64,000 nt of DNA from positions 1 to 64,000 of the forward strand of contig JAFBAS010000127.1 of the NCBI GenBank assembly GCA_019247605.1, in the 5' to 3' direction. A program made the position numbers and the translations under genes. The notes under the pieces were generated by a model. That model ran no database searches and was not told the origin of the DNA. It was given only the letters and a program-made list of their open reading frames with translations. The stretch comes from Hyphomicrobiales bacterium. GTDB taxonomy: Bacteria > Pseudomonadota > Alphaproteobacteria > Rhizobiales > Beijerinckiaceae. Of the stretch, positions 1 through 64,000 are shown one piece after another (positions within the stretch are counted from its first letter, which is position 1; each line of letters opens with the position of its first letter).

Positions 1-980
1 ATCAACGCATCCTCGCCGAAGGCGCCGTCCGGCCCGAGCCCGACGGACCAGACCTGCAAGCCCTCGGCAACGGCATAGAAAAGGCGCCCTTCATGCACCG
101 CGAGGCCGAAAACGCGCCGCTCGGGCGAAGCAAGATTCCAGGTGGTCGGGTCACCGCTGTCGAACTGCGCGCTTGTGATTTCGATTGCTTGCTGCGTCAC
201 CCAGGGCGTGGTCGGCAGCTCCTGTGCGGCGCGTCCGCCAACCCCGTGATCGTAGGAACCGAGATCGGCGCCATTCGGACCCAGGCGATGGATGAGACCG
301 GTCTCGCGATCCGCCACGTACAGCGACTTCGATCGTGGATCGAAGGCAAGCCCCCCAAGCCCAGCGCCGGAATTCGGTCTGTTCCCGGTGGTCACATCCG
401 CGAAAAGGCTGACGCGTGCGCTCGCTCCCTCGATCTTCCATATCGAGCCGGGGCCGCCCCGCCGGCCCCAAAGACCCTGCATGAAGGCGGCGTTCGGGGC
501 GCCTCTCCTGACGTGGAGCATGCGTCCGTCGGAGGAAGGCGCCACGATCGGCAGCCCATAGGAGGAGCTTGCCGCCACGTAGATGTTGGGAGGCGATGCG
601 TCGTCGAGCGTCACGGCGAATACTTGTCCGATTTCGGAGGCTGGCACGGTGAATGGCTTTGGGGCGCCGACGAGTTGCCCAGCCGCGGGTCCGCCCATGT
701 GGCGAAGATCGATGACTCGGAGCGAAGGCCCGCTCGTGTCGATGAAGGTCAGCGCCGCGGGATCCTCCCCGGGCGCTATTTGCGCGGGTGCAGGCGCGCC
801 GGAGAACCCGCTAACGGCCGCTTCACCCGGCGCGATGATGGCGATCGGTGTTTCCTGCGCTTTGAGCGGGGTGGGCACAAGGGGGAGAAGGAGGGCAGCG
901 GCAGCGAGGCAACCCCGCCAGCCGCGGCCTTGCGCCCCTGAATGGAGGTCGAAATCCCAAAAACTCGCCCCTCCCGCCAT
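1..980 (-). CDS. Secreted beta-propeller-like protein (3' end outside window)
   Basis: An open frame of about 326 codons reads from ATG at 980 to the window edge with no stop, so the C-terminus is missing. The N-terminus has a hydrophobic stretch (CLAAAALLLPLVP) ending in LKAQ, which looks like a cleaved Sec signal. The rest has blade-like segments such as LAFDPRSKSLYVADRETG and VFGLAVHEGRLFYAVAEG, as in SMP-30/NHL-type propellers, so I infer a secreted propeller. No enzyme motif was recognised. The start lies 5 bp after the stop of the Cys-rich gene upstream, so the two are probably translated from one message. The ATG has no strong ribosome site, which suggests coupling. Function unknown. 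Confidence 0.72.
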   Translation of the reverse strand, partial: MAGGASFWDFDLHSGAQGRGWRGCLAAAALLLPLVPTPLKAQETPIAIIAPGEAAVSGFSGAPAPAQIAPGEDPAALTFIDTSGPSLRVIDLRHMGGPAAGQLVGAPKPFTVPASEIGQVFAVTLDDASPPNIYVAASSSYGLPIVAPSSDGRMLHVRRGAPNAAFMQGLWGRRGGPGSIWKIEGASARVSLFADVTTGNRPNSGAGLGGLAFDPRSKSLYVADRETGLIHRLGPNGADLGSYDHGVGGRAAQELPTTPWVTQQAIEITSAQFDSGDPTTWNLASPERRVFGLAVHEGRLFYAVAEGLQVWSVGLGPDGAFGEDAL

Positions 981-985
981 TTCGA

Positions 986-2119
986 CTACTGCGTCGTTTG
1001 CACGGGGTAGCACGTGCCATTGGCGAGATCCGCTTGCGTCCCCGGCGGACAGCAGGTTCCACAGGCGGTGACCTCGGCGGGACTGCAGCAGACGCCGTTC
1101 GGGGTTCTCACCTGGTTATTCGCGCAGGGTGCAACGCACTTGCCGCCGACATTGACCTGTCCGTCAGGGCACGGAACTCCCGTCAGTGGAAACGGGCAGA
1201 TCGACCCTGTGGGATTGGTGGTCGATTTGACGGGGGGCACCGCCGCCAACCCGGTGTTGTTGCAAAGGCAAATTTGGGAGAGTGGTCCCGATTGCGCCGC
1301 GGCCCGGGTGCCCGCAGGGCACTGACAGGAATAGGTCCAGGCGCAATAATATTCGGTTTGCGACTGACACGGCCAGGGGTCGCTCCCAAGGAGCGCGTAA
1401 TCGGGTTGCTCCGTGATCTGCATGGGGCTTGGGCAGAAGCAGTAATGTTGCGGTGAGCAGTATTGGCTGTGCCCGTCCCATCCGGTGCGCAAATCGGTGA
1501 CGAGGGTTCCGTTTGCAGCCACATCGACGCGCGTATCCGCAGGAATGTTGTTGTCACCGACGATCGAGCCGCAATCGACAGCGAGGGGCTGCGCCGGCGT
1601 GCAGCCGCAGCCGCCGAAGCCGAGATCCTGCTGCAAGCCGCAGATCGCGTCTGCAAGGCACGAGCCGGCCTGGCCGCTCAGCTGGCCCACACCCTGCTCG
1701 AGGTCGCAGGCGCATTGCGCAACGCTGACCACGGCGCCGGCGCCGAGGCTCGAGACATCGCTGATCAGATCCGCGCCGATCCCCGCTGTTTGCAGCCAAC
1801 TCTTGATGGCGTCGATGTCGCCGACGCCCGTATTTAACTGGTTGCAAAAATTGTCGAGCGAGCCCTGGCCCTGGCTCGCCGCAACACCGCCGAGCGCTGC
1901 CCCGATCCCGGCTGCCGCGACGCAACTGGCGCCGCCCTCCGCGCAAGCTGCCCCGCACGCTCCATTGGAAAGCGACGAGATGGTATTCTCGATGGCGTTC
2001 AGAACGTCGTTGAAATTGCAGCCGTCGGCACGGAGGAATCCGGGCGCCGCGACCGCAAAAGCCGCGACCAGCGCCAGACGCAAGGCAGTTGGGAATAGGA
2101 GCCCCGCACCTCGGCCCAC
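986..2119 (-). CDS. Secreted cysteine-rich protein, unknown function
   Basis: 377 residues from a GTG start preceded by GGGGGAG. A signal peptide (about residues 1-31, ending FLRADG) precedes a region with about 30 cysteines. Residues 33-170 are small-residue rich (Gly/Ala/Ser) with scattered Cys. The C-terminal half has clustered pairs (YCFC, CQC, CLC, CC), resembling disulfide-stabilised extracellular modules. No Pfam family is recognised. It is first in a two-gene unit with the propeller-like protein 5 bp downstream. So many cysteines imply export to the periplasm or outside and a need for disulfide formation. Gene reality is supported by length, signal peptide and ribosome site; function is not known. 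Confidence 0.7.
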   Translation of the reverse strand: MGRGAGLLFPTALRLALVAAFAVAAPGFLRADGCNFNDVLNAIENTISSLSNGACGAACAEGGASCVAAAGIGAALGGVAASQGQGSLDNFCNQLNTGVGDIDAIKSWLQTAGIGADLISDVSSLGAGAVVSVAQCACDLEQGVGQLSGQAGSCLADAICGLQQDLGFGGCGCTPAQPLAVDCGSIVGDNNIPADTRVDVAANGTLVTDLRTGWDGHSQYCSPQHYCFCPSPMQITEQPDYALLGSDPWPCQSQTEYYCAWTYSCQCPAGTRAAAQSGPLSQICLCNNTGLAAVPPVKSTTNPTGSICPFPLTGVPCPDGQVNVGGKCVAPCANNQVRTPNGVCCSPAEVTACGTCCPPGTQADLANGTCYPVQTTQ

Positions 2120-2490
2120 GATCGCTCCCCCTCTTCTGACGCGACAACGTGGATGATTACTGTCGAATACTTATCCTACCATATCTCCGTCAGGACTTCC
2201 GTCAATGCCGATAGTAGTTTCGACGCTTTAGCGTCGAGGTTGTCGCTCCTTAACCTTAATCATCGCTGGTCTCGTTCGTGCCAGGCGCGCTTTGTGCAAG
2301 CAGAGGCGCAGATTAATCATCGACGCGGCAGCGCCACAGCGGGATCCCGAATGGCATCCCCTCGTGTCTTGGATGATGGTCCGCGCGGCACTCCGGCCGC
2401 GGCGGAGGGGAAAACTCTGCCGATGTGCCCGATGCCTCGCGCCAAAGCGCAAGATGCAGCGGGCACTGGTCCGTCCAGCTCTTAAGGAAG
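2120..2490. other. Intergenic region, no gene seen
   Basis: About 370 bp between the GTG of the Cys-rich gene and the end of the PsiF-like gene. Only overlapping frames with low-complexity Arg-rich translations are present. It should hold the promoter of the Cys-rich/propeller pair; I could not pick out a convincing -35/-10 pair or terminator. Confidence 0.5.
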
Positions 2491-2739
2491 TCAGGTGCCG
2501 ACCGCGTCGGACACGCATTTCTTCGTGAAACTGGTCTTTGCCGCTCCTGCGAGCTTCTTCTCGGCCGCCGAGGTCTCGCAAGTCTTCGTGGCATCGGTCT
2601 GGCACTTTTTCATGAAGCTGTTCAGTGCAGCCCCGGCAAGTTTCTTGTCATCGGCCTGGCTCTTGCAGCTCGTCTCGGCAGCGAATGCGCTTGTTGCGCA
2701 GATCATCATGGCGAATGCGATTGGAGCGATCCCTTTCAT
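2491..2739 (-). CDS. PsiF-repeat periplasmic protein
   Basis: 82 residues. A signal peptide (MKGIAPIAFAMM... ending AFAAE) is followed by two tandem copies of the PsiF repeat: CKSQADDKKLAGAALNSFMK, then CETSAAEKKLAGAAKTSFTK, each followed by KC. The family is named after E. coli PsiF, which is induced by phosphate starvation; its biochemical role is unknown. The ATG at 2739 was chosen over an in-frame GTG 3 bp upstream because GAAGGAG sits at the right distance. It stands alone, with the cyclase gene reading away from it. Assignment to the family is confident; regulation by phosphate is only inferred from the family name. Confidence 0.85.
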   Translation of the reverse strand: MKGIAPIAFAMMICATSAFAAETSCKSQADDKKLAGAALNSFMKKCQTDATKTCETSAAEKKLAGAAKTSFTKKCVSDAVGT

Positions 2740-2942
2740 CACGATCTCCTTCGATTCTGTTGACAGGAGTAAACCAGCCCATCGAAGCGCAGTCGAGGCG
2801 AGGTCGTCAATCCCACAACCTTAGAGGAGCACGAAAAGAGCGCGGGCTTCGCGCGCTCGCACGATGTCCGTGAGCGCATTTGAGTGGTGTGCGCAGTCGA
2901 GTCTGGATGGTTTTCCCGGTTCTACTCGTGTAGCTTAAACCT

Positions 2943-4349
2943 ATGGCTGAAAGCGAGGCCTTGTTTGCTGTCTTGCGCCAATCGACAGGCGATGACGTGA
3001 CTTTGATGCTCGAGCGCATGATCGAAAACGCGCCCGATCACGCGCTCAACAAGATCAACGCGCTCGACCTTGCTGCGAAGGAGGGCTTTGGCGAGGATCG
3101 CGTGATCGCCGCACTCCTGAAAGCGGTGCAGCTCGGCATCCTCGAGATGTCATGGAACGTGATGTGCCCGAGCTGTGCCGGCGTGCTCTCGGCCAACAAG
3201 AGCCTCAAGACTCTCACTCGGCCGCAATATAGCTGCGCTTTCTGTGCCGCAGGTTACGAAACAACGCTCGACAATCTCGTCGAAGTGACCTTCACGGTGA
3301 GCCCTCGCGTACGCAAGATTGCTGCTCATAGCCCGGATGAATTGAGCGCGGCGGAATACTACCGACAGATCTTCTGGAGTTCGGCCATCGATCTTCCGGA
3401 GGATCTGGAAAAGCTGCTGCAGGTGGTGACGCTCGATCGCATCGAGTTGCCGTCGGGGGAACGAGCCATCCTGTCACTGCAATTGCCGGAAAGCACGCTG
3501 ATCGTCTTCGATCCGGTCATGCATGAGGCCCAGTTCCTCGAGGTGAAGGGCGAACGGACGCAAGAGCGCCAGAGCCTGTCCGTGGTCTTCAACAAGGTCG
3601 ACGTTCCGGTCGAACTCGTTTCGTTGAAGCCGGGCCCGCTTCGCCTATCTTTGGAGAACCGTACCGACAACCGCGTACTGCCGGCCATATGGGTGGCGAA
3701 CCAGGCGCTCGACGACCTCCTCAAGCGGCGCAAGCCGGTGCTCACGGCGAAGCGGCTCCTGACAAACCAGACATTCCGCGACATCTACCGCACCGATACG
3801 CTCGCCATCGGGCAGCGGCTCAAGATTTTGAGCCTGACCTTCCTCTTCAGCGACCTCAAAGGCTCGACCGAGCTATACGAAGAGGTCGGCGACCTCGTCG
3901 CCTTCGATCTGGTCAACGAGCATTTCCGCTTGCTTCAGGAGATTATCGCCTCCGAAAGGGGAGCAGTCGTAAAGACGATCGGGGATGCCGTGATGGCGAC
4001 GTTCGAGGCACCCGATCATGCGGTCGCCGCCGCCATTCGCATGCGTCAAGCGATGAGCGATCTTGGCGCCGAACGCGAGCACCGCAGCCTGCGCCTCAAG
4101 ATGGGCATCCACGAAGGCCCCTGCCTCGCAGTCATGCTCAATGAGCAGCAGGATTATTTCGGTCAAACCGTCAACATCGCATCGCGCGTTCAGGGCCTTG
4201 CGGCTTCGTCCTCGATCATGGCGACGGAGGAAGTCGTCGAGAATGCGCGGGCCGCGAAGTTCTTGAAATCCAAAGGCCTCACTCCCGCGCTCAGGCGGGC
4301 GGCACTGCGTGGGGTTACCGACGAAAGATCGGTCTACGAAATCGCTTGA
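2943..4349 (+). CDS. Class III adenylate/guanylate cyclase with N-terminal Cys4 region
   Basis: 468 residues. The C-terminal part (about 297-468) is a class III cyclase homology domain: first metal Asp at about 304 in FLFSDLKGSTELYE, KTIGDAVMATF with Lys344 and the second metal Asp348, and a transition-state Asn/Arg pair in TVNIASRV (about Asn411, Arg415). The catalytic set therefore looks complete, so it should make cAMP (or less likely cGMP). Residues 1-290 resemble the DUF5939 type of N-terminal region and hold a CPSC...CAFC pair (Cys75, 78, 98, 101) that could bind zinc. There are no membrane segments, so it is cytoplasmic. The gene is monocistronic; a decayed peptidase fragment follows it. 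Confidence 0.88.
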   Translation: MAESEALFAVLRQSTGDDVTLMLERMIENAPDHALNKINALDLAAKEGFGEDRVIAALLKAVQLGILEMSWNVMCPSCAGVLSANKSLKTLTRPQYSCAFCAAGYETTLDNLVEVTFTVSPRVRKIAAHSPDELSAAEYYRQIFWSSAIDLPEDLEKLLQVVTLDRIELPSGERAILSLQLPESTLIVFDPVMHEAQFLEVKGERTQERQSLSVVFNKVDVPVELVSLKPGPLRLSLENRTDNRVLPAIWVANQALDDLLKRRKPVLTAKRLLTNQTFRDIYRTDTLAIGQRLKILSLTFLFSDLKGSTELYEEVGDLVAFDLVNEHFRLLQEIIASERGAVVKTIGDAVMATFEAPDHAVAAAIRMRQAMSDLGAEREHRSLRLKMGIHEGPCLAVMLNEQQDYFGQTVNIASRVQGLAASSSIMATEEVVENARAAKFLKSKGLTPALRRAALRGVTDERSVYEIA

Positions 4350-4378
4350 GGCGGGACTCCCGAGGATCACCCTAAAGT

Positions 4379-4690
4379 TCGGCCGGTCCGCGATGCCGTC
4401 CTTCGAGGTTTCGCAGGACAGCCGCATGGTCAAGGCGATGAACGATGCCTGCCGCAAGGTGCGCGGCCGCGACCAGCCGACCGGGGCGATCACGCCGCCT
4501 GGCTATCACGGCACGGACGCTGCGCATTTCGACCGGGAGGCATGGAAGGCATCGCTTGCCGACCGGGCGGCGCTACGACGCCATGCCTGACGAGCGTGTC
4601 GATATCGCCGACGACCTCGACATGGTCCGCATTTATCTGTTGGTCATGCTCGACATAGGCGAGGTCGTTCAAGAGGGCCGTTTGGCTTGA
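4379..4690 (+). pseudogene. Remnant of an M20 family peptidase (C-terminal end, two frameshifts)
   Basis: Three frames in succession carry the typical C-terminal end of an M20 peptidase/deacetylase (ArgE/DapE-like). Frame 1 from about 4393 reads PSFEVSQDSRMVKAM and GTDAAHFDRE. Frame 3 from 4542 reads MEGIACRPGG, matching the family's GIVCGPGG. Frame 2 from about 4571 reads RRYDAMPDERVDIADDLDM and ends at TGA 4690. The breaks are near 4540 and 4571. Only about 100 C-terminal residues remain and no catalytic domain precedes it, so it cannot be functional. It ends 12 bp from the oxidoreductase gene reading toward it. The family match is from memory of conserved motifs. Confidence 0.75.
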
Positions 4691-4702
4691 GGCGCGATAT
4701 GC

Positions 4703-6307
4703 TCAACGCGCCGGAGCCGATGCGCGCCTGCCGAGATCCTTCAGGATCTCGCGCGCTGCGTTGTGGCCGACGACCCCGCCGACGCCGCCTCCGGGATGCG
4801 CCGACGATCCGCACTGGTAGAGGCCTTTCAGGGGGCTTCGGTAATCGGCGAAATGCGGCGCAGGGCGCGCAAAGAAAAGCTGATCCACCTGCAATTCGCC
4901 GTGAAAGATATGCCCGTGCGGCGAGCCGATTGCGGCCTCGATATCGGGCGGGGTCAAAACCTGCATGCCGATGATGCCGTCCGAGAAGCCCGGCGCATGC
5001 TCGTCGATGACGCGAAGCACGTTTTTGGCAAACTCGTCCTTGCGGCTCTTCCAATCGCCTTCGCGCAGCGTGTAGGGCGCGTGGCCGCCGAAGAGATGCA
5101 CCACATGCTTGCCTGGCGGCGAGATGCTGTCATCGACATAGCTCGGGGTCACCGGCGTGATGAATGGATTTCGCGACCAATCTCCGTATTTTGCATCGTC
5201 GTACGCCTTCTCGAGATAGTCGATGGAAGGCCCGATATGCGTGTAGGTCGGGTAGGGGAAACCGCATTTCTGCGGATCGAAGGCCTTGTAGGCCGGCAGG
5301 CGCTCGCAAGCGATATTGATCTTGAACGCAGTCGAATAGGTGCGGTAGCTCTCGACGTCCCGCCGGAACTCGGCGGGCAATTTGTCAGGCGAGAGGAATT
5401 TGAGGAAGGTGAGCTTGGCGCTCACATTGCTTGCGACGGTTCCGGCCTCGATGCGCGAACCGTCGGCGAGTGCAACGCCCGTGGCGCGGCCGTTCTCGGT
5501 GTCGATCGCGACAACTTCCGCGTTCGTCCGAATGTCCAGGCCCTTGGCTTTGCCCGAGGCCGCGATCGCCTGGGTGATGCTGCCCATGCCGCCGCGCACG
5601 AAGCCCCAGCCGCCGGCACCGGCATGTTCGCCCATCACATGGTGCATGATGACGTAAGCCGAGCCAGGGCTCTTCGGCCCGACGAAGGTGCCGATGCCGC
5701 AATAGTAAGCGAGCGCCGCCTTCACGTAGCTGCTTTCGAACCATTCGGAGAGATAGTCATCGGCGCTCATGGCCATGAGGTCCACGAGGCGAAACAGCTT
5801 GCCGCCGATCTTGCGGTATTTCCAAAGGAAAGCAGCCGTCTGCTTGAACGCGCGCCAATCGCGGCAGCTCGGATCGGGAGGGGTCTCCAGCAAGAGCTTG
5901 CGCACGATGGCGACCGATTCCATGAGATAGCGATCGAATTCGGGATAGATCTCGGCGTCTTTCTTGGAGAAGCGCGCAAAGCTTTCTTGGGTCTTCTTGA
6001 TCGAGTCGCTGAAGACGATGAAATCCCCCCCGGGCAAAGGGCCGAACATGTCGGACGCCGGCAGCACCTTGAAGCCGTATTTGGCGAGCTCGAGCTCAGC
6101 AATGACCTTCGGATGCAGGAGGCTCATCAAATAGCTGAAGACCGAGAATTTGAAGCCTGGCACCACCTCTTGCGTGACTGCCGCGCCGCCGATGACTTCG
6201 CGACGCTCGAGCACCAAGGTCTTCAAGCCCGCGCGTGCAAGATAAGCCCCACAGGTGAGACCGTTGTGCCCTGCACCGATGATCACGGCGTCGTAGCGCT
6301 CGACCAT
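4703..6307 (-). CDS. FAD-dependent oxidoreductase, phytoene desaturase/PYROXD2-like
   Basis: About 534 residues from the ATG at 6307; the frame extends 26 codons further up, but the dinucleotide fold starts right after this Met. N-terminal FAD motif VIIGAGHNGLTCGAYLARAG with the following LVLERREVIGGAA. The C-terminal FAD-contact region is GLYQCGSSAHPGGGVGGVVG, typical of the CrtI/amine-oxidase superfamily. There is no carotenoid gene around it, and the sequence style (MHHVMGEH, GGMGSITQAI) fits the broad PYROXD2-like group of unknown substrate. It is the last gene of an ABC importer operon, which suggests it oxidises the imported compound or a derivative. Substrate unknown. Confidence 0.85.
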   Translation of the reverse strand: MVERYDAVIIGAGHNGLTCGAYLARAGLKTLVLERREVIGGAAVTQEVVPGFKFSVFSYLMSLLHPKVIAELELAKYGFKVLPASDMFGPLPGGDFIVFSDSIKKTQESFARFSKKDAEIYPEFDRYLMESVAIVRKLLLETPPDPSCRDWRAFKQTAAFLWKYRKIGGKLFRLVDLMAMSADDYLSEWFESSYVKAALAYYCGIGTFVGPKSPGSAYVIMHHVMGEHAGAGGWGFVRGGMGSITQAIAASGKAKGLDIRTNAEVVAIDTENGRATGVALADGSRIEAGTVASNVSAKLTFLKFLSPDKLPAEFRRDVESYRTYSTAFKINIACERLPAYKAFDPQKCGFPYPTYTHIGPSIDYLEKAYDDAKYGDWSRNPFITPVTPSYVDDSISPPGKHVVHLFGGHAPYTLREGDWKSRKDEFAKNVLRVIDEHAPGFSDGIIGMQVLTPPDIEAAIGSPHGHIFHGELQVDQLFFARPAPHFADYRSPLKGLYQCGSSAHPGGGVGGVVGHNAAREILKDLGRRASAPAR

Positions 6308-6391
6308 GCCAATCTCGTCGCCCAATCTCGATCCGACGAACGATAATCCTGCGAGGGTTTTCGAAGCAAGCGGCGCGACCGTCACCGCAAC

Positions 6392-8047
6392 TCAGGCCGA
6401 AAGCGAGGCGTTTTCGCGTTTCTTGAGAATGCCGTCGAGCCAATCGGGATCCATTTCCGGCACTGACGACAGCAAGAGCTCCGTGTATTCGTGATGGGGG
6501 GGCGCGAGCACCTGAGATTTCGCTCCGCTCTCGACCACGCGGCCTTGATACATGACGACGATCTCGTCAGCGATCGCTTTCACGGTGGCGAGATCGTGCG
6601 TGATGTAGAGATAGGAGACGTTGAGCTCCTTTTGCAGTCGCAGCAAGAGCTTCAGGATTTCCTCGGCCACGAGCTGGTCGAGCGCCGAGGTCACCTCGTC
6701 GCAGATGATGAGTTCGGGGTCGATGGCGAGCGCGCGCGCAATGCAGATGCGCTGCTTTTGGCCGCCGGAGAGCTCGTTTGGGAGTCTGTCGAGGAAACGC
6801 TCGTCGAGTTCGATCATGCGCAGCAATTCAAGCGTGCGCTTCTCGCGTGCCGCGCCGGAAAGGCCGAGATGATTTTTCAGCGGGCGCCCAAGAATATCGC
6901 GGATGCGCCGGCGCGGATTGAGCGCGGTGTCCGGCATCTGGTAGATCATCTGAATACGCCGCAAAAGGCTCTTGTCACGATCCTTCAACCTTGGCGGCAA
7001 AGGCTTTCCATCGAAGCGGATCGTGCCGGCGCGAGGGGGCAAGAGGCCCGTGATCACCCGTGCGAGCGTCGATTTGCCGGAGCCGGATTCGCCGACGACG
7101 GCGACCGTGCGGCCACGCGGCACCTTGACGTTGATGTCATGCAGCACCTTGAGCGTGCCGTAGCTTGCATCGACGCCCCGTACGTCGAGAAGGATCTCGT
7201 CGCCGGTTTCCTCCTCCTTTCGCAACGACCGCACCGCCCAGAGCGATTTGGTGTAGGCCTTCTGCGGCGCCGACAGCATCGCGCGCGTGGGCGCCTCCTC
7301 GACGAGCTCGCCATAGCGAAGCACCATGACGCGGTCCGCCATTTGGGCGACCACGGCTAGATCGTGTGAAATGTAGATCGCGGCGGTGTTGAACTGCCGA
7401 ACGATGTCTTTGATCGCGGCGAGTACCTCGATCTGCGTCGTGACGTCGAGCGCGGTCGTGGGCTCATCGAAGATGATGAGGTCCGGGCGGCACGACATCG
7501 CCATGGCTGTCATGGCACGCTGCAGCTGGCCACCCGAGACCTGATGCGGGTAGCGAAACCCGAACTGCTCGGGTTCGGGAAGGCGTAGTCGGCGGAAAAG
7601 GTCGACAGCGTTACGCTTGGCGTCTTCCTCGGCGGCGATCTGGTGGCCGATCGAGGCTTCGACGCACTGGTCGAGCAGCTTATGGGCCGGGTTGAAGGAG
7701 GCGGCGGCCGATTGCGCCACATAGGCGATGCGCGATCCCCAAAGCCGACGCCGCTCGGCCTCGCTGGCCTTCAGGATATCAGTGCCATTGAAGAGCACGA
7801 CACCAGCGCTGATCCGACAGCCGGGTCTCGCATATCCCATGGCGGCAAGGCCGATCGTCGATTTGCCGGCCCCGGATTCTCCGATGAGACCAAGCACCTC
7901 GCCGCGTCGCAGAGTGAGATCGATTCCCTTGACGATCTCGTGCCAGCGATCCTCGCTGCGTCCGTCGATCCGCAAGCCCTTGATGTCGAGGAGTGGGCCG
8001 GTCGCTTCGGGGAGCGGCACGCTCCTGGCCATGGTCTTGATGCTCAT
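6392..8047 (-). CDS. Double ATP-binding subunit of a peptide/opine-type ABC importer
   Basis: 551 residues with two complete ABC ATPase domains in one chain, equal to a fused DppD-DppF. Domain 1 (about 15-270): Walker A GLIGESGAGKST, signature VSGGQLQRAM, Walker [14 protein letters not shown]. Domain 2 (about 285-540): Walker A AVVGESGSGKST, signature LSGGQKQRICIARAL, Walker B LIICDEVTSALDQ. This is the GsiA-like layout. Cytoplasmic; it would energise the two permeases encoded just upstream, with its ATG overlapping the permease stop by 4 bp. The FAD oxidoreductase follows 84 bp downstream. Substrate not predictable from the ATPase. Confidence 0.93.
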   Translation of the reverse strand: MSIKTMARSVPLPEATGPLLDIKGLRIDGRSEDRWHEIVKGIDLTLRRGEVLGLIGESGAGKSTIGLAAMGYARPGCRISAGVVLFNGTDILKASEAERRRLWGSRIAYVAQSAAASFNPAHKLLDQCVEASIGHQIAAEEDAKRNAVDLFRRLRLPEPEQFGFRYPHQVSGGQLQRAMTAMAMSCRPDLIIFDEPTTALDVTTQIEVLAAIKDIVRQFNTAAIYISHDLAVVAQMADRVMVLRYGELVEEAPTRAMLSAPQKAYTKSLWAVRSLRKEEETGDEILLDVRGVDASYGTLKVLHDINVKVPRGRTVAVVGESGSGKSTLARVITGLLPPRAGTIRFDGKPLPPRLKDRDKSLLRRIQMIYQMPDTALNPRRRIRDILGRPLKNHLGLSGAAREKRTLELLRMIELDERFLDRLPNELSGGQKQRICIARALAIDPELIICDEVTSALDQLVAEEILKLLLRLQKELNVSYLYITHDLATVKAIADEIVVMYQGRVVESGAKSQVLAPPHHEYTELLLSSVPEMDPDWLDGILKKRENASLSA

Positions 8048-8982
8048 TCCTTCAGCCCGCTCGTCTTATGCAGGAACCAGTCGACCACGAAATTCACCCC
8101 AACGGTCAAAAGCGCGATGCAGCCCGCTGGCAAGAGCGGCGTCACATCCCCATAGGCGATCAGGGTCGCGTTCTCGCGCACCATCGAACCCCAATCGGCG
8201 GTCGGTGGCTGGATGCCGAGCCCGAGGAAGGAGAGTGCGCTGATCGTCAAAAATACGAAGCAGAATCTGAGCCCGAACTCGGCGACGAGCGGCGGCAGGA
8301 TGTTGGGCAGGATTTCGCGCGCCATGATCCAGCCTAGCTTCTCCCCTTGGAGGCGAGCCGCCTCGACGAAGTCGAGCACGACCACGTTCATCGCGACGGC
8401 GCGTGTCAGGCGAAATACGCGTGTCGAATCGAGTACGGCGATGATCAAGATCAGGTTTGGGATCGAAGAGCCGACGATCGAGAGCAGCATCAAGGCAAAA
8501 ATGAGCTGCGGAATTGCCATGAGGATGTCGACCGCGCGGCCGAGCAGCTGGTCCGTCCAACCGCCAATGATGGAGGCGAGCAGACCGAGAACCCCGCCGA
8601 TGCAGAAAGAGAGCAACGTGGTCATGACCGCGATGCCAATGGTGTTGCGGGCCCCGTAGATGAGGCGCGAGAGCATGTCACGGCCAAGTTGATCCGTGCC
8701 GAAGGGGAATTCGGCGCTCCATGGCTCGTACTGGTTGCCGACTACGGCGGATTGAGCATGGGGCGCGATGAGTGGCGCGAAAATCGCGAGAGCAGCATAG
8801 AAGGCAATGACAAAGAGCCCGAACCAGGCCGTCAAAGGGGCTGCTTTCAAGGCTCGCCAAGCCGCGTCGACCGAGCCGCGGCGCATGGGTAGAGGTTGCG
8901 TCACCACATCGCTCGGCTCGACGGTCGGGGTGGTCACGCCTTCGCGTGCCAGCATCTCGAATTCGTCCGCGTTGATGCTCAT
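8044..8982 (-). CDS. ABC transporter permease, DppC type
   Basis: 312 residues. A cytoplasmic N-terminus of about 45 residues precedes a first membrane segment (AWFGLFVIAFYAALAIFAPL). The periplasmic stretch has the family's FGTDQLGRDMLSRLIYG, and a five-helix BPD_transp_1 core follows with the EAA-type loop (EAARLQGEKLGWIMAREILPN) that docks on the ATPase. It pairs with the DppB-type permease upstream (4 bp overlap) and the double ATPase downstream (4 bp overlap), so translation is probably coupled. Inner-membrane channel half for a peptide-, opine- or nickel-class substrate. Confidence 0.93.
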   Translation of the reverse strand: MSINADEFEMLAREGVTTPTVEPSDVVTQPLPMRRGSVDAAWRALKAAPLTAWFGLFVIAFYAALAIFAPLIAPHAQSAVVGNQYEPWSAEFPFGTDQLGRDMLSRLIYGARNTIGIAVMTTLLSFCIGGVLGLLASIIGGWTDQLLGRAVDILMAIPQLIFALMLLSIVGSSIPNLILIIAVLDSTRVFRLTRAVAMNVVVLDFVEAARLQGEKLGWIMAREILPNILPPLVAEFGLRFCFVFLTISALSFLGLGIQPPTADWGSMVRENATLIAYGDVTPLLPAGCIALLTVGVNFVVDWFLHKTSGLKE

Positions 8983-9959
8983 CTCGGTCGCAACAATCTA
9001 GGGTTGGCGACGATCGACACGATGTCGGCGAGAAGGTTCAGCAGCACATAGGTGACGGCAAACACCAGCGCGCTGGCTTGCACCACCGGGATGTCTCGCG
9101 CCGAGACGGAATCGACCATCAGCTGACCGATGCCCGGATAGACGAACACGACCTCGACCACGACGACCCCGACGATGAGGTAAGCGAGGTTGATGGCAAT
9201 GACCGTGGCTATCGGCGCCCAGGCGTTGGGCAATGCGTGGCGAAAAATGATGCGGCCTGGCGTTACGCCTTTGAGCCTCGCCGTCTCGATATAGGGGCTC
9301 GCGAGAAGATTGATGATGGCGGCACGCGTCATGCGCATCATATGGGCGACGATGACCAGGACCAGTGTCATGGCCGGCAGCGCGCAGCGGGCGATCCGCT
9401 CGAGCAAAGGGGTGTCGGCCGAAACGTTGGCGAGCGAGTAGAAGATCGGGAGCCGCACCGCCAGAAACAGCATTAGAATGTAGGCGATGAAAAATTCGGG
9501 CACCGAGATCGAGGTCAAGGTCACGAGATTCACCAGCCGGTCGAAAACGCTGTTGCGGTAAAGCGCTGCGAGCATGCCGAGCGCGAGCGAAAGCGGCACA
9601 GCGATCAGCGCGGCAAAGCTCGCAAGAAAAAGGGTGTTCTTGAGGCGCGGTACGACGAGCGAGACGACGGTTCGCACATGACCGCCACCGAGCCCGCCAG
9701 CGCTCGAAAACGATTCGCCGAGATCGCCACGCAAGACGCCACCGATCCAGACGAGATAGCGAAGCACAGGAGGCCGATCGAGGCCGATCTGACGCTGGAA
9801 TGCGGCCACGGTCTCGGGCGTCGCCGATTGCCCGAGGATGGCGGTCGCGAAGTCCCCGGGGAGCAAAGTGACGGCCGAGAAGATCACGATCGAAACGACG
9901 AACAAGGTCACGAGCCCAAGGCCCAACCTTTGCAACACCGTCTTGACGATCGGGTTCAT
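8979..9959 (-). CDS. ABC transporter permease, DppB type
   Basis: About 326 residues from ATG 9959 (MNPIVKTVLQRLGLGL); a longer form from TTG 10022 is less likely because its extra 21 residues are not family-like. The first membrane helix (LGLGLVTLFVVSIVIFSAVTLLPG) is followed by the DppB periplasmic region (LGQSATPETVAAFQRQIGLDRP) and a five-helix transport core with an EAA-type loop (IETARLKGVTPGRIIFRHALPN). It forms a heterodimer with the DppC-type permease that overlaps it. It lies 111 bp downstream of the binding-protein gene in the same operon. Confidence 0.92.
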   Translation of the reverse strand: MNPIVKTVLQRLGLGLVTLFVVSIVIFSAVTLLPGDFATAILGQSATPETVAAFQRQIGLDRPPVLRYLVWIGGVLRGDLGESFSSAGGLGGGHVRTVVSLVVPRLKNTLFLASFAALIAVPLSLALGMLAALYRNSVFDRLVNLVTLTSISVPEFFIAYILMLFLAVRLPIFYSLANVSADTPLLERIARCALPAMTLVLVIVAHMMRMTRAAIINLLASPYIETARLKGVTPGRIIFRHALPNAWAPIATVIAINLAYLIVGVVVVEVVFVYPGIGQLMVDSVSARDIPVVQASALVFAVTYVLLNLLADIVSIVANPRLLRPR

Positions 9960-10070
9960 CGGCGGACGCACCAGCGTCGGAGTTCGACCTTCCGCGTTCG
10001 GCGCAAAGCCGAGGCGCCGCAACCCGGAAGCGGGCGAGCGCCCCGCCTTGTCGGCGTGCTCACTGGCGGC

Positions 10071-11666
10071 TCAAACGAACCACCAGCGTTCCGCGATCCT
10101 CAGGCCGTCGACCTCCCAGTTCGGTGCGATCTCGCCATGGGCGAGCTTCTTTGAATGGGCATCGACGTAGTTGTTGAAGACAAGGACCAGGGCCCCACCG
10201 TCGTCATGCACCAATTGTTGCAGCTCGGCATACATCTCGGCGCGCTTCTTCTCGTCGGTCTCGGCCCGCGCGATGACCAGGAGATCGTTGAACCGCGGAT
10301 TGGCCCATTTGGTCTCGTTCCAGGCCGCCCCCTTCGCATAGACGACGGTGAACATCCAGTCCGCGGTCGGTCGCCCGCCCCAGTAATCGGCGCACCAGGG
10401 CTTCTTCAGCCAGACGTTGTCCCAGTAGCCGTCATTGGGCTCGCGCACGACATTGATGTCGATGCCGGCGGCCTTCGCATGCTCCTGATACAGAACGCCC
10501 GCGTCGACGGCGCCGTTGAAGGCCGTGTCGGCGACCGAAAGATTGACCTTGAGGTTCGATACTCCGGCCTTCTGCAGCAGAGACTTTGCCCTTTCGGGAT
10601 CGTAGCTGTAGCGCGGCTGCGGATCCCGTGCGAACTTCACCGAAGGCGCGATCGGAGAGTCGTTTCCGGTTACGCCATGGCCGAGAAACACCTTCTTGTT
10701 GATGTCGTCTCGATTGATCGCCCATTTGAGCGCTTGACGCACCTCGACCTTGTCGAAGGGCGGCTGTGTCACGTCCATCGGGAAAACGTAATGTCCGTAA
10801 CCCGTGAGCTCGGTGATCGCGACATCGGGGTTGCGGCCGAGCAAGTTTAACGTCTTGAGATCGGCGCGGCTCATCCAGTGAATCTCGCCGGTCGTGAGCG
10901 CGTTCGTGCGCGCCGTGACATCGGCGATCGTGAGGAACTCCACGGTGTTGAAATAGGGCTTTCCCGATTTGTGATAATTGACGTTGCGCTTCAGCTTGGC
11001 GCGCACGCCGGGCTCGTAGGTGTCATAAACAAAAGGCCCTGTGCGCACGCCGGATTTCCAATCGGCCGTGCCGTCTGAATTCGCCGGCAAGATCGGGATG
11101 TGATAGTCGCTGACGATGTAGGGAAAATCGGCATTGCCACCCGAAAGCTTGAAGATGACGGTGTTCTTGTCGTCCGCCTTCATGTCGGTGATGGCCTCGA
11201 GGACCGCCTTGGCGGCGGACTTCGAATCCTTGCCCATATGATAGCGCAAAGAGGCGATGACGTCGTCCGCGGTGAAGTCTTTGCCATTATGGAAGGTGAC
11301 GCCCTTCCTCAGCTTGCAGACCCATGTCTTGGCGCCGTCGGAAGGCTCCATGCTCTCGGCGAGATCCATGGTGATGTTGCCCTTGGCGTCGACCTCGGTG
11401 AGGCTGTTCGACATCGAGCCCCAGAACGGCACTTGGGTCCCGGTATCCGGATAAGCGGCGGGATCCAAGGTGTCGGTAGTGGCGCCATGCGCCAGCCCGA
11501 ATTTCGCGTCCCCTCCCTTCTTCGGTTCCGCGGCGACTCCGGCTTGCGCGAGCAATGTCGATGCGGCCGCGGCCGTCACGCCGAGCGCTGCTGCGCGCCC
11601 CATGAACTCACGTCGTGAAATCCGGCCCTTTTTTACCTGCTCGGTCCAGTATTCAAGCTCTGCCAT
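10071..11666 (-). CDS. Periplasmic substrate-binding protein of ABC importer (SBP_bac_5), Tat-type signal
   Basis: 531 residues from ATG 11666, which has AGAGGAGAGGGAC directly upstream; an ATG 12 codons earlier is weaker. The N-terminus holds a twin-arginine motif, SRREFMGRAAALGVTAAAAS, so export is probably folded, by Tat. The mature part is a family 5 extracellular solute-binding protein of the usual length, with the family's opening (LDPAAYPDTGTQ) and WAINRDDI region. It is the first gene of the operon that continues through two permeases, the double ATPase and the FAD oxidoreductase. The ligand could be a peptide, opine or similar amine; the sequence does not tell. Confidence 0.92.
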   Translation of the reverse strand: MAELEYWTEQVKKGRISRREFMGRAAALGVTAAAASTLLAQAGVAAEPKKGGDAKFGLAHGATTDTLDPAAYPDTGTQVPFWGSMSNSLTEVDAKGNITMDLAESMEPSDGAKTWVCKLRKGVTFHNGKDFTADDVIASLRYHMGKDSKSAAKAVLEAITDMKADDKNTVIFKLSGGNADFPYIVSDYHIPILPANSDGTADWKSGVRTGPFVYDTYEPGVRAKLKRNVNYHKSGKPYFNTVEFLTIADVTARTNALTTGEIHWMSRADLKTLNLLGRNPDVAITELTGYGHYVFPMDVTQPPFDKVEVRQALKWAINRDDINKKVFLGHGVTGNDSPIAPSVKFARDPQPRYSYDPERAKSLLQKAGVSNLKVNLSVADTAFNGAVDAGVLYQEHAKAAGIDINVVREPNDGYWDNVWLKKPWCADYWGGRPTADWMFTVVYAKGAAWNETKWANPRFNDLLVIARAETDEKKRAEMYAELQQLVHDDGGALVLVFNNYVDAHSKKLAHGEIAPNWEVDGLRIAERWWFV

Positions 11667-11890
11667 GTCCCTCTCCTCTGCATTGAGAATTGTCGGATTC
11701 ATTTAGCAAGCATCGAATATGCAGGCTGTGCGTCTTCCTCCCGTATTCGGCGGCGCCTCGCCAGTAGATCACGCTAGCACAGCTAAACGGAGATAGACAG
11801 CAGTACAATAAAGCTACGATCGACCGGCAGTCGCCGCGCCCCGAACCTTGTGCTTAGCTGCCGGGGGGGCGCACAAATTTGGGCCGTGGA

Positions 11891-12862
11891 ATGAAGCATC
11901 AGGCACCTGATCGGGCGCCCATCGCCCCACGCGTGTTCACCGGCGAGGTGGGCGATGTCGACCTTCGTTTGCTGCGCGTTTTCATGGCGGTTGCCGATCA
12001 TGGCGGCTTCGCGGCCGCGGAGGTCGCGCTCGGTAAAAACAAATCGGCGATCAGCATGGATATTGCCAATCTCGAGACGAGGTTCGGCACGAGGCTGTGC
12101 CAGCGCGGCCGTGGCGGTTTCTCGCTGACACCCGAAGGGCAGGCCATCTATCTCGCAGCGTTGCAGCTCTTCACGGATATCGGCGCTTTCCGCGACAAGG
12201 TCGCGAGCGCCACGAGGAAGGTGACTGGCCGCGTCACCCTGGTCATGGTCGACAACATTGTCTCGGTGGCGGAACGGCCCTTGGCACAGGCGCTTGCCCG
12301 CTTCTGCAAGGACTATCCCAACGTCGACCTTACTCTGGTCTCTGCGCCGGGCAGCGTTGCCGAGCGACAGGTGCTGGAAGGAACTGCCGATCTCGGCATA
12401 TCGGTGTTGCCGCGTGCCATGGCGGCGCTCGAGGCCATCCCGCTCTTCACCGAAGAGGCGCGGCTTTATTGCGGTCGTGGGCACCCGCTATTCGAAGCGG
12501 CGAATGGCCGCGTCACTGAGGAAGCGCTCGCCGAACATCAGGTCATCGGACCGAGCGCCTCGGACGATCAGCGCTTTTCCTCGTCTCGGGCCGCATGGAG
12601 GAGCAGCGCCAACGCGGAGGCGCTCGATGCCCGCGTGCTTCTTGCTCTTGGGGGTGGAATGCTCGTGTTTCTCCCCCCGCATTATGCCCAACGCTGGGTG
12701 GAGGAAGCCAAGTTGAGGCCGATTGGCGGCAAAGCATTCACGACCACAAATATGTTCCATCTGTTCTTCAAGAAGACGGCCCAGCTCGGCGCGGGGGCCT
12801 CGCATCTGCGTCGCATCCTGCTTGACGCTTTCGAGGCGGGTGCGCCGCGTCAGGCTGGCTGA
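11891..12862 (+). CDS. LysR-family transcriptional regulator
   Basis: 323 residues from ATG 11891 (a TTG 12 bp upstream is in frame). The winged HTH is at about 20-80: DVDLRLLRVFMAVADHGGF, then KSAISMDIANLETRFGTRLC, and RGGFSLTPEG in the wing. A LysR-type effector-binding domain (about 105-305) follows. It is divergent from the ABC importer operon across about 225 bp, the normal arrangement for a LysR regulator of its neighbour, so it probably controls the importer and oxidoreductase. Inducer unknown. The gene overlaps the end of the convergent isomerase gene by 13 bp. Confidence 0.92.
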   Translation: MKHQAPDRAPIAPRVFTGEVGDVDLRLLRVFMAVADHGGFAAAEVALGKNKSAISMDIANLETRFGTRLCQRGRGGFSLTPEGQAIYLAALQLFTDIGAFRDKVASATRKVTGRVTLVMVDNIVSVAERPLAQALARFCKDYPNVDLTLVSAPGSVAERQVLEGTADLGISVLPRAMAALEAIPLFTEEARLYCGRGHPLFEAANGRVTEEALAEHQVIGPSASDDQRFSSSRAAWRSSANAEALDARVLLALGGGMLVFLPPHYAQRWVEEAKLRPIGGKAFTTTNMFHLFFKKTAQLGAGASHLRRILLDAFEAGAPRQAG

Positions 12863-13707
12863 GCCGCGCTTGTCCGCACTCGTTGCCAGATCGCGCGCGC
12901 GTGACGCGCGAGCACGAGCGATTCGGCCTCCCGGTCCGATAGCTCGCGTCCGTCAGCGCCGGTCAGCGCGTATTCCGGCGGTCCTAGCTCGCAAAGAAAT
13001 ACAGCTTCCGCCTCGGGTCCCGAGCGCGACGCAAAAGAGCGAAGACCCTCTTCCCACCAGCCGAGGAAAATCTCCAGCCATTTGCGGTTTTGCGGGAATG
13101 CGAGCGGCAACTGGATTTGGCCGCGGGCCGCGACGCGGCCTTGAAAGGAATCGGCCCTCGCCAATACCTCGGAGACCATGCCCTGCAACTCCGACGACGG
13201 CGGGCAAGGCATCTCGCGATCGACCACGTAATGGGAGAGATCGGCCGAAAGTCGCATGCTCGGAATGGCTTCGAGGAGCTGCAAGGTCGCGAAAAGATCA
13301 TTGGTGATGCAATTGCGATGTGTCTCGAACTGGATGGACACCTTTTCCTCGTCCGCGATGGCAAGCCAGGCTTCGATCACCTCGATCATCTCAGCCACGC
13401 GGATCGGCATGACTTGGCCGACCACGATGACAAAGGGGGAGTCGATCTCCTTCGCAAAGCGCAGCGCCGGGCGCAGGTCCTCGATTGTCCGCGGAAAGGC
13501 GATGACGAGGCTTCTCAAGCCGCTGCGTGCATAGTTAGGAGCGGCCGCGCGCGCTGCTTCGAGGCTCATGGCGCCGAAATCGATTGCCATGCCATCGAAA
13601 CCCGCAGCCTTCGCGCGATCGAACCTCTCCTCGACAGAGAGCTCGGGGGTGCCCGGAATACGACGCTCGGTTGCCCAGAGCGACTGGTAGACTAAAAGCT
13701 TACCCAC
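12850..13707 (-). CDS. TIM-barrel sugar phosphate isomerase/epimerase-like protein
   Basis: 285 residues if started at GTG 13707, which overlaps the desaturase stop; the longer frame to 13911 lies inside the desaturase and has no family character there. Strand-helix segments fit the AP-endonuclease-2/xylose isomerase-like barrel: KAAGFDGMAIDFG, FVIVVGQVMPIRV, VSIQFETHRNCITND (a likely metal Glu), MRLSADLSHYVVD (Asp/His) and the late AVFLCELGPPEYAL (Glu). Last gene of the aldolase-Rieske-desaturase operon. It may isomerise a sugar acid or a ring-cleavage product; the substrate is unknown. Confidence 0.8.
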   Translation of the reverse strand: MGKLLVYQSLWATERRIPGTPELSVEERFDRAKAAGFDGMAIDFGAMSLEAARAAAPNYARSGLRSLVIAFPRTIEDLRPALRFAKEIDSPFVIVVGQVMPIRVAEMIEVIEAWLAIADEEKVSIQFETHRNCITNDLFATLQLLEAIPSMRLSADLSHYVVDREMPCPPSSELQGMVSEVLARADSFQGRVAARGQIQLPLAFPQNRKWLEIFLGWWEEGLRSFASRSGPEAEAVFLCELGPPEYALTGADGRELSDREAESLVLARHARAIWQRVRTSAAQPA

Positions 13708-14683
13708 GAGCAGGCCCGCCAACGATCGGCTTGCCGCCGATCCAGGCGCGCTCATCGGGGTAATCGGCTTCACTCCTGCCGCCGGAGAGCGCTCGAATGA
13801 GCGCGCGCTGAAAGGCGACATAGCCCATCTCATGAGGGACCACGCCTCGTTCGGTGAACATCGCCTTGTGCAGCGCCGGAAGCTGGTGGAAGGGTACGCC
13901 CGGAAAGGCATGGTGGGCGGTGTGGTACTGCATGTTCCAGCATAGCCAGCGCATCAAAGCATTGGTCCGCGTGCTTCTCGTATTCTCGAGAATGTTGTCG
14001 GAGTGCTCGAGGCCCAAATGCTCGATCGTGTTCTGGAGCTGATGAGTGAACTTCATCAACACCATGGGTGCGAGCCAATAGATCACGGCGATGACGCTCC
14101 CTGTGGCTAAAGACAGGGCTGCGATGATCGCATATCCCGCCACGTGCCAGCGCGCCTCGCCAATCACATCGGCTTTGCGTCGCTCGGGAATGTAGGTCTC
14201 GGTGACGATCCCGAGCGCGAAACGCAGAATGCGAGCGATGCGGGTGTACCAATAGGTCGGACCGAAGAACCACAGAAGATAGGCACGAAGTGTATAGGGT
14301 GCGCGCAGAAGCTCGCCGTCCTGGTCCCAATCCTGGGTGTAGCGGTGATGGGCGAAATGCTGGATCTGATCGAAATCGCGCGGGTAAAAAAGCACGAAGC
14401 CGAAGAGGCGGCCGAAGAACTCGTTGAGCCCTTTGGTCTTGAACACGGTCCAATGGCTCATCTCGTGCTGGCCGGCATAAAGGAAATTGATGAGAGTGCC
14501 CTGAACCATGAAGGCAGGAACGCACCACCAGGTGCCCAGCGTAAGCCAAAGGGCCGTGGTCGAGAGCGCGATCGCGGCCAGATGCGAGCCGAGCTGCAGG
14601 AATCCCGCCACATCCGACTTCGCGCACAGCGCGCGCAGGCGCGCGGGCTCGATGAGATCGCGCCTGACGAACACCTCATCCAT
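13700..14683 (-). CDS. Membrane fatty acid desaturase/hydroxylase-family protein
   Basis: 327 residues with the histidine boxes of the membrane di-iron desaturase superfamily: HEMSH at about 73-77, HFAHHRYTQD at about 109-118, and HTAHHAFP near residue 245. Hydrophobic pairs flank them (LAAIALSTTALWLTLG; YAIIAALSLATGSVIAVIYWLAP). Family members desaturate or hydroxylate acyl chains, alkanes or small substrates such as trimethylamine-like compounds, using O2. Its neighbours (class II aldolase, Rieske oxygenase, isomerase) argue for catabolism of a small molecule rather than membrane lipid desaturation, but that is inference. The isomerase start overlaps its stop. Confidence 0.88.
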   Translation of the reverse strand: MDEVFVRRDLIEPARLRALCAKSDVAGFLQLGSHLAAIALSTTALWLTLGTWWCVPAFMVQGTLINFLYAGQHEMSHWTVFKTKGLNEFFGRLFGFVLFYPRDFDQIQHFAHHRYTQDWDQDGELLRAPYTLRAYLLWFFGPTYWYTRIARILRFALGIVTETYIPERRKADVIGEARWHVAGYAIIAALSLATGSVIAVIYWLAPMVLMKFTHQLQNTIEHLGLEHSDNILENTRSTRTNALMRWLCWNMQYHTAHHAFPGVPFHQLPALHKAMFTERGVVPHEMGYVAFQRALIRALSGGRSEADYPDERAWIGGKPIVGGPARG

Positions 14684-14817
14684 TGCATTCTCCTGTGCTG
14701 CCGCGGGTTGAACTTTTCACGCGGCGCGCGTGGAAACAATTTCCGAGTTGAGAATTCAAGTTCAGCGCGGGCTGAACCGAGCGGCGATGGAGTTATGCAC
14801 CGGCGGCGAACCCGCGG

Positions 14818-15891
14818 CTATTCCGCAGCAACCCTGAGGCCACCGCCACCATCGCCGAGGGCATCGCGCACCATCCTCTGGAAGGCCTTCACCGCGTGCT
14901 CGTATTTCGGCGAGAGAGGACCGCGATCGTAAACCCCGGCATTCAGGTTGCGTTGAACACCGAGAAGGATTGCGAGGTCCTCGGTGACGATCTGTGCCGA
15001 CCAATCGGCTGAGCGCTTGTTCTCGTCGGCTTTCTCAGGCGAGACGTCCTGGAAAAAATACCAGTTGATGTGACGGATTCGGCCAGCGCCAAGCGGCTCG
15101 ATGGTGGCGATCGAACTTCCCCAATCATAGAGGTTCAGCATCAGATAGGGGAAACGGTAGAAATACAGCCCGCGGGTCAAACCGCCTTTGCGGCGTGGAG
15201 CGTAGAGGTGAAAGAAGCCCCCTTCTCGATGGACATCGATCGTGTAGCGGTCGATATCCATGGCGGCGCACAACCCCGGATGCATCGCTCTGCAGTGATA
15301 GCATTCGAGGTAATTCTCGCCATAGGCTTTCCAATCGACCTCGACCTCTCGATCGCACGTCAGAAAATGCTCCTGCGTCTCAAGCGGATAATCGGCCGCC
15401 ATCGCGTCGATTGGGCCGAGCCAGGATTTAAGATCCTGGCCGCCGCGCCTGATGCGACAGAAGACGAGCCCGCGCCACTCCTCGACGTCGATTTCGAGCA
15501 GGCCCCATTGCTTGGCGTCGAATTCCACTTCGCCGCCGAAATCGGTTGCCTTGGCGAGATGGCCATCGCGCCCATAGCTCCAGCTGTGATAGGGGCAGAC
15601 TAGGAGTTTGCCGCAGTCACCGCTTTCTTTCGAGAGGAGTGTGGCGCCGCGATGCCGACAGACATTGTGGAATCCGCGCAGCACGCCGTCATCACCACGC
15701 ATGACGAAAATCGAATACCCCGCAAGAATACCCGATACGTAATCGCCTGGTTTGCCGACCCGCGCCGACCAGGTGAACAGGCCCCAATTCGTCGCGAAGA
15801 TGGATTGCCGCTCGCGTTCGAAGTGTTGCGGGTCGCGGTAAAGCGAGGCCGGCATCGTCCAGTCGAAGCGTTGTTCGGCGTTCGTCGGCAT
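14818..15891 (-). CDS. Rieske non-heme iron ring-hydroxylating oxygenase, alpha subunit
   Basis: 357 residues from ATG 15891, chosen because GAGGAGG lies just upstream; the frame runs 63 codons further but into the aldolase gene. Rieske [2Fe-2S] domain: Cys78-Arg-His80 and Cys99-Pro-Tyr-His102. Catalytic domain with the mononuclear iron site motif NYLECYHCRAMHP, giving His199 and His204; the third carboxylate ligand lies near the C-terminus. The bridging residue position reads Glu196 within this motif. No ferredoxin, reductase or beta subunit gene is adjacent, so electrons must come from elsewhere. It stands between the aldolase (10 bp upstream) and the desaturase. Relatives act on aromatic acids or quaternary amines. 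Confidence 0.9.
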   Translation of the reverse strand: MPTNAEQRFDWTMPASLYRDPQHFERERQSIFATNWGLFTWSARVGKPGDYVSGILAGYSIFVMRGDDGVLRGFHNVCRHRGATLLSKESGDCGKLLVCPYHSWSYGRDGHLAKATDFGGEVEFDAKQWGLLEIDVEEWRGLVFCRIRRGGQDLKSWLGPIDAMAADYPLETQEHFLTCDREVEVDWKAYGENYLECYHCRAMHPGLCAAMDIDRYTIDVHREGGFFHLYAPRRKGGLTRGLYFYRFPYLMLNLYDWGSSIATIEPLGAGRIRHINWYFFQDVSPEKADENKRSADWSAQIVTEDLAILLGVQRNLNAGVYDRGPLSPKYEHAVKAFQRMVRDALGDGGGGLRVAAE

Positions 15892-15901
15892 TTCTGCCTC
15901 C

Positions 15902-16663
15902 TCACTCGCGATAGGACGGATCGATCTTGTCGAGCATGCGCAGATGCGCCGCCCATTCGAGGTCGACCTCTTCATTGTCGAGTTCGGCGCCGTCATATTG
16001 AGCAGCGGTCTTCTCGCACACCTCGCGAGACGGCAGCACGAGCTCGGAGCCCGTCGCTTGTGCGGCGAGCTGTACTTCACAGACCCAATTCAGGTAATAC
16101 ATGAGCTGAAACGCCTCGGCGACACTGCGACCGACCGTCAATAGACCGTGATTGCGCAAGAGTAAGGCGCGGTGATTGCCGAGATCGGCGATCAGGCGCT
16201 GGCGCTCATCGAGATCGCTGGCGATCCCCTCATATTCGTGGACGCCGACCCGTCCATAGAACTGCATGGCCATTTGGGTCAGCGGGAGCACGCCCTCCTT
16301 CAGGCAGGAAACCGCCATGCCGGCCTTGGTATGGGTATGGATGACGCAAGCGGCGTCCTGACGCGCCATGTGAACGGCGCTGTGGATTACGAATCCTGCG
16401 CGGTTAACCGGATGCGGCGAGGCGTCGACCTTTTGGCCCTGGACGTCGATTTTGACGAGCGATGAAGCGGTGATCTCCTCCCATCGCCACCCATAAGGAT
16501 TGATGAGGAAATGGCCGGGCTCACTAGGAACGCAGGCGCTTGAATGGGTGTAGATGAGGTCGGTCATCCTGAAATGCGCAAGCAGCCGATAGCAGGCGGC
16601 GAGATCGACCCGCTGCCGCCATTCGGCGCCCGCGATCTTTGCCGATCTCTCCTGGATGTTCAT
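15902..16663 (-). CDS. Class II aldolase/adducin-family protein
   Basis: 253 residues, the normal size for the family. Metal-binding and structural motifs: IYTHSSACVP, the pair of histidines in VIHTHTKAG, the NHALLLRNHGLLTVG-type segment (here NHRALLLRNHGLLTVG) carrying the third His, and the terminal helix region. Members are zinc-dependent aldolases or decarboxylases on sugar phosphates or related acids (fuculose-phosphate aldolase type). It is the first gene of the four-gene minus-strand operon. It likely handles an aldehyde or keto-acid product of the pathway; substrate unknown. Confidence 0.88.
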   Translation of the reverse strand: MNIQERSAKIAGAEWRQRVDLAACYRLLAHFRMTDLIYTHSSACVPSEPGHFLINPYGWRWEEITASSLVKIDVQGQKVDASPHPVNRAGFVIHSAVHMARQDAACVIHTHTKAGMAVSCLKEGVLPLTQMAMQFYGRVGVHEYEGIASDLDERQRLIADLGNHRALLLRNHGLLTVGRSVAEAFQLMYYLNWVCEVQLAAQATGSELVLPSREVCEKTAAQYDGAELDNEEVDLEWAAHLRMLDKIDPSYRE

Positions 16664-16922
16664 TGCGCCTCGCTCGGCTCCGTGGGTCGTTTGCGCTCTC
16701 GGGCGAGGCTCGCGCGCGCAACTTCAGAAGTCAACAACGAGACGCGCTTCTTTACGACGGGAAACTTGTTACAGTGCCGAACCGTGAAGTATCGGACGAA
16801 GTCGGAGCAGAGTTGGCGAGTGGTTTAGCAGCAAAATGAGTGAGGATTTGCGCCAAGCACCCAAATATGTGCGACGACAAGGATTGCGAGGCGAAGCGGT
16901 TCCACTCGCGCCCGCAACCCGA

Positions 16923-17126
16923 ATGAGACTCGCGACGGTCCCCTTGATGCTGGCCGCCCTCATGGAAGCATCCCTGGCGGGCTGCACGAATGTTCATTGC
17001 AGCACTGAAGGGAAAGGCGGCGGCCCAGGCGGATGCGGTTTGGATCTGAAATTCACGACGACGGACAATCTGGCGCCGCCGGGTAGCTTCGAAGACCCTC
17101 AACGCCAGACATTGCAGCCGCCCTAG
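16923..17126 (+). CDS. Small predicted lipoprotein
   Basis: 67 residues from ATG 16923: MRLATVPLMLAALMEASLAG followed by Cys, a textbook lipobox (LAGC) with a short signal. The mature part is about 45 residues and Gly/Cys rich (NVHCSTEGKGGGPGGCG). An upstream ATG at 16836 would add 29 residues in front of the signal, which makes a poorer lipoprotein precursor. It stands alone between the aldolase operon and the lipid head-group genes, in a stretch that otherwise shows no gene. Function unknown. Confidence 0.55.
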   Translation: MRLATVPLMLAALMEASLAGCTNVHCSTEGKGGGPGGCGLDLKFTTTDNLAPPGSFEDPQRQTLQPP

Positions 17127-17207
17127 CGACCTGAACACGCTTCCTGTCACTGCCGATCCTGCTCGGTGCATCGCGGGACGAACTCGAAGCAGCAGATCTG
17201 GAACGGC

Positions 17208-17819
17208 TCAAGAGTAGCTACTGGGCTGCTCCCTCAGGCGAAGCAACCGGATGCCGGTCACGGCCGCCACGATTGGCGCCACGGTGGCCGCCCCGATCAG
17301 GATCGGCTCGAGCCAGCTCAGCCAGGCGAATACCGCCATCAAGTAGAGCGCATCATCCGGGTCGAAACCCCAGCGTCCTTCATAGGCGCGCGTGAGAGGA
17401 GGGCTCAGCCTTTCCAACAGCTCGGCCCACCACATGCAAAGCAGCAAGGAGCCACCCGCCAATAGGCCGAGAAGGATCGACCATTGGCCGAGCCAAGTGT
17501 CGCGAAGTCCCACTCCGACCGCAACGAAGAAGGCTGTGTTGACCACCATGTCGGTATAGTAGTCATATCGATGCCCGCTTGGGCTCATCATGTTGCCGAT
17601 CCGGGCCAACTCGCCATCCGCCCTGTCAAGGAGAGCGGAAAAAAGCCAAACGAAACCGCCCCAGACCATTCCATGACGGGTTCCAAGAGCGAAGCAGCCG
17701 CAGGCGATAAGTCCGGAAAGCAGTCGCAAGGTCGTCAAGTGGTTCGGCCTGATGGATGTCCCGACCAGCGGCCGAACCAGCTGGCGGGCGAGGAGATGTG
17801 ACCACGAGTCACCGATCAC
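17208..17819 (-). CDS. CDP-alcohol phosphatidyltransferase-family enzyme
   Basis: 203 residues with several membrane segments. The full family signature DG(x)2AR(x)8G(x)3D(x)3D is present: Asp68-Gly69, Ala72-Arg73, Gly82, Asp86, Asp90, within ADGELARIGN...GHRYDYYTD. Such inner-membrane enzymes swap CMP of a CDP-activated group for an alcohol, building phospholipid or phosphonolipid head groups. The start is GTG 17819, overlapping the hpnL stop by 11 bp, so the two are one transcription unit. A nucleotidyltransferase that could supply a CDP-activated head group is divergently encoded nearby. The acceptor is unknown; it is shorter than many PgsA/Pcs proteins. Confidence 0.88.
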   Translation of the reverse strand: MIGDSWSHLLARQLVRPLVGTSIRPNHLTTLRLLSGLIACGCFALGTRHGMVWGGFVWLFSALLDRADGELARIGNMMSPSGHRYDYYTDMVVNTAFFVAVGVGLRDTWLGQWSILLGLLAGGSLLLCMWWAELLERLSPPLTRAYEGRWGFDPDDALYLMAVFAWLSWLEPILIGAATVAPIVAAVTGIRLLRLREQPSSYS

Positions 17820-18813
17820 GGCATGTACCTGAAGAAGGCAATGAAGTCGTCATGCTCGCAGGCCTTGCTTCGAACCATTGCCAAGCTGCAAGGGCAGGCA
17901 CGCCGAGGACGATCTCGCGCACTCGCTTCATCAGCGACAGCGCGATCGCGACTTCCGGCGACAATCCGTACACACCACAGACGAGAATATATCCGCCCTC
18001 TTGCACACCGAGGGCGGCAGGTACCGCAAAGCCGAATGACTTAAGCGCCTGTCCGAGGCTTTCGATAACCATTCCGGTTGTCAGATCGACGTCGTGTCCA
18101 AGCAGGTGCAGCGCTACGTACACTTCAATTCCCCCGATGAGCCAGGAAGAGAAATGATACAAGGCGGCGCTCAACAGGCGCAGTGGGCGACCGTAGATTG
18201 CAATCAGCGCCGCGTGCACGCCGGGTTCCTGACCGAAATTCCAGCCGACCATGCGGCCGATTCGGATCATGCCAATCTCGACGAGATGCGCCAGCCCGGC
18301 CTGTTGAGCCACAATGAAGCCCGTCGCGGCCAGAAGCGAAATCGCGAGCACGCCCGTCATGAGCCGGGCGACGCTGCTGTCACCGGCCGTGAAAAGAAGC
18401 AATGCCAGGCCGAGCAAGGTGAAAGCGATCTGCGTCACCAATTCCACGGTCAGATCACCCACGGCGCCGGCGAGTGCTATCGAGAGTGTGACCCCGCGCT
18501 TGTGCAGAAGGCGGGCCCCCACGAACTCGCCGCCGACTTGCGCCACCGGCAAGAGGTTGTTCACTGCCTCTCGGATCCAGCGAAGCGTCAGCCATGAGCC
18601 GAAGCTCACCGTGGGAGTGGTCGAGCCCGTGACCGCACGCCAAGCGGCGCCCGAAAGCCAGAGCTGGGGAAAATGGATGAGCGCGAGCGCGGCTATTCCC
18701 AGCCCTCCTGCACGGCCGACGAGACCCAGAATGCGCCAGGCCCCATCGGTGGCCAACATCCACGCCAGCAAAACAGCGACCGCCATCGCACCGACCAGGC
18801 CACCAAGTCTCAT
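17809..18813 (-). CDS. hpnL: HpnL-like multi-pass membrane protein (UPF0104/LPG synthase TM family)
   Basis: 334 residues from ATG 18813; the frame upstream runs into the divergent gene. Seven or eight membrane segments, with the family's polar motifs RWIREAVNNLLPVAQVGGEF, SLGQALKSFGFAVPAALGVQEGGY and the late LMKRVREIVLGVPALAAW. This is the TM domain of lysylphosphatidylglycerol synthase without the catalytic domain, often thought to flip or transport lipids. HpnL members sit in hopanoid loci, as here. It overlaps the phosphatidyltransferase and shares 56 bp of divergent promoter space with the nucleotidyltransferase gene, so it may act on that product as well as, or instead of, hopanoids. 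Confidence 0.8.
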   Translation of the reverse strand: MRLGGLVGAMAVAVLLAWMLATDGAWRILGLVGRAGGLGIAALALIHFPQLWLSGAAWRAVTGSTTPTVSFGSWLTLRWIREAVNNLLPVAQVGGEFVGARLLHKRGVTLSIALAGAVGDLTVELVTQIAFTLLGLALLLFTAGDSSVARLMTGVLAISLLAATGFIVAQQAGLAHLVEIGMIRIGRMVGWNFGQEPGVHAALIAIYGRPLRLLSAALYHFSSWLIGGIEVYVALHLLGHDVDLTTGMVIESLGQALKSFGFAVPAALGVQEGGYILVCGVYGLSPEVAIALSLMKRVREIVLGVPALAAWQWFEARPASMTTSLPSSGTCRDR

Positions 18814-18869
18814 GCGCCTGCCCCATCGCGAGCGCCTTGTGAACGGTTCCAGGGTGTGACCCTGTTGAC

Positions 18870-19670
18870 ATGAGCGGCGGGACACGAGAGATCGCTTGCG
18901 TGTCCAATATCTCGGAACCCTCTGCCTGCCGGGCACTCATTCTCGCAGCAGGCGTCGGATTGCGATTGCGCAATGGGCGGCCAACCGATCAACATCTGCC
19001 CAAGGCGCTGCTGCGCTTTGGAGGGCGAAGCCTGCTTGAACGCCATCTCGACATCCTCCGGCGAGCCGGGATTCGCGACGTCACCATTGTGGCTGGTTAT
19101 CGCGAAGAGGAGATCCGGGCCGAATTGAAGAGCGGGATCGGCAGCGATTTGCATCTCGTGGTCAATCCGGATTTTGAGATGGGTAGCGTCGTCTCGTTGC
19201 ATGTGGGGCGAAGTGTGTTGCAAGGTGGCACGCCTGTCATCCTGATGGATGCCGATGTCCTTTACGATGCCCGCCTCATGGAATGCCTTTTGCACAGCAA
19301 ACACCAGAACTGTCTCCTGCTCGATCGAGACATTGAGCCGGGAGACGAGCCGGTCAAGTTGTGTGTGTCAAAGGGTCGTATCGTCGATTTCCACAAACGG
19401 CCACAAGTTCCCTATGAGTGGCACGGCGAGTCGGTCGGTTTTTTTCGATTCGATCCGGATTGCGCGGCCGAGCTCGCCCGGCGCGCCAAAGGCCATGTCG
19501 CGGCCGGTCGAACCCAGCTGGAATACGAGGAGCCGATCCGAGAAATGATCTTGTCGAGCCGGCCGGAACGGTTCGGGTATGAGGATATCAGCGGCTTGCC
19601 CTGGACAGAGATCGACTTTCCGGAGGACGTCGCGAAGGCGCAGGCGCTCTTAGGGAAGATGGCGCAATGA
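18870..19670 (+). CDS. Nucleotidyltransferase (LicC/sugar-phosphate type)
   Basis: 266 residues. The N-terminal pyrophosphorylase loop is ALILAAGVGLRLRNG with a following PKALLRFGGRSLLERHLDIL; the metal Asp lies in PVILMDADVLYD; then EPVKLCVSKGRIVDFHKRP and a closing ...LPWTEIDFPEDVAKA. The fold matches NTP transferases that make CDP-choline-, CDP-aminoethylphosphonate- or NDP-sugar-type activated groups. The partner gene for a CDP-alcohol transferase makes a cytidylyltransferase role plausible (inference). It overlaps the PhyH-type oxygenase by 4 bp (ATGA). The start could also be GTG 18900, which removes 10 residues. Confidence 0.85.
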   Translation: MSGGTREIACVSNISEPSACRALILAAGVGLRLRNGRPTDQHLPKALLRFGGRSLLERHLDILRRAGIRDVTIVAGYREEEIRAELKSGIGSDLHLVVNPDFEMGSVVSLHVGRSVLQGGTPVILMDADVLYDARLMECLLHSKHQNCLLLDRDIEPGDEPVKLCVSKGRIVDFHKRPQVPYEWHGESVGFFRFDPDCAAELARRAKGHVAAGRTQLEYEEPIREMILSSRPERFGYEDISGLPWTEIDFPEDVAKAQALLGKMAQ

Positions 19671-20449
19671 CGAGAGCACAGGAAACGAAGGAAGTTGCCC
19701 GGCATTCTCCGACGCCGGCCCAGCGCTCCGAGATGGCACGTGACGGCTTTCTTGTCGTGCGTGGTTTTTTCGACCAGGACACGGTGAAGGACCTCCTGCG
19801 CTGGACCGAAGAACTCACGGCGGCACCAGAGATCTCAGGCCGCCATTGGGTTTATCACGAAGAGAGTTTGACCGCGCCCGGTCAGCGCCTGGTGCAGCGA
19901 ATTGAGAACTTCTGTCCTTTTCATGAGCGATTTGACCGGCTGATCCGTGACGGCGCTTTGAGCCACTGGGTCGGTGCGCTGATGGGCGGTCCGGTTGTTT
20001 TGTTCAAAGAGAAAATCAACTTCAAAATGCCCGGCGGCCCCGGATTCAAGATGCATCAAGATCAGCAGGCCGGCTGGACGCGTTATGCGCCGCTCTTCGT
20101 TACGGCCATGGTGACGATCGATCGATGCACGTTCGAGAACGGCTGTCTCGAAATCGTTCCGGGGCGCCATCGCGAAGGGTTGATCGGCGAGGAATGGCGT
20201 CCGCTCCCGGAGGACGGGCTCCCGGCACAACCCCTTCCGACAGAGCCGGGCGATGTCATCTTTTTTGACTCTTTCGTGCCACATGCCTCCAAGCCAAACT
20301 TCACCGATGAACCGCGCCGTGTACTTTATTTGACGTACAATTTGGCCGAGCACGGCGACCATCGGGCTCGCTATTACAGAGAAAAGCACGCGTCATTCCC
20401 GCCCGATGTGGATCGCGACGGTTCGCAAGCTTACGTTTTTCGCGTGTAG
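19667..20449 (+). CDS. PhyH-family Fe(II)/2-oxoglutarate dioxygenase
   Basis: 260 residues. Iron-binding triad: His130-Gln-Asp132 in FKMHQDQQAGW and the distal His206 in FFDSFVPHASKPN; 2-oxoglutarate-binding Arg at about 217-218 in EPRRVLYLTYN. This is the phytanoyl-CoA dioxygenase superfamily, which hydroxylates small molecules and lipids and also includes enzymes acting on aminoethylphosphonate. It is translationally coupled (ATGA overlap) to the nucleotidyltransferase, so it probably hydroxylates the head-group precursor or the finished lipid. Cytoplasmic. The family call is firm; the substrate is not known. Confidence 0.88.
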   Translation: MTRAQETKEVARHSPTPAQRSEMARDGFLVVRGFFDQDTVKDLLRWTEELTAAPEISGRHWVYHEESLTAPGQRLVQRIENFCPFHERFDRLIRDGALSHWVGALMGGPVVLFKEKINFKMPGGPGFKMHQDQQAGWTRYAPLFVTAMVTIDRCTFENGCLEIVPGRHREGLIGEEWRPLPEDGLPAQPLPTEPGDVIFFDSFVPHASKPNFTDEPRRVLYLTYNLAEHGDHRARYYREKHASFPPDVDRDGSQAYVFRV

Positions 20450-20496
20450 GAAAATCCTGTCGACGATAGCGCCGTTGTGTGCAAGCGAGTGTGCGC

Positions 20497-21231
20497 TCAG
20501 CGCTGGGGCGTAGTCGCCGGCGATTCCACGACATTTGGCTGCCCGATCGCCTCACGCAGATCCGAGCGTCGCGTTTGGTAGTAGGCCGAGCGCGCGAAGC
20601 TGTAAAAATCGATCGACACGTCCTCGGCCTCCTTGAATTCGGAGAGCCGGACGGCCGCATCCAGGACGCCTGTGCCGACGGTTGCGCCCCAGCCAAACAG
20701 CTTGCCAAGCGCCAACCCGACCGGATCCGCCACCTCGTCCACCACAAGCCCCGCTGCATCGCGCCCCGTGGACGGTCCGAAATAGGGGAGCACAACGTAG
20801 CTGCCGGCGGGAACACCCCAGACAAAGAGAGTCTGGCCGAAATCACCGCTCTGCTGCGAAAGCCCAGCTTGCCCTGCAATATCAAAAAGACCGCCGAGGC
20901 CAATCGTCGAGTTGGTGATGAAGCGGCCAACTGTCTTTACGGCAGCGTCAATGCGCAATTGCAGCACATCGTTTGCGAAAATCCGCGGCTCGCGCAAGTT
21001 CGCGTTGAGATCATGCAAGCGGTCGTGCACGGGCCCGGGCGTGGTAGCCTTGATGATCACGGATACGGGGTGGAGCGCCGCCTGATTGGCCGCGAAGGCC
21101 ACGCGGTTGTTCTTCTCGTAGGGATCGTCGATGGGCAGCGACGCGTCCCGTGGAACGCCTGCACAGGCCCCAAGAAGAGACAGCATCGCCACGGGAATCG
21201 AGCGAAGGACCAATGTCGATAGGCGATGCAT
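20497..21231 (-). CDS. mlaA: MlaA/VacJ-family outer-membrane lipoprotein
   Basis: 244 residues from ATG 21231 (a TTG just upstream is unlikely). Lipoprotein signal LSLLGAC gives an acylated Cys. Family motifs: DDPYEKNNRVAF near the N-terminus, RFITNSTIGLGGLFDIA, and FGQTLFVWGVPAGSYVVLPYFGPST. MlaA sits in the outer membrane and extracts phospholipids from the outer leaflet. It follows hpnN by 150 bp on the same strand, and hpnM (MlaC-like) lies just beyond hpnN, so this version may serve hopanoid or mixed lipid traffic. No mlaFEDB genes are in the window. Confidence 0.92.
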   Translation of the reverse strand: MHRLSTLVLRSIPVAMLSLLGACAGVPRDASLPIDDPYEKNNRVAFAANQAALHPVSVIIKATTPGPVHDRLHDLNANLREPRIFANDVLQLRIDAAVKTVGRFITNSTIGLGGLFDIAGQAGLSQQSGDFGQTLFVWGVPAGSYVVLPYFGPSTGRDAAGLVVDEVADPVGLALGKLFGWGATVGTGVLDAAVRLSEFKEAEDVSIDFYSFARSAYYQTRRSDLREAIGQPNVVESPATTPQR

Positions 21232-21384
21232 CAACTGTCAGTCCTCTCTGCGCGCGCACAAGGCCTGATTGCGATTGATCACTTTGACGATGAGCGGATT
21301 ATCGATGGCGGGCTCACCGACTCGAATCCACGACAGGGTAGCAGACGATCGGCGCGATGACTGTCACTTTTTTGCCGCAGTCCG

Positions 21385-24009
21385 CTAGTCCCGCGGCCGA
21401 ACTGCCCGCTTGGCCGGCCTCGGCACGGAGTCGCGCTGGGTGGCCAGCAGAGCTGGTTGGAAAATGACGGCAGCCGAAAGGGTCGTCATGAGGCACAGGG
21501 CCATGAGCTTACCCATGCTCGATGTGCCTGGATGATGAGAAAAAAACAGACTGCCGAAGGCTGTCGCCGTGGCGCAAGCGCTGAAAATCACGGCACGTGT
21601 CAAGCTCGATTGCAAGAAGCTGGTTTCGCCGGCGCGCCACGCCATGATGTAGTAGATTTTGAAGGCGACACCGACCCCCAGAAGAAGGGGAAGCGCGATG
21701 ATGTTCGCAAAGTTGAACTGAAGCCCGAGGAGAACGCAGATCTCGAGCGTGGCGACGATAGCCACGAGCAGGGGCACGAGCGTCAGCGCGACATCGGTCC
21801 ATCGGCGAAGGGCGACGAACAGAATGAAGGTGATCGAGGCCAACGAGCACAGTCCAGCTTGCCAAAAGGCTTTCACGATCGTCGCAGCCGCTTCGATGAT
21901 GAAAACGGGCGTTCCACTAGCTTGCGGCGAGATGCTGCGAACAGCTTGTGAGAACCGGTACAAGGTTTCATTGTCGTTGCTGTCGCCGCGAGGCGCGACC
22001 TCGATTCTCGCTCGCCCATCGGCCGCGATCCAATCGCTTTTCAGCGAAGGAGGGAGCGTGTCGATCGTGACGGTTTCAGCCGCAAGGAGATCCCTGACTT
22101 GACGAAGTGTGATCGTGAGAGGAGCGATCAAGGCACGCTCCGCATTTTCCCGAGCCCTCGGGCTCGCCTCCTTCAGTTCCGCCAGCAGCGCGGCAAGGCG
22201 GCGAGCTTGCTTGGCTGCCGGAGTGGCGAGGTCGCCTGCGGCGCTCTGAAGGTCATGTGAGGTCTTGTCGATTGCGGCGATGGTCTCGGCAGGCGAAGGC
22301 GCAGTTTCGAGCTGGTCGGGTTCGAGCGTGTTCAGCAGGAAAAAACTTGCATCCTCGATGATGGCGAGCTTGTCGGCCTGATCGTCGGGAACGAAGCTTT
22401 GCAAGGTCAGCGCGCGCGCGACTTGCGGCAGCTGTCGCAGCTTTGCGGCAATCATCGAGGCGCTCGCAAGGTCGTTCTCGAGGACGTCGATCGTATTTGG
22501 CGTGGTATCGGGATCGCGCATCAAATCGAGAAGCGTCGAGACCGATTCCGTGTCGCGAGCGCGCAGGTCGATCGGGTTGAAATCGAAACGCAATCCTGTG
22601 AGCAGCGGCAGGCCGAGGATGGTCGCGGTAAGGGTCACCCCGACGATCCAGTTGCGCCGTTCTTCCAGGAACTGATCGAGCGGCGCGAGCGCGGCAAAGC
22701 CGACCGGCGCCTTCTCACCCGGAGGGTTGAACAAGCTGAGCAGTGCCGGAAGCAATGTCACGGTCGTGACGAAAGCAATGATGATACCGGTTCCAGCGAT
22801 GAGCCCGAGCTCGGACAAACCTCGATAGGAAGTCGGCAGAAACGAGTAGAACCCCGCTGCGATCGAAACAGCCGCGAGCAGAAGAGGGCTTGCGATCTTC
22901 TGCGCGGAGGCAAGAAGGGACGCTTTGAGCGATGGGGTCTCGTAACGTTCCGCTCGGTAGCGCACACTGAACTGAATGCCGAAATCGACGCCAAGCCCGA
23001 CGAAAAGCACCGCAAAGGCGATGGATATCAGGTTCAAGGCGCCGACCATCCACAACCCGAGCGCGGCGGTGATGACGAGCCCGGTGATGAGATTGATGAG
23101 AACGGCGACAATGATGCGGGTTTGCTTCAGCGCGAGCCACAACAGGAGGACGACGACCAGCATGGTAACGGCGCCGTTGAGGACAGCACCTTCGGCGATC
23201 GTGCCGAACTCCTCGTCCGAAAGGGCGACCGCGCCGGTGAGGCGCACCTTGACACCCTCGTCCGGCGTCAGTTTGAGCCTCGCGATCGCCTCGCGAATGG
23301 CCGCTGTGGCCTCTCCCCCTGGCTGCAGGGCGTCGTAATCGAGAACCGGTTGGATATTGACAAATCGTCGCAAATCCGAGCGCGCGGGTGGGCGGCCAGT
23401 AATCAGCTTGCGCCAAGAAAATGCCGGGTTTTCCCCTTTTGACAATTTTTCGCAGGCGTCCGCGATGGCCGCCATGGCCGGCTCGATATCTTGGAGGTTA
23501 GATTTTCCCAGGCGCACCCCTTCGAGTGCCTGCGAAAGCGTGCGCAGAACGCCGCGCAAGGTCGGATCCGCCGCCAGGGTGCCGAGGAAAGGCTGGGCGG
23601 AAATGAGTTGGGCGGTATCTCGACGTACTTCGTCGGTGCTGAGGAAAAGGATGCCGTTCCTGGCGAAGAACTCGCCGCCATCGGGTCGGCTGGCGCTTCG
23701 GATCGTTTCGGCGTGAGACGAAAGCTCTTCCACCAGCGTGTCGGCAGCCCCCTCCGCCGCTTCGGGCGTGTCGGCGTCGATCACGGCAACGATTTGGTTG
23801 GCCCTCTGGGGAAAGGCTTGATCGAGTTTGATCTCTTGCTGGCGCCAAGGCAGCGAGCTTGACAAGAGCTTGCTGCTGTCGGTGGTTATGGCGAAATGGT
23901 ACACTAGATAGCTGGCCGAAAGAACCGCAATCATCGAGAATGCGAGGAGGACCACCCAGGGATGGCGGGCGGACTGGCGTACAGCTTCTGTTATCGCAGC
24001 AATTGTCAC
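21385..24009 (-). CDS. hpnN: HpnN, RND-family hopanoid transporter
   Basis: 874 residues from GTG 24009. Two MMPL/RND repeats: a first TM, a large periplasmic loop (about 45-260), a block of five TMs with GLGVDFGIQFSVRYRAER (about 340), a second periplasmic region (about 480-690) and a last TM block with LLLGVGVAFKIYYIMAWRAG. In Rhodopseudomonas and Burkholderia, HpnN moves hopanoids from inner to outer membrane. It is divergent from hpnM across about 180 bp, so the pair can share regulation, and mlaA is downstream. Length and architecture fit the family. Confidence 0.93.
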   Translation of the reverse strand: MTIAAITEAVRQSARHPWVVLLAFSMIAVLSASYLVYHFAITTDSSKLLSSSLPWRQQEIKLDQAFPQRANQIVAVIDADTPEAAEGAADTLVEELSSHAETIRSASRPDGGEFFARNGILFLSTDEVRRDTAQLISAQPFLGTLAADPTLRGVLRTLSQALEGVRLGKSNLQDIEPAMAAIADACEKLSKGENPAFSWRKLITGRPPARSDLRRFVNIQPVLDYDALQPGGEATAAIREAIARLKLTPDEGVKVRLTGAVALSDEEFGTIAEGAVLNGAVTMLVVVLLLWLALKQTRIIVAVLINLITGLVITAALGLWMVGALNLISIAFAVLFVGLGVDFGIQFSVRYRAERYETPSLKASLLASAQKIASPLLLAAVSIAAGFYSFLPTSYRGLSELGLIAGTGIIIAFVTTVTLLPALLSLFNPPGEKAPVGFAALAPLDQFLEERRNWIVGVTLTATILGLPLLTGLRFDFNPIDLRARDTESVSTLLDLMRDPDTTPNTIDVLENDLASASMIAAKLRQLPQVARALTLQSFVPDDQADKLAIIEDASFFLLNTLEPDQLETAPSPAETIAAIDKTSHDLQSAAGDLATPAAKQARRLAALLAELKEASPRARENAERALIAPLTITLRQVRDLLAAETVTIDTLPPSLKSDWIAADGRARIEVAPRGDSNDNETLYRFSQAVRSISPQASGTPVFIIEAAATIVKAFWQAGLCSLASITFILFVALRRWTDVALTLVPLLVAIVATLEICVLLGLQFNFANIIALPLLLGVGVAFKIYYIMAWRAGETSFLQSSLTRAVIFSACATATAFGSLFFSHHPGTSSMGKLMALCLMTTLSAAVIFQPALLATQRDSVPRPAKRAVRPRD

Positions 24010-24191
24010 GGATTCGTCATTCTGTCGCGAGGAACCAGAGCACTCCTATTGCGTCGGCAGAAGGCCCGGTCAACGACGCGCAAAGACGAAGGCGCGGCCA
24101 GGCACCAGGTCCCAGTCGATGCTTGCTGCTTTTCCTCACGTGGTGAGTTCGTGGTACGGGGGAAGTGACCGGAAAAAAGAGGATATTTGCA

Positions 24192-24821
24192 ATGAACAAC
24201 GTCCAATCTCGTTCAACTCCATGGATCACCAAGATCGTGGGCCTAAGCTTTCTCTTTTTCCTAAGTTCTCTTCCGCTCCAGGCGCAACCGCTCAGTCCCG
24301 CGGCGAGGCACATTCAATCATATTATCAGCAGTTGTTGCCGACCCTTCAGCAGGCAGGTCGGCTCAGCGTGCCTGAGCGAGACAGACGGTTCACGCCTGC
24401 CATCAGCTCTGCCTTCGACCTCGCAACGATGGCACGATTGGCGGTGGGACCAGCTTGGTCGAGCTTCTCGGGCGCCCAGCAAACCGCGGTGCGGGAAGCC
24501 TTCGCCCGCTTCCTGATCGCCGACTATGCGAGTCTGGTCAGTGACTATTCGGCCGACAGTTTCGTCGTCGAGCCGCAGGCGCAGGACTCGAGGGGTGGCG
24601 GAGAAATCGTGAAGACGAGGCTGATACAGGGCGGCGGGCGCACCGTGACCGTCAACTATCTCGTGCGAGGTGGCAGAGTGATCGACGTTTATCTGAACGG
24701 CACCGTGAGCGATCTTGCGACCAGGCGCGACGAGTTCGCATCGATCATCGCTTCGGGCGGGGCCGACGCCTTGATCAGAAGACTGCGCGAGCGGACACAG
24801 AGTTTGCTTGGAAGCGGATAG
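24192..24821 (+). CDS. hpnM: HpnM, MlaC/Ttg2D-like periplasmic lipid-binding protein
   Basis: 209 residues from ATG 24192, preceded by AAGAGGAT; an upstream GTG at 24165 is in frame. Signal peptide with [17 protein letters not shown]. The mature part matches the toluene-tolerance Ttg2/MlaC family: [61 protein letters not shown]. Family proteins ferry lipid across the periplasm. Here it would work with HpnN (divergent) and MlaA. It is the first gene of the long plus-strand run that continues to dxs and hpnA-G. Confidence 0.9.
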
Positions 24822-24891
24822 CATCTGCCAACAAAGCCGACCGGCCGTGGCGTTCGACACGACAACGCAGGAAACGCAGGAACTGACGCAG

Positions 24892-26829
24892 ATGACAAGC
24901 AGGCGCAGACCCGTGAGCAACAGGCAACTGCTCGATCGGATCAAATCACCGAGCGATCTGCGCCAGCTGCCGGAGGGCGAGCTGGCGCAACTTGCCGAGG
25001 AACTCCGTCGCGAAACCATCAATTCGGTTTCCGTCACGGGTGGCCATCTCGGCGCCGGCCTCGGCGTCGTCGAGCTCACCATCGCGCTGCACTACGTCTT
25101 CGACACGCCCCATGACCGCCTCGTCTGGGACGTCGGGCATCAGACGTACCCTCACAAGATCCTGACCGGTCGGCGTGAGCGCATGAGAACGCTACGGCAG
25201 GGAGGTGGCCTCTCGGGCTTCACCAAGCGATCGGAGAGCGAGTACGACCCGTTCGGCGCGGCGCATTCCTCGACTTCCGTTTCGGCCGCCTTGGGAATGG
25301 CAGTGGCTCGGGACTTGAAGTCCGAGGGGCGCAATGTCGTAGCTGTCATTGGGGACGGAGCAATCTCGGCCGGCATGGCCTATGAGGCCATGAATAACGC
25401 CGGAGCGCGCAACGAAAGACTGATCGTCGTGCTCAACGACAACAACATGTCCATCTCTCCGCCCACGGGAGCGATGTCCGCCTATCTGGCTCGGCTTGTT
25501 TCGAGCCGTGCCTATCAGAACCTGAAAAAGCTGGGGAAGCAGCTTGCAAATCGCTTGCCGAAATTTTTCTACGACAAGGCGCATCGCGCGGAGGAGTTCG
25601 CTCGCGGCTTCTGGACCGGGGGAACGCTCTTCGAAGAACTTGGATTTCTCTATGTCGGGCCCATCGACGGACACAAATTCGAGCATCTCCTCCCGGTTTT
25701 CCGGAACGTGAAGAAAGCCGACGCGGGCCCCATTCTCGTGCACGTGGTGACGCAAAAGGGAAAAGGGTATCCACCCGCCGAAGCATCTGCCGATAAATAC
25801 CACGGCGTCGTGGCCTTCGATGTGGTGTCTGGTCAGCAAGCGAAGCAGCAGCCGAAGGCGCCGAGCTATACGAAAGTTTTCGGAGAGAGCCTGATCGCGG
25901 CTGCGCGAAGCGATGACAAGATCGTCGCAATCACCGCCGCGATGGGTTCGGGCACGGGCATCGATCTGTTCGAAAAGGAATTCCCCAATCGCAGCTTCGA
26001 TGTTGGAATCGCCGAGCAGCACGCGGTCACCTTCGCCGCGGGTCTTGCGACCGAAGGCATGAAGCCTTTCTGCGCCATCTACTCGACCTTCCTGCAACGC
26101 GGCTACGATCAAGTCGTGCATGACGTCGCGATCCAGAACTTGCCTGTGCGATTCGCCATTGATCGTGCCGGCCTTGTCGGCGCGGACGGGCCCACTCATG
26201 CGGGATCGTTCGACATCGTCTATCTCGGGTGCCTGCCCAACTTCACCTTGATGGCGCCGGCCGACGAGGCGGAGCTCGTGCACATGGTGGCCACCGCGGC
26301 CGCTCATGACGAAGGCCCCATCGCCTTTCGCTTTCCGCGTGGTGAAGGCTTCGGCGTCGAAATGCCGAGTGAGGGGACACCAGTGCCGCTCGGGCGCGGC
26401 CGCATCCTGCGAGAAGGCACGCGGATTGCCATTCTCTCCTATGGAACGAGGCTCGGCGAGGCGTTGAAGGCCGCGAGCGAACTCGAAGCTCGAGGGCTTT
26501 CCACCACTGTGGCCGATGCGCGGTTCGCCAAGCCGCTCGATCGCGATCTGATCTTGCGTTTGGCGCGCGCCCACGAGATCCTGATCACGATCGAGGAAGG
26601 CTCCATCGGCGGTTTCGGGAGCCACGTCCTTCAGGCGCTTTTGAAGAGCGGCAAGCTCGACAACGCCCTGAAAGTCAGGACCATGGTGCTGCCCGACAGG
26701 TTCATCGATCAAGACAAGCCCGATATCATGTACGCGAAGGCCGGGCTTGATGCGGCGGGCATCGTCGCCGAGGCGCTGCAGGCGCTGGGAAGGCCGATGA
26801 AGCCAAGTCTGCTGCGACGGCATTCATAG
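24892..26829 (+). CDS. dxs: 1-deoxy-D-xylulose-5-phosphate synthase
   Basis: 645 residues from ATG 24892, matching the usual Dxs length; 28 more codons upstream are open but overlap hpnM. The enzyme condenses pyruvate and glyceraldehyde 3-phosphate, the first step of the MEP isoprenoid pathway, and needs thiamine diphosphate. Seen: the ThDP motif [18 protein letters not shown] ending in NDNNMSI, the early [25 protein letters not shown], and the transketolase-like [17 protein letters not shown] and [18 protein letters not shown]. Placement at the head of the hpn genes suggests a dedicated precursor supply. A second dxs may exist elsewhere. Confidence 0.97.
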
Positions 26830-26959
26830 CGCCAATGCGGTGTTGTTGGATACGCAAACGCGATGACGGAAAGCTCACAAGGGCATCGAACTCCAACGCG
26901 TTTGGCCGGAAGAGGCGCTTGCAGCGCAAGCGGCAAAACCTCAGCTAGCGGTCTTTCCC

Positions 26960-27964
26960 GTGACGAGCGAGGCTGACGGAGCGCTTGCGCTGGTGACCGG
27001 TGCAAGCGGATTTGTGGGATCCGCCATCGCAGCCGCATTGCGAGCCTCCAATCATCGCTTGCGTGTGTTTGTCCGACCTTCGAGCCCGCGCACCAATCTC
27101 GATCCAAGCGACATCGTCTTCGAGGGCGATCTTCGGCACCGTAATTCGCTTGCTGCTGCCTTGAAGGGAGCGCGCTTTCTCTTTCATGCCGCTGCCGACT
27201 ATCGGCTCTGGGCGCGCGACCCGGCCGAAATCATGCGCAGCAATGTCGAAGGCACGCGGTTCATCATGGAGGAGGCTTTGCGCGCCGGCGTCGAGCGTAT
27301 CGTCTATACGAGCAGTGTGGCGACGTTGCAGGTCGGCGGCGACGCTCCGGCAACCGAGAGCTCTCCTTTGTCGCAGGAGAGTGCGATCGGTGCCTACAAG
27401 CAAAGCAAGGTCGCGGCCGAGCGGCTGGTCGAAGCCATGGTGGCGCGCGACGGGCTTCCGGCGGTCATCGTCAATCCCTCGACGCCTCTGGGACCGCGCG
27501 ATGTGAAGCCGACGCCGACCGGACGCATCATTTTGGAAGCGGCGAGCGGACGCATGCCGGGGTTCGTCGATACGGGCCTCAATCTCGTGCATGTCGATGA
27601 CGTGGCGGCCGGTCACCTCGCTGCGTTGCGCCACGGCAAAGTTGGAGAGCGCTATATCCTCGGAGGCGAAAACGTGATCTTGGCCGACATGCTGGCGGAA
27701 ATAGCGCGTATGGTCGGCCGGCGCCGACCCAGTCTGAGAATACCCCGAATGATGATTTTTCCGATCGCGTATGCAGCGGAGCTGTTGGCGAGGTTCGGCG
27801 GTCGCGACCCCTTCGTCACGGTCGATGGGTTGCGCATGGCGCGCCACCGCATGTTCTTCGACGACAGCAAAGCGCGACGCGAGCTTGGCTATACGTCGAG
27901 GCCTTATCAGGAAGGTCTTTGCGATGCGATCGCGTGGTTTCGCGCGCAGGGTTACCTGCGATGA
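26960..27964 (+). CDS. hpnA: HpnA, hopanoid-associated NAD-dependent sugar epimerase
   Basis: 334 residues from GTG 26960. Extended SDR: nucleotide loop VTGASGFVGSAIAAALR at the N-terminus and catalytic YKQSK (Tyr-x3-Lys) near residue 145, preceded by YTSSVATL. LNLVHVDDVAAGHLAAL and the C-terminal half match the hopanoid-associated HpnA subgroup. The exact reaction in hopanoid assembly is unsettled; a role on a sugar head group has been proposed. Its stop overlaps the HpnB start (ATGA), so the two are coupled. 130 bp separate it from dxs. Confidence 0.93.
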   Translation: MTSEADGALALVTGASGFVGSAIAAALRASNHRLRVFVRPSSPRTNLDPSDIVFEGDLRHRNSLAAALKGARFLFHAAADYRLWARDPAEIMRSNVEGTRFIMEEALRAGVERIVYTSSVATLQVGGDAPATESSPLSQESAIGAYKQSKVAAERLVEAMVARDGLPAVIVNPSTPLGPRDVKPTPTGRIILEAASGRMPGFVDTGLNLVHVDDVAAGHLAALRHGKVGERYILGGENVILADMLAEIARMVGRRRPSLRIPRMMIFPIAYAAELLARFGGRDPFVTVDGLRMARHRMFFDDSKARRELGYTSRPYQEGLCDAIAWFRAQGYLR

Positions 27965-29130
27965 TCGCAGCAACGATCTCGTCGATGTCGTTGGCTATTT
28001 GGGTCTATCTCCTGCTCGGCAGGGGATGGTTCTGGCGCTGCGTGGAGACGGACGATTCCGTCGACACATCCGGTACTGCGGCTCGAATGGGCGTGACGCC
28101 CTCATGGCCCAAGATTGTCGCCATCGTGCCTGCGCGCGACGAGGCCCACGTGATCGCGCGCTCGATCGAGTCTCTTGCGCGGCAGGACTATCCCGAAAAT
28201 CTTTCGGTGATCGTCGTCGACGACCAGAGCTCGGACGGTACGGCAGCTTCTGCTTTTTCGGCAGCCGAAGCGGTGGGAGCTAAGGAGCGGGTGCGCATCA
28301 TCGCGGGCACGAATGTGCCGCAAGGCTGGACCGGGAAGCTCTGGGCGATGCATCAGGGACTCGGCGCAATCGGGGCGGGCAGCGCATCGCCCGAGTTCGT
28401 GCTTTTCACCGATGCTGATATTGTCTATGCGCCGAATGTTCTTAGGTGCCTCGTCTCCATCGCCAGATCGAGGGGCACGGTCCTCACTTCCCTCATGGTG
28501 AAGCTACGCTGCAGGAGCGCAGCGGAACGCTGGTTGGTTCCAGCCTTCGTCTTCTACTTTCAAAAGCTCTACCCCTTCGCCTGGGTGAACGACCCGAAGC
28601 GACCAACCGCCGCAGCAGCGGGTGGCTGCATGCTGGTGAAGCGCGAAGCGCTGATCTCGGCCGGCGGATTGCACGCGGTCAGACACAACTTGATCGACGA
28701 TTGCGCGCTTGCCGCCCTGATGAAGCGACAAGGGCCCATCTGGCTTGGCCTGACCGAGCACGTGCACAGCCTGCGTGCATACCCAAGGCTCGCCGATTTC
28801 AAGCAGACCGTAGTACGATCGGCTTTCGCACAATTGCGCGGCTCCCCCTGGCGGCTCGCAGGCGCTATTGCCGGAATGGCCACATCCTATTTGGCGCCGC
28901 CGCTTTTCGCCATATTCGGTCGCGGGTTGGCTCAGATGGCCGGATTCGCCGCCTGGACGCTCATGGCGCTCTGCTTCTTGCCGACCCTTCGGCTTTACCG
29001 GCAGGCGAGCGTAAAAGGCTTCGCCTTGCCGGTTGTCGCTGCCGCGTTTACTGCGTTCACGTTGGAATCCGCGTTTCTGCATTGGCGCGGCCGCGGCGGG
29101 TATTGGAAGGGCCGCTTCCAAGCGCAATGA
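27961..29130 (+). CDS. hpnB: HpnB, hopanoid-associated glycosyltransferase (GT2)
   Basis: 389 residues from ATG 27961, overlapping the hpnA stop; 14 further codons inside hpnA are not used. One N-terminal membrane segment, then a GT-A domain: KIVAIVPARDEAHVIARSIE, VVDDQSSDGT, FTDADIVY (metal DxD-like) and NLIDDCALAALMK. Three or so membrane helices close the protein (GAIAGMATSYLAPPLFAIFG onward). It would be an inner-membrane glycosyltransferase of the HpnB family, often found in hopanoid loci; acceptor and donor are not established. Confidence 0.92.
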   Translation: MIAATISSMSLAIWVYLLLGRGWFWRCVETDDSVDTSGTAARMGVTPSWPKIVAIVPARDEAHVIARSIESLARQDYPENLSVIVVDDQSSDGTAASAFSAAEAVGAKERVRIIAGTNVPQGWTGKLWAMHQGLGAIGAGSASPEFVLFTDADIVYAPNVLRCLVSIARSRGTVLTSLMVKLRCRSAAERWLVPAFVFYFQKLYPFAWVNDPKRPTAAAAGGCMLVKREALISAGGLHAVRHNLIDDCALAALMKRQGPIWLGLTEHVHSLRAYPRLADFKQTVVRSAFAQLRGSPWRLAGAIAGMATSYLAPPLFAIFGRGLAQMAGFAAWTLMALCFLPTLRLYRQASVKGFALPVVAAAFTAFTLESAFLHWRGRGGYWKGRFQAQ

Positions 29131-29145
29131 GAGGGCGGTAGGCGC

Positions 29146-30018
29146 ATGGCCTCGGCGAGCGAAGCACGCTCTGGGAAGACGCACCGCGACGAGAACTTTC
29201 CCGTCGCCTCTTGGCTCATCAAAGAGCGGTATCGCGCGCCTATTCTGGCCTTTTATCGCTTTGCAAGGGCGGCCGACGATGTCGCGGATCACCCCAATCT
29301 GCCGCCGGATGAGAAGCTCGCTTTGCTCGATCGTCTAGGCGAGGCGCTGTCCGGCAGCCGCAGCGACCCGGAGGCCGAGCCTTTGCGCCGAGCGCTCGGC
29401 GAGCGCGGCCTCGTTTCTCGACACGCCTTCGATCTGCTCGAAGCGTTCCGCATGGACGTGCGGAAGCATCGCTACGACAATTGGGCACAGTTGATGGAAT
29501 ATTGCCGGCTCTCGGCCATGCCGGTCGGTCGCTTCGTTCTCGATGTGCACGGTGAGAACGCGGCCACGTGGCCGGCCTCGGACGCGTTATGCGCGGCCTT
29601 GCAGATCATCAATCATTTGCAGGACTGCGGCATGGATTATCGGCGCCTCGATCGAGTCTACCTGCCCCAGGACCTGCTTGCCGCGAATGACGCTTCAAGC
29701 GAGATGCTGGGGCTTGGCCGAGCCCCACCCGCTCTTCTCAAAACCATCGCCGATCTTGCCCGTCGCGCGCATGACCTGATCGACGACGGAGCTTCTCTCG
29801 TCCCGCGGATTGCAAACCTTCGATTGGCACTTGAAATCGCTGCGATCGAGAAACTTGCGCGTCACCTCGTCCGCAAGCTCGAGAAGCGCGATCCACTCAG
29901 CGAGCCCGTCCATCTGGACAGGGTCGGCTTCGCCCTCATCGGTGGACTCGGCGCATTGCGCGGTCTCGTTTCTGCTTTCACGCGGTCTGTCGGAAGGCGG
30001 CCGAAGGTCCGCGTATGA
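29146..30018 (+). CDS. hpnC: HpnC, hydroxysqualene synthase
   Basis: 290 residues. Squalene/phytoene synthase fold: first Asp-rich motif ARAADDVADH (about 40-49), YCRLSAMPVGRFVLDVHG, and the second Asp-rich segment NHLQDCGMDYRRLDRVYLP. In the three-enzyme bacterial route, HpnD makes presqualene diphosphate, HpnC converts it to hydroxysqualene and HpnE reduces that to squalene. The gene lies 15 bp after hpnB and overlaps hpnD by 4 bp (ATGA). The HpnC versus HpnD naming follows gene order and motif style. Confidence 0.95.
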   Translation: MASASEARSGKTHRDENFPVASWLIKERYRAPILAFYRFARAADDVADHPNLPPDEKLALLDRLGEALSGSRSDPEAEPLRRALGERGLVSRHAFDLLEAFRMDVRKHRYDNWAQLMEYCRLSAMPVGRFVLDVHGENAATWPASDALCAALQIINHLQDCGMDYRRLDRVYLPQDLLAANDASSEMLGLGRAPPALLKTIADLARRAHDLIDDGASLVPRIANLRLALEIAAIEKLARHLVRKLEKRDPLSEPVHLDRVGFALIGGLGALRGLVSAFTRSVGRRPKVRV

Positions 30019-30830
30019 CCCAGTCGAGGGCGCCCGCCGCAGGCAGCAGTTTCTATACGGCAATGCGCATTTTGCCGACGGACCAGCGCCTGGCCATGTA
30101 TTGCGTGTACGGCTTTTGTCGCGCGGTGGACGATATAGCCGACGCGACCGGTCCTGTGGCTGAGCGCATGACGGAGCTCGAGCGCTGGCGAGCGGACATC
30201 GGCGGGCTCTTTGACGACATCGTGCCATCCCAACTTGGCGATCTTCATCGAGCCATTCGCCGGTACGACCTTAAGCGCCCAGATTTCGATGCAATCATCG
30301 ACGGCATGGAGATGGATGTCTGCGAGGGCGTCCGAGCACCTGATTGGTCGACACTCGACCTCTACTGCGACCGGGTGGCAAGCGCGGTCGGCAGACTCTG
30401 CGTCCGGATCTTCGGCCTTTCAGCCGAGCCCGGTGAAGCTTTGGCCCATCACCTGGGACGCGCCCTCCAGCTCACCAATATCTTGCGCGACATCGATGAA
30501 GATGCGGCCATCGGCCGGCTCTACCTTCCGCGAGAAGCGCTCGCGGCGGCAGGGTTGTCCTTCGACAATCCCGCGGCGACCGTAGATGCCCCGAAAATTG
30601 CGGGCCCCTGCTTCGAGGTCGCTGAGCGTGCGCAACAGCATTTCCGCGAGGCTGATCGCATCATGGACGCCGCCCGACGTGCCGCCGTCCGGGCGCCCCG
30701 CCTCATGGCCGCCGCTTACGGCTCGCTCCTCGACGAAATGGTTAAGTCCGGCTTCATGCCGCCCCGCAAACGCCCGCATGTGAGCAAATTGCGCATGCTC
30801 GCAGCCATCCTTCGCTACGCAATCCTGTGA
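30015..30830 (+). CDS. hpnD: HpnD, presqualene diphosphate synthase
   Basis: 271 residues. Squalene/phytoene synthase family with both Asp-rich motifs in canonical form: CRAVDDIADATG (about 37-48) and LTNILRDIDEDAAIGRLYLP (about 154-173). The conserved YCDRVASAVGRLCVRIFG precedes the latter. Joins two farnesyl diphosphates to presqualene diphosphate, the first committed step to squalene. Overlaps hpnC at its start (ATGA) and shares one base with the hpnE start (TGATG). Confidence 0.96.
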   Translation: MTQSRAPAAGSSFYTAMRILPTDQRLAMYCVYGFCRAVDDIADATGPVAERMTELERWRADIGGLFDDIVPSQLGDLHRAIRRYDLKRPDFDAIIDGMEMDVCEGVRAPDWSTLDLYCDRVASAVGRLCVRIFGLSAEPGEALAHHLGRALQLTNILRDIDEDAAIGRLYLPREALAAAGLSFDNPAATVDAPKIAGPCFEVAERAQQHFREADRIMDAARRAAVRAPRLMAAAYGSLLDEMVKSGFMPPRKRPHVSKLRMLAAILRYAIL

Positions 30831-32119
30831 TGAGCCCAACCGCCCATGTTGTGGGAGCTGGAATCGCCGGCCTCAGCGCCGCGATTCGCCTCGCCGAGGC
30901 AGGCCATAAAGTCGCGCTTTACGAAGCGGCGCCTGCGGCCGGTGGGCGTTGCCGTTCCTATTACGACCAAGCCTTGGATCTCGTGATCGACAACGGCAAC
31001 CATCTCCTGCTTTCCGGGAACACCGCAGCGCTTGACTATCTCGGAAGGATCGGTTCGCTCGCGAGCTTGCACGGACCCGACACGACCGTTTTCGATTTTG
31101 CGGATCTCGCGAGTGGCGAGCGCTGGCGGTTGCGCCCAAATGCAGGGCGCATACCGTGGTGGCTTCTCGCCTCGACGCGGCGGGTCCCACGGACCGCTCC
31201 TTGGCAATACCTCTCGGCATTGCGCCTGCTCCGAGCGCCTCCCACGGCCACGGTCCCCGAAATCATCTCTTGCGCCGGAGCGCTTTATGAAAGGCTTTGG
31301 CGCCCGATACTCTTGGCCGGATTGAATACCGAACCCAGGGAAGCATCCGCGACACTTGCGGCGGCGATTCTGCGCGAGACCTTGGCTGCTGGGGGAGGGG
31401 CCTGCCGTCCCCTTGTCGCTTTGCAGGGTCTTTCCAAAACCTATGTCGAGCCGGCGCTCGAATTTCTGAGCGCGCGAAATGTTGCGATCCGCTTCGGCAT
31501 GCGCCTCTATCGCATCGCTTTCGAAAAAGACCGAGCCGTCGAGCTCGAGTTCGGTTCCGAGCGAGAGAAGCTCGCGTCCGATGATGTCCTGATCATCGCT
31601 GTCCCTCCATGGGTGGCGAAGGACCTTCTCCCTGGCCTTGAGGCTCCCGACGCATTCCGTGCCATCATGAACGCTCATTTTCGGATGAAGCCGCCGCGAG
31701 GCCATCCCGTCATAACCGCGACGCTCGGCGGCCTCACCGAGTGGCTGTTCGCTTATCCCGAGCACCTCTCCGTCACGATCAGCTCCGCCGATGCTCTCCT
31801 CGGACGCCCGAGGGAGAAACTTGCAGCCGAGATCTGGGGAGAGGTGGCCGCGTTGACCGACCTTTCCGCAAAATTGCCTCCATGGCAGATCGTCAAGGAA
31901 AGGCGGGCGACATTTGCCGCGACCCCCGCACAGGATGCCAAGCGGCCGCCAGTCGGGACCCGTTGGCGAAACGTGATGCTCGCGGGCGATTGGACTCAAA
32001 CCGGGTTGCCCGCCACCATCGAAGGCGCGGTGCGCTCCGGTTATGGTGCGGCATCACTGATCCTGGGGACGCCCTGCGACATGCCGCAACTGCGCAAAAT
32101 CCCAAGCGGCGCGAAATGA
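30830..32119 (+). CDS. hpnE: HpnE, squalene-associated FAD dehydroxylase
   Basis: 429 residues from ATG 30830, whose first base is the last base of the hpnD stop; a GTG 3 bp upstream is also in frame. N-terminal FAD motif VVGAGIAGLSAAIRLAEAGH with ALYEAAPAAGGRCRS, and the C-terminal NVMLAGDWTQTGLPATIEG segment that contacts FAD. HpnE reduces hydroxysqualene to squalene using FAD and a reductant. It shares ancestry with CrtI-type enzymes. Its stop overlaps the squalene-hopene cyclase start by 4 bp. Confidence 0.95.
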   Translation: MSPTAHVVGAGIAGLSAAIRLAEAGHKVALYEAAPAAGGRCRSYYDQALDLVIDNGNHLLLSGNTAALDYLGRIGSLASLHGPDTTVFDFADLASGERWRLRPNAGRIPWWLLASTRRVPRTAPWQYLSALRLLRAPPTATVPEIISCAGALYERLWRPILLAGLNTEPREASATLAAAILRETLAAGGGACRPLVALQGLSKTYVEPALEFLSARNVAIRFGMRLYRIAFEKDRAVELEFGSEREKLASDDVLIIAVPPWVAKDLLPGLEAPDAFRAIMNAHFRMKPPRGHPVITATLGGLTEWLFAYPEHLSVTISSADALLGRPREKLAAEIWGEVAALTDLSAKLPPWQIVKERRATFAATPAQDAKRPPVGTRWRNVMLAGDWTQTGLPATIEGAVRSGYGAASLILGTPCDMPQLRKIPSGAK

Positions 32120-34074
32120 GCACAATCGCGGATACCGTCCCGGCTCTCGACGTTCTCGAACGTCACATCTCGGCTGCGGTCAAAACTCTCGTAGCAACCC
32201 AGAATTCGGACGGACATTGGTGCTTCGAGCTCGAAGCCGATGCGACCATTCCGGCGGAATACGTGTTGCTGCGCCATTTTCGCGGCGAAGACCCTGATCT
32301 GGAGCTCGAACGCCTGTTTGGCGCTTATTTGCGCCGTATCCAGGGTGCGCATGGCGGCTGGCCATTGTTTCACGAGGGCGGTTTCGATCTGAGCGCAAGC
32401 GTCAAAGCCTACTTTGCGCTCAAGATGATCGGCGATGACCCGGATGCGCCTCATATGCGCTCGGCGCGCGCCGCCGTGCTCGCACATGGCGGCGCGGCGA
32501 GGTCGAATGTCTTCACCCGGTTTTTGCTGGCGCTCTACGGAGCCATACCCTGGCGGGGTGTTCCGACGATGCCCGTCGAGATCATGCTGCTGCCGAGATG
32601 GTTTCCCTTCCACATAACCAAGATTTCCTATTGGGCACGTACAGTGCTCGTTCCGTTGCTCGTCTTGCAGGCTCTCAAACCGCAAGCGCGAAATCCTCGG
32701 CAAGTCCGAATCGACGAATTGTTCGTCGCACCGCCCGAGAAGGTGCGCGACTGGCCGAAAGGCGCGCACCAGAGCTGGGGCTGGATCAAGTTCTTCGGCG
32801 CGATCGACAAGCTGCTCAAATTGACAGAGCCTTACTTTCCGAAATCCGCGCGCCGCCGCGCGATCGCGGCCGCCGTCGCCTTCGTGACCGAGCGGCTCAA
32901 CGGCGGCGATGGGCTTGGCGCCATCTATCCCGCGATGGCGAACGCCGTCTTGATGTTCGACGCCTTGGGCTATCCTCGTGACCATCCCCATCTCGTCGCG
33001 GCGCGGCAGTCGATTGAACGTCTGCTCGTCGTGAAGTCGGATGAGGCCTATTGCCAGCCCTGTGTGTCGCCCGTCTGGGACACGGCACTTGCAGCGCATG
33101 CGTTGCTGGAGGCGGGAGACGCAAAAAGCGTGGAGGGAGCGCGCGCCGGCCTCGCTTGGCTCGCGCCGTTGCAAGTGCTCGACGTGAAGGGCGATTGGGC
33201 CATGCAACGTCCGGACGTGCAGCCGGGCGGCTGGGCTTTCCAATACGCGAATGCGCACTATCCCGATCTCGACGACACCGCTGTCGTCGCAATGGCGCTC
33301 GACAGGGCGGAACGCTCGGCCCACGGCGCTCCCGCCGGCGCGGCCGTTGCCCGGGCGCGCGAATGGGTGGAAGGGCTGCAAAGCCGTGACGGCGGTTGGG
33401 CGGCTTTCGATGCGGACAACACCTACCATTACCTGAACAACATCCCGTTTGCCGATCACGGGGCGCTGCTCGATCCCCCCACGGCTGATGTCACAGCCCG
33501 CTGCGTTTCCATGCTCGCGCAACTGGGGGAGACAATCGAGACGAGCAGCGTTTTCGCCCGAGGCGTTCAATTGCTGCTCGCCGGTCAAGAGAAAGACGGG
33601 AGTTGGTATGGCCGTTGGGGCATGAATTACATTTACGGAACCTGGTCCGCCCTGTGTGCGCTCGGTTGCGCGGGGTTCGACGACCAATCGCCTCACATCC
33701 GCCGCGCCGTCGAATGGCTCTGCCGCATTCAGAACCCGGATGGAGGTTGGGGCGAGAGCGGCGACAGCTACAGGCTCGACTATGCGGGCTTTCGGTCCGC
33801 GCCGAGCACGGCGTCCCAGACCGCCTGGGCGTTATTGGGCTTGATGGCAGTGGGCGAGGTCGATCACCCGGCTGTGGCTCGCGGCATTGCCTATCTTGCT
33901 GCGAACCAGACGCAGGACGGGCTATGGCGCGAGGATTACCATACGGCGACGGGTTTTCCCCGCGTCTTCTATTTGCGGTATCATGGATATTCCAAATATT
34001 TCCCGCTTTGGGCCCTGTCGCGCTATCGCAATCTCAAGCGCGCCAATAGCCGCCGCAGCAGTTTCGGCATGTAG
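32116..34074 (+). CDS. shc: Squalene-hopene cyclase (HpnF)
   Basis: 652 residues from ATG 32116, overlapping the hpnE stop; a longer frame from 31741 lies inside hpnE and is not used. The catalytic DxDDTA motif is present as DLDDTA near residue 390 (HYPDLDDTAVVAMAL). Several QW repeats follow the family pattern, for example QSRDGGWAAFDADN, QEKDGSWYGRWG, QNPDGGWGESGDSY and QTQDGLWRED. The enzyme cyclises squalene to hopene/hopanol at the inner membrane. Length and motifs are complete, so the protein should be active. Confidence 0.98.
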   Translation: MSTIADTVPALDVLERHISAAVKTLVATQNSDGHWCFELEADATIPAEYVLLRHFRGEDPDLELERLFGAYLRRIQGAHGGWPLFHEGGFDLSASVKAYFALKMIGDDPDAPHMRSARAAVLAHGGAARSNVFTRFLLALYGAIPWRGVPTMPVEIMLLPRWFPFHITKISYWARTVLVPLLVLQALKPQARNPRQVRIDELFVAPPEKVRDWPKGAHQSWGWIKFFGAIDKLLKLTEPYFPKSARRRAIAAAVAFVTERLNGGDGLGAIYPAMANAVLMFDALGYPRDHPHLVAARQSIERLLVVKSDEAYCQPCVSPVWDTALAAHALLEAGDAKSVEGARAGLAWLAPLQVLDVKGDWAMQRPDVQPGGWAFQYANAHYPDLDDTAVVAMALDRAERSAHGAPAGAAVARAREWVEGLQSRDGGWAAFDADNTYHYLNNIPFADHGALLDPPTADVTARCVSMLAQLGETIETSSVFARGVQLLLAGQEKDGSWYGRWGMNYIYGTWSALCALGCAGFDDQSPHIRRAVEWLCRIQNPDGGWGESGDSYRLDYAGFRSAPSTASQTAWALLGLMAVGEVDHPAVARGIAYLAANQTQDGLWREDYHTATGFPRVFYLRYHGYSKYFPLWALSRYRNLKRANSRRSSFGM

Positions 34075-34078
34075 CGCG

Positions 34079-34780
34079 ATGGCGAGTGCTCGAATGCCCG
34101 AAGCGCGCCTCCTGGTGATCAGCGGCCTCAAGCGCGAAGCTCGGATCTTCGAGCGGCCTGGTGTTCTATCGATTTGCGGAAGCGCCGATACGCTGCGCTC
34201 GAGGCTCGGCCAGACCGCGGCGCTGCCACTTGAGCTGGTCGTCAGTTTCGGCATCTGTGGCGCCCTCGATCCGAAGTTGCGCAGCGGGGACCTCGTGGTC
34301 GGCTCGGAGGTCGTCTCTAGAGGGGAGCGCCTCGCATCAGATCAGGGCCTGTCTCGAGGCGTGCAGCGATGTTTGAGCGAGGCGGGTGAGCGCGTCGTAA
34401 TCGGTCGTGTCGCCTCGGTCGTCGCCCCAGTCCTGAGCGTCGAGGCCAAGGCGGCGCTTCGCTCGGCGACCGACGCCCTGGTCGTCGACATGGAGAGCGA
34501 AATGGCGGCATCCTTCGCAAATGCGCGAGGTTTGCCCTTCCTGATCCTGCGGGCTGTCAGCGACACGGCCCGACGAAGTTTGCCGGCGCTCGTCGCGAAC
34601 GTTGTCTCTGCCAGTGGGGAGGCGGACCTCGGTGCGGTATTCGCCGCCATCGTCCGCGCGCCCGGCCAGCTCGCGGGGACCATTGCAGCCGCCCGAGACA
34701 GCAACATGGCGCTGCGCAGCCTACGCCGCTGTTGCGGAATTGTTTGTCCGGTCCTCGGCCTCGGCTCGGCGCAGCTCTGA
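34079..34780 (+). CDS. hpnG: HpnG, hopanoid-associated nucleoside phosphorylase
   Basis: 233 residues from ATG 34079, 4 bp after shc; upstream codons of the same frame belong to shc. Nucleoside phosphorylase fold: VVSFGICGALDPKLRSGDLVVG, then VVDMESEMAASFANARGLPF with the Met-Glu pair that contacts ribose, and LRAVSDTARRS. HpnG releases adenine from adenosylhopane, giving the ribosyl side chain that becomes bacteriohopanetetrol. Its last 60 bp overlap the convergent hpnH gene in antisense, so the two mRNAs are complementary at their 3' ends. Confidence 0.93.
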   Translation: MASARMPEARLLVISGLKREARIFERPGVLSICGSADTLRSRLGQTAALPLELVVSFGICGALDPKLRSGDLVVGSEVVSRGERLASDQGLSRGVQRCLSEAGERVVIGRVASVVAPVLSVEAKAALRSATDALVVDMESEMAASFANARGLPFLILRAVSDTARRSLPALVANVVSASGEADLGAVFAAIVRAPGQLAGTIAAARDSNMALRSLRRCCGIVCPVLGLGSAQL

Positions 34781-35875
34781 AAGCTTGCGCGAAACGTTGC
34801 GGTCGAACACGTATTCAGCCGGACGTTGCTTTTCGAGAGGAATTTCGGGAGCCAACTTGCCCTCGGTCGAGACGCCCCGAAGCGCCACGCTCAGCGCCTT
34901 CCACGGACGCTTCACCGTGTCTGTGACGGCCGTTGCTTCGAAGCCGCTGTGCACCATGCAATTTGCACATTTTTCGTAGTTGCCGGTGCCGTAAGCGTCC
35001 CAATCGGTATCTTCCATGAGCTCTTTGAACGTGTCGGTATAGCCCTCGCCGAGAAGATAACAGGGGCGCTGCCAGCCGAACACGGTACGCGTCGGGTTGC
35101 CCCAGGGTGTACAATGGTAAGTTTGATTTCCCGCGAGAAAGTCGAGAAACAAAGCGGATTGATTGAATGCCCATTTCCGGGCGCCGTTTCCGCGTCGAAA
35201 TATGGCACGAAACAGGTGCTTGGTAGCCGAGCGATGCAGGAAATGCTTCTGGTCTGGCGCCCGCTCATAGGCGTAGCCAGGTGAGACGGTGATCCCATCG
35301 ACGCCGAGCTTCGTAACGCTGTCAAAAAACTCGGCGATCCGCGCCGGATCGGCATCATTGAAGAAGGTGCAATTGATCGTAACGCGAAACCCCTTCTGCT
35401 TCGCGAGCTTCAACGCCGAAACGGCACGGTCGTAGACGCCCGACTGGCAAACGGATTTGTCATGCATCTCCTGGTCGCCATCGAGATGGATGGACCAGGT
35501 GAAGTACGGGTTCGGCCGGTATTGATCGATCTTCTTCTCGAGCAGCAAGGCGTTGGTGCAAACGATCGCAAATTTCTTGCGCGAGATCACTCCCGCAACG
35601 ATTTCGGGGAGCTCTTTGTGTAATAGCGGTTCTCCACCCGCCATGACCACGACGGGGGCTCCGCACTCGTCAACCGAAGCAAGCGCGTCCTTGACCGACA
35701 AACGCATGTTCAAGATGGCATCGGGATAGTCGATCTTGCCGCAGCCCGCGCAGGCGAGATTGCACCTGAACAACGGCTCCAGCATCAGCACGAGCGGGTA
35801 GCGCTTGCGACCGGCAAGATGCTGCCGAGCGATGTATGCGCCAACTCTCACAATCTGCCGGAAGGGAATGCCCAC
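34721..35875 (-). CDS. hpnH: HpnH, radical SAM adenosylhopane synthase
   Basis: 384 residues from GTG 35875, which has AGAGGAG upstream. Radical SAM cluster motif CxxxCxxC in LFRCNLACAGCGKIDYP (about residue 38-45), the glycine-rich VVMAGGEPLLH, and additional cysteines near the C-terminus (CTPWGNPTR; KCANCMVHSGFEA) as in HpnH. It joins the adenosyl group to diploptene, the first step in building the C35 side chain. It lies 36 bp after ispH on the same strand. Its 3' end runs 60 bp into hpnG from the other strand. The product passes to HpnG. Confidence 0.96.
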   Translation of the reverse strand: MGIPFRQIVRVGAYIARQHLAGRKRYPLVLMLEPLFRCNLACAGCGKIDYPDAILNMRLSVKDALASVDECGAPVVVMAGGEPLLHKELPEIVAGVISRKKFAIVCTNALLLEKKIDQYRPNPYFTWSIHLDGDQEMHDKSVCQSGVYDRAVSALKLAKQKGFRVTINCTFFNDADPARIAEFFDSVTKLGVDGITVSPGYAYERAPDQKHFLHRSATKHLFRAIFRRGNGARKWAFNQSALFLDFLAGNQTYHCTPWGNPTRTVFGWQRPCYLLGEGYTDTFKELMEDTDWDAYGTGNYEKCANCMVHSGFEATAVTDTVKRPWKALSVALRGVSTEGKLAPEIPLEKQRPAEYVFDRNVSRKLSELRRAEAEDRTNNSATAA

Positions 35876-35911
35876 GAGCGGCTCCTCTAAAGCAACTGGT
35901 CGCGATCAGGT

Positions 35912-36844
35912 CTAACCAACACGGGAAGCGAGTTCCGCCGGAAGGCGAAAGCTCACGCTCTCTTTGGGCCCTTCGAGAACCGACACTTCGGCCGGTGCGA
36001 TTCGCACCAGAGCCTGAACGACATCCTCGACCAGGACCTCAGGTGCGGACGCGCCCGCGGTTACACCGACAACTTCGGCATCCCGCACCCATTCAGCTTT
36101 GATTTCGCTTCCATCGGCGACGAGATAGCTCGGAAGCCCTGCCTCTTCCGCGATCTCTCGCAACCGGTTGGAGTTTGAGCTGTTTCGCGCGCCGACCACG
36201 ATGATAACATCGGCAAGGCGAGAAAGTTCGCGAACAGCGGTCTGGCGGTTCTGCGTCGCGTAGCAGATGTCCCTGATGTCCGGACCTGCGACATCGTTGA
36301 ACCGCCGCTGCAAGGCATCGATGACCGCTCGAGTGTCGTCCACGCTCAACGTCGTTTGCGTCACATAGGCGATCGGCGCGTCGGTGGCGATCGGCAGGTT
36401 CTCGACATCCTCCTCCTTTTGCACGAGATGCACCTCACCGTCGATCTGGCCAAGCGTGCCCTCGACCTCCGGGTGCCCCGCATGCCCTATAAAAACCAAC
36501 ACACGACCCTGAGCCACGTAGCGCCGCCCCTGATTGTGCACCTTCGTCACGAGCGGGCATGTCGCGTCAATGGTTGGAAGAGATCGCAATTTCGCCTCGT
36601 TCTCCACCTTGCGGGATACGCCATGCGCACTGAAGATCGTTACGGCGCCGGAGGGCACCTCGTCCAAGTCTTCGACAAACCGCGCCCCCTTGGCCTTGAG
36701 CGACTCGACGACATGCCGGTTGTGAACGATCTCATGACGCACATAGACCGGGGCGCCGTATTTTTCGAGCGCGCGTTCGACAACTTCGATCGCGCGAACA
36801 ACGCCGGCGCAAAACCCCCGTGGTTGGGCAAGAATGATCTTCAT
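35912..36844 (-). CDS. ispH: 4-hydroxy-3-methylbut-2-enyl diphosphate reductase
   Basis: 310 residues from ATG 36844; the extra upstream codons are Arg/Ser-rich and not conserved. IspH carries an Fe-S cluster held by three Cys, seen in [28 protein letters not shown] and [11 protein letters not shown]. Substrate residues are in [28 protein letters not shown] and [13 protein letters not shown]. It performs the last MEP-pathway step, giving IPP and DMAPP. It pairs with hpnH in a unit, and with dxs at the other end of the locus both ends of the MEP pathway are represented. Confidence 0.97.
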
Positions 36845-37171
36845 TCTACTCCCCCTCACCGAGCGCCGCCGGAAGAAGGAAGAGGGCGGCGAGCCCACCA
36901 GACGACATCAGTGCACTGCGTCTCCATAGCCGGGCCACATCGCAGGGCCAGGACCCCATAGTAACACCAAGAAGCAAAAATACCGCTGCCGGACGAGCGA
37001 TCAAGTTCCCCGCTCCCAAGAACTACTTTGGCGTTGCGAGCCGAGTGCTCCGTTGGGCCGCGCGTGCCTCTCCCGTAAAGAGCAAAATCGGAACGCCTCG
37101 CCAGTACACATTTACATATACCCTCTCGACGCCTTCAGGTCTCGAAATTATTTGCCCCATCACGAGTTTCT
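36845..37171. other. Intergenic region upstream of ispH-hpnH
   Basis: About 330 bp between the end of hpnJ and the ATG of ispH, on the same strand. No open frame looks coding. The sequence is less GC-rich toward hpnJ (for example near 37105-37165). It probably contains the promoter for ispH-hpnH; I cannot name the boxes. Confidence 0.5.
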
Positions 37172-38602
37172 TCAACTCGCAATTTCCCGGCGCTCCCTCA
37201 GGAAACGAAAGAACTCGACGCCCTCGCGCAAGCGGCGCCTCATCATTTCGGGGCTGCGCACCATTTCACCGACGATGGATGCAATCTTCGGCGCACGAAA
37301 ATAGAAGCGGCGGTAGAACTTCTCGACGGAGTCGAAAATCTCCGAATGGGTCAGGTGGGGATAATGCAAGGGAGCGATCTGCACGCCCTCCTCGTTGACC
37401 AATTCGGCATTGGCATTGTCCAGCCAGCCCTTGTCGAGTGCCTGCTTGTAAAGGAAAGTCCCCGGATAGGGAGCCGCAAGGGAGACCTGGATGGTGTGAG
37501 GGTTGATTTCCTTGGCGAAATCGATCGTCTCCCTGATGGTTTGCGTCGTCTCGCCGGGAAGCCCGAGAATAAAAGTGCCGTGGATTACGATGCCGAGCTC
37601 GTGGCAATCCTTTGTGAAGCGCTTCGCGACGTCGACGAGCACGCCCTTTTTGATGTTGTGCAGGATTTGCTGGTTTCCGCTTTCGTAGCCGACGAGCAAC
37701 AGTCTCAGACCATTGTCGCGCATCACCTTCAATGTACTTCGTTTGACGTTCGCCTTGGCGTTGCACGACCAGACGACGCCGACCTTGCCGAGTTCCCGCG
37801 CAATGGCTTCGGCACGCGCCGCATCATCGGTGAAGGTGTCATCGTCAAAGAAAAACTCCCTGACCCCGGGGAACGCGGCCTTGGCCCAGCGAATCTCCTC
37901 GATCACATGACCGACGCTTCGAGTTCGGTAGCGATGCCCTCCCACCGTCTGCGGCCATAAGCAGAATGTGCAGCGTGATTTGCAGCCTCGCCCCGTGTAG
38001 AACGACAGGTAAGGGTGCTTGAGATAGCCGATGAAGTACTTCTTGATGTCGAGGTCACGTTTGTAAACCGGGGTGACGAAAGGCAGGACATCCATGTTTT
38101 CGAGCACCGGCCTGTCATCGTTGTGCACGATGGTGCCGTCCTTCGCTCGCCAAGATAGGCCCGCGATGGTCGACAGCTTCCGGCCCTCGGCAACCTCTTG
38201 GATCGTGAAGTCGAATTCGTTGCGGGCCACGAAATCAATGAGCCCGGAGGCCTTCAGGCTTTTATCCGCCTCGACAGCGACTTTCGCACCGATCATGCCC
38301 ACGATGAGGTCCGGTTTGACCGCTTTCATCGCTCCGACGGTCTTCACATCGCTTTCGAAAGACGGGGTGGACGTGTGCAGCACCACGAGGTCGTAGCCGC
38401 GCGCTTTCTCGATCACGGTTTCGAGACCGATTTGGTGAGGCGGAGCATCGATCAGCTTCGAGCCCTCGATCAGGGCGGCCGGCTGGGCAAGCCAAGTCGG
38501 ATACCAAAAAGAGGCAATTTCGCGCCTCGCCTGATATCGCGACCCTGCGCCCCCATCGAAGCCGTCGTAGGACGGCGCCTGCAGGAAAAGCGTTCGCATC
38601 AT
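37172..38602 (-). CDS. hpnJ: HpnJ, radical SAM hopanoid head-group enzyme
   Basis: 476 residues from ATG 38602 (ATGATG, overlapping the hpnI stop). A B12-binding-like N-terminal domain (about 10-150) with the family opening LFLQAPSYDGFDGGAGSRYQ. The radical SAM cluster motif is GRGCKSRCTFCLWPQ (CxxxCxxC) near residue 205. HpnJ converts the glucosamine-type head group of bacteriohopanetetrol into a cyclitol ether. In Rhodopseudomonas-type loci it works after HpnI and the deacetylase HpnK; HpnK is not encoded nearby here. Confidence 0.93.
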   Translation of the reverse strand: MMRTLFLQAPSYDGFDGGAGSRYQARREIASFWYPTWLAQPAALIEGSKLIDAPPHQIGLETVIEKARGYDLVVLHTSTPSFESDVKTVGAMKAVKPDLIVGMIGAKVAVEADKSLKASGLIDFVARNEFDFTIQEVAEGRKLSTIAGLSWRAKDGTIVHNDDRPVLENMDVLPFVTPVYKRDLDIKKYFIGYLKHPYLSFYTGRGCKSRCTFCLWPQTVGGHRYRTRSVGHVIEEIRWAKAAFPGVREFFFDDDTFTDDAARAEAIARELGKVGVVWSCNAKANVKRSTLKVMRDNGLRLLLVGYESGNQQILHNIKKGVLVDVAKRFTKDCHELGIVIHGTFILGLPGETTQTIRETIDFAKEINPHTIQVSLAAPYPGTFLYKQALDKGWLDNANAELVNEEGVQIAPLHYPHLTHSEIFDSVEKFYRRFYFRAPKIASIVGEMVRSPEMMRRRLREGVEFFRFLRERREIAS

Positions 38603-39771
38603 GCCTTTACGCCTTTCGATCGAATCATCGTGCCGTCGTCCTGCACCCGATAAGTCCGCTCCCCCCATGTAATCCGCCGGCCGAAAAAGCTCCACAGAAA
38701 TACTGCAAAGGAAACTAGATCGCGAATTGGAATTAAAAAGCCCCAGCGAGAAGCGCGTTCCTGAAAAGGCGCGGCCACATTTGTCCGGCCCGTGACCTGC
38801 AAAAGCATGAGCCGGCACGCGAGGGCCAGAATCGCGAGCACCGCCCCGGCCGTGGTTGCGCCTGCGGCGACGGCCAGCAACGCAAAAGGAAGAGGATGGC
38901 TTATCACCGAGCCGACATATCCAAGGGGATCGATGCTTCGAATAGTGCGCGCCCAGCGCAGTTCATGGCGCCACAATTGTAACAAGGACGCTTCGGGACA
39001 GACATGCGCCACCAAAAGCGGCGCGACCGCGACTTTGAGACCTTTGCGGCGTAGCGCGGCACCGATCGCATAATCATCGGCAAGGCAATCCGCGAAGACG
39101 GCAAATCCGCCGATCTCGTCGAGTTGATGCTTCCAGAGCGCGATCGTCGACCCTACACAAGGTGCAGCCAAACCGAATCGAACGCCGACGAGAACGCTCG
39201 GCAGGAAATGCGTGTCAATTCCAAGCGCCGACAACCCCGACCAAAATCCGGTCAGCGGCAAACCACGATAGAGGCAGGTCACGCCACCGACACCGGGTTG
39301 CTGAAGCATCGCGGCAACGCAGAGAAGATAATCCGGATCAACGGAGATATCGCTGTCCGCCACGATAATGCAAGGGTGCCGAATGGCTCGCGTCATATTG
39401 ACCAGGTTCGATACCTTCGAGTTCGTTCCATGCACCGTCTGGTCGACGATCACATCCATCTGTTGGTGTGGGTACAAATCCCTGAGGTGCTTCGCGACCG
39501 CGACGCCTTCATCGGTGGGATCCTGCACGCCGAAGACGAGTTGAATCGCGGCTGGATAGTTTTGATTACAAAGGGTTGCGAGATTCGAGAGGAGGGCCGG
39601 CTCCGCCCCCCTCAGCGGTTTGAGAACAGTGATCGGGGGCGCCGCGGCGAGCTTCGGCCTTCGTTCTCTGGCGAACTTCACACACGACCACACAGCGCAA
39701 AGCAAGTACACGCATCCAAGGGTCGCCAGCGCCATGCAGACCAAGCCCGTGATCCACATCATCAGAGCCAT
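38599..39771 (-). CDS. hpnI: HpnI, hopanoid glycosyltransferase (ceramide glucosyltransferase-like)
   Basis: 390 residues. One N-terminal membrane segment (ITGLVCMALATLGCVYLLCAV), then a GT21-type domain: ITVLKPLRGAEPALLSNL, VADSDISVDPDYL (D-x-D), and the (Q/R)xxRW-like HELRWARTIRSIDP. Two or three membrane segments follow. HpnI adds N-acetylglucosamine to bacteriohopanetetrol. It is first in the hpnI-hpnJ pair, with overlapping stop and start. About 470 bp of non-coding DNA precede it. Confidence 0.93.
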   Translation of the reverse strand: MALMMWITGLVCMALATLGCVYLLCAVWSCVKFARERRPKLAAAPPITVLKPLRGAEPALLSNLATLCNQNYPAAIQLVFGVQDPTDEGVAVAKHLRDLYPHQQMDVIVDQTVHGTNSKVSNLVNMTRAIRHPCIIVADSDISVDPDYLLCVAAMLQQPGVGGVTCLYRGLPLTGFWSGLSALGIDTHFLPSVLVGVRFGLAAPCVGSTIALWKHQLDEIGGFAVFADCLADDYAIGAALRRKGLKVAVAPLLVAHVCPEASLLQLWRHELRWARTIRSIDPLGYVGSVISHPLPFALLAVAAGATTAGAVLAILALACRLMLLQVTGRTNVAAPFQERASRWGFLIPIRDLVSFAVFLWSFFGRRITWGERTYRVQDDGTMIRSKGVKA

Positions 39772-40245
39772 ATCTCAGGCGCCGTTCACAATACCGGCTT
39801 TGGGGGTGAGTGGCTTGCAGCTGAACAAAATGGTCGGTTCCCCTCTCGCAAGCACCTCGAGCCCTTGGCAGCGAGTATCGAGTATGAAGACGTGCCCGAT
39901 AGCATGCCGAGCATTCGTGGGGAAAGCTCGATTGGATAACTTGCTGCCGGAGGATCATGGTCGTCTCGGTGGCGCTTTTCACGTCCGAGGCGATCGATGT
40001 CGATGTCGGAAACAAAAAGCTCTGCGAACGGTCAGGCCCGCTCCGTAGCGTAGAGGCGAACGCGTTGGAGCTCGGGAAAAGGCGCCCCACCGCGAGCCGG
40101 CGCGATCACGAGCGGTCGACCTCCGGTCCGTCGGGAAGTCCGGGGCAGCCAACATGGCTGCTCAACTCCCGTTTCGCGTCAACGGCGCTCCGTCAGGTGG
40201 CTGTCACCCTTCAAACATGTGACGCATGGTGGGCCTGTAGGGGGC
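39772..40245. other. Intergenic region upstream of hpnI, no gene seen
   Basis: About 470 bp between the ATG of hpnI and the stop of the TAXI binding-protein gene, both on the minus strand. Several overlapping frames exist but none has family character or a convincing ribosome site. It must hold the hpnI promoter and probably the end of the TAXI transcript; I could not identify a terminator hairpin. Confidence 0.5.
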
Positions 40246-41415
40246 TCATCGTGCAATCGCATGCGCTTTTTGCCATTCCAGGAATTGGCGGAACAAGGCC
40301 TCGCGATCTTCTGATCGAATGGGACCGGCCAGTCGCGCCTGATTTTGACTTAGGAACTGTTCGAATTCTTTGCGGACATCGCTTCCTGCAACTGTGCTGG
40401 CGTTCTGGTCGAGCCATTCCTGTGCGGGTCGGAAGCGAACCCAGCCGGGCAAGGGAGCATTGAGCGCCACTTCCTTCCATTTAGGATGGAATGGCGGTTG
40501 CTGAAGCTCACCGATCTTGCTGAAGAACGCGTCCACGAAGTGCGCAAGTCTGCGATACCGTTCCGTGTGGGGCGACCAATTGAAGGCTGCCAGCACCGCC
40601 GGCACCGCGACCGTGTCCACGACTTCACCCTTGGCGATGAGATTTGGATAGTTGTCGGAAGTCAGTTGCGCTGGCAAATAGTCCGGTTGCAGTGATTTGG
40701 CATAGTCGATCGGCACCAGGTGCAGATTGGGATCCTTGATCTGCGTGGTGGCCTTCGAAGGCTGCCCCTGAACGGCGACCACGGCGTCAAGCTCGCCCTT
40801 CGACAACTTGTCATAGGCAATTCGCTGCTCGATGTAAGCAAGTTTCGGATGTATGCCGAGGCGCTCGAAAATCGCAATCGCAGTGACGAAGGTGCCGCCG
40901 TTGGGCAGGTCGACCGATACTTTTTTGCCTTCCAAATCCGCGAGGCTGTGGACGCTCTTTGGCGCCACGACATGCACCTCCTCATTGTACAGCTTGGTAA
41001 TGTATGTAAATTGCCCTTTGATGTTGTTGGCAAAGCCCTTCTTTTCCAAATAATCGAGCGTGTCGGATCGGACGATTCCGAGATCGACGCCTTTCAGGTA
41101 TAGAATGTCGGCGACGCTTTGAACCGAGCCGCGCCCGACAATCGAGAGGACCCGCAGGTTTTCGCCGTCATCCAAGACCGATTCCAGGTCGGCGCCAATC
41201 TGCACATACGTTCCCCCGATGGTTCCCGACATGAGCGTGACCGTATTGGCATTGAGGCGGTTCGCAGTATCTCGCGATCCGTTGTTGTAGCGAAAGATCG
41301 CCTTCAGGCCGTCGCTGACCGCACTTGGGTCCACTTCGGTTTCGGCCGGATAAGCAGTTCCCACGGACACCAGGACCATCGTCGCTATTGCCAAGAGCCG
41401 CCCAAGTTTGCGCAT
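40246..41415 (-). CDS. TAXI-family TRAP solute-binding protein
   Basis: 389 residues with a signal peptide (LLAIATMVLVSVGTAYPAE). The TAXI signature is clear: TLMSGTIGGTYVQIGADLESVL, LRVLSIVGRGSVQSVADIL, VDLGIVRSDTL, VSVDLPNGGTFVTA and the closing region. TAXI proteins deliver organic acids such as glutamate or oxoglutarate to TRAP membrane subunits, but no TRAP permease gene is present. It follows the 901-residue membrane protein by 73 bp on the same strand, so the pair may form one unit. The C-terminal 100 residues are longer than in minimal TAXI proteins. Confidence 0.88.
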   Translation of the reverse strand: MRKLGRLLAIATMVLVSVGTAYPAETEVDPSAVSDGLKAIFRYNNGSRDTANRLNANTVTLMSGTIGGTYVQIGADLESVLDDGENLRVLSIVGRGSVQSVADILYLKGVDLGIVRSDTLDYLEKKGFANNIKGQFTYITKLYNEEVHVVAPKSVHSLADLEGKKVSVDLPNGGTFVTAIAIFERLGIHPKLAYIEQRIAYDKLSKGELDAVVAVQGQPSKATTQIKDPNLHLVPIDYAKSLQPDYLPAQLTSDNYPNLIAKGEVVDTVAVPAVLAAFNWSPHTERYRRLAHFVDAFFSKIGELQQPPFHPKWKEVALNAPLPGWVRFRPAQEWLDQNASTVAGSDVRKEFEQFLSQNQARLAGPIRSEDREALFRQFLEWQKAHAIAR

Positions 41416-41488
41416 AGTCGTGACCTCTCACTCGAGAAACTTCAAAAACCCGATCCCTGGTTGATGGCGCGGCGCCGCCGGGCGCCCA

Positions 41489-44194
41489 TCATTGGTCGTA
41501 GCCCGCAAGGAATTGCAGCCGGCTGGGCGCAGCAGCCGATCCTAGTTCCTGCGCCCGCTGATACCAAGTCCGGGCCTTTTCAATATCTGCTTTTTGCCCC
41601 CGGAGCCCGAGCCTATTCAGCACGATCGGGTCGAAGGTCCCCGCCAAAGACAATGCCGCTTGCGCGTCCCCGGCTTCGGCGGCCCGCTGAAGTACGAGAC
41701 GAGCGGAGGCTAGATCGCCGCCGGTGATGAATCTCTCGCCCCGTTTGAGGAGAGCCGTGATTTCATCAGGATCGAGCTGGCGCACCACAAAAGCGGGTTT
41801 TGTCGCTTTTGGTCCCACGCTTGCTGTCCATTCAAGGTGCAGCACCTTGCGATCCGCGACGCTGCCGTCGGGGAGGTGCAACTCAAGTCCAAGCTCCATC
41901 GCGCCTGCAAAGCCTTGAGGCGGGCGCAGCAACGCGTCGTGCAGCTCGCCTGCTGTCAGCTGCCAGCTCCCGACTTCCGAAGACCGGCCAACGGTGAGAG
42001 TCGAGCCCGCCGCGAGGCCCTGGATGACGACAGTTGCACCGGCTGGCGCGCCGTTGAGTGAAACCGGCAAGGGAAGCGCGGCTCCGGCCGCACCGGATTC
42101 TTTTTGTGCCACGATCAACTGAGCGATCGGCGGGCTCGTAGTTTCAACGGCGCTATTACGGATCGGCTGCGCGAGCGTGTTGGCCGGCGGCGAAGATATG
42201 TCGGGCAGCGATGCAGGTATCTGTTGGGCGGTCAAAGGCGCCGTCTTGTCGGATACGGTCTCGCCGCCCGGCTTTGAGCCGATCGGTTTCTCGCCCGCAA
42301 CATTTTCAGCATTGAGAGCCGCCCCGTCCGATGTCGGCGATGCCGCAACTGGCCCCGGCGACAGAGACGGTTGTGCCGGCGCAGCACTGGGTGTGGCAGA
42401 TGAATCTGCCTGCGAGACGATCTGCTCGGTTGCGACAGTTCTCGAATCGGCCCAATCGGGAGAGCCTGGGTGTGATTCAGCGTCTGGCGGGGTTGACGGC
42501 GCAGTGCTCGCAATGATCTCAACCGTGGTCAGCGCCGGAACTTCCGAAATCGGCAACGCGGTGAGTATCGTAAGGGCTTTGGGCAGCTCCAGCCTCGCCA
42601 ACTCCCCCAATACTGACGCGCTTACCTTCGAGAAAACCTCGCGAGGTGAGTCAACGGTTGTTTCGTCCGATGCGAGGCGAAGAGAGTGTGGCGGCGCCAG
42701 ATCGGGTAGTGTCGCTGTTTCGGAATTGGCCTCGCGATTGGAGCGAGTTTCTGCTCCGACGGACGGCGCGGTATCCGAGGATGCTGCCGATTCAGGAGAT
42801 TGCGCTCGGGGGATGGTCGGCGCGGATGCAGGTAACTCCGCAGGCGGCAAAGCGGCCAGAACGGATGCAGGCGGTTCGGAAACGGCTTCGCTTGGCGAAC
42901 TCGGATTCGGAGCGTTGGAGGTGTCGGGCGCAAGGGAGGATGACGTTGCCGCTTCCGAGGTTGGCGCGAGCGTGGTCGCAGGGGACGCTGAGGGAGGGGA
43001 TACGGACGGTTCTGGCATCGCCAGGCCGGCAACGACCGGTGCTGTCGACGCAAAAACAGCATCACCGTTCAAGCCTGTTCCTGGCTCGATCGACTTTTCT
43101 GGAAGCGAAAGCGAGGCGGCGCTGTCCCCCGCGTCCAATGGCGAAGGTGTCGGCATCACCGTATTTGCCAAAGCCGTGGCAGGTGTTTCAGAAACCGCAC
43201 CGTCTGAGGCCGAACTGGAAGCCTTGGGTTCAGTAATCCGAGACGCCATCACCGCTTCGGGTGTCGGGGAGGTTGCGGCATCGGGCCGTGTCAGCGAGGC
43301 CTGCGGCATCGTCGGATCGGCCAACTCCGGTGCCTGTGCTTCGGCGACTGCCCCACTATTCAACGGCGTCTTTGGCTCGATCGGGTTTGCCGTCTGCGAG
43401 GGGGATGCGACCTTGTCGGGGGTTTGGGATGTGGTGTCGGCCGGCAGGGTTGTGGATACGCCGGGCGTCGTCAAAGCGTCCGAACCCACCTCGCCCCCCG
43501 AGCTCGGCAGGAAGTTGCGGCGGTCGACCGGGCCCGCAGCCGCGATGACGCTTTGGACAGGCGCTTGACGGTCATGCTTAGCCGGGTTGGCGGCTCCTTC
43601 TGTCAGCAAATGATCGATGCTCGTCAGCGCGCCTTCCGGGCCGAGCACCACGAACGCGCCTGTTCCTAGCGTAATGATGAGCAGCGGCAGAGCGAGAGAA
43701 CGTGCGCATCGCTCCCACACGCTTTGCTCACCGTATTTTTTGAGGATCACCGGCCGCCAACTCGCCTGCAGCAGGCCAAGCTGCGCGACAGGGACGCGGG
43801 AGGCAGCTTCAGCATCCGCACGTTGGGGCCGCCCTGAAGTCGTGCTCGGCGGTTTATCACGTTGAACGGCTACCCCGCCTTTGTTGGGCGGCAGGGAGGA
43901 TCTACGGTTCGTCAAAGAAGCAGCCTCGCGTAGCTGCCGTTCGACTTCATCAATGTTGACTTTACTCGTCGATTTCCTCGCCGATTTCTGGCGCGGATGG
44001 ACGGGAGAAGTTGGCGTCGGCCGATCACGCGCGTTCTCGCGATCGCTCCTCGGAAGCTTTCCCCCGCCTTTTTTGGTCTTCTCGATCTGAGAATATTCGC
44101 TCTCGCTTACGCCGGAACTCTTCTGGAATTCACGTAATTGCCGCGCGAAATCATCAAGATCAACGCCTCTAATCGAGGTATTTCGTAAGCCCAT
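41489..44194 (-). CDS. Large membrane-anchored low-complexity protein with Sel1-like C-terminus
   Basis: 901 residues from ATG 44194, which has GGGAGG upstream (the frame runs 32 codons further). Layout: a charged N-terminal part (1-160) with a short motif twice, VDLDDFARQLREF (about 11-23) and VNIDEVERQLRE (about 79-90); one membrane segment at about 165-187 (LALPLLIITLGTGAFVVLG); then about 550 residues rich in Ser, Ala, Pro and Thr with degenerate repeats of the type AVxExxAxxLAxxxMPxPS; then a folded part with LNGAPAGATVVIQGLAAG; and a Sel1/TPR-like end (SARLVLQRAAEAGDAQAALSLAG, IEKARTWYQRAQELGSAAA). Probably spans the inner membrane into the periplasm. Function unknown. Confidence 0.8.
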   Translation of the reverse strand: MGLRNTSIRGVDLDDFARQLREFQKSSGVSESEYSQIEKTKKGGGKLPRSDRENARDRPTPTSPVHPRQKSARKSTSKVNIDEVERQLREAASLTNRRSSLPPNKGGVAVQRDKPPSTTSGRPQRADAEAASRVPVAQLGLLQASWRPVILKKYGEQSVWERCARSLALPLLIITLGTGAFVVLGPEGALTSIDHLLTEGAANPAKHDRQAPVQSVIAAAGPVDRRNFLPSSGGEVGSDALTTPGVSTTLPADTTSQTPDKVASPSQTANPIEPKTPLNSGAVAEAQAPELADPTMPQASLTRPDAATSPTPEAVMASRITEPKASSSASDGAVSETPATALANTVMPTPSPLDAGDSAASLSLPEKSIEPGTGLNGDAVFASTAPVVAGLAMPEPSVSPPSASPATTLAPTSEAATSSSLAPDTSNAPNPSSPSEAVSEPPASVLAALPPAELPASAPTIPRAQSPESAASSDTAPSVGAETRSNREANSETATLPDLAPPHSLRLASDETTVDSPREVFSKVSASVLGELARLELPKALTILTALPISEVPALTTVEIIASTAPSTPPDAESHPGSPDWADSRTVATEQIVSQADSSATPSAAPAQPSLSPGPVAASPTSDGAALNAENVAGEKPIGSKPGGETVSDKTAPLTAQQIPASLPDISSPPANTLAQPIRNSAVETTSPPIAQLIVAQKESGAAGAALPLPVSLNGAPAGATVVIQGLAAGSTLTVGRSSEVGSWQLTAGELHDALLRPPQGFAGAMELGLELHLPDGSVADRKVLHLEWTASVGPKATKPAFVVRQLDPDEITALLKRGERFITGGDLASARLVLQRAAEAGDAQAALSLAGTFDPIVLNRLGLRGQKADIEKARTWYQRAQELGSAAAPSRLQFLAGYDQ

Positions 44195-44745
44195 GGCGCA
44201 CCTCCCAGCGGTCTTATTCCCCGCAGTGGCTAGAAGGTTCGAAGTAAGATGCCCCCAACACTGACCGGAACAGGTCGTTCGGTCAACCACTTAACTGACA
44301 TTTTGTTTTTAGGAAGTACATTCAACCATAGTATTGACGGGTCCCGTTCTTCAAAATCTCATTTGATCCCGGGGCCGGCAACGGCATTTCGCCAACAAGT
44401 ATAAATCAAACGGGCCTTTGAAAAAAACTGAAAATTGGGCAGGCTCTGAAAACGATGATCGTCATACAAAAAATAATTTAATGAGTAACCCGCATGAGTA
44501 CCTCCAAATTTCCGATACTGAAGAAAATTAAACGACGATCGTGGTTTCAAGAGTCGATTTTCGAAAAAAACGATAGTGAATAATTGAAATGTATACTTCG
44601 ATGTCGCTACTTAAGTTTACGGTTCGGCCCACCTTCACCGCCAACGATGCCGGCCATCAACACGCGATCCCGAGGATGGGCTGCGGATGCACTTTCCACG
44701 ACGGCCACCGCGTGCTCGGGGAAGTTGACGAGCTCCACGACGTAT
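44195..44745. other. AT-rich intergenic region
   Basis: About 550 bp between the large low-complexity gene and the DUF2147 gene. The stretch 44290-44630 is visibly richer in A and T than the rest of the window, with runs such as six or seven A. A 63-codon minus-strand frame at 44359-44550 starts at TTG and shows no family match, so I do not call it. It contains the promoter of the large gene; it may also mark an insertion scar or a binding region for a nucleoid protein. Confidence 0.55.
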
Positions 44746-45282
44746 TTACCTCGTGCGGCTTTTCCCATCGGACACGCCCGAGCAGACATCCAATTCTCGT
44801 GCGTCGGCAGTCGTGGATTTCGCGGCGGCGGACTTAGCCTCGAAGCGGGTCCAGTTCTCGCCGCCACAGAGGACTCCGAACACGCACCCTTCAATTCGCA
44901 ACGTGCCGGGATTCAGCAGTTGCATATGGGCGGTGTAGGTCTTGCCGTTTTCGGCGTTGTACACTTCTCCATCCCAGCGGCCATTCTGGCTTGCCCGCAT
45001 ATGCAGGATGATCGGAAGTCCAAGGGTCGCGCGGCTGCGCTTGGTCGGATCTGGATTTTGTGTGTCTTGGCCGCCCGGACTCTTTTCCCACGATACCGCT
45101 CCCCACATTTCTCCCCCGCAGTTCTCGACCTTGATCCTGGCGGTCTGGTTCTCTACCAGCCATTCTCCTGCTGGGCTTTTGATTTCGGCGGCACCACTCT
45201 TTGATTGGGTCTGGTCTTCCGCCGCGCCGGCAGGGCCGCAAACCATAAGAGCGACACAACCTGCCAGAATTTCAGCTCGCAT
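44746..45282 (-). CDS. DUF2147-family secreted protein
   Basis: 178 residues from ATG 45282 with GGAG upstream. Signal peptide LAGCVALMVCGPAGAAE. DUF2147 pattern: GEWLVENQTARIKVENCGGEMW, then NPDPTKRSRATLGLPIIL, WDGEVYNAENGKTYTAHMQLL, and LRIEGCVFGVLCGGENWTRF near residue 145. Family members are periplasmic proteins of unknown role with a lipocalin-like beta barrel. After the GGENW motif about 30 polar residues follow. It is monocistronic, with the DUF930 gene divergent across about 250 bp. Confidence 0.82.
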   Translation of the reverse strand: MRAEILAGCVALMVCGPAGAAEDQTQSKSGAAEIKSPAGEWLVENQTARIKVENCGGEMWGAVSWEKSPGGQDTQNPDPTKRSRATLGLPIILHMRASQNGRWDGEVYNAENGKTYTAHMQLLNPGTLRIEGCVFGVLCGGENWTRFEAKSAAAKSTTADARELDVCSGVSDGKSRTR

Positions 45283-45536
45283 GCTCGTTTCTCCGTGTCC
45301 CAACCGACACACGCCCCAGGGGCAATGTTGGTCAGGGAGGTTTGAACTTTACCCGCGTCGTGCCACACATGATCATGAACGGAGCCAGCGAGCCGCCTCC
45401 TCCAGCCGTTTTGGCCCACTGCAAACGTCAAAGGTCGGATGGGTGCGGCATCGTCGTTGGGCGGCTCTAGTCTCGAGCAGGATGAAATTTTACCATCGGC
45501 GCCATATGCCGGCGATCGGGTTCCAGACAGATCAAG

Positions 45537-46337
45537 ATGAATGACGAAGCATGGAACGATCGCCGGACGTGGAGGCTCGCCGTTCCTGCCTCCCTTATCC
45601 TCCATCTGCTCATTGCCGCAGCTTTGATATTTGGGTTGTCTGAATCGCCGCCGCCGCGGCAGGAAGACGAGGCAATATCGGTAGAGCTCGTGGCCGCGCC
45701 TCAACCACCAAGAAACGACAACGTCCAACCCTACCCGGTCCTTCAGCGCGTCTTCCAATTCGGCGAGAAGGACGCGGGTTCCGTCGTGTCGCCAGACGGC
45801 AATAGTGCAAATGCCGATTCCGGATCGCCTGAGGCTGTCCAGGATCCCGAAAAACGGGACGATGCACGCCCATCAGCCGCCATGACCGCCAGAGCAGAAG
45901 AAGTCCCCCAACTCAGGACCCAGCAAGCGCCTGCCCTCGCCCCAGAGGACGTCGCGAAAGCGCAAAGCCGGCTTCGGCCGGCCAAGATATTGTTCTCACA
46001 ACGTGTCACCGGGAGTGCGACGGCAACAATCGCAATGGGGTATGTTCCGCGCGACATGCGCGTCGCGCGGCTTTGTGCGAGCGAGTTGACAGAGCAGTTG
46101 CGCCATGCGTCACCCTCCTATCCTGCGGAGATCGTGCCTTTCGACCGGCTGAAAGAAGGGACGATCGTCGAAAATTATGGCGCCGTCTTCCGTTCGAATT
46201 GGGCCTGGTACGGTCTGAGCTATCGTTGCGAAGTCGACACGGATGCAACCAAAGTCGTGAGTTTCGCCCTCGACATAGGAACTCGGCTTACGCCCGAGGA
46301 ATGGAGGCGCAAGGGGTGCCCTCCCAATAATTGCTGA
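45537..46337 (+). CDS. DUF930-family protein with TonB-like membrane anchor
   Basis: 266 residues. One N-terminal membrane segment (WRLAVPASLILHLLIAAALIFG) is followed by a Pro/Gln/Ala-rich linker (about 35-145), as in TonB-like proteins. A C-terminal DUF930 domain (about 150-266) includes KILFSQRVTGSATATIAMGY, LCASELTEQLRH, and YRCEVDTDATKVVSFALDIG. Two cysteines (LCASEL; GCPPNNC at the end) may form a disulfide in the periplasm. The role of DUF930 is unknown. Divergent from DUF2147 and convergent with the next lipoprotein gene. Confidence 0.82.
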   Translation: MNDEAWNDRRTWRLAVPASLILHLLIAAALIFGLSESPPPRQEDEAISVELVAAPQPPRNDNVQPYPVLQRVFQFGEKDAGSVVSPDGNSANADSGSPEAVQDPEKRDDARPSAAMTARAEEVPQLRTQQAPALAPEDVAKAQSRLRPAKILFSQRVTGSATATIAMGYVPRDMRVARLCASELTEQLRHASPSYPAEIVPFDRLKEGTIVENYGAVFRSNWAWYGLSYRCEVDTDATKVVSFALDIGTRLTPEEWRRKGCPPNNC

Positions 46338-46385
46338 AGATCACTCCTCGCGCCCAACCAAGCCCTCGCCATTGAGGCAAGCGCC

Positions 46386-47021
46386 TCACTCGCTTGCGGC
46401 ATATCCGAGCGGCTTTGCGCCTGCGCCGACCGCGGCGCCAACCGTCGCTCCTGCGGTTACAGCCTTCGGCGAGAGTTTCACGGCGACCGAAGCCGGCGAA
46501 GTCGCGCCCGCGTTTGCAAGGAAATCGGCGATCCCGTCCATGCTTTTGCCGGCGACGCGCTTGAGCGCCTTGTCGTCGAGCTGTGCCCAAGGATTGGCCG
46601 GATCACCCGCCGTCTCCACTGTCCCGGTGACGCGCTGGGCGCGTCGGTTCGAGGCGTCGAAAACGTCCCAGACATATGCAAGCTCGGTCTTGCCATCTGC
46701 TGCCTGGTCGGCGGTCACGTAGCCCTTGAGGCGAAAGCGCGGCGCCTGCGTGTCGTCGACCAGCGTGACCTGACGATCCGCGGCGGCTTGCACGAGCGCG
46801 GCGGAGAGCGCGCCGGTCACTTCCGCGGGGGGCCCTTCGATCGCCTCGACCGCAATTGGAACGCCCGGAGCCTGCCGTGGCGACACGGAGGATTCAAATC
46901 CCACGTCCTGGCAGCCGCCAAGACAAATGCAAAGCCCGGCGACCATCGCCGCAGTGGAGGCCCCTCTGGTAAACCATAGCCCCCCGATCCGGCGCTGCCG
47001 GACGGTGCCAACTCTTTTCAT
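46386..47021 (-). CDS. Predicted lipoprotein, conserved in outline
   Basis: 211 residues from ATG 47021 with GGAGG upstream (a GTG 18 bp earlier is in frame). Signal with lipobox: TAAMVAGLCICLGGC. The mature domain has a repeating alpha/beta pattern: VPIAVEAIEGPPAEVTGALSA, RFRLKGYVTADQAADGK, ELAYVWDVFDASNRRAQRVTG, then an Ala/Gly-rich tail. The middle resembles small lipoproteins that bind at the outer membrane, but I cannot name the family. Convergent with DUF930; the M24-like gene precedes it by 51 bp on the same strand. Confidence 0.7.
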   Translation of the reverse strand: MKRVGTVRQRRIGGLWFTRGASTAAMVAGLCICLGGCQDVGFESSVSPRQAPGVPIAVEAIEGPPAEVTGALSAALVQAAADRQVTLVDDTQAPRFRLKGYVTADQAADGKTELAYVWDVFDASNRRAQRVTGTVETAGDPANPWAQLDDKALKRVAGKSMDGIADFLANAGATSPASVAVKLSPKAVTAGATVGAAVGAGAKPLGYAASE

Positions 47022-47072
47022 TGCCGCCTCCGCCTGCACTTCTCGATCGGCAGGACTTGAGCGAACATAGCC

Positions 47073-48224
47073 TCAACGGATGACGAGGTCGAGGCTCTTG
47101 CCGTTGATCGGCTCGCAAGCGCTTTCTCCGATCAGAGATGTGCGCCCGAGACACATCGCGGTCGAGCTCTGCGAATCCATCAAGACCATGTGAAGGAACA
47201 TGCTCATTCCTGGCACGAGGACCAAATCATTCCCTTCGTAGAACATTGGCGGGTCCATCCAGGAGGGAGTGAATTTTGCGCCGAGCGAATAGCCGCACGC
47301 GTTGAGCCGATGCGCCGAGAGGCCGTGCCTGTCGAGGATGCGGGCATGCGCCGCGAACACATCGCCGGCCGTTCGCCCCGGCCGTAGCTCCGCTTCGCAG
47401 GCGAGAAGCGCCTCCTTGGCGGCCGCGTGATAGGGCAAATGCAAGGCACGCGGCGCGCCCACCACGTGGGTGCGCATCAAAGCGGCGTGGTAATGGCGCC
47501 AGGTGCCGGCGAATTCGAGCGTGAGTTGATCTTGCGCGTCGAGCTGGCGGCGCCCGGATTTGTAGCGGCAAAGCAGCGCCTCCCCACCCGAGCCGATGAT
47601 GAACTCGTTTGCGGGATAGTCGCCGCCCGCGCGAAAGATCGCATCGTGCATGGCGGCGAGGATTTCGCCTTCATCGACGCCGCCGCGAAGATGGGCCACC
47701 GCGGCGGTGTCGGCGGCATCCGACAACTCGGCCGCGCGGCGCACAAAGCCGATCTCGGCCGGTGATTTCACCGCCCGCAACGCAGGGACGAGCGCCGAGG
47801 CATCATGGAGCTCCGCAAAACCCTCGAATTGCGCCTCGAGCCGACTGCCGTTGCGATGCGTGAGGCCCTGCGTCTCGTATTCGGCGCCGATGCGCTTGCC
47901 GGAAAGGCCGAGCTCCTTTGCGAGTGTCTTGAGCTCTGCGGCCGGAGCAGCGTCCCTGGCATCCTTCCAAATGCGGATATCGTCGATGAGCGAGGTCTGG
48001 CGCGCTTGGCGCAAATCGGCAGAGCGGGTGAGAAGCGCCATGCGCCCATCGGCTTTCACGACGAGGCATTGGAAGAAACAAAAGCCGAAAGTGTCATATC
48101 CCGTAAGCCAATAGAGGCTTTCCTGAGCGAAAAGAAACATGGCGTCGAGGCGATCTCTCGCCATCGCGGCTTGCAGCCGCTCGAGCCTCTGTGCGAATTC
48201 GGTGGGAGCGAAATGCAGGCCCAT
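47073..48224 (-). CDS. M24-fold (creatinase/aminopeptidase-like) protein lacking metal ligands
   Basis: 383 residues; the start ATG 48224 has AGGAG upstream. Creatinase-type N-terminal domain (about 8-140, RLERLQAAMARDRLDAMFLF) and pita-bread C-terminal domain (about 155-383). In metal-dependent M24 enzymes, ligands come as Asp, Asp, His, Glu, Glu. Here the first region reads LEFAGTWRHYHAALMRT (Glu and Ala instead of Asp, Asp), the GHG region reads CGYSLGAKF (no His), and the next Glu position reads MFLHMVLMD. It is therefore metal-free like creatinase, or a binding protein, or a hydrolase of an ectoine/DMSP-type variant. The substrate is unknown. Confidence 0.78.
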   Translation of the reverse strand: MGLHFAPTEFAQRLERLQAAMARDRLDAMFLFAQESLYWLTGYDTFGFCFFQCLVVKADGRMALLTRSADLRQARQTSLIDDIRIWKDARDAAPAAELKTLAKELGLSGKRIGAEYETQGLTHRNGSRLEAQFEGFAELHDASALVPALRAVKSPAEIGFVRRAAELSDAADTAAVAHLRGGVDEGEILAAMHDAIFRAGGDYPANEFIIGSGGEALLCRYKSGRRQLDAQDQLTLEFAGTWRHYHAALMRTHVVGAPRALHLPYHAAAKEALLACEAELRPGRTAGDVFAAHARILDRHGLSAHRLNACGYSLGAKFTPSWMDPPMFYEGNDLVLVPGMSMFLHMVLMDSQSSTAMCLGRTSLIGESACEPINGKSLDLVIR

Positions 48225-48438
48225 CAGCTGCTCCTGTGGCGTTCGGCTTTGCCACCTCTACCGCGCCGGGGCGCCTCGAAACAGCCCCGGCGCGCCGACA
48301 CCCCCGGCGTTGCGACGGGCCGTCCCATTCTCCTCAAAAAGCTTGCGATTGCCGCCGCGCAGTGGTTTCTCCCTGCTCGCGCGAGTAAGATCGAGGTGAT
48401 CGAGCATGACGAGCGGCGAGCGCATGGAGGCTCAAACA

Positions 48439-48615
48439 ATGGCTGAAGCGCAAGGCGCGCCGATTCGGCGCGCCAAAATCGGCGTGGGTCAGGCACGCAG
48501 AGTGCGGGTGGCGCTCATGATCGTCGCGCTCGGCTTCCTGCTTGGCGGTTGCGGGAATTGCGGCGGCTGGACCAACCCTTGGTATCGTGCGGCTCAACCC
48601 CATTCTTGCGAGTGA
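48439..48615 (+). CDS. Small predicted lipoprotein
   Basis: 58 residues from ATG 48439, with GGAGG at good spacing; two earlier ATGs (48406, 48424) are in frame. Basic N-terminus (RRAKIGVGQARRVR), hydrophobic stretch VALMIVALGFLLGG and lipobox Cys, then a Cys/Trp-containing tail (CGNCGGWTNPWYR) of about 20 residues. Small lipoproteins of this kind are common before gapR-like genes, but I do not know its role. It is divergent from the M24-like gene. Confidence 0.6.
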   Translation: MAEAQGAPIRRAKIGVGQARRVRVALMIVALGFLLGGCGNCGGWTNPWYRAAQPHSCE

Positions 48616-48742
48616 CGACGTTCCGGCGGAGGAACGAAGCACGCCTCGCGACGCTTGAGCCAGTCTTCCGCGAATGAAGCGTTGACCTCGGCGGGCCGGG
48701 TATGCGACTGCCTCAGCCCCGTTTCCGAGGAGAGCCGCCGAA

Positions 48743-48988
48743 ATGTCCGATGCCGTTGCGCCTGATCTGCTCAAAGCGTTCGTCGAGCGGATCGAGCGGT
48801 TGGAGGAAGAGAAGACCTCGATCGCTGGCGACGTGAAAGAAGTTTACGCCGAAGCCAAGGCCCAGGGCTTCGACACCAAGATCCTGCGCAAGGTCGTGGC
48901 GCTGCGCAAGCGCGACGCGGCCGAGCGGCGCGAGGAGGAGGAGATCCTCGATCTCTACCTTCAGGCGCTCGGCATGATGGCGGGTTGA
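48743..48988 (+). CDS. gapR: GapR, DUF2312 nucleoid-associated protein
   Basis: 81 residues. The whole protein is the DUF2312 family: [68 protein letters not shown]. It is helical and charged. In Caulobacter, GapR binds overtwisted DNA and stimulates type II topoisomerases near replication and transcription forks. The ATG has GAGGAGAG upstream. pheT starts 10 bp downstream, so the two may be cotranscribed. Confidence 0.93.
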
Positions 48989-48998
48989 AGGCGTCCCG

Positions 48999-51419
48999 AT
49001 GAAGCTCACCTTGTCTTGGCTCAAGGATCACCTCGACACCGAGGCTCCGCTCGATGAGATCGTGGCGGTGCTGACCCGCATCGGGCTCGAGGTCGAGGCG
49101 GTCGAGGACAAGGCCTCAGCGCTCAAGGCCTTCACGATCGCGCGTGTCATCGAGGCGAAGCCGCATCCGAATGCCGATCGGCTGCGCGTCTGCGTCGTCG
49201 ACACGGGTGCGGGTGATCCCGTGCAGGTCGTGTGCGGCGCGCCCAACGCGCGAACCGGCATGATGGGCGTGTTCTCGCCGCCGGGAAGCTACATCCCCGG
49301 CAAGAAGATCACGCTCGGCAAGGGCGTGATCCGCGGCGTCGAATCGAACGGCATGCTCGTCTCCGAGGCTGAACTCGAAATCTCCGACGATCACGATGGC
49401 ATCATCGATCTGCCCCAAGACGCACCGGTCGGCGCTCCCTTCGCCACCTACGCCGGACTCGATGACGCGGTGATCGAGATCAACCTCACCCCGAACCGGC
49501 CGGATGCGGCATCCATCCACGGCATCGCGCGCGACCTTGCCGCGGCCGGGGTGGGCAGGCTCAAGGAGGCACCGATCGCGCCGGTAGCGGCCGGTTTTCC
49601 TTGTCCCATGCCGGTGCATCTCCAATTTTCCGGGACCGATGCGAAGCTCTGCCCGGCCTTTGCCCTTCGCCTCGTGCGCGGCGTCAAATGCGGACCCTCG
49701 CCCGCCTTCATTCAGCGAAGGCTGAGCGCGATCGGCCTTCGTCCGATCAACGCGCTCGTCGACATCACGAACTACATCACCTTCGATCGCGGCCGGCCTT
49801 TGCATGTCTTCGACGCGAAGAAGGTGAAGGGCGCGCTCACCGTGCGGCGCGCCAGGAAGGGCGAGAGATTGCTTGCGCTCGACGGCAAGACCTACACGTT
49901 CGACGAGAGCATGGTGGTGATCGCCGATGAGCAAGGCGTCGAGTCGATTGGCGGCATCATGGGCGGCGAGGCTTCGGGTTGCGACGAGGGCACGAGCGAT
50001 GTGCTCATCGAATCGGCGCTTTGGGATCCGCTCAACATCGCCGAAACAGGGCGCAAGCTCGGTATCAACACGGATGCGCGCTACCGTTTCGAGCGCGGCG
50101 TCGATCCGGCCTTCACTCTTCCGGGCCTCGAGCTTGCGACGCGCATGGTGCTCGACATGTGCGGCGGAGAGGCCTCACAGATCATGCTTGGGGGTGCAAT
50201 TCCCGATCACCGGCGCAGCATCGATTTCCCGCTGAGCGAGACCAAGCGCCTCACCGGGCTCGAGATCGACGACATCGCCGCGCTCACCACCTTGAGCCGG
50301 CTCGGCTTCAGGTTCAGCTCGGAAGATCGCCACGCCACAGTCATTCCACCCTCCTGGCGGCCTGATATCGAAGGCAAGGCCGACCTCGTCGAGGAGATCA
50401 CGCGGATCAGGGGGCTCGACCGCGTGCCATCTACGCCTTTCCCGCGCCTCGAGGCGGCGGTACTCGAGCCGGTGCTCACGCTCGCGCAAAAGCGCGTCTC
50501 GCTCGCGCGCCGCGTGCTCGCGGCACGCGGCATGATCGAGGCAGTCACCTGGTCCTTCATCGGCAAGGAGGAGGCGAAACATTTCGGCGGCGGCGCGCCG
50601 GAGCTCGCTCTCGCGAACCCGATCACCGCCGAGCTTTCCGATATGCGTCCAAGCCTTTTGCCCGGGCTTTTGAGGGCCGCCCAGAAGAATGCGGATAGGG
50701 GGAGGGGGGACATCGCCCTCTTCGAAGTCGGCCAGGTTTTTCACTCCGACGAGCCCGAGGGCCAATCGATGCGCGCTTCAGGCGTGAGACGCGGGCTCGC
50801 CGGGAGCACGGGCGTCGGCCGACACTGGTCGGGCAGCGCGCCTCTCGCCGCGTTCGACGCCAAGGCGGACGCCTTTGCGCTTCTCGAGATGCTCGCCGTT
50901 CCGCTCGGAGGCGTGCAGGTCGTTCCTGGAGGACCGTCCTGGTTCCATCCTGGACGCTCGGCACGATTGCAATTCGGCCCGAAGCTCCAGCTCGGCGCCT
51001 TCGGAGAGCTTCATCCGCGCACGCTCGAGCTTCTCGACGTGAAAGGCCCGGTCGTCGGGTTCGAGATCACGCTCGATCTCTTGCCAGCACCGAAATCGAA
51101 GGGGACGCGCGCAAGAGCCAAGCTCGCCTTGTCCGAGCTCCAGCCCGTGAGGCGTGATTTCGCCTTCCTGGTCGAGAAGACCGCCGCGGCCGGTGACATC
51201 GTGAAGACAGTGCAGAACACCGATCGTACGCTCATTGCCGATGTCGTGGTCTTCGATGTCTATGAAGGCGCGGGACTTGACCCTGAGAGGAAATCTCTTG
51301 CCTTCGAGGTCACGCTGCAGCCGCTCGAGAAGACGCTCACCGATGCCGAAATCGACGCGGTCTCCCGTAAGATCGTCACGGAGGTCTCACGCCGCCACGG
51401 GGCGACGCTCAGGACTTAG
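48999..51419 (+). CDS. pheT: Phenylalanyl-tRNA synthetase beta subunit
   Basis: 806 residues, normal for bacterial PheT. Domains in order: tRNA-binding OB fold (about 39-148, [22 protein letters not shown]), B3/B4 editing domain (about 215-390), B5 domain (about 400-475), the catalytic-like core, and a C-terminal ferredoxin-fold anticodon-binding domain (about 712-805, [16 protein letters not shown]...). It needs PheS (alpha) to charge tRNA-Phe; no pheS is next to it. Directly downstream of gapR (10 bp). The sequence is intact; the separation from pheS is the odd part. Confidence 0.96.
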
Positions 51420-51488
51420 ACTGCGGATCGCGAGCTGCGTCGCGGGAGCTTGGCCGTCGATCCGCGTTCTTCCCGCAAACGCACGTGC

Positions 51489-51580
51489 AAGGCGAGGAGG
51501 CCGGGCCGACGCCCGCCCATGACGCGGCAGGCGTTCCCACCTCGTCATCACCGGGCTCCGCCCGGTGATCTACGCCTCCA
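51489..51580. repeat. Dispersed palindromic repeat element, copy 1
   Basis: In the 332 bp gap between pheT and the first ABC binding protein. It contains GGCGAGGAGGCCGGGCC...GCCCATGACGC (51491-51525) and a perfect hairpin ATCACCGGGC-TCC-GCCCGGTGAT (51547-51569) followed by CTACGCC. Related sequences are at 53373-53473 and 58688-58776. The rest of the gap shows no gene. Confidence 0.75.
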
Positions 51581-51751
51581 GTACTTCACATTTGCGCGAA
51601 GACTCGGACATCTTTGGACGATGCGGCTCGTCACGAGCCGTTTCGGCTTGCGTCTTTGGCTAGCCGCTGATCAAATCCTACGCTGCCGTTGGACAAAGGC
51701 ATTATAGAGCGTGCGACCTTGAGGTTGCGCTAACGGCTGGAAGGTGACGCC

Positions 51752-53353
51752 ATGATGCGCAGACGAGATTTCCTCAAAGCCGCCGCCGCGACCTCGATTG
51801 CCGCACCGACGCTTGCGACCCCATCGCTCGTGCTCGGCGCCGAAAATCGGGTGATGAAATTCACACCCCAGGCTGACCTTTCGGTCATCGATCCCGTGTG
51901 GACGACGGCGACGGTGACGCGAAACCACGCTTTTCTCGTGTTCGACACGCTTTACGGCCAGGACGACAGCTATCGCGCCACGCCGCAGATGGCGGAAGGC
52001 GCGACGACCGACAATGACGGCAAGCTGTGGAAGATCGTGCTGCGTCCCGGCCTCAAATTCCATGACGGAAGCGCGGTGCTTGCGAAGGATTGCGTCGCCA
52101 GCATCCAGCGCTGGGGAAAGCGCGACGCCTTCGGCCAGGCGCTCATTGCCGCGACCGACGAGCTATCGGCGCCAGACGACAAGACGATCCAATTCCGCTT
52201 GAAGCGGCCGTTTCCCCTGCTTCCCGACGCGCTCGGCAAATGCACGGCCTATCCGGCTTCCATCATGCCCGAGCGCATCGCCAAGATCGATGCCTACACG
52301 CAAATCACCGAGATGGTCGGCAGCGGGCCGTACAAATTCGTTGCCTCCGAGCGGCTGATCGGGACGCGAACCGTCTATGAGCGTTTCGCCGATTACAGGC
52401 CGCGCGAGAACGGCTCGCCGCAATGGACGTCCGGACCGAAGATTGCGAATTTCGATCGCGTCGAATGGATCACGATACCCGACACCTCGACCGCTGCTTC
52501 CGCCTTGCAGCGAGGTGAGATCGATTGGCTCGAGCAGCCCTCGCCCGATTTGCAGCCCCTGCTCGCCAAGGACAAGACGGTCACGGTGGCCATCAAGGAT
52601 CCGACGGGCGCGATCGCGATCATGCGCATGAACCAGCTCGTGCCCCCCTTCGACAATCCGGCGATCCGTCGCGCGCTTCTCGGCGCGGTCGACCAGGAGG
52701 ACTACATGGTCGCGGTCGCCGGTTCCGACAAGGAAATGTGGAAGACCGGGGTCGGCGTCTTCCTTCCCGGCTCGCCGCTCGAGAACGATGCCGGGATGGA
52801 GCTGCTCAACGGCAAGCGTGACCTCGAGAAGGTGAAGCGAGATTTGAAGGCTGCCGGCTACAAGGACGAGAAGATCGTGATCCTTGGCGTCACCGATCTC
52901 GCGAACCTCAAGGCCGAGGGCGATGTCGGCTCCGACATGCTCGCGAAATGCGGGATGAACGTCGACTACCAGACGATGGATTGGGGCACGGTGGTCGCTC
53001 GGCGTGCCAAGAAGGAGAGCCCCGAGCAAGGCGGCTGGAACATCTTCTTCACCGGCTGGGGCGGCATCGACATGTTGAACCCGGTCGGCCATCTGTCGCT
53101 TCGCGGCAACGGGCTCGATGCGTGGTTCGGCTGGCCGACGGCGCCGAAGCTCGAGGAGCTCCGGCAAGCCTGGATCGAGGCTCCGGACGCGCCAACGCAA
53201 AAGAAGCTCGCAGGCGAGATCCAGAAGCAGGTGTTCATCGACGTACCCTATATCCCGCTCGGCCAGTATTATCTCCCCGTCGCCTTCAAAAAATACGTAA
53301 CGGGTGTGCTCACCGGCTTCCCGATCTTCTGGAACGTGAAGAAGGAAGCGTAG
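51752..53353 (+). CDS. Peptide-type ABC substrate-binding protein 1 (SBP_bac_5)
   Basis: 533 residues. The N-terminus has a twin-arginine-like motif, MMRRRDFLKAAAATSIA, and a signal ending near LVLGAE, so Tat export is likely. The mature part is a family 5 binding protein: VIDPVWTTATVTRNHAFLVF, GLKFHDGSAVLAKD, and RALLGAVDQEDYM. It is closely similar in plan to binding protein 2 (55172-56776), for example FDTLYG versus WDTLYG and the shared PGLKFH..G. It precedes an M81 metallopeptidase and the permease/ATPase genes on the same strand. Ligand unknown. Confidence 0.92.
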   Translation: MMRRRDFLKAAAATSIAAPTLATPSLVLGAENRVMKFTPQADLSVIDPVWTTATVTRNHAFLVFDTLYGQDDSYRATPQMAEGATTDNDGKLWKIVLRPGLKFHDGSAVLAKDCVASIQRWGKRDAFGQALIAATDELSAPDDKTIQFRLKRPFPLLPDALGKCTAYPASIMPERIAKIDAYTQITEMVGSGPYKFVASERLIGTRTVYERFADYRPRENGSPQWTSGPKIANFDRVEWITIPDTSTAASALQRGEIDWLEQPSPDLQPLLAKDKTVTVAIKDPTGAIAIMRMNQLVPPFDNPAIRRALLGAVDQEDYMVAVAGSDKEMWKTGVGVFLPGSPLENDAGMELLNGKRDLEKVKRDLKAAGYKDEKIVILGVTDLANLKAEGDVGSDMLAKCGMNVDYQTMDWGTVVARRAKKESPEQGGWNIFFTGWGGIDMLNPVGHLSLRGNGLDAWFGWPTAPKLEELRQAWIEAPDAPTQKKLAGEIQKQVFIDVPYIPLGQYYLPVAFKKYVTGVLTGFPIFWNVKKEA

Positions 53354-53372
53354 AGGCGGCATGATGCAAACC

Positions 53373-53473
53373 TTCGTCATCACCGGCTTGGTCCGGTGAT
53401 CCACGCCTTGCTTGGACGGCCGAGAAGGCGTGGATGCCGGCGCCCCATCCTCGGGACAAGCCCGAGGACGGGC
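53373..53473. repeat. Dispersed palindromic repeat element, copy 2
   Basis: Between binding protein 1 and the M81 peptidase gene. Two hairpins face each other: ATCACCGG...CCGGTGAT (53379-53400), then CCACGCC and, after a short spacer, AAGGCGTGGATG with a second hairpin CCTCGGG-ACAAG-CCCGAGG (53449-53467) and GACGGGCGTGACG. The outer arms (CGTCAT and the mirrored TGACG) make the whole element an imperfect inverted repeat. Confidence 0.8.
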
Positions 53474-53493
53474 GTGACGTGGGAGAAGTCTCG

Positions 53494-54996
53494 ATGCGTT
53501 TCCTGATCGCGCAATTCTCGCACGAGACGAACACGTTCTCGCCTGTGCCGACACGCATCGAGCGCTTTTGCCGGGACGGTGCGACCCCGCTCTCCGGCGA
53601 AGCGGCGATCGCGCACTACCGCGGCACCGGCACCTGCATGGGCGGCTTTCTCGACGTGGCGCAAAGCGTAGGTGCCGACATTACCGTGCCGATCGCGGCA
53701 AGCGCGCCGCCGAGCGGACCCGTCGAACGTTCGACCTACGAGAATTGCGCCAAGGCCATCACGGATGCGGTGGCAAAAGGCGGCTTCGACGGGCTGCTGC
53801 TCGATCTGCACGGCGCGATGGTGGCCGAGCATGTGGAGGACGGCGAGGGCGAGCTCTTGCGCCGCATTCGCGCCATCGACCCGAAAGTGCCGATCGCGGT
53901 CGCACTCGACATGCACGCCAACATCTATGAGGACATCGTCAAGCTCTCGACGGTGATCGCCGGCTATCACCTTTATCCGCACACCGACATGGCCGAGACG
54001 GCGCGCCGCGCCGGCGCCCTTCTCGTGAAGGCGATCCGCGGCGAAGCGCGCCCGGTGATGGCCTGGGGCAACGTCCCGATGCTTCCCCATGTGATGGCGC
54101 AAGGCACGCATCAGGCGCCGAACAAGGGATTGCAGGAGAAGGTTGCGCGCTGGGAGGAGGACGGCACCGCCCTTTCGGCCGCGCTTTTCGTCGGCTTCTC
54201 GCATGCCGATATTCGCGAGGCGGGCTTGAGCGCCGTTGTGACCACGGATGGCGACCCGATCGCGGCGCGCCGCCTCGTCGACGAGCTCCTGCACGAGGCC
54301 TGGACGGCGCGGCACGATTTCGTCTTCAAGGTCGAGCCCTTGGCGCAATCGGTCGCGCGTGCCAAGGCGATGTCGACCGACAAGGCGCCGATCTTCCTCC
54401 TCGACCATTACGACAACTGTGCTTCGGGCGGGACGATGGACACGACAGCCGTCCTCGCCGAAATCCTGCGCCAAGGCCTCGAGGACCTCGCCTTCTTCGG
54501 CATCTACGATCCGCAAGCGGTGCAAGAGGCGATCGCGGCGGGCGTCGGATCGCGGGTGAAGCTTTCGATCGGCGGCAAGCTTGCGCTTCCGGCGCTCGAG
54601 CGGCCGAACCCGCCGCTCACGGTCGAGGCCACGGTGAAGACGATCTCGATCGGTTCCTTCACGAGCCGCTCGGCCTCGAACCGCGGCGTGAAGACGGTGC
54701 TCGGCCCGACGGTCGTCCTCGATACCGGAAAGGTCGACATCGTGCTCCTCTCCAAGCATGTCGAGCCGACCGCGATCGACATGCTGAGCGTGCTCGGCAT
54801 CGACCCGCGCACGAAGCGCTTCGTCGCCATCAAGAGCCGCGTCCATTGGCGCGCCGATCTCGGCAAGCTCGCCGGCGCCATCGTCGAATGCGCGGGGCTC
54901 GGCGTGTGCACCTCGAACTACGACGAGGTGACGTTCAAGAATGTGCGCCGCCCGATCTTCCCGCTCGACCCGGACACCACCTGGCCGCGGAATTGA
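53494..54996 (+). CDS. M81-family metallopeptidase (MlrC-like)
   Basis: 500 residues from ATG 53494 with GGGAGA upstream; 20 further codons lie in the repeat and are not used. The start reads RFLIAQFSHETNTFSPVPTR, the hallmark of the DUF1485/MlrC family. Further motifs: GLLLDLHGAMVAEHVEDGE, ALDMHANI, AGYHLYPHTDMAET, and LLDHYDNCASGGTMDTTA. Family members are zinc peptidases or hydrolases named after MlrC of microcystin breakdown, but most act on unknown small peptides or amides. It sits between two ABC peptide-binding proteins, so it probably acts on an imported peptide-like compound in the cytoplasm (no signal peptide). Confidence 0.9.
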   Translation: MRFLIAQFSHETNTFSPVPTRIERFCRDGATPLSGEAAIAHYRGTGTCMGGFLDVAQSVGADITVPIAASAPPSGPVERSTYENCAKAITDAVAKGGFDGLLLDLHGAMVAEHVEDGEGELLRRIRAIDPKVPIAVALDMHANIYEDIVKLSTVIAGYHLYPHTDMAETARRAGALLVKAIRGEARPVMAWGNVPMLPHVMAQGTHQAPNKGLQEKVARWEEDGTALSAALFVGFSHADIREAGLSAVVTTDGDPIAARRLVDELLHEAWTARHDFVFKVEPLAQSVARAKAMSTDKAPIFLLDHYDNCASGGTMDTTAVLAEILRQGLEDLAFFGIYDPQAVQEAIAAGVGSRVKLSIGGKLALPALERPNPPLTVEATVKTISIGSFTSRSASNRGVKTVLGPTVVLDTGKVDIVLLSKHVEPTAIDMLSVLGIDPRTKRFVAIKSRVHWRADLGKLAGAIVECAGLGVCTSNYDEVTFKNVRRPIFPLDPDTTWPRN

Positions 54997-55171
54997 TTTG
55001 CCGCTGATCAAATTTCCGTGCGTCTGAGGGCGAAGCGTCAATTTGGCATGGAGCTTGCGAACGCTTTTCGCATGGAGGCGGTAGGGCGTCGTCTTGCCAA
55101 GCGCCTCGTTTGAGAGTGTCATGAGCACAAAGCGGCACCCGAAGCTTCCAGGGACAAAAGAGGTGACAAAG

Positions 55172-56776
55172 ATGGACCGCAGAACGCTTCTGAAAAGCTT
55201 GGCGGGCACGGGTGCGCTTGCGGCCGTTTCGCGCTTTCCGGCCCCAGCCCTCGCGCAAGGCGCGGACGCGCGCACCTTGCGTTTCGTGCCGCAAGCCAAC
55301 CTCGCGAATTTCGATCCCATTTGGGGAACGCAATATGTGGTGCGCAACGCCGCGGCCCTCGTCTGGGACACGCTTTACGGTGTCGACGAGAACCTCGCCC
55401 CGAAGCGCCAGATGGTCGAGAGCGAGACGGTCACCGAGGACGGGCTGACCTGGACCTTCACCTTGCGTCCGGGGCTCAAATTTCACAACGGCGAACCGGT
55501 TCTCGCGAAGGACGCGGCGGCGAGCATGGCGCGCTGGTCGGCGCGCGATCCGATGGGGATCATGCTTCAAGGGATTCAGGAGGAGCTTGTCGCCATCGAT
55601 GACCGAAGCTTCAGATGGGTGCTGAAGAAGCCGTTCCCGAAAATGCTCTTCGCGCTCGCCAAGAACAACGCGCCATGTAGCTTCGTGATGCCGGAGAGCA
55701 TCGCCAAGACCGATCCGTTCAAGCAGATCACCGAATATGTGGGCTCCGGGCCCATGCGCTTCGTGAAGGATGAATGGGTGCCGGGCGCGCGCGCCGTCTT
55801 CGCCAAGAATCCCGACTACGTGCCGCGCAGCGAGCCCGCCTCCTGGCTCGCGGGCGGCAAGAAGATCCTCGTCGATCGCATCGAATGGATCGTGATGCCC
55901 GATCCCGCCACCGCCTCCGCCGCATTGCAGAATGGAGAGGTGGATTGGTGGGAAAACCCCATTTCGGACCTCGTGCCGCTCTTGCGCAAGAATTCGAACA
56001 TCAATGTCGATATCGCCGATCCGCTGGGCAATATCGGCTCGTTCCGCATGAACCACCTTTATCCGCCGTTCAACAATGTGAAGGCGCGCCGCGCCATCCT
56101 GATGGCCTTGAGCCAGGAGGATTATATGCGCGCGCTTGTCGGCTCCGACGACAAGCTGTGGCGGCCGATACCGGGCTATTTCACGCCAGGCACGCCGCTC
56201 TACAACGAGGAGGGCGGCGAGATCCTCAAAGGCAAGCGCGATCTCGACGGGGCCAAGCGCCTTCTCGCAGAAGCGGGCTACAAGGGCGAGCCGATCACCT
56301 GCGTCGTGGCGCAAGACCAGCCGATCACCAAGGCGCAAGGCGATGTCACGGCCGATCTCCTGAAGCAGCTCGGCATGAACGTCGACTTTGTCGCCACCGA
56401 TTGGGGCACAACCGGCACGCGCCGCGCCATGAAGAATCCGCCCGGCCAAGGAGGCTGGTCGATGTTCCACACCTGGCACGCGGGCGCAGATTGCATCAAT
56501 CCGGCGGCTTACACAGCGATTCGTTGCAACGGCGACAAAGCCTGGTTCGGCTGGCCGAACAGTCCCGAAGTCGAAAACGACATCACGGCTTGGTTCGACG
56601 CCAAGACGCTCGACGAAGAGAAGGCCGCGATGCGCAAATTGAACAAGGATGCGCTCGACTTCGTCGTCTATGCGCCGACCGGCTTCTTCCTCACCTACCA
56701 AGCCTGGCGCAAAAATGTCTCAGGAGTGGTGAAAGGCCCCTTGCCCTTCCCTTGGGGCGTGAGCAAGACTGCCTGA
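55172..56776 (+). CDS. Peptide-type ABC substrate-binding protein 2 (SBP_bac_5)
   Basis: 534 residues from ATG 55172, which has AGAGGTG upstream. Twin-arginine-like start (MDRRTLLKSLAGTGALAAVS) and signal end near ALAQGAD. Family 5 binding protein: LRFVPQANLANFDPIWGTQ, ALVWDTLYGVDEN, GLKFHNGEPVLAKDA, RAILMALSQEDYMRAL. It parallels binding protein 1 along its whole length, so the two are probably ancient duplicates, perhaps with different ligands. Followed by the DppB-type permease after 12 bp. Confidence 0.93.
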   Translation: MDRRTLLKSLAGTGALAAVSRFPAPALAQGADARTLRFVPQANLANFDPIWGTQYVVRNAAALVWDTLYGVDENLAPKRQMVESETVTEDGLTWTFTLRPGLKFHNGEPVLAKDAAASMARWSARDPMGIMLQGIQEELVAIDDRSFRWVLKKPFPKMLFALAKNNAPCSFVMPESIAKTDPFKQITEYVGSGPMRFVKDEWVPGARAVFAKNPDYVPRSEPASWLAGGKKILVDRIEWIVMPDPATASAALQNGEVDWWENPISDLVPLLRKNSNINVDIADPLGNIGSFRMNHLYPPFNNVKARRAILMALSQEDYMRALVGSDDKLWRPIPGYFTPGTPLYNEEGGEILKGKRDLDGAKRLLAEAGYKGEPITCVVAQDQPITKAQGDVTADLLKQLGMNVDFVATDWGTTGTRRAMKNPPGQGGWSMFHTWHAGADCINPAAYTAIRCNGDKAWFGWPNSPEVENDITAWFDAKTLDEEKAAMRKLNKDALDFVVYAPTGFFLTYQAWRKNVSGVVKGPLPFPWGVSKTA

Positions 56777-56788
56777 ACGCTCAAAGCC

Positions 56789-57730
56789 ATGGGTGGCTAC
56801 GTCCTGAGGCGCATCCTCTCCACCGTTCCGGTGATGGCGGTGGTGGCGCTCTTCGTCTTCAGCCTCCTTTATATCGCACCCGGCGACCCGGCCGCCATCA
56901 TCGCGGGCGATCAGGCGACGCCCGCCGATATCGAGCGCATCCGCCAGAGCCTCGGACTCGAGCGGCCCTTCCTCGTTCAATTCGGCGATTGGGTCTGGCG
57001 CATCCTGCATGGCGATCTCGGGACTTCGATCTTCACCAGCCTGCCGGTCACGAATCTCATCGCGCAGCGCATCGAGCCGACGGTCTCGCTCATGGTGGTG
57101 ACGCTCATCCTCTCGATCGGCGTCGCGGTGCCGCTCGGTGTCGCTGCGGCCTGGAAGGCTGGAAGTCTCGTCGATCGGCTGGTGATGGCGTTCGCGGTAT
57201 TCGGTTTCTCGGTGCCCGTCTTCGTCATCGCCTACCTCCTCGCCTATGTGTTCGCGCTCGAGCTCGATTGGCTCCCCGTGCAAGGCTACACACCGATCGC
57301 GCGCGGCTTCTGGCCGTGGCTCCAGAACCTCATCCTTCCGTCGATCGCGCTTGGCGCGGTGTATATCGCGCTCATCGCGCGCATGACGCGCGCCACCATG
57401 CTGGAGGTCCTCCAGCAGGATTACATCAAGACAGCGCGCGCAAAGGGGATCGGCCAAGGGGGCATTCTGTTCATCCACGCCTTGAAGAACGCGGCCGTGC
57501 CGATCGTCACGGTGATCGGGCTCGGCATCGCGGCGCTCATCGGGGGCGCGGTGGTGACGGAAAGCGTCTTCGTGATCCCCGGCCTCGGGCGCCTCACGGT
57601 GGATTCCATCCTGCGCCGCGACTACCCGGTGATCCAGGGTCTCGTCTTGCTCTTCAGCTTCGCCTATGTGCTCGTCAATCTTTGCATCGACCTCATCTAT
57701 ACCTTGCTCGACCCGAGGATCCGCTATTGA
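56789..57730 (+). CDS. ABC transporter permease, DppB type
   Basis: 313 residues with six membrane segments. First helix LSTVPVMAVVALFVFSLLY; then the DppB segment PGDPAAIIAGDQATPADIER and IRQSLGLERPFLVQFGDW; transport core with EAA-type loop IKTARAKGIGQGGILFIHAL and the closing VVTESVFVIPGLGRLTVDSI. The partner DppC-type permease begins at a TTG overlapping its stop. Serves one or both of the upstream binding proteins. Confidence 0.94.
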   Translation: MGGYVLRRILSTVPVMAVVALFVFSLLYIAPGDPAAIIAGDQATPADIERIRQSLGLERPFLVQFGDWVWRILHGDLGTSIFTSLPVTNLIAQRIEPTVSLMVVTLILSIGVAVPLGVAAAWKAGSLVDRLVMAFAVFGFSVPVFVIAYLLAYVFALELDWLPVQGYTPIARGFWPWLQNLILPSIALGAVYIALIARMTRATMLEVLQQDYIKTARAKGIGQGGILFIHALKNAAVPIVTVIGLGIAALIGGAVVTESVFVIPGLGRLTVDSILRRDYPVIQGLVLLFSFAYVLVNLCIDLIYTLLDPRIRY

Positions 57731-58656
57731 GCGTCGTGTCCGATCTCGCCTCCGCACCGCTTGCTGAAACGCCTGCCATCGGCGCGCCCAAGCTTCCCGA
57801 CATATTGGCGCCGGTTAAGCCGCATGGGCGGGTGGTCGGCTTTTGCCTTCGCCATCCGACGATTGTGATCGGCGGAGGCATTCTCGTCATCATGATCCTC
57901 ATCGCCGTTCTGGCGCCCTATCTCGGCACCGTCGATCCGACGACGCTTGCCCCGTCGAAGCGCACGCGCGAGCCCTCGGCACTTTTCTGGTTCGGTTCGG
58001 ACATGCTCGGGCGCGACATCTATTCGCGTGTGCTCTTCGGCACGCGCGTCTCGCTCCTCGTCGGATTTTCGGTGGCCTTCCTCGCCTCGTTCATCGGCTT
58101 GGCGATCGGCCTCTCCGCCGGCTTCCTGCGCGCGGCGGATGGCGTGGTCATGCGCGTCATGGACGGCTTGATGTCGATACCGCCCATCCTCCTTGCCATC
58201 GCGCTCATGGCGCTCACGCGGGGCAGCGTCGGCAACGTCATCACCGCGATCACCATCGCCGAGGTGCCGCGCGTCTCGCGCCTCGTGCGGGGCGTCGTCC
58301 TGTCCTTGCGCGAGCAGCCCTTCATCGACGGCGCGGTCGCCGCCGGAACGCGCGTGCCCATGATCATCCTGCGGCACGTCGTGCCGAACACGCTCGCCCC
58401 GCTCACGGTGCAGGCGACCTATATCTGCGCGTCCGCCATGATCACCGAGGCGATCTTGTCCTTTCTCGGGGTCGGCACGCCGCCGATCATTCCGTCCTGG
58501 GGAAACATCATGGCGGAGGGCAGGGCGCTTTGGCAGGTGAAGTTCTACATCGTGCTTTTTCCCGCGATCTTCTTGTCGCTCACCGTGCTTGCCGTGAACC
58601 TCCTCGGCGACGGCTTGCGCGACGCGCTCGACCCGCGCCTCGCGAAGAAGCTTTAG
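57727..58656 (+). CDS. ABC transporter permease, DppC type
   Basis: 309 residues from TTG 57727 (overlaps the dppB-type stop; GAGG lies 8 bp upstream); GTG 57736 is an alternative. The frame extends far upstream but that part is the shadow of other genes. After about 45 cytoplasmic residues comes TIVIGGGILVIMILIAVLAPYLG, then FGSDMLGRDIYSRVLFGTR, and the five-helix core with EAA loop (DGAVAAGTRVPMIILRHVVPN). Works with the preceding permease and the two ATPases. Confidence 0.93.
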   Translation: MSVVSDLASAPLAETPAIGAPKLPDILAPVKPHGRVVGFCLRHPTIVIGGGILVIMILIAVLAPYLGTVDPTTLAPSKRTREPSALFWFGSDMLGRDIYSRVLFGTRVSLLVGFSVAFLASFIGLAIGLSAGFLRAADGVVMRVMDGLMSIPPILLAIALMALTRGSVGNVITAITIAEVPRVSRLVRGVVLSLREQPFIDGAVAAGTRVPMIILRHVVPNTLAPLTVQATYICASAMITEAILSFLGVGTPPIIPSWGNIMAEGRALWQVKFYIVLFPAIFLSLTVLAVNLLGDGLRDALDPRLAKKL

Positions 58657-58687
58657 CGTGGTGTTTCTTACAGAGGACCAATTTGCG

Positions 58688-58776
58688 CCTCATGCCCAGC
58701 CTCGGGCCGGGCATCCACGCTTCGCGACGGTGCGGCGAAAGGCGAGGATGGCCGGCCCGGCGCCCGGCCATGACGC
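58688..58776. repeat. Dispersed palindromic repeat element, copy 3
   Basis: In the 138 bp gap between the second permease and the first ATPase. Contains CATGCCCAGCCTCGGGCCGG with GGGCATCCACGC (58691-58719), a spacer, and AAAGGCGAGG followed by the perfect hairpin ATGGCCGG...CCGGCCAT (58748-58771) and GACGCC. The second half closely matches copy 1. Confidence 0.8.
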
Positions 58777-58794
58777 CGAGAGGGTCACCGATTG

Positions 58795-59780
<986 letters not shown>

Positions 59781-59784
<4 letters not shown>

Positions 59785-60794
59785 ACGCGCCGCTGCTTTC
59801 CGTCACCGATCTCAAGAAACACTTCGCGGTGCGTGGCTCGCGCGGTGCCGCTGCCGGCTTCGTGCGCGCCGTCGACGGCGTCTCCTTCGAGATCGCGCGC
59901 GGCGAGACCTTGTCGCTCGTGGGCGAATCCGGTTGCGGCAAGTCGACGGTCGGGCGCGCGGTCCTGCGCCTCAGCGACATCACGGCGGGCGAGATCGTGC
60001 TCGATGGACGGCGCATCGACGACCTTTCGGCCTCGGCCTTTCGCCCATTGCGGCGGCGCATGCAGGTCGTCTTCCAGGACCCGTTCTCGAGCCTCAATCC
60101 GCGGTTGCGCATCAAGGCTACGCTCGCCGAGCCGATCCGCAATTTCGGCCTCGCGCGCACGGCGGCGCAGATCGAGGAGAAGATCTCGGAGCTTCTCGAC
60201 ACCGTGCGCTTGCCGCGCGACGCCGCGAAACGCTTTCCTCATGAATTCTCGGGAGGCCAGCGCCAGCGCATCGGCATCGCTCGCGCGCTTGCGGCAAAGC
60301 CCGACCTCATCATCTGCGACGAAGCGGTTTCCGCGCTCGACGTGTCGGTGAAGGCGCAGATCGTCAATCTCTTGCAAGATTTGCAAAAGGAGCTCGGCCT
60401 CGCGCTCCTTTTCATCAGCCACGATCTCGCAATCGTCGAGCACATGACGCATCGCGTCGCGGTGATGTATCTCGGCAAGATCGTCGAGACGGCGAAGAAG
60501 CGCGAGATCTTCGCCTCCCCGAAGCACCCCTACACCTTCGCACTCCTTTCGGCCGTGCCGGTGCCCGAGCCCGGCAATATGCGCACGCGCATCGTGCTGA
60601 AGGGCGATGTGCCGAGCCCCATCAACCCGCCGCAAGGCTGCCGCTTCAACACGCGCTGCCCTTACGCCTTCGACCGCTGTCGCTCGGAGGAACCCGCGCT
60701 TCGCGATTTGGGCGAAGGGCAATGGGCCGCCTGCCATTTGCACGATCTGCCGGAAGCCGAGAACCCGCTCAGCGGCGGCGGGCACGCCGTATAG
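59781..60794 (+). CDS. ABC transporter ATP-binding protein, DppF type
   Basis: 337 residues from ATG 59781, overlapping the DppD-type stop (ATGA). Walker [14 protein letters not shown], signature [15 protein letters not shown], Walker [15 protein letters not shown]-loop [11 protein letters not shown]. The C-terminal extension has [14 protein letters not shown]. Last gene of the importer operon; a toxin remnant begins about 20 bp after it. Confidence 0.95.
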
Positions 60795-60814
60795 AACGGC
60801 AGCAGATGCTATAA

Positions 60815-60910
60815 GGGCAGTGGGCGATGGCGGTGAATGGCCCATGGCGCATTTGCTTCCGGTTCTCGGATGGACACGCCTGGGAAGTCGAGATCGTAAA
60901 CTATCACTAG
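60815..60910 (+). pseudogene. HigB toxin remnant (C-terminal end only)
   Basis: The frame ending at TAG 60910 reads GQWAMAVNGPWRICFRFSDG, then HAWEVEIVNYH. This matches the C-terminal end of HigB/RelE-type toxins (WRICFRW...VEIVDYH). An in-frame TAA lies at 60812 and the ABC ATPase gene ends at 60794, so the first two thirds of the toxin are absent. The antitoxin gene follows 13 bp later, as in a normal higBA pair. The toxin should be inactive. The match is by memory of conserved residues. Confidence 0.78.
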
Positions 60911-60923
60911 GGAGTGCCAGGAG

Positions 60924-61205
60924 ATGCTTCCCATTCATCCAGGCCGCATCCTCAAGCGTGAGCTTGCGGCGCGCGGCCTTTCAGCGAATAGGCTCGCGCT
61001 GGCGCTTCGCGTGCCATCTGGCCGGATCACCGACATCCTGAACGGAAAACGAGGGATTTCTCCTGAAACCGCGCTGCGGCTTGGTCGGTTTTTCGGTAAC
61101 AGTGCTCACTTCTGGCTCAATCTCGAGACGGCTTACGAGCTCGCTGTCGCCGAGCGCGAGATCGGGGCCAGAGTAATGTCCGAAGTCGAGCCGAGCGCCG
61201 CCTGA
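60924..61205 (+). CDS. higA: HigA-family antitoxin
   Basis: 93 residues; ATG 60924 with GGAG upstream. XRE-type helix-turn-helix: IHPGRILKRELAARGLSANR, LALALRVPSGRITDILNGK, and GISPETALRLGRFFGNSAHF with the HigA-typical FWLNLETAYELAVAE. HigA binds its promoter and blocks the HigB RNase toxin. Here the toxin is truncated (preceding entry), so this is an orphan antitoxin that might still act on other loci. Convergent with the sulfotransferase gene, 19 bp apart. Confidence 0.92.
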   Translation: MLPIHPGRILKRELAARGLSANRLALALRVPSGRITDILNGKRGISPETALRLGRFFGNSAHFWLNLETAYELAVAEREIGARVMSEVEPSAA

Positions 61206-61224
61206 ATCCAAGTCGCGTGAACTT

Positions 61225-63135
61225 TCAGCCAGGAGGCTCCGTAAAGTCGCGGAGTTCCGCGATGAGCGGCGACAGAAATTTCCGATAGGCGGCGGCCCGC
61301 CCTTGTGCCGTCTTGTAGATGGGCCGGCGGACTTGGCTCGCGCTTGCGGTCTTCACTTGGCGCTTGGTCTCATGGAAGGCGAGGCAGTTCTCGCTCCAAT
61401 CGAGCCCGCAATGGGCGATGATGCGCCGTGCCTCGCCTTCGAGGTCCGCGATCACGTCCTCGTAGCGCACTTCGAGGATGCGGCCCTCGGGGAGCACAGC
61501 GCGCCAATGCGCCATCAGCTCTGCATATTTCCGATAATGGCGACCGAGCTCGGCAAGGTCGTAAGTGTGGTTCTGCTCGGCCGAGAACAGGCGCGAGAAG
61601 CAGGAAAGGCAGGTATCGAGCGGGTCGCGCATCACATGGACGATGCGGGCGTTCGGAAGCGCGAGATGAATGAGGCCGACGAAGCAGAAATTCGAGGGCA
61701 TCTTGTCCGTGATGCGCAAGGCCGTCGCCGAATGGCGCCGCAAGCGCGTCACATATTCCCGGCCGAGCCGCGTGAAATCGTCTTTCCCAAGCTCGCGCAC
61801 GCCTTCGGGAAACGCGAGCGGCTCGCCATGTTGCGCCTCGAAGCTCGCGACGATATCGCTCATCAAGGCAAGCTCGCCCGCGCCGTGAACCTTTGGGTGA
61901 CTCGCCAGGATCTGCTCGATCAGCGTCGTGCCCGAGCGTGGCATGCCGAGCACGAAGACGGGGATGGGCGAGGCCTCCCCGCCGCCTTCCTTCGCCGAGA
62001 TGAGCTTCGCGTCGAAGGTCTCACGGATGCGATCGAAGAAGGCGAGCGCGGCGGGCTCGTCATAGGTGATCTTCGCCCGCCGCAAGGCGTTGCCTTCGCG
62101 CATATGGGCGAAGGCCTCGCCGAAATTGCCGAGGTCGTCATGGGCCTTGGCGAGCGCGAAATGGAGGCGCATGCGCGCGAGGGCGGGGAGCGCCTCCACG
62201 TCGCGCGCCATCGCCTCCATTTGCGCGACGCACGCATCGTCGGCCTTCACTTTCCGCAAATCCGCGAGGTTCACGAAGACATCCGCCTGCCGCGAATCGA
62301 TGGCGAGCGAGCGCGAATAGGCGTCGTAAGCTTGTGAAAGCTCGCCCGATTGCTTGAAGACATTCCCCATATTGTTGAGAGCGCCGGCGTAATCGGGCTT
62401 GGCGGCAAGCGCGCGCCGATAAAAGGCGAGCGCCTCCTCTCCGCGCCCGAGTTCGTGAAGGGAAAGCCCCATGGCGTTGAGGGTCTCGGGGTCTTCGGGC
62501 AGAGCAGCGACGGCTCTTTGCGCGGCCGCATGCGCTTCCTCGTGCCGGTTCTGGTCGAGCCGAAGGAGCGCCACGTAAGTGAGCGTCTTCGCGTTGTCGG
62601 GAGCGAGCGCGAGGGATCGTTCGAGAAGCTCCGAGGCTTCCTCGTATCGTTCGAGATCCCGCAAAGCGAGCGCGAGGTTGTTGAGCGTAAGCGGGTCGTT
62701 TGGGCTCAACGCAAGCGAGCGGCGGTAAAAGAGTTCCGCTTCCTCGAGCCGGTTGAGCTCGCGCAGCACCGTGCCGAGATTGTTGAAGGCGGCCGCATAG
62801 TCGGGCTTGATGCTGAGCGCTTGCCGATATGCAGCGGCGGCTTCCTCGTGGTTGCCGCGCGCCCGAAGCGCGTTCCCGAGATTGCAATAGGCATCCGCGA
62901 ATGCCGGTTGCAGCGCGACGGCTCGCCTGAACAATACCTCGGCTTCTTCGAGCTCGCCGCGCTCATATTGCACGGAGCCGAGATTGTGGAGGGCATGCGG
63001 ATTGTTGGGCGCAAGCTCGAGCGCGCGTCGCGCAGAGATTTGCGCACCGTCGAGATCGCCGGCGAGCCTCGAAATCTCGGCGAGATCGCCATGGTAATGC
63101 GCGACCGTGCCATCGGCCGCAATCGCGCGCCGCAA
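61225..63135 (-). CDS. TPR-repeat sulfotransferase-family protein (5' end uncertain)
   Basis: 636 residues from TTG 63135. Residues about 1-335 are nine or so tetratricopeptide repeats (for example PHALHNLGSVQYERGELEEA, ADAYCNLGNALRARGNHEEA). A sulfotransferase-like domain follows (about 380-630) with the PAPS-binding loop VFVLGMPRSGTTLIEQIL and the later HVMRDPLDTCLSCFSRLF. TPR-like coding sequence in the same frame continues upstream to about 63330 without any ATG, GTG or TTG, so the true start is not this TTG; a frameshift near 63330 is possible. Likely substrate: peptide, glycan or lipid; unknown. Confidence 0.82.
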   Translation of the reverse strand: MRRAIAADGTVAHYHGDLAEISRLAGDLDGAQISARRALELAPNNPHALHNLGSVQYERGELEEAEVLFRRAVALQPAFADAYCNLGNALRARGNHEEAAAAYRQALSIKPDYAAAFNNLGTVLRELNRLEEAELFYRRSLALSPNDPLTLNNLALALRDLERYEEASELLERSLALAPDNAKTLTYVALLRLDQNRHEEAHAAAQRAVAALPEDPETLNAMGLSLHELGRGEEALAFYRRALAAKPDYAGALNNMGNVFKQSGELSQAYDAYSRSLAIDSRQADVFVNLADLRKVKADDACVAQMEAMARDVEALPALARMRLHFALAKAHDDLGNFGEAFAHMREGNALRRAKITYDEPAALAFFDRIRETFDAKLISAKEGGGEASPIPVFVLGMPRSGTTLIEQILASHPKVHGAGELALMSDIVASFEAQHGEPLAFPEGVRELGKDDFTRLGREYVTRLRRHSATALRITDKMPSNFCFVGLIHLALPNARIVHVMRDPLDTCLSCFSRLFSAEQNHTYDLAELGRHYRKYAELMAHWRAVLPEGRILEVRYEDVIADLEGEARRIIAHCGLDWSENCLAFHETKRQVKTASASQVRRPIYKTAQGRAAAYRKFLSPLIAELRDFTEPPG

Positions 63136-63338
63136 AAGATTGATCGCGACAGGCAGAGCGCCTGCCCGATAAGCGATGATTCCGTAAAGATGCAGCGTCG
63201 CGGCGTGCCCCGGCGCCGCCGCGAGAATATTCTGGCAGAGCGCTTCCGCTTCGGCGAGGCGCTCGCCGCGAAAATGCTCGACGGCGAGCGCGAGCGCCTG
63301 GTCGATCGAGAGTTGTTTATCGGAAGAGATGCTGACAC

Positions 63339-63648
63339 CTGAGGCGGTTGGGAGATGGATTCCCCCGCTTATATCGTGTCCGTGGAGCTGGCTATATGGG
63401 CGCCCAACCGACGAAACGGAGTCACGAAATGCCCGAGCTTGACCTTTGCGATCACGTGGCGGGGCACGGCACTCAATTCGTCTGCGATCAAGGCGAGGCG
63501 TTGACGGGTGACTCCGACGAACTCGGGCAGCAACGATGTTCCCGGTCTAATCTGTTTACGTCCCGTTTATATGGGGTCGTGCCCTCGCGAATGGAATGTT
63601 TATGGGCGGCCATTGATATAGAGCCAGCATTCGATTGGGAGATCTTGC
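63339..63648. other. Intergenic region upstream of the kdp micro-ORFs
   Basis: About 310 bp between the sulfotransferase 5' region and the first micro-ORF. Plus-strand frames here (for example from 63348) do not resemble proteins. It should contain the promoter of the kdp operon, and perhaps that of the divergent sulfotransferase. No KdpE site could be named from sequence alone. Confidence 0.5.
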
Positions 63649-63804
63649 GTGCTCGGCATCGTCTTTCTTGCGCTCGGCTTCGTCCTCTACCTGGCCGGTG
63701 CCTGGCATGACGCGCTGCGCAGGGTAGGCCAGGGGTCTTACCGAACCTCGTCCATGCGCCGGGGCGAAATGCGTCAGCTGATGACCGTGAAGACCTTCAG
63801 GTGA
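63649..63804 (+). CDS. Small membrane peptide upstream of kdpF, micro-ORF 1
   Basis: 51 residues from GTG 63649; GGGAGA lies 7-12 bp upstream. The first part (VLGIVFLALGFVLYLAGAWH) is a membrane segment and the tail is basic (RRVGQGSYRTSSMRRGE). Its leader and first codons closely match micro-ORF 2: TTGGGAGA..., then GTGCTCG(G/A)CATC(G/A)TCTT. This implies tandem duplication. It may be a small subunit-like or leader peptide of the Kdp K+-ATPase; unproven. Confidence 0.55.
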   Translation: MLGIVFLALGFVLYLAGAWHDALRRVGQGSYRTSSMRRGEMRQLMTVKTFR

Positions 63805-63849
63805 GCCGAGCGCCATTCGCGTAATTCCAAGTCCGTTTGGGAGACTCTC

Positions 63850-63933
63850 GTGCTCGACATCATCTTCTTGGCGCTCACCTTGGCGCTCTTCCTCGTCGGG
63901 GCCGGCTACGCCGTGCTCTGCGATCGGCTCTGA
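63850..63933 (+). CDS. Small membrane peptide upstream of kdpF, micro-ORF 2
   Basis: 27 residues from GTG 63850 with TTGGGAGA upstream: VLDIIFLALTLALFLVGAGY ending AVLCDRL. One membrane helix with a short polar tail. Similar tiny ORFs ending in CDRL sit before kdpF in many alphaproteobacterial kdp operons, to my knowledge without an assigned role. It ends 10 bp before the kdpF start, so it is probably in the same transcript. Confidence 0.65.
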   Translation: MLDIIFLALTLALFLVGAGYAVLCDRL

Positions 63934-63943
63934 AGACGCCGCC

Positions 63944-64000
63944 ATGCTCGAACCCATCTTCGGCCTCGTGGTCTCGCTGGTGCTCGGCTTCTATCTCCTC
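63944..64000 (+). CDS. kdpF: KdpF, K+-transporting ATPase F subunit (cut by window end)
   Basis: The first 19 codons are visible (MLEPIFGLVVSLVLGFYLL), then the window ends. A single hydrophobic helix right after the CDRL-type micro-ORF fits KdpF, the 25-30 residue peptide that stabilises the KdpFABC potassium pump; kdpA, kdpB and kdpC should follow outside the window. The call rests on position and composition, since the sequence is too short for a firm match. Confidence 0.65.
   Translation, partial: MLEPIFGLVVSLVLGFYLL

Follow-up and report, generated by a model that had tools for sequence, protein, structure and literature searches.

In lichen Nostoc and Burkholderia, genes for a CDP-alcohol transferase, a 2OG-Fe(II) oxygenase, an NTP transferase and HpnL have been drawn with pepM, ppd and a 2-aminoethylphosphonate (AEP) aminotransferase gene as a predicted phosphonolipid cluster (PMC5987646, 2018, after Yu et al. 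2013). In the window, i.e., the whole 64,000-nt stretch of Hyphomicrobiales DNA that was analyzed, the same four types of genes form one cluster, and, as in pepM-containing AEP phosphonolipid clusters, a putative PntC-type cytidylyltransferase gene is accompanied by adjacent CDP-alcohol transferase, 2OG oxygenase and hpnL genes. Unlike in those clusters, PEP mutase (PepM) is absent from both the cluster and the genome of the window, where PhnW belongs to a catabolic locus. The first-pass annotation had read the set as one candidate lipid head-group module and as undescribed as one system; the former part of this interpretation is supported by our results, while the latter is contradicted by the 2018 publication.

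Two other systems show partial resemblance. The Lic pathway (LicC with LicD) uses CTP to activate a small zwitterionic phospho-compound of external origin, as we suggest for the window, yet it has LicD where the window has a CDP-alcohol transferase and HpnL, and LicC is only the second-best structural match of the window enzyme. The passages of PMC8776678 (2021) on Roseomonas describe a hopene cyclase next to PEP mutase and suggest a terpene-phosphonate; phosphonate and hopanoid genes are thus linked there as well, but those passages name no PntC, HpnL, CDP-alcohol transferase or PepM-less form. For the window we favor, with moderate confidence, the reading that the four genes provide the second half of an AEP lipid pathway, fed by AEP uptake.

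The four-gene block and its conservation

The block consists of two overlapping gene pairs in divergent orientation. Genes for a CDP-alcohol phosphotransferase (17208..17819; PF01066 CDP-OH_P_transf, 46 bits, cut-off 22) and for an HpnL family membrane protein of a module-type clade (17809..18813; TIGR03476, 267.9 bits, cut-off 195.65; Pfam LPG_synthase_TM, 68.7, cut-off 33.4) lie on the minus strand and overlap by 11 bp. On the plus strand, a gene for the predicted PntC-type (AEP) cytidylyltransferase (18870..19670; Pfam NTP_transf_3, 57.8 bits, cut-off 27) overlaps by 4 bp (ATGA) with that of a PhyH-type 2-oxoglutarate/Fe(II) oxygenase (19667..20449; PF05721, 103.4 bits, cut-off 22). All four reading frames and family labels of the first-pass annotation were recovered, the labels by Pfam matches above cut-off and by the NCBIfam name of HpnL, as was the 56-bp gap (18814..18869) between the starts chosen for the divergent pairs. 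A search of this spacer for the sigma-70-type promoter consensus gave no match. The true start sites of both divergent genes are uncertain: the HpnL frame extends open upstream as far as 18936, and residues 1–15 of the nucleotidyltransferase are unconserved and of low confidence in the predicted structure.

The mlaA and hpnN genes that had been reported beside the module were both found downstream, on the minus strand, and we treat them as its context. MlaA lipoprotein (20497..21234; PF04333) is a neighbor conserved across the genus, with identical order in the genus genomes G001 and G003. The hopanoid transporter HpnN (21385..24009; NF052374, 1228.9 bits, cut-off 1100) starts the adjoining hpn cluster, which extends to HpnH, HpnJ and HpnI. 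We also considered a wider module including the class II aldolase, Rieske oxygenase, desaturase and TIM-barrel genes at 12850-16663; these were left out since they had no match near CDP-OH in G001, and the same queries gave no matches against 80 loci of other species.

Conservation of the neighborhood in relatives, on which the head-group idea had been staked beforehand, was observed: each of the four genus genomes keeps the block (60–83% identity), which recurs in other species, whereas the nucleotidyltransferase occurs in none of the 56 other genomes of the family. The dN/dS values of about 0.05–0.2 for all four genes, similar to those of HpnN and MlaA, show that they are under purifying selection. 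In the 80 loci of other species, a CDP-alcohol transferase was found near the nucleotidyltransferase in 58 and HpnL in 42, and AEP-synthesis genes lay within about 10 kb of it in 66. The AEP makers PepM, Ppd and PhnW sit with the same genes in most relatives, and a family outside the window's class has a one-operon form of CDP-OH, 2OG-type oxygenase, HpnL, PntC, PepM, Ppd and PhnW. Alphaproteobacterial loci have PhyH as their oxygenase, the one-operon form a HalD-like 2OG-type enzyme.

The predicted cytidylyltransferase, and the proposed AEP source and pathway

Judged by its sequence and structure matches, the product of 18870-19670 is a PntC-type cytidylyltransferase closest to the AEP enzyme. 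The best solved relative in the profile search was Treponema denticola PntC (Tde-PntC; 6pd1/6pd2, PMC6697681; E 4.8e-28 to 6pd1), followed by LicC (6.7e-18) and IPCT (4e-14). Structure comparison gave the same order (VIA Z 29.8 to PntC 6pd2, 25.9 to LicC and 24.7 to IPCT-DIPPS), so that PntC ranks above LicC in both. Three mechanistic residues of Tde-PntC, Arg15, Lys25 and Lys153, align with R32, K45 and K176; in turn, the window enzyme is stand-alone, about 24% identical, has Asp instead of Glu104 and comes from a genome without PepM. A housekeeping sugar pyrophosphorylase, against which the first-pass annotation had advised a check, was rejected because PntC is closer by both profile and structure. 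The idea of a lipid head group holds, and this group is likely to be AEP or hydroxy-AEP.

PEP mutase, which the annotation had noted as absent beside the block, is missing from the whole genome assembly: a profile search of the four genus genomes (G000–G003, of which G001 is complete in 3 contigs) found none over the cut-off of 319.55, the best match in the window genome, G000, scoring 115.6 bits. Instead, the window genome has at one locus PhnW (459 bits, cut-off 400.8), PhnA (530.6, cut-off 407.55) and phosphonoacetaldehyde dehydrogenase (797, cut-off 635.65), which together are the established PhnWAY route of AEP degradation (PMC8316502). Its true PhnW (AEP transaminase) lies in a degradation locus, which is unlinked to the four-gene module, and no phosphonopyruvate decarboxylase (Ppd) was matched in the stretch around it. 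The order of the locus is identical in G001 and G003; in G002 it is on a cut contig. Since PepM is lacking, the PhnWAY locus is present and the four genes are under purifying selection, imported AEP probably supplies the module, although our importer search of the window genome gave no match over cut-off (PhnD 54 bits vs. 112, phnS2 202 vs. 392.75). A PepM-less genus with an AEP-degradation locus that keeps the four-gene module looks new. If the module is indeed PepM-less, surveys that look for PEP mutase would overlook membrane phosphonate builders that use imported AEP.

The pathway that we infer, from the uptake of AEP and the enzyme activities to the order of steps, the role of HpnL and the lipid acceptor, would run as follows. 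AEP would be taken up and divided between catabolism by PhnWAY and the lipid, as the genus has the PhnWAY genes and no PepM. The PntC-type enzyme would convert CTP and AEP to CMP-AEP, from which the CDP-alcohol transferase would pass the phosphonate head group from CMP to a hydroxyl of a membrane lipid. The catalytic motif of the transferase (D65xxD68G69xxA72R73...G82xxxD86xxxD90) is invariant in 21 homologues, with D90 nearly so. The PhyH oxygenase may hydroxylate the head group either before its transfer or afterwards, with 1-hydroxy-AEP as the probable product; its Fe and 2OG ligand motif (H130xD132, H206, R217) is invariant across 16 homologues, and its best NCBIfam match, the methylphosphonate hydroxylase PhnY-type (NF052437), stays at 173.8 bits, below the cut-off of 500. 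HpnL would either translocate the product through the inner membrane or act as a partner of the transferase. The annotation had likewise suggested hydroxylation and flipping by HpnL, and that the product may travel to the outer membrane.

Hopanoid linkage and the lipid acceptor

The HpnL of the module is the only one in the window genome at E<=1e-15, and no relative was found among PDB sequences. In our tree the module-type HpnL clade, which is special to such loci, is separate from the HpnL of hpnIJ(K)L loci; borrowing from a native hpnIJKL set was rejected, as the tree groups it with module HpnLs of Acetobacteraceae. Second HpnL copies in other genomes of the window's bacterial family are not located near CDP-OH or NTP genes. 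HpnL is among the hopanoid-cluster proteins to which, as of 2025, no established function was assigned (PMC12583986), and a clade found together with PntC and a CDP-alcohol transferase offers it a direct, testable role.

The module tracks hopanoid producers and has an HpnL clade of its own, which looks new. Squalene-hopene cyclase (SHC) is present in 6/6 strong carriers against a background of 49/397 genomes in the phylum sample (p 2.7e-6, or about 0.002 when each family is counted once). Possibly, then, the acceptor is a hopanoid polyol, e.g., bacteriohopanetetrol, and the product a phosphono-hopanoid, a variant of the AEP lipid pathway that is compatible with it. Consistent with this, SHC and HpnH each occur in 44 of the 58 carrier genomes, 18 of the 28 closer-type loci contain hopanoid genes, the hpn cluster borders the module in the window's genus, and the Roseomonas passages point to a terpene-phosphonate. 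On the other hand, gene linkage may reflect no more than a common role of the two lipids in the outer membrane, genomes lacking SHC also contain weaker homologues (5 of the 22 weak carriers have SHC), and our literature search found no report of such a molecule. Nor does the transferase indicate the acceptor; the enzymes nearest to it in fold, AF2299 and PIP synthases, act on CDP-diacylglycerol or inositol phosphates. The complete salvage-fed version, in which AEP would be imported in place of PEP mutase synthesis, activated by PntC, joined by the transferase to a hopanoid polyol, hydroxylated and moved by the dedicated HpnL, seems unlikely as a whole.

Alternative substrates and origins

As the genus has no PepM, the substrate may have changed, which speaks against an AEP lipid pathway: the intact module would then activate phosphocholine, phosphoethanolamine or another phosphonate for a lipid. 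We consider this doubtful. LicC is the second-best structural match, and D127, at the position of Tde-PntC Glu104, is an Asp as in LicC, though E220 aligns with Tde-PntC Glu196, so the sequence does not settle between AEP and phosphocholine. Yet the same Asp is invariant in PepM-linked members too and is therefore no sign of a substrate switch. PepM-less homologues at ~45% identity pair with an adjoining LicD-like protein (locus L008); the genus sequences nest shallowly (99/97) within a clade that is otherwise mostly PepM-linked, and the genus has the full AEP degradation locus.

An IPCT/DIPPS-like pair, in which the nucleotidyltransferase and the transferase would make an inositol phosphate lipid, is very improbable: the IPCT/DIPPS fusion is among the NCBIfam matches of each protein, but the scores of 78.8 and 30 bits are far under its cut-off of 580, PntC is clearly closer, and the neighbors in relatives are AEP genes. 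That a larger phosphonate cluster was acquired by transfer and is now decaying, with the block as its remainder, as the missing PepM of most relatives and the restriction to one genus of its family might suggest, is hardly credible given four open frames with intact catalytic motifs, the low dN/dS and its retention throughout the genus.

A conserved four-gene module beside hopanoid genes

Four ORFs, encoding a CDP-alcohol transferase (17208-17819, minus strand), HpnL (17809-18813, minus), a nucleotidyltransferase (18870-19670, plus) and a PhyH oxygenase (19667-20449, plus), all exceeded the Pfam gathering scores of the families given to them in the first-pass annotation; the second also passed the NCBIfam HpnL cut-off (267.9 vs. 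195.65). The genes overlap by 11 bp and 4 bp, and the divergent starts of HpnL and the nucleotidyltransferase, both uncertain, lie 56 bp apart, with no promoter match found in this gap. To the right are located mlaA, hpnN, an HpnM-like gene, dxs, hpnA to hpnE and shc (squalene-hopene cyclase, SHC), followed by hpnH, hpnJ and hpnI. A search of 100 relatives detected the nucleotidyltransferase in all three remaining genomes of the genus (68-74% identity) and in none of 56 other family members. The order mlaA-[PhyH-NTP / HpnL-CDP-OH] is identical across all genomes of the genus, bearing out the proposal of one conserved unit, and dN/dS for all four genes vs. genus relatives was ~0.05-0.2 (similar for HpnN and MlaA), values that are rough since some pairs approach saturation at synonymous sites. 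The four-gene module is real. Genes adjoining it on the same strand (12850-16663; a TIM-barrel protein, a fatty acid desaturase-like protein, a GbcA-like Rieske oxygenase and a class II aldolase) showed no conservation with it in the loci checked.

PntC-like identity of the nucleotidyltransferase

A profile built from 26 orthologues of the nucleotidyltransferase matched Treponema denticola PntC (4.8e-28), LicC (6.7e-18) and inositol enzymes (4e-14). The structure model (pLDDT 88.9) aligned best with PntC (Z 29.8, 2.1 A over 237 residues), followed by LicC (Z 25.9) and IPCT-DIPPS (Z 24.7), and Foldseek agreed. Mutation of Arg15, Lys25 or Lys153 lowers Tde-PntC activity to below 10% (PMC6697681); their aligned counterparts are R32, K45 and K176. 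Near the amine of 2-aminoethylphosphonate (AEP), Glu196 corresponds to E220 and Glu104 to D127, an Asp as in LicC. This Asp is invariant across the family, members linked to PEP mutase (PepM) included, and is therefore no mark of a substrate switch; it is no proof of AEP as substrate either. Judged from sequence and the model, the enzyme is PntC-like in its predicted activity. In L008:101-2316, a locus of another genome, a 45% identical nucleotidyltransferase is followed by a protein that is LicD-like by eye (GSLLGAVREKGALLDWEDDIDI), and L009 is similar. Both genomes belong to the same order as that of the window and lack PepM and SHC; the pairing suggests that an identical activation step supplies a glycan transferase there.

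Phosphonate genes and the PepM-less form

We examined 80 nucleotidyltransferase loci from other species, a set with many short contigs and over-represented Nitrospira, counting any listed gene within the fetched stretch. PepM, phosphonopyruvate decarboxylase (Ppd) or AEP transaminase (PhnW) lay within ~10 kb in 66/80, and CDP-alcohol transferase was present in 58, HpnL in 42, PhyH in 23 and a hopanoid gene in 25. For the 28 closest loci the counts were 21 (AEP genes), 22 (CDP-alcohol transferase), 22 (PhyH) and 18 (hopanoid genes). A family outside the window's class carries CDP-alcohol transferase, HalD-like 2OG-type oxygenase, HpnL, PntC, PepM, Ppd and PhnW in one operon, while G483, another genome, has the set in two parts (CDP-OH-HpnL-PhnW beside hpnN; Ppd-PepM-PntC-PhyH). 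Most PepM-bearing loci (e.g., L019:8149-9825) encode, besides stand-alone PntC, a second, different nucleotidyltransferase domain fused to PepM, as reported for many Ppm enzymes (PMC6697681). In Nitrospira loci (L054:10362-11816 and others) stand-alone PntC adjoins a CDP-alcohol transferase with an N-terminal domain of ~260 aa, recognised by no Pfam model, an architecture recalling IPCT-DIPPS fusions.

The general idea of a lipid head-group module holds, but not its description as new: a predicted phosphonolipid cluster of lichen Nostoc contains CDP-alcohol transferase, 2OG-Fe(II) oxygenase, NTP transferase, pepM, ppd, AEP aminotransferase and hpnL, and a Burkholderia homologue was shown (PMC5987646, 2018). 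For Roseomonas, a 2021 report links hopene cyclase to PEP mutase and suggests a terpene-phosphonate (PMC8776678). Phosphonates are absent from a 2025 source listing hpnA, hpnB and hpnL function as unestablished (PMC12583986), and no description of a phosphono-hopanoid was found in the literature searched, which covered few subscription journals. Within the literature searched, three points are new: a form that lacks PepM and is paired with AEP catabolism, the association with hopanoid genes in numbers, and an HpnL clade of PntC loci that stands apart.

The absence of PEP mutase noted from the window extends to the genus: no PepM exceeded the cut-off of 319.55 in its four genomes (best 115.6, 128.2, 121.4 and 54 bits), one of which, G001, reaches 100% completeness on three contigs. 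In a phylum sample of 398 genomes, the nucleotidyltransferase scored at least 255 bits in 7 (own included) and at most 168 in the rest, the line for these strong carriers being set after the gap was seen; all six others have PepM, two on another contig. In the PntC tree the genus groups with its own members (100/98) and one MAG (99/95), nested in a 25-row alphaproteobacterial clade (99/97) where PepM lies beside PntC in most other members; one more genome of this clade, an Acetobacteraceae MAG (L015), likewise lacks PepM. The PntC-PhyH-CDP-OH set nearest to the genus is on L014, a contig filed under Solirubrobacterales (Actinomycetota), and probably stems from misbinning or from recent transfer.

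True PhnW occurs in all four genus members. In the window's genome it adjoins PhnA and phosphonoacetaldehyde dehydrogenase, each over its curated cut-off, and a DMT-type permease; G001 and G003 keep this order and G002 has a cut version. PhnWAY is an established route of AEP degradation (PMC8316502). The simplest interpretation has AEP taken up from outside, with part of it going into lipid; importer searches in the window's genome gave none over its cut-off, so uptake is a step that we infer.

Hopanoid association and the proposed route

SHC was present in 7/7 strong carriers vs. 50/398 genomes overall, or 6/6 vs. 49/397 (p 2.7e-6) without the window's own; counted by family the p value is ~0.002, four of the six carriers being one family. 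Carriers found by homology had SHC and HpnH over cut-off in 44/58 each, and some of those lacking either are probably incomplete MAGs. HpnL tracks SHC in 30/31 genomes of the phylum sample, the only HpnL-positive, SHC-negative genome being G489 (L201:5365-8705), with a distant NTP transferase near its HpnL. A hopanoid may be the lipid acceptor or may only share the membrane with the product; these data fit both.

By the proposed route, PntC would convert AEP and CTP to CMP-AEP, and the CDP-alcohol transferase, with its motif intact, would pass the phosphonate head group to a lipid hydroxyl. PhyH, with invariant Fe and 2OG ligands, would hydroxylate C1, a step supported by the non-orthologous oxygenase in the operon outside the class; 1-hydroxy-AEP is among the abbreviations in PMC5987646. 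HpnL would translocate the product or act as a partner.

Among Alphaproteobacteria, HpnL of PntC loci stands apart from HpnL of hpnIJ(K)L loci, and the clade holding the window's HpnL is supported at 97/94. The window's HpnL lies near HpnL of Acidisphaera and another Acetobacteraceae; the PntC tree agrees, and PntC and HpnL therefore appear, from these placements, to share a line of inheritance, the genus probably having acquired both from outside its family. The window also carries hpnJ and hpnI (37172-39771), and since the module's HpnL is the genome's only one, it might serve both. Other family genomes have a second HpnL copy outside any hpn cluster (L192, L193, L194 and L196); the copy in L194 has a guanylate kinase-like gene nearby.

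Follow-up and report, generated by a model that had tools for sequence, protein, structure and literature searches.

Knowledge of the structure and regulation of the Kdp potassium pump stems mostly from E. coli. Amino-acid-sensing leader peptides are encoded by short open reading frames early on an operon mRNA. Among the small proteins of the pump itself, KdpF (PF09604, TIGR02115) is a membrane peptide of about 28 aa with a single helix, usually encoded just before kdpA in the Kdp operon and referred to as a supposed stabiliser of KdpABC in PMC3618439. CydX of an oxidase and AcrZ of an efflux pump are one-helix accessory peptides of membrane complexes too; they belong, however, to other complexes, and the likeness is one of kind. 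Closer to the peptides described here is WP_191287747.1 from Mycetohabitans (Burkholderiales), a 34-aa protein encoded directly before kdpF, which starts with MD, has one helix and carries a CDKL motif, but differs in its C-terminal RRTPGGRS extension and is covered by no family model. Judged by its sequence, it probably belongs to the family that we here call uF, i.e., single-helix peptides of 26–27 aa. The record (L213, 717-821) labels it “potassium ABC transporter ATPase”, a misleading name for a one-helix peptide.

The window analysed in this study comprises the first 64,000 bases of a 76,482-base contig (C57, genome G000) and ends within kdpF (Table 1). The kdpF gene, which in full spans L002 3944-4030, starts 10 nt after the second of two micro-ORFs, hereafter copy 1 and copy 2, and is followed on the same contig by kdpA, kdpB, kdpC, kdpD and kdpE. 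A first-pass annotation had placed ORFs of 51 and 27 residues before kdpF, and their coordinates were recovered unchanged; both start with GTG. Its claim that the ribosome site and the first codons are nearly repeated is likewise borne out: GGGAG lies 6–7 nt before the GTG in both micro-ORFs, 53 of 80 bases around the two starts are identical without gaps, and the local similarity score of 55 was reached by none of 1000 dinucleotide shuffles (maximum 31). The same holds for each of three sister genomes (0 of 1000 shuffles), with scores of 55, 71, 50 and 33 across the four genomes of the genus against shuffle maxima of 31, 36, 30 and 28. Each peptide has one hydrophobic helix, as the annotation had also stated, with Kyte-Doolittle 19-residue maxima of 2.18 (copy 1) and 2.44 (copy 2); when the four copy-1 genes were shuffled, 19–41 of 2000 versions reached the 1.6 level. 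The statement that only the second ORF keeps a CDRL end is correct for the window, but needs qualification for the genus, where copy 1 of two sister genomes retains a remnant (ALRDRL, ALRDRS) in which Cys has become Arg and the stop is gone.

Table 1. Features in and around the kdp leader region (positions in the window).
Feature	Position	Strand	Remarks
Cro/C1-type HTH protein	60924-61205	+	93 aa (HTH_3)
Neighbouring gene	61225-63135	-	636 aa; TPR repeats N-terminal, Sulfotransfer_3 domain C-terminal
KdpE-box-like direct repeat	63555-63571	+	TTTACG-5 bp-TTTATA; 94 nt before copy-1 start
Third TTTAT element	63599-63603	+	spacing constant, whole motif 49 nt; probable -10 region (putative role)
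Copy 1 ribosome site	63637-63641	+	GGGAG; kept in 4/4 genus genomes
Copy 1 micro-ORF (ORF1)	63649-63804	+	GTG start; 51 aa
Copy 1, helix	63649-63726	+	codons 1-26
Copy 1, variable tail	63727-63801	+	
Copy 1, stop	63802-63804	+	
Copy 2 ribosome site	63839-63843	+	GGGAG; kept in 4/4 genus genomes
Copy 2 micro-ORF (ORF2)	63850-63933	+	GTG start; 27 aa; C-terminal CDRL; uF family member
kdpF	63944-64000, continues beyond window end	+	28 aa; PF09604 match over cut-off and TIGR02115

Neither micro-ORF matches PF09604 or TIGR02115, whereas the neighbouring, real kdpF does. uF and kdpF stand side by side as separate genes and differ in their conserved residues, which are YL...RPE[KR]F in KdpF and D3, F14, Y20 and C24 in uF. 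A relationship of the two families by homology was considered and dismissed, as a profile comparison aligned 2 columns only. In Pfam and NCBIfam, no model matches either micro-ORF; a search of NCBIfam with each of the 32 aligned uF sequences gave nothing beyond weak matches at chance level, as did one with distant members, and a comparison of the uF profile with PDB chains yielded nothing convincing (best E 0.26). A uF match was obtained in 180 plasmid records; of the 60 listed, 58 lack any annotated feature at that place, and the remaining two hold, respectively, another ORF, encoded on the opposite strand, and a 52-aa hypothetical protein containing uF. As the gene tables of PLSDB are incomplete, this count is indicative, as is the conclusion that uF is mostly unannotated. 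Among titles, the beginnings of abstracts and some passages, no paper was recognisable as being about a uF-like peptide, and a search for a kdpZ gene returned no paper. The main text of a study on the small proteome of S. meliloti (PMC10117765) contains neither kdpF, kdpA nor potassium; that of a D. radiodurans SEP study (PMC9650054) mentions KdpF once and kdp not otherwise; passages of a D. radiodurans kdp paper (PMC5716572) name kdpF twice and no additional small gene; and the Pro-SMP finder paper (PMC10903887), as far as its accessible text goes, mentions KdpF only.

The first-pass annotation had proposed a survey of such micro-ORFs upstream of kdpF, which reveals a family of wide occurrence. 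We combined 21 kdpF loci from 60 related genomes, defined by matches over the PF09604 cut-off (one extra match in G008, which came without a locus, was left out), with the 80 best-ranking of 578 kdpA loci in named genomes. In 100 of these 101 alphaproteobacterial loci, a hydrophobic ORF of the uF type precedes kdpF, with a distance of -7 to 18 nt between its end and the start of kdpF; it is 26–27 aa long except in two loci, where it has 28 aa and 31 aa, respectively. A uF was called at the true place in 99 of 100 loci versus 0 of 99–100 in each of seven shifted windows. Searching 299 Pseudomonadota genomes with a uF profile gave 36 matches at E <= 1e-3, 35 of which precede a kdpA on their own strand by at most 500 nt (compared by hand), the sole exception being an orphan match in G066. 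This orphan ORF, MIDIFYTAIATGLFIAACAYAWACAKI, is located at C9:84617-84697 (L184, C9:83600-85700) on a contig with no KdpA match; the same genome has another uF before kdpA on C14. Of the 41 alphaproteobacterial genomes with KdpA in this sample, 33 gave a profile match of this kind and 7 more had a uF-like ORF by eye, leaving only G095 without uF. True absence was found in two alphaproteobacterial kdp loci that do have kdpF, namely L190 of G095 and L012 of G025. In L012, a KdpE-box-like repeat stands directly before kdpF. Outside the Alphaproteobacteria, a uF-like ORF was found in about 15 of 37 kdp leaders (by eye, not scored blind), and the profile added two further uF loci in G144. These are two sets of kdp leader and kdpA on contigs C230 and C412 (L186, L187) with a profile match each, reflecting either assembly redundancy or two operons. 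The genomes inspected from two further lineages, Pseudomonas-like (f56) and enteric-like (f61), showed no uF, both lineage names being tentative.

Within the family, four positions are near-invariant: among the aligned members outside the genus, Asp3 is found in 94 of 94, Tyr20 in 93, Phe14 in 91 and Cys24 in 87. A codon model on 96 sequences gave an omega of about 0.3 (lnL -4004.6 vs -4130.8 at omega 1), by which measure uF is under purifying selection. Copy 2 shares the length, the single helix, Asp3, Phe14, Tyr20, Cys24 and the position adjoining kdpF/kdpA; in the four genus genomes, its omega is about 0.13 (2dlnL 21.5).

Since the ORFs are short and lie towards the 5' end of the kdp mRNA, and the uF stop is placed at -7 to 18 nt relative to kdpF, one or both could also be cis-acting leaders, whose translation or stalling sets kdpF expression by coupling or attenuation and whose peptide is immaterial. 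For Caulobacter, parts of PMC8552747 describe RNA-seq reads that fall after kdpF, with Rho implicated, which would suit such a mechanism. However, it is the amino acids of uF that are conserved, beyond the mere frame, and the gene is found elsewhere in the operon in other lineages: the order is kdpF-uF-kdpA in G137 and G248 (profile match in G248 at E 0.007), kdpF-kdpB-uF-kdpA in G293 and kdpB-uF-kdpF-kdpA in Deinococcus. A uF-like ORF before kdpF is also present in Acidithiobacillus and Nonomuraea, with a weaker candidate in Parabacteroides; the records of Lactiplantibacillus, Picosynechococcus and Halobacterium showed none. Conservation across classes and the changing place in the operon set uF apart from amino-acid-sensing leaders as well. 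Moreover, an attenuator would have a terminator between ORF and structural gene; the only terminator-like match on the + strand (0.6 expected, chance level) lies inside kdpF (L002 3976-3988), and between the ORFs there is no such site above chance. A leader function of one or both ORFs thus appears unlikely to us; a pure leader role is disfavoured for uF, and copy 1 may have one. As uF changes its operon position and keeps its amino acids, it is best read as a peptide working in trans; at the level of sequence, this argues for a role of uF in Kdp in trans and not as a leader. Of the two functions suggested by the first-pass annotation, the K+-responsive leader therefore finds no support for the family as a whole, whose gene sits inside the operon in other lineages, while the Kdp helper peptide gains support for the second micro-ORF, with its conserved sequence and locus and its movement in the operon independently of kdpF. 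The earlier observation is confirmed and its interpretation partly supported.

The upstream region offers a framework for the arrangement of the two copies. The direct repeat before copy 1 has a geometry identical to that of the E. coli KdpE half-sites, given as TTTATA-5 bp-TTTACA in PMC3264566, and by this analogy it is a putative KdpE site. A search for TTTAY-N6-TTTAY (first base T or C) plus a third TTTAY element found box and third element in 40 of 100 loci, with 0.0 expected from shuffles and a total length of 49 nt (48 in two). In six relatives with a single uF (L008, L011, L033, L034, L036, L040), the box stands 86–98 nt before the uF start, and farther away in other loci, e.g., 175–198 nt in Rhizobium. 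Across the genus, it precedes the copy-1 start by 92–94 nt and copy 2 by 295–324 nt. Copy 1 thus occupies the slot next to the promoter, which in close relatives belongs to the single copy, and copy 2, with a 10-nt gap as in relatives, the one next to kdpF, a split that is the expectation for a tandem duplication.

Copy 1 is kept in all four genus genomes and found in none of the other 96 loci, and the suspicion that the first micro-ORF might lack conservation is thereby removed. When the uF profile was run on the 450 nt upstream of uF in 100 loci (870 segments), the top three matches were the genus copies (E 0.016, 0.027 and 0.34), with nothing comparable in other loci (next E 3.7); copy 1 of G003 had no match at all. 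A tree of codons 2–26 sets copy 1 apart from both copy 2 and ten outgroups (ultrafast bootstrap 97), consistent with one duplication before the genus radiation. At the near-invariant sites, copy 1 carries Gly instead of Asp3 and Arg instead of Cys24 (Gly in G003) in all four genomes, and the stop codon was lost; the frame therefore runs on into a tail of 23–31 residues, which varies in sequence and has a net charge of +1 to +7, the whole ORF being 47–55 aa long. With Gly3, Arg/Gly24 and the tail, copy 1 is, on DNA similarity and position, homologous to uF and not a canonical member.

As two near-invariant residues are lost, copy 1 may be decaying. It would then be a functionless duplicate, translated at most through inertia of its ribosome site, and the missing stop, the drifting length and tail charge and the weak profile scores all fit this picture. 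Yet start, ribosome site and helix are kept in all four genomes down to a KdpA identity of 85%, the reading frame stays open through indels, and the helix evolves with an omega of about 0.35: on four sequences and 25 codons, lnL was -282.06 vs -286.31 at omega 1 (2dlnL 8.5) on the tree favoured by KdpA identity, and 2dlnL was 5.9 on the other two topologies. A 2dlnL of about 7 for the tail is not relied on, because that codon alignment was derived from the protein alignment. We consider decay of copy 1 improbable on balance, and regard it as the main rival. In each of the four genomes, conservation is highest in the block GGGAG..GTGCTCGGC, so that copy 1 could even be a mere DNA or RNA spacer around a ribosome-standby or regulator-binding element; here, the codon-position pattern and the helix conservation, which reach 25 codons, and the lack of any Rfam match beyond a single one at chance level (E 0.74) make this reading highly improbable. 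AlphaFold2 predicts one helix for copy 1 (residues 2–28; pLDDT about 89 over residues 1–20), with an uncertain tail. Copy 1 is best read as a diverged and probably translated duplicate of uF.

We therefore favour, with fair though far from full confidence, the explanation that copy 2 is an overlooked Kdp accessory peptide of a widespread family and copy 1 its diverged tandem duplicate. uF would be made when KdpE switches on the kdp operon at low K+, would insert into the membrane as one helix whose charged C-terminus faces the cytoplasm, and could, like KdpF, be a small subunit that stabilises or tunes its neighbours KdpA/KdpB (or KdpD); acting like KdpF is meant as an analogy, given that the profile comparison finds no homology between the two. 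Copy 1 would be translated first on the kdp mRNA and might provide a membrane peptide with a role unlike that of copy 2, e.g., as competitor, in dosage or with a new partner. A bolder proposal, which we put forward tentatively and hold to be rather doubtful as it stands, is that most Kdp pumps of Alphaproteobacteria, and many from other classes and phyla, contain a second small membrane subunit or regulator absent in E. coli, and that its tailed duplicate in this genus, copy 1, which lacks Asp3 and Cys24, antagonises the pump or KdpD or regulates one of them in a redirected way.

The degenerate duplicate with its tail is a natural experiment on the importance of individual residues in the peptide. 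The overlooked peptide family of the kdp operon nevertheless outweighs the duplication in interest: if the explanation is true, uF would add an overlooked component to a textbook K+ pump, encoded in nearly every alphaproteobacterial kdp operon examined.
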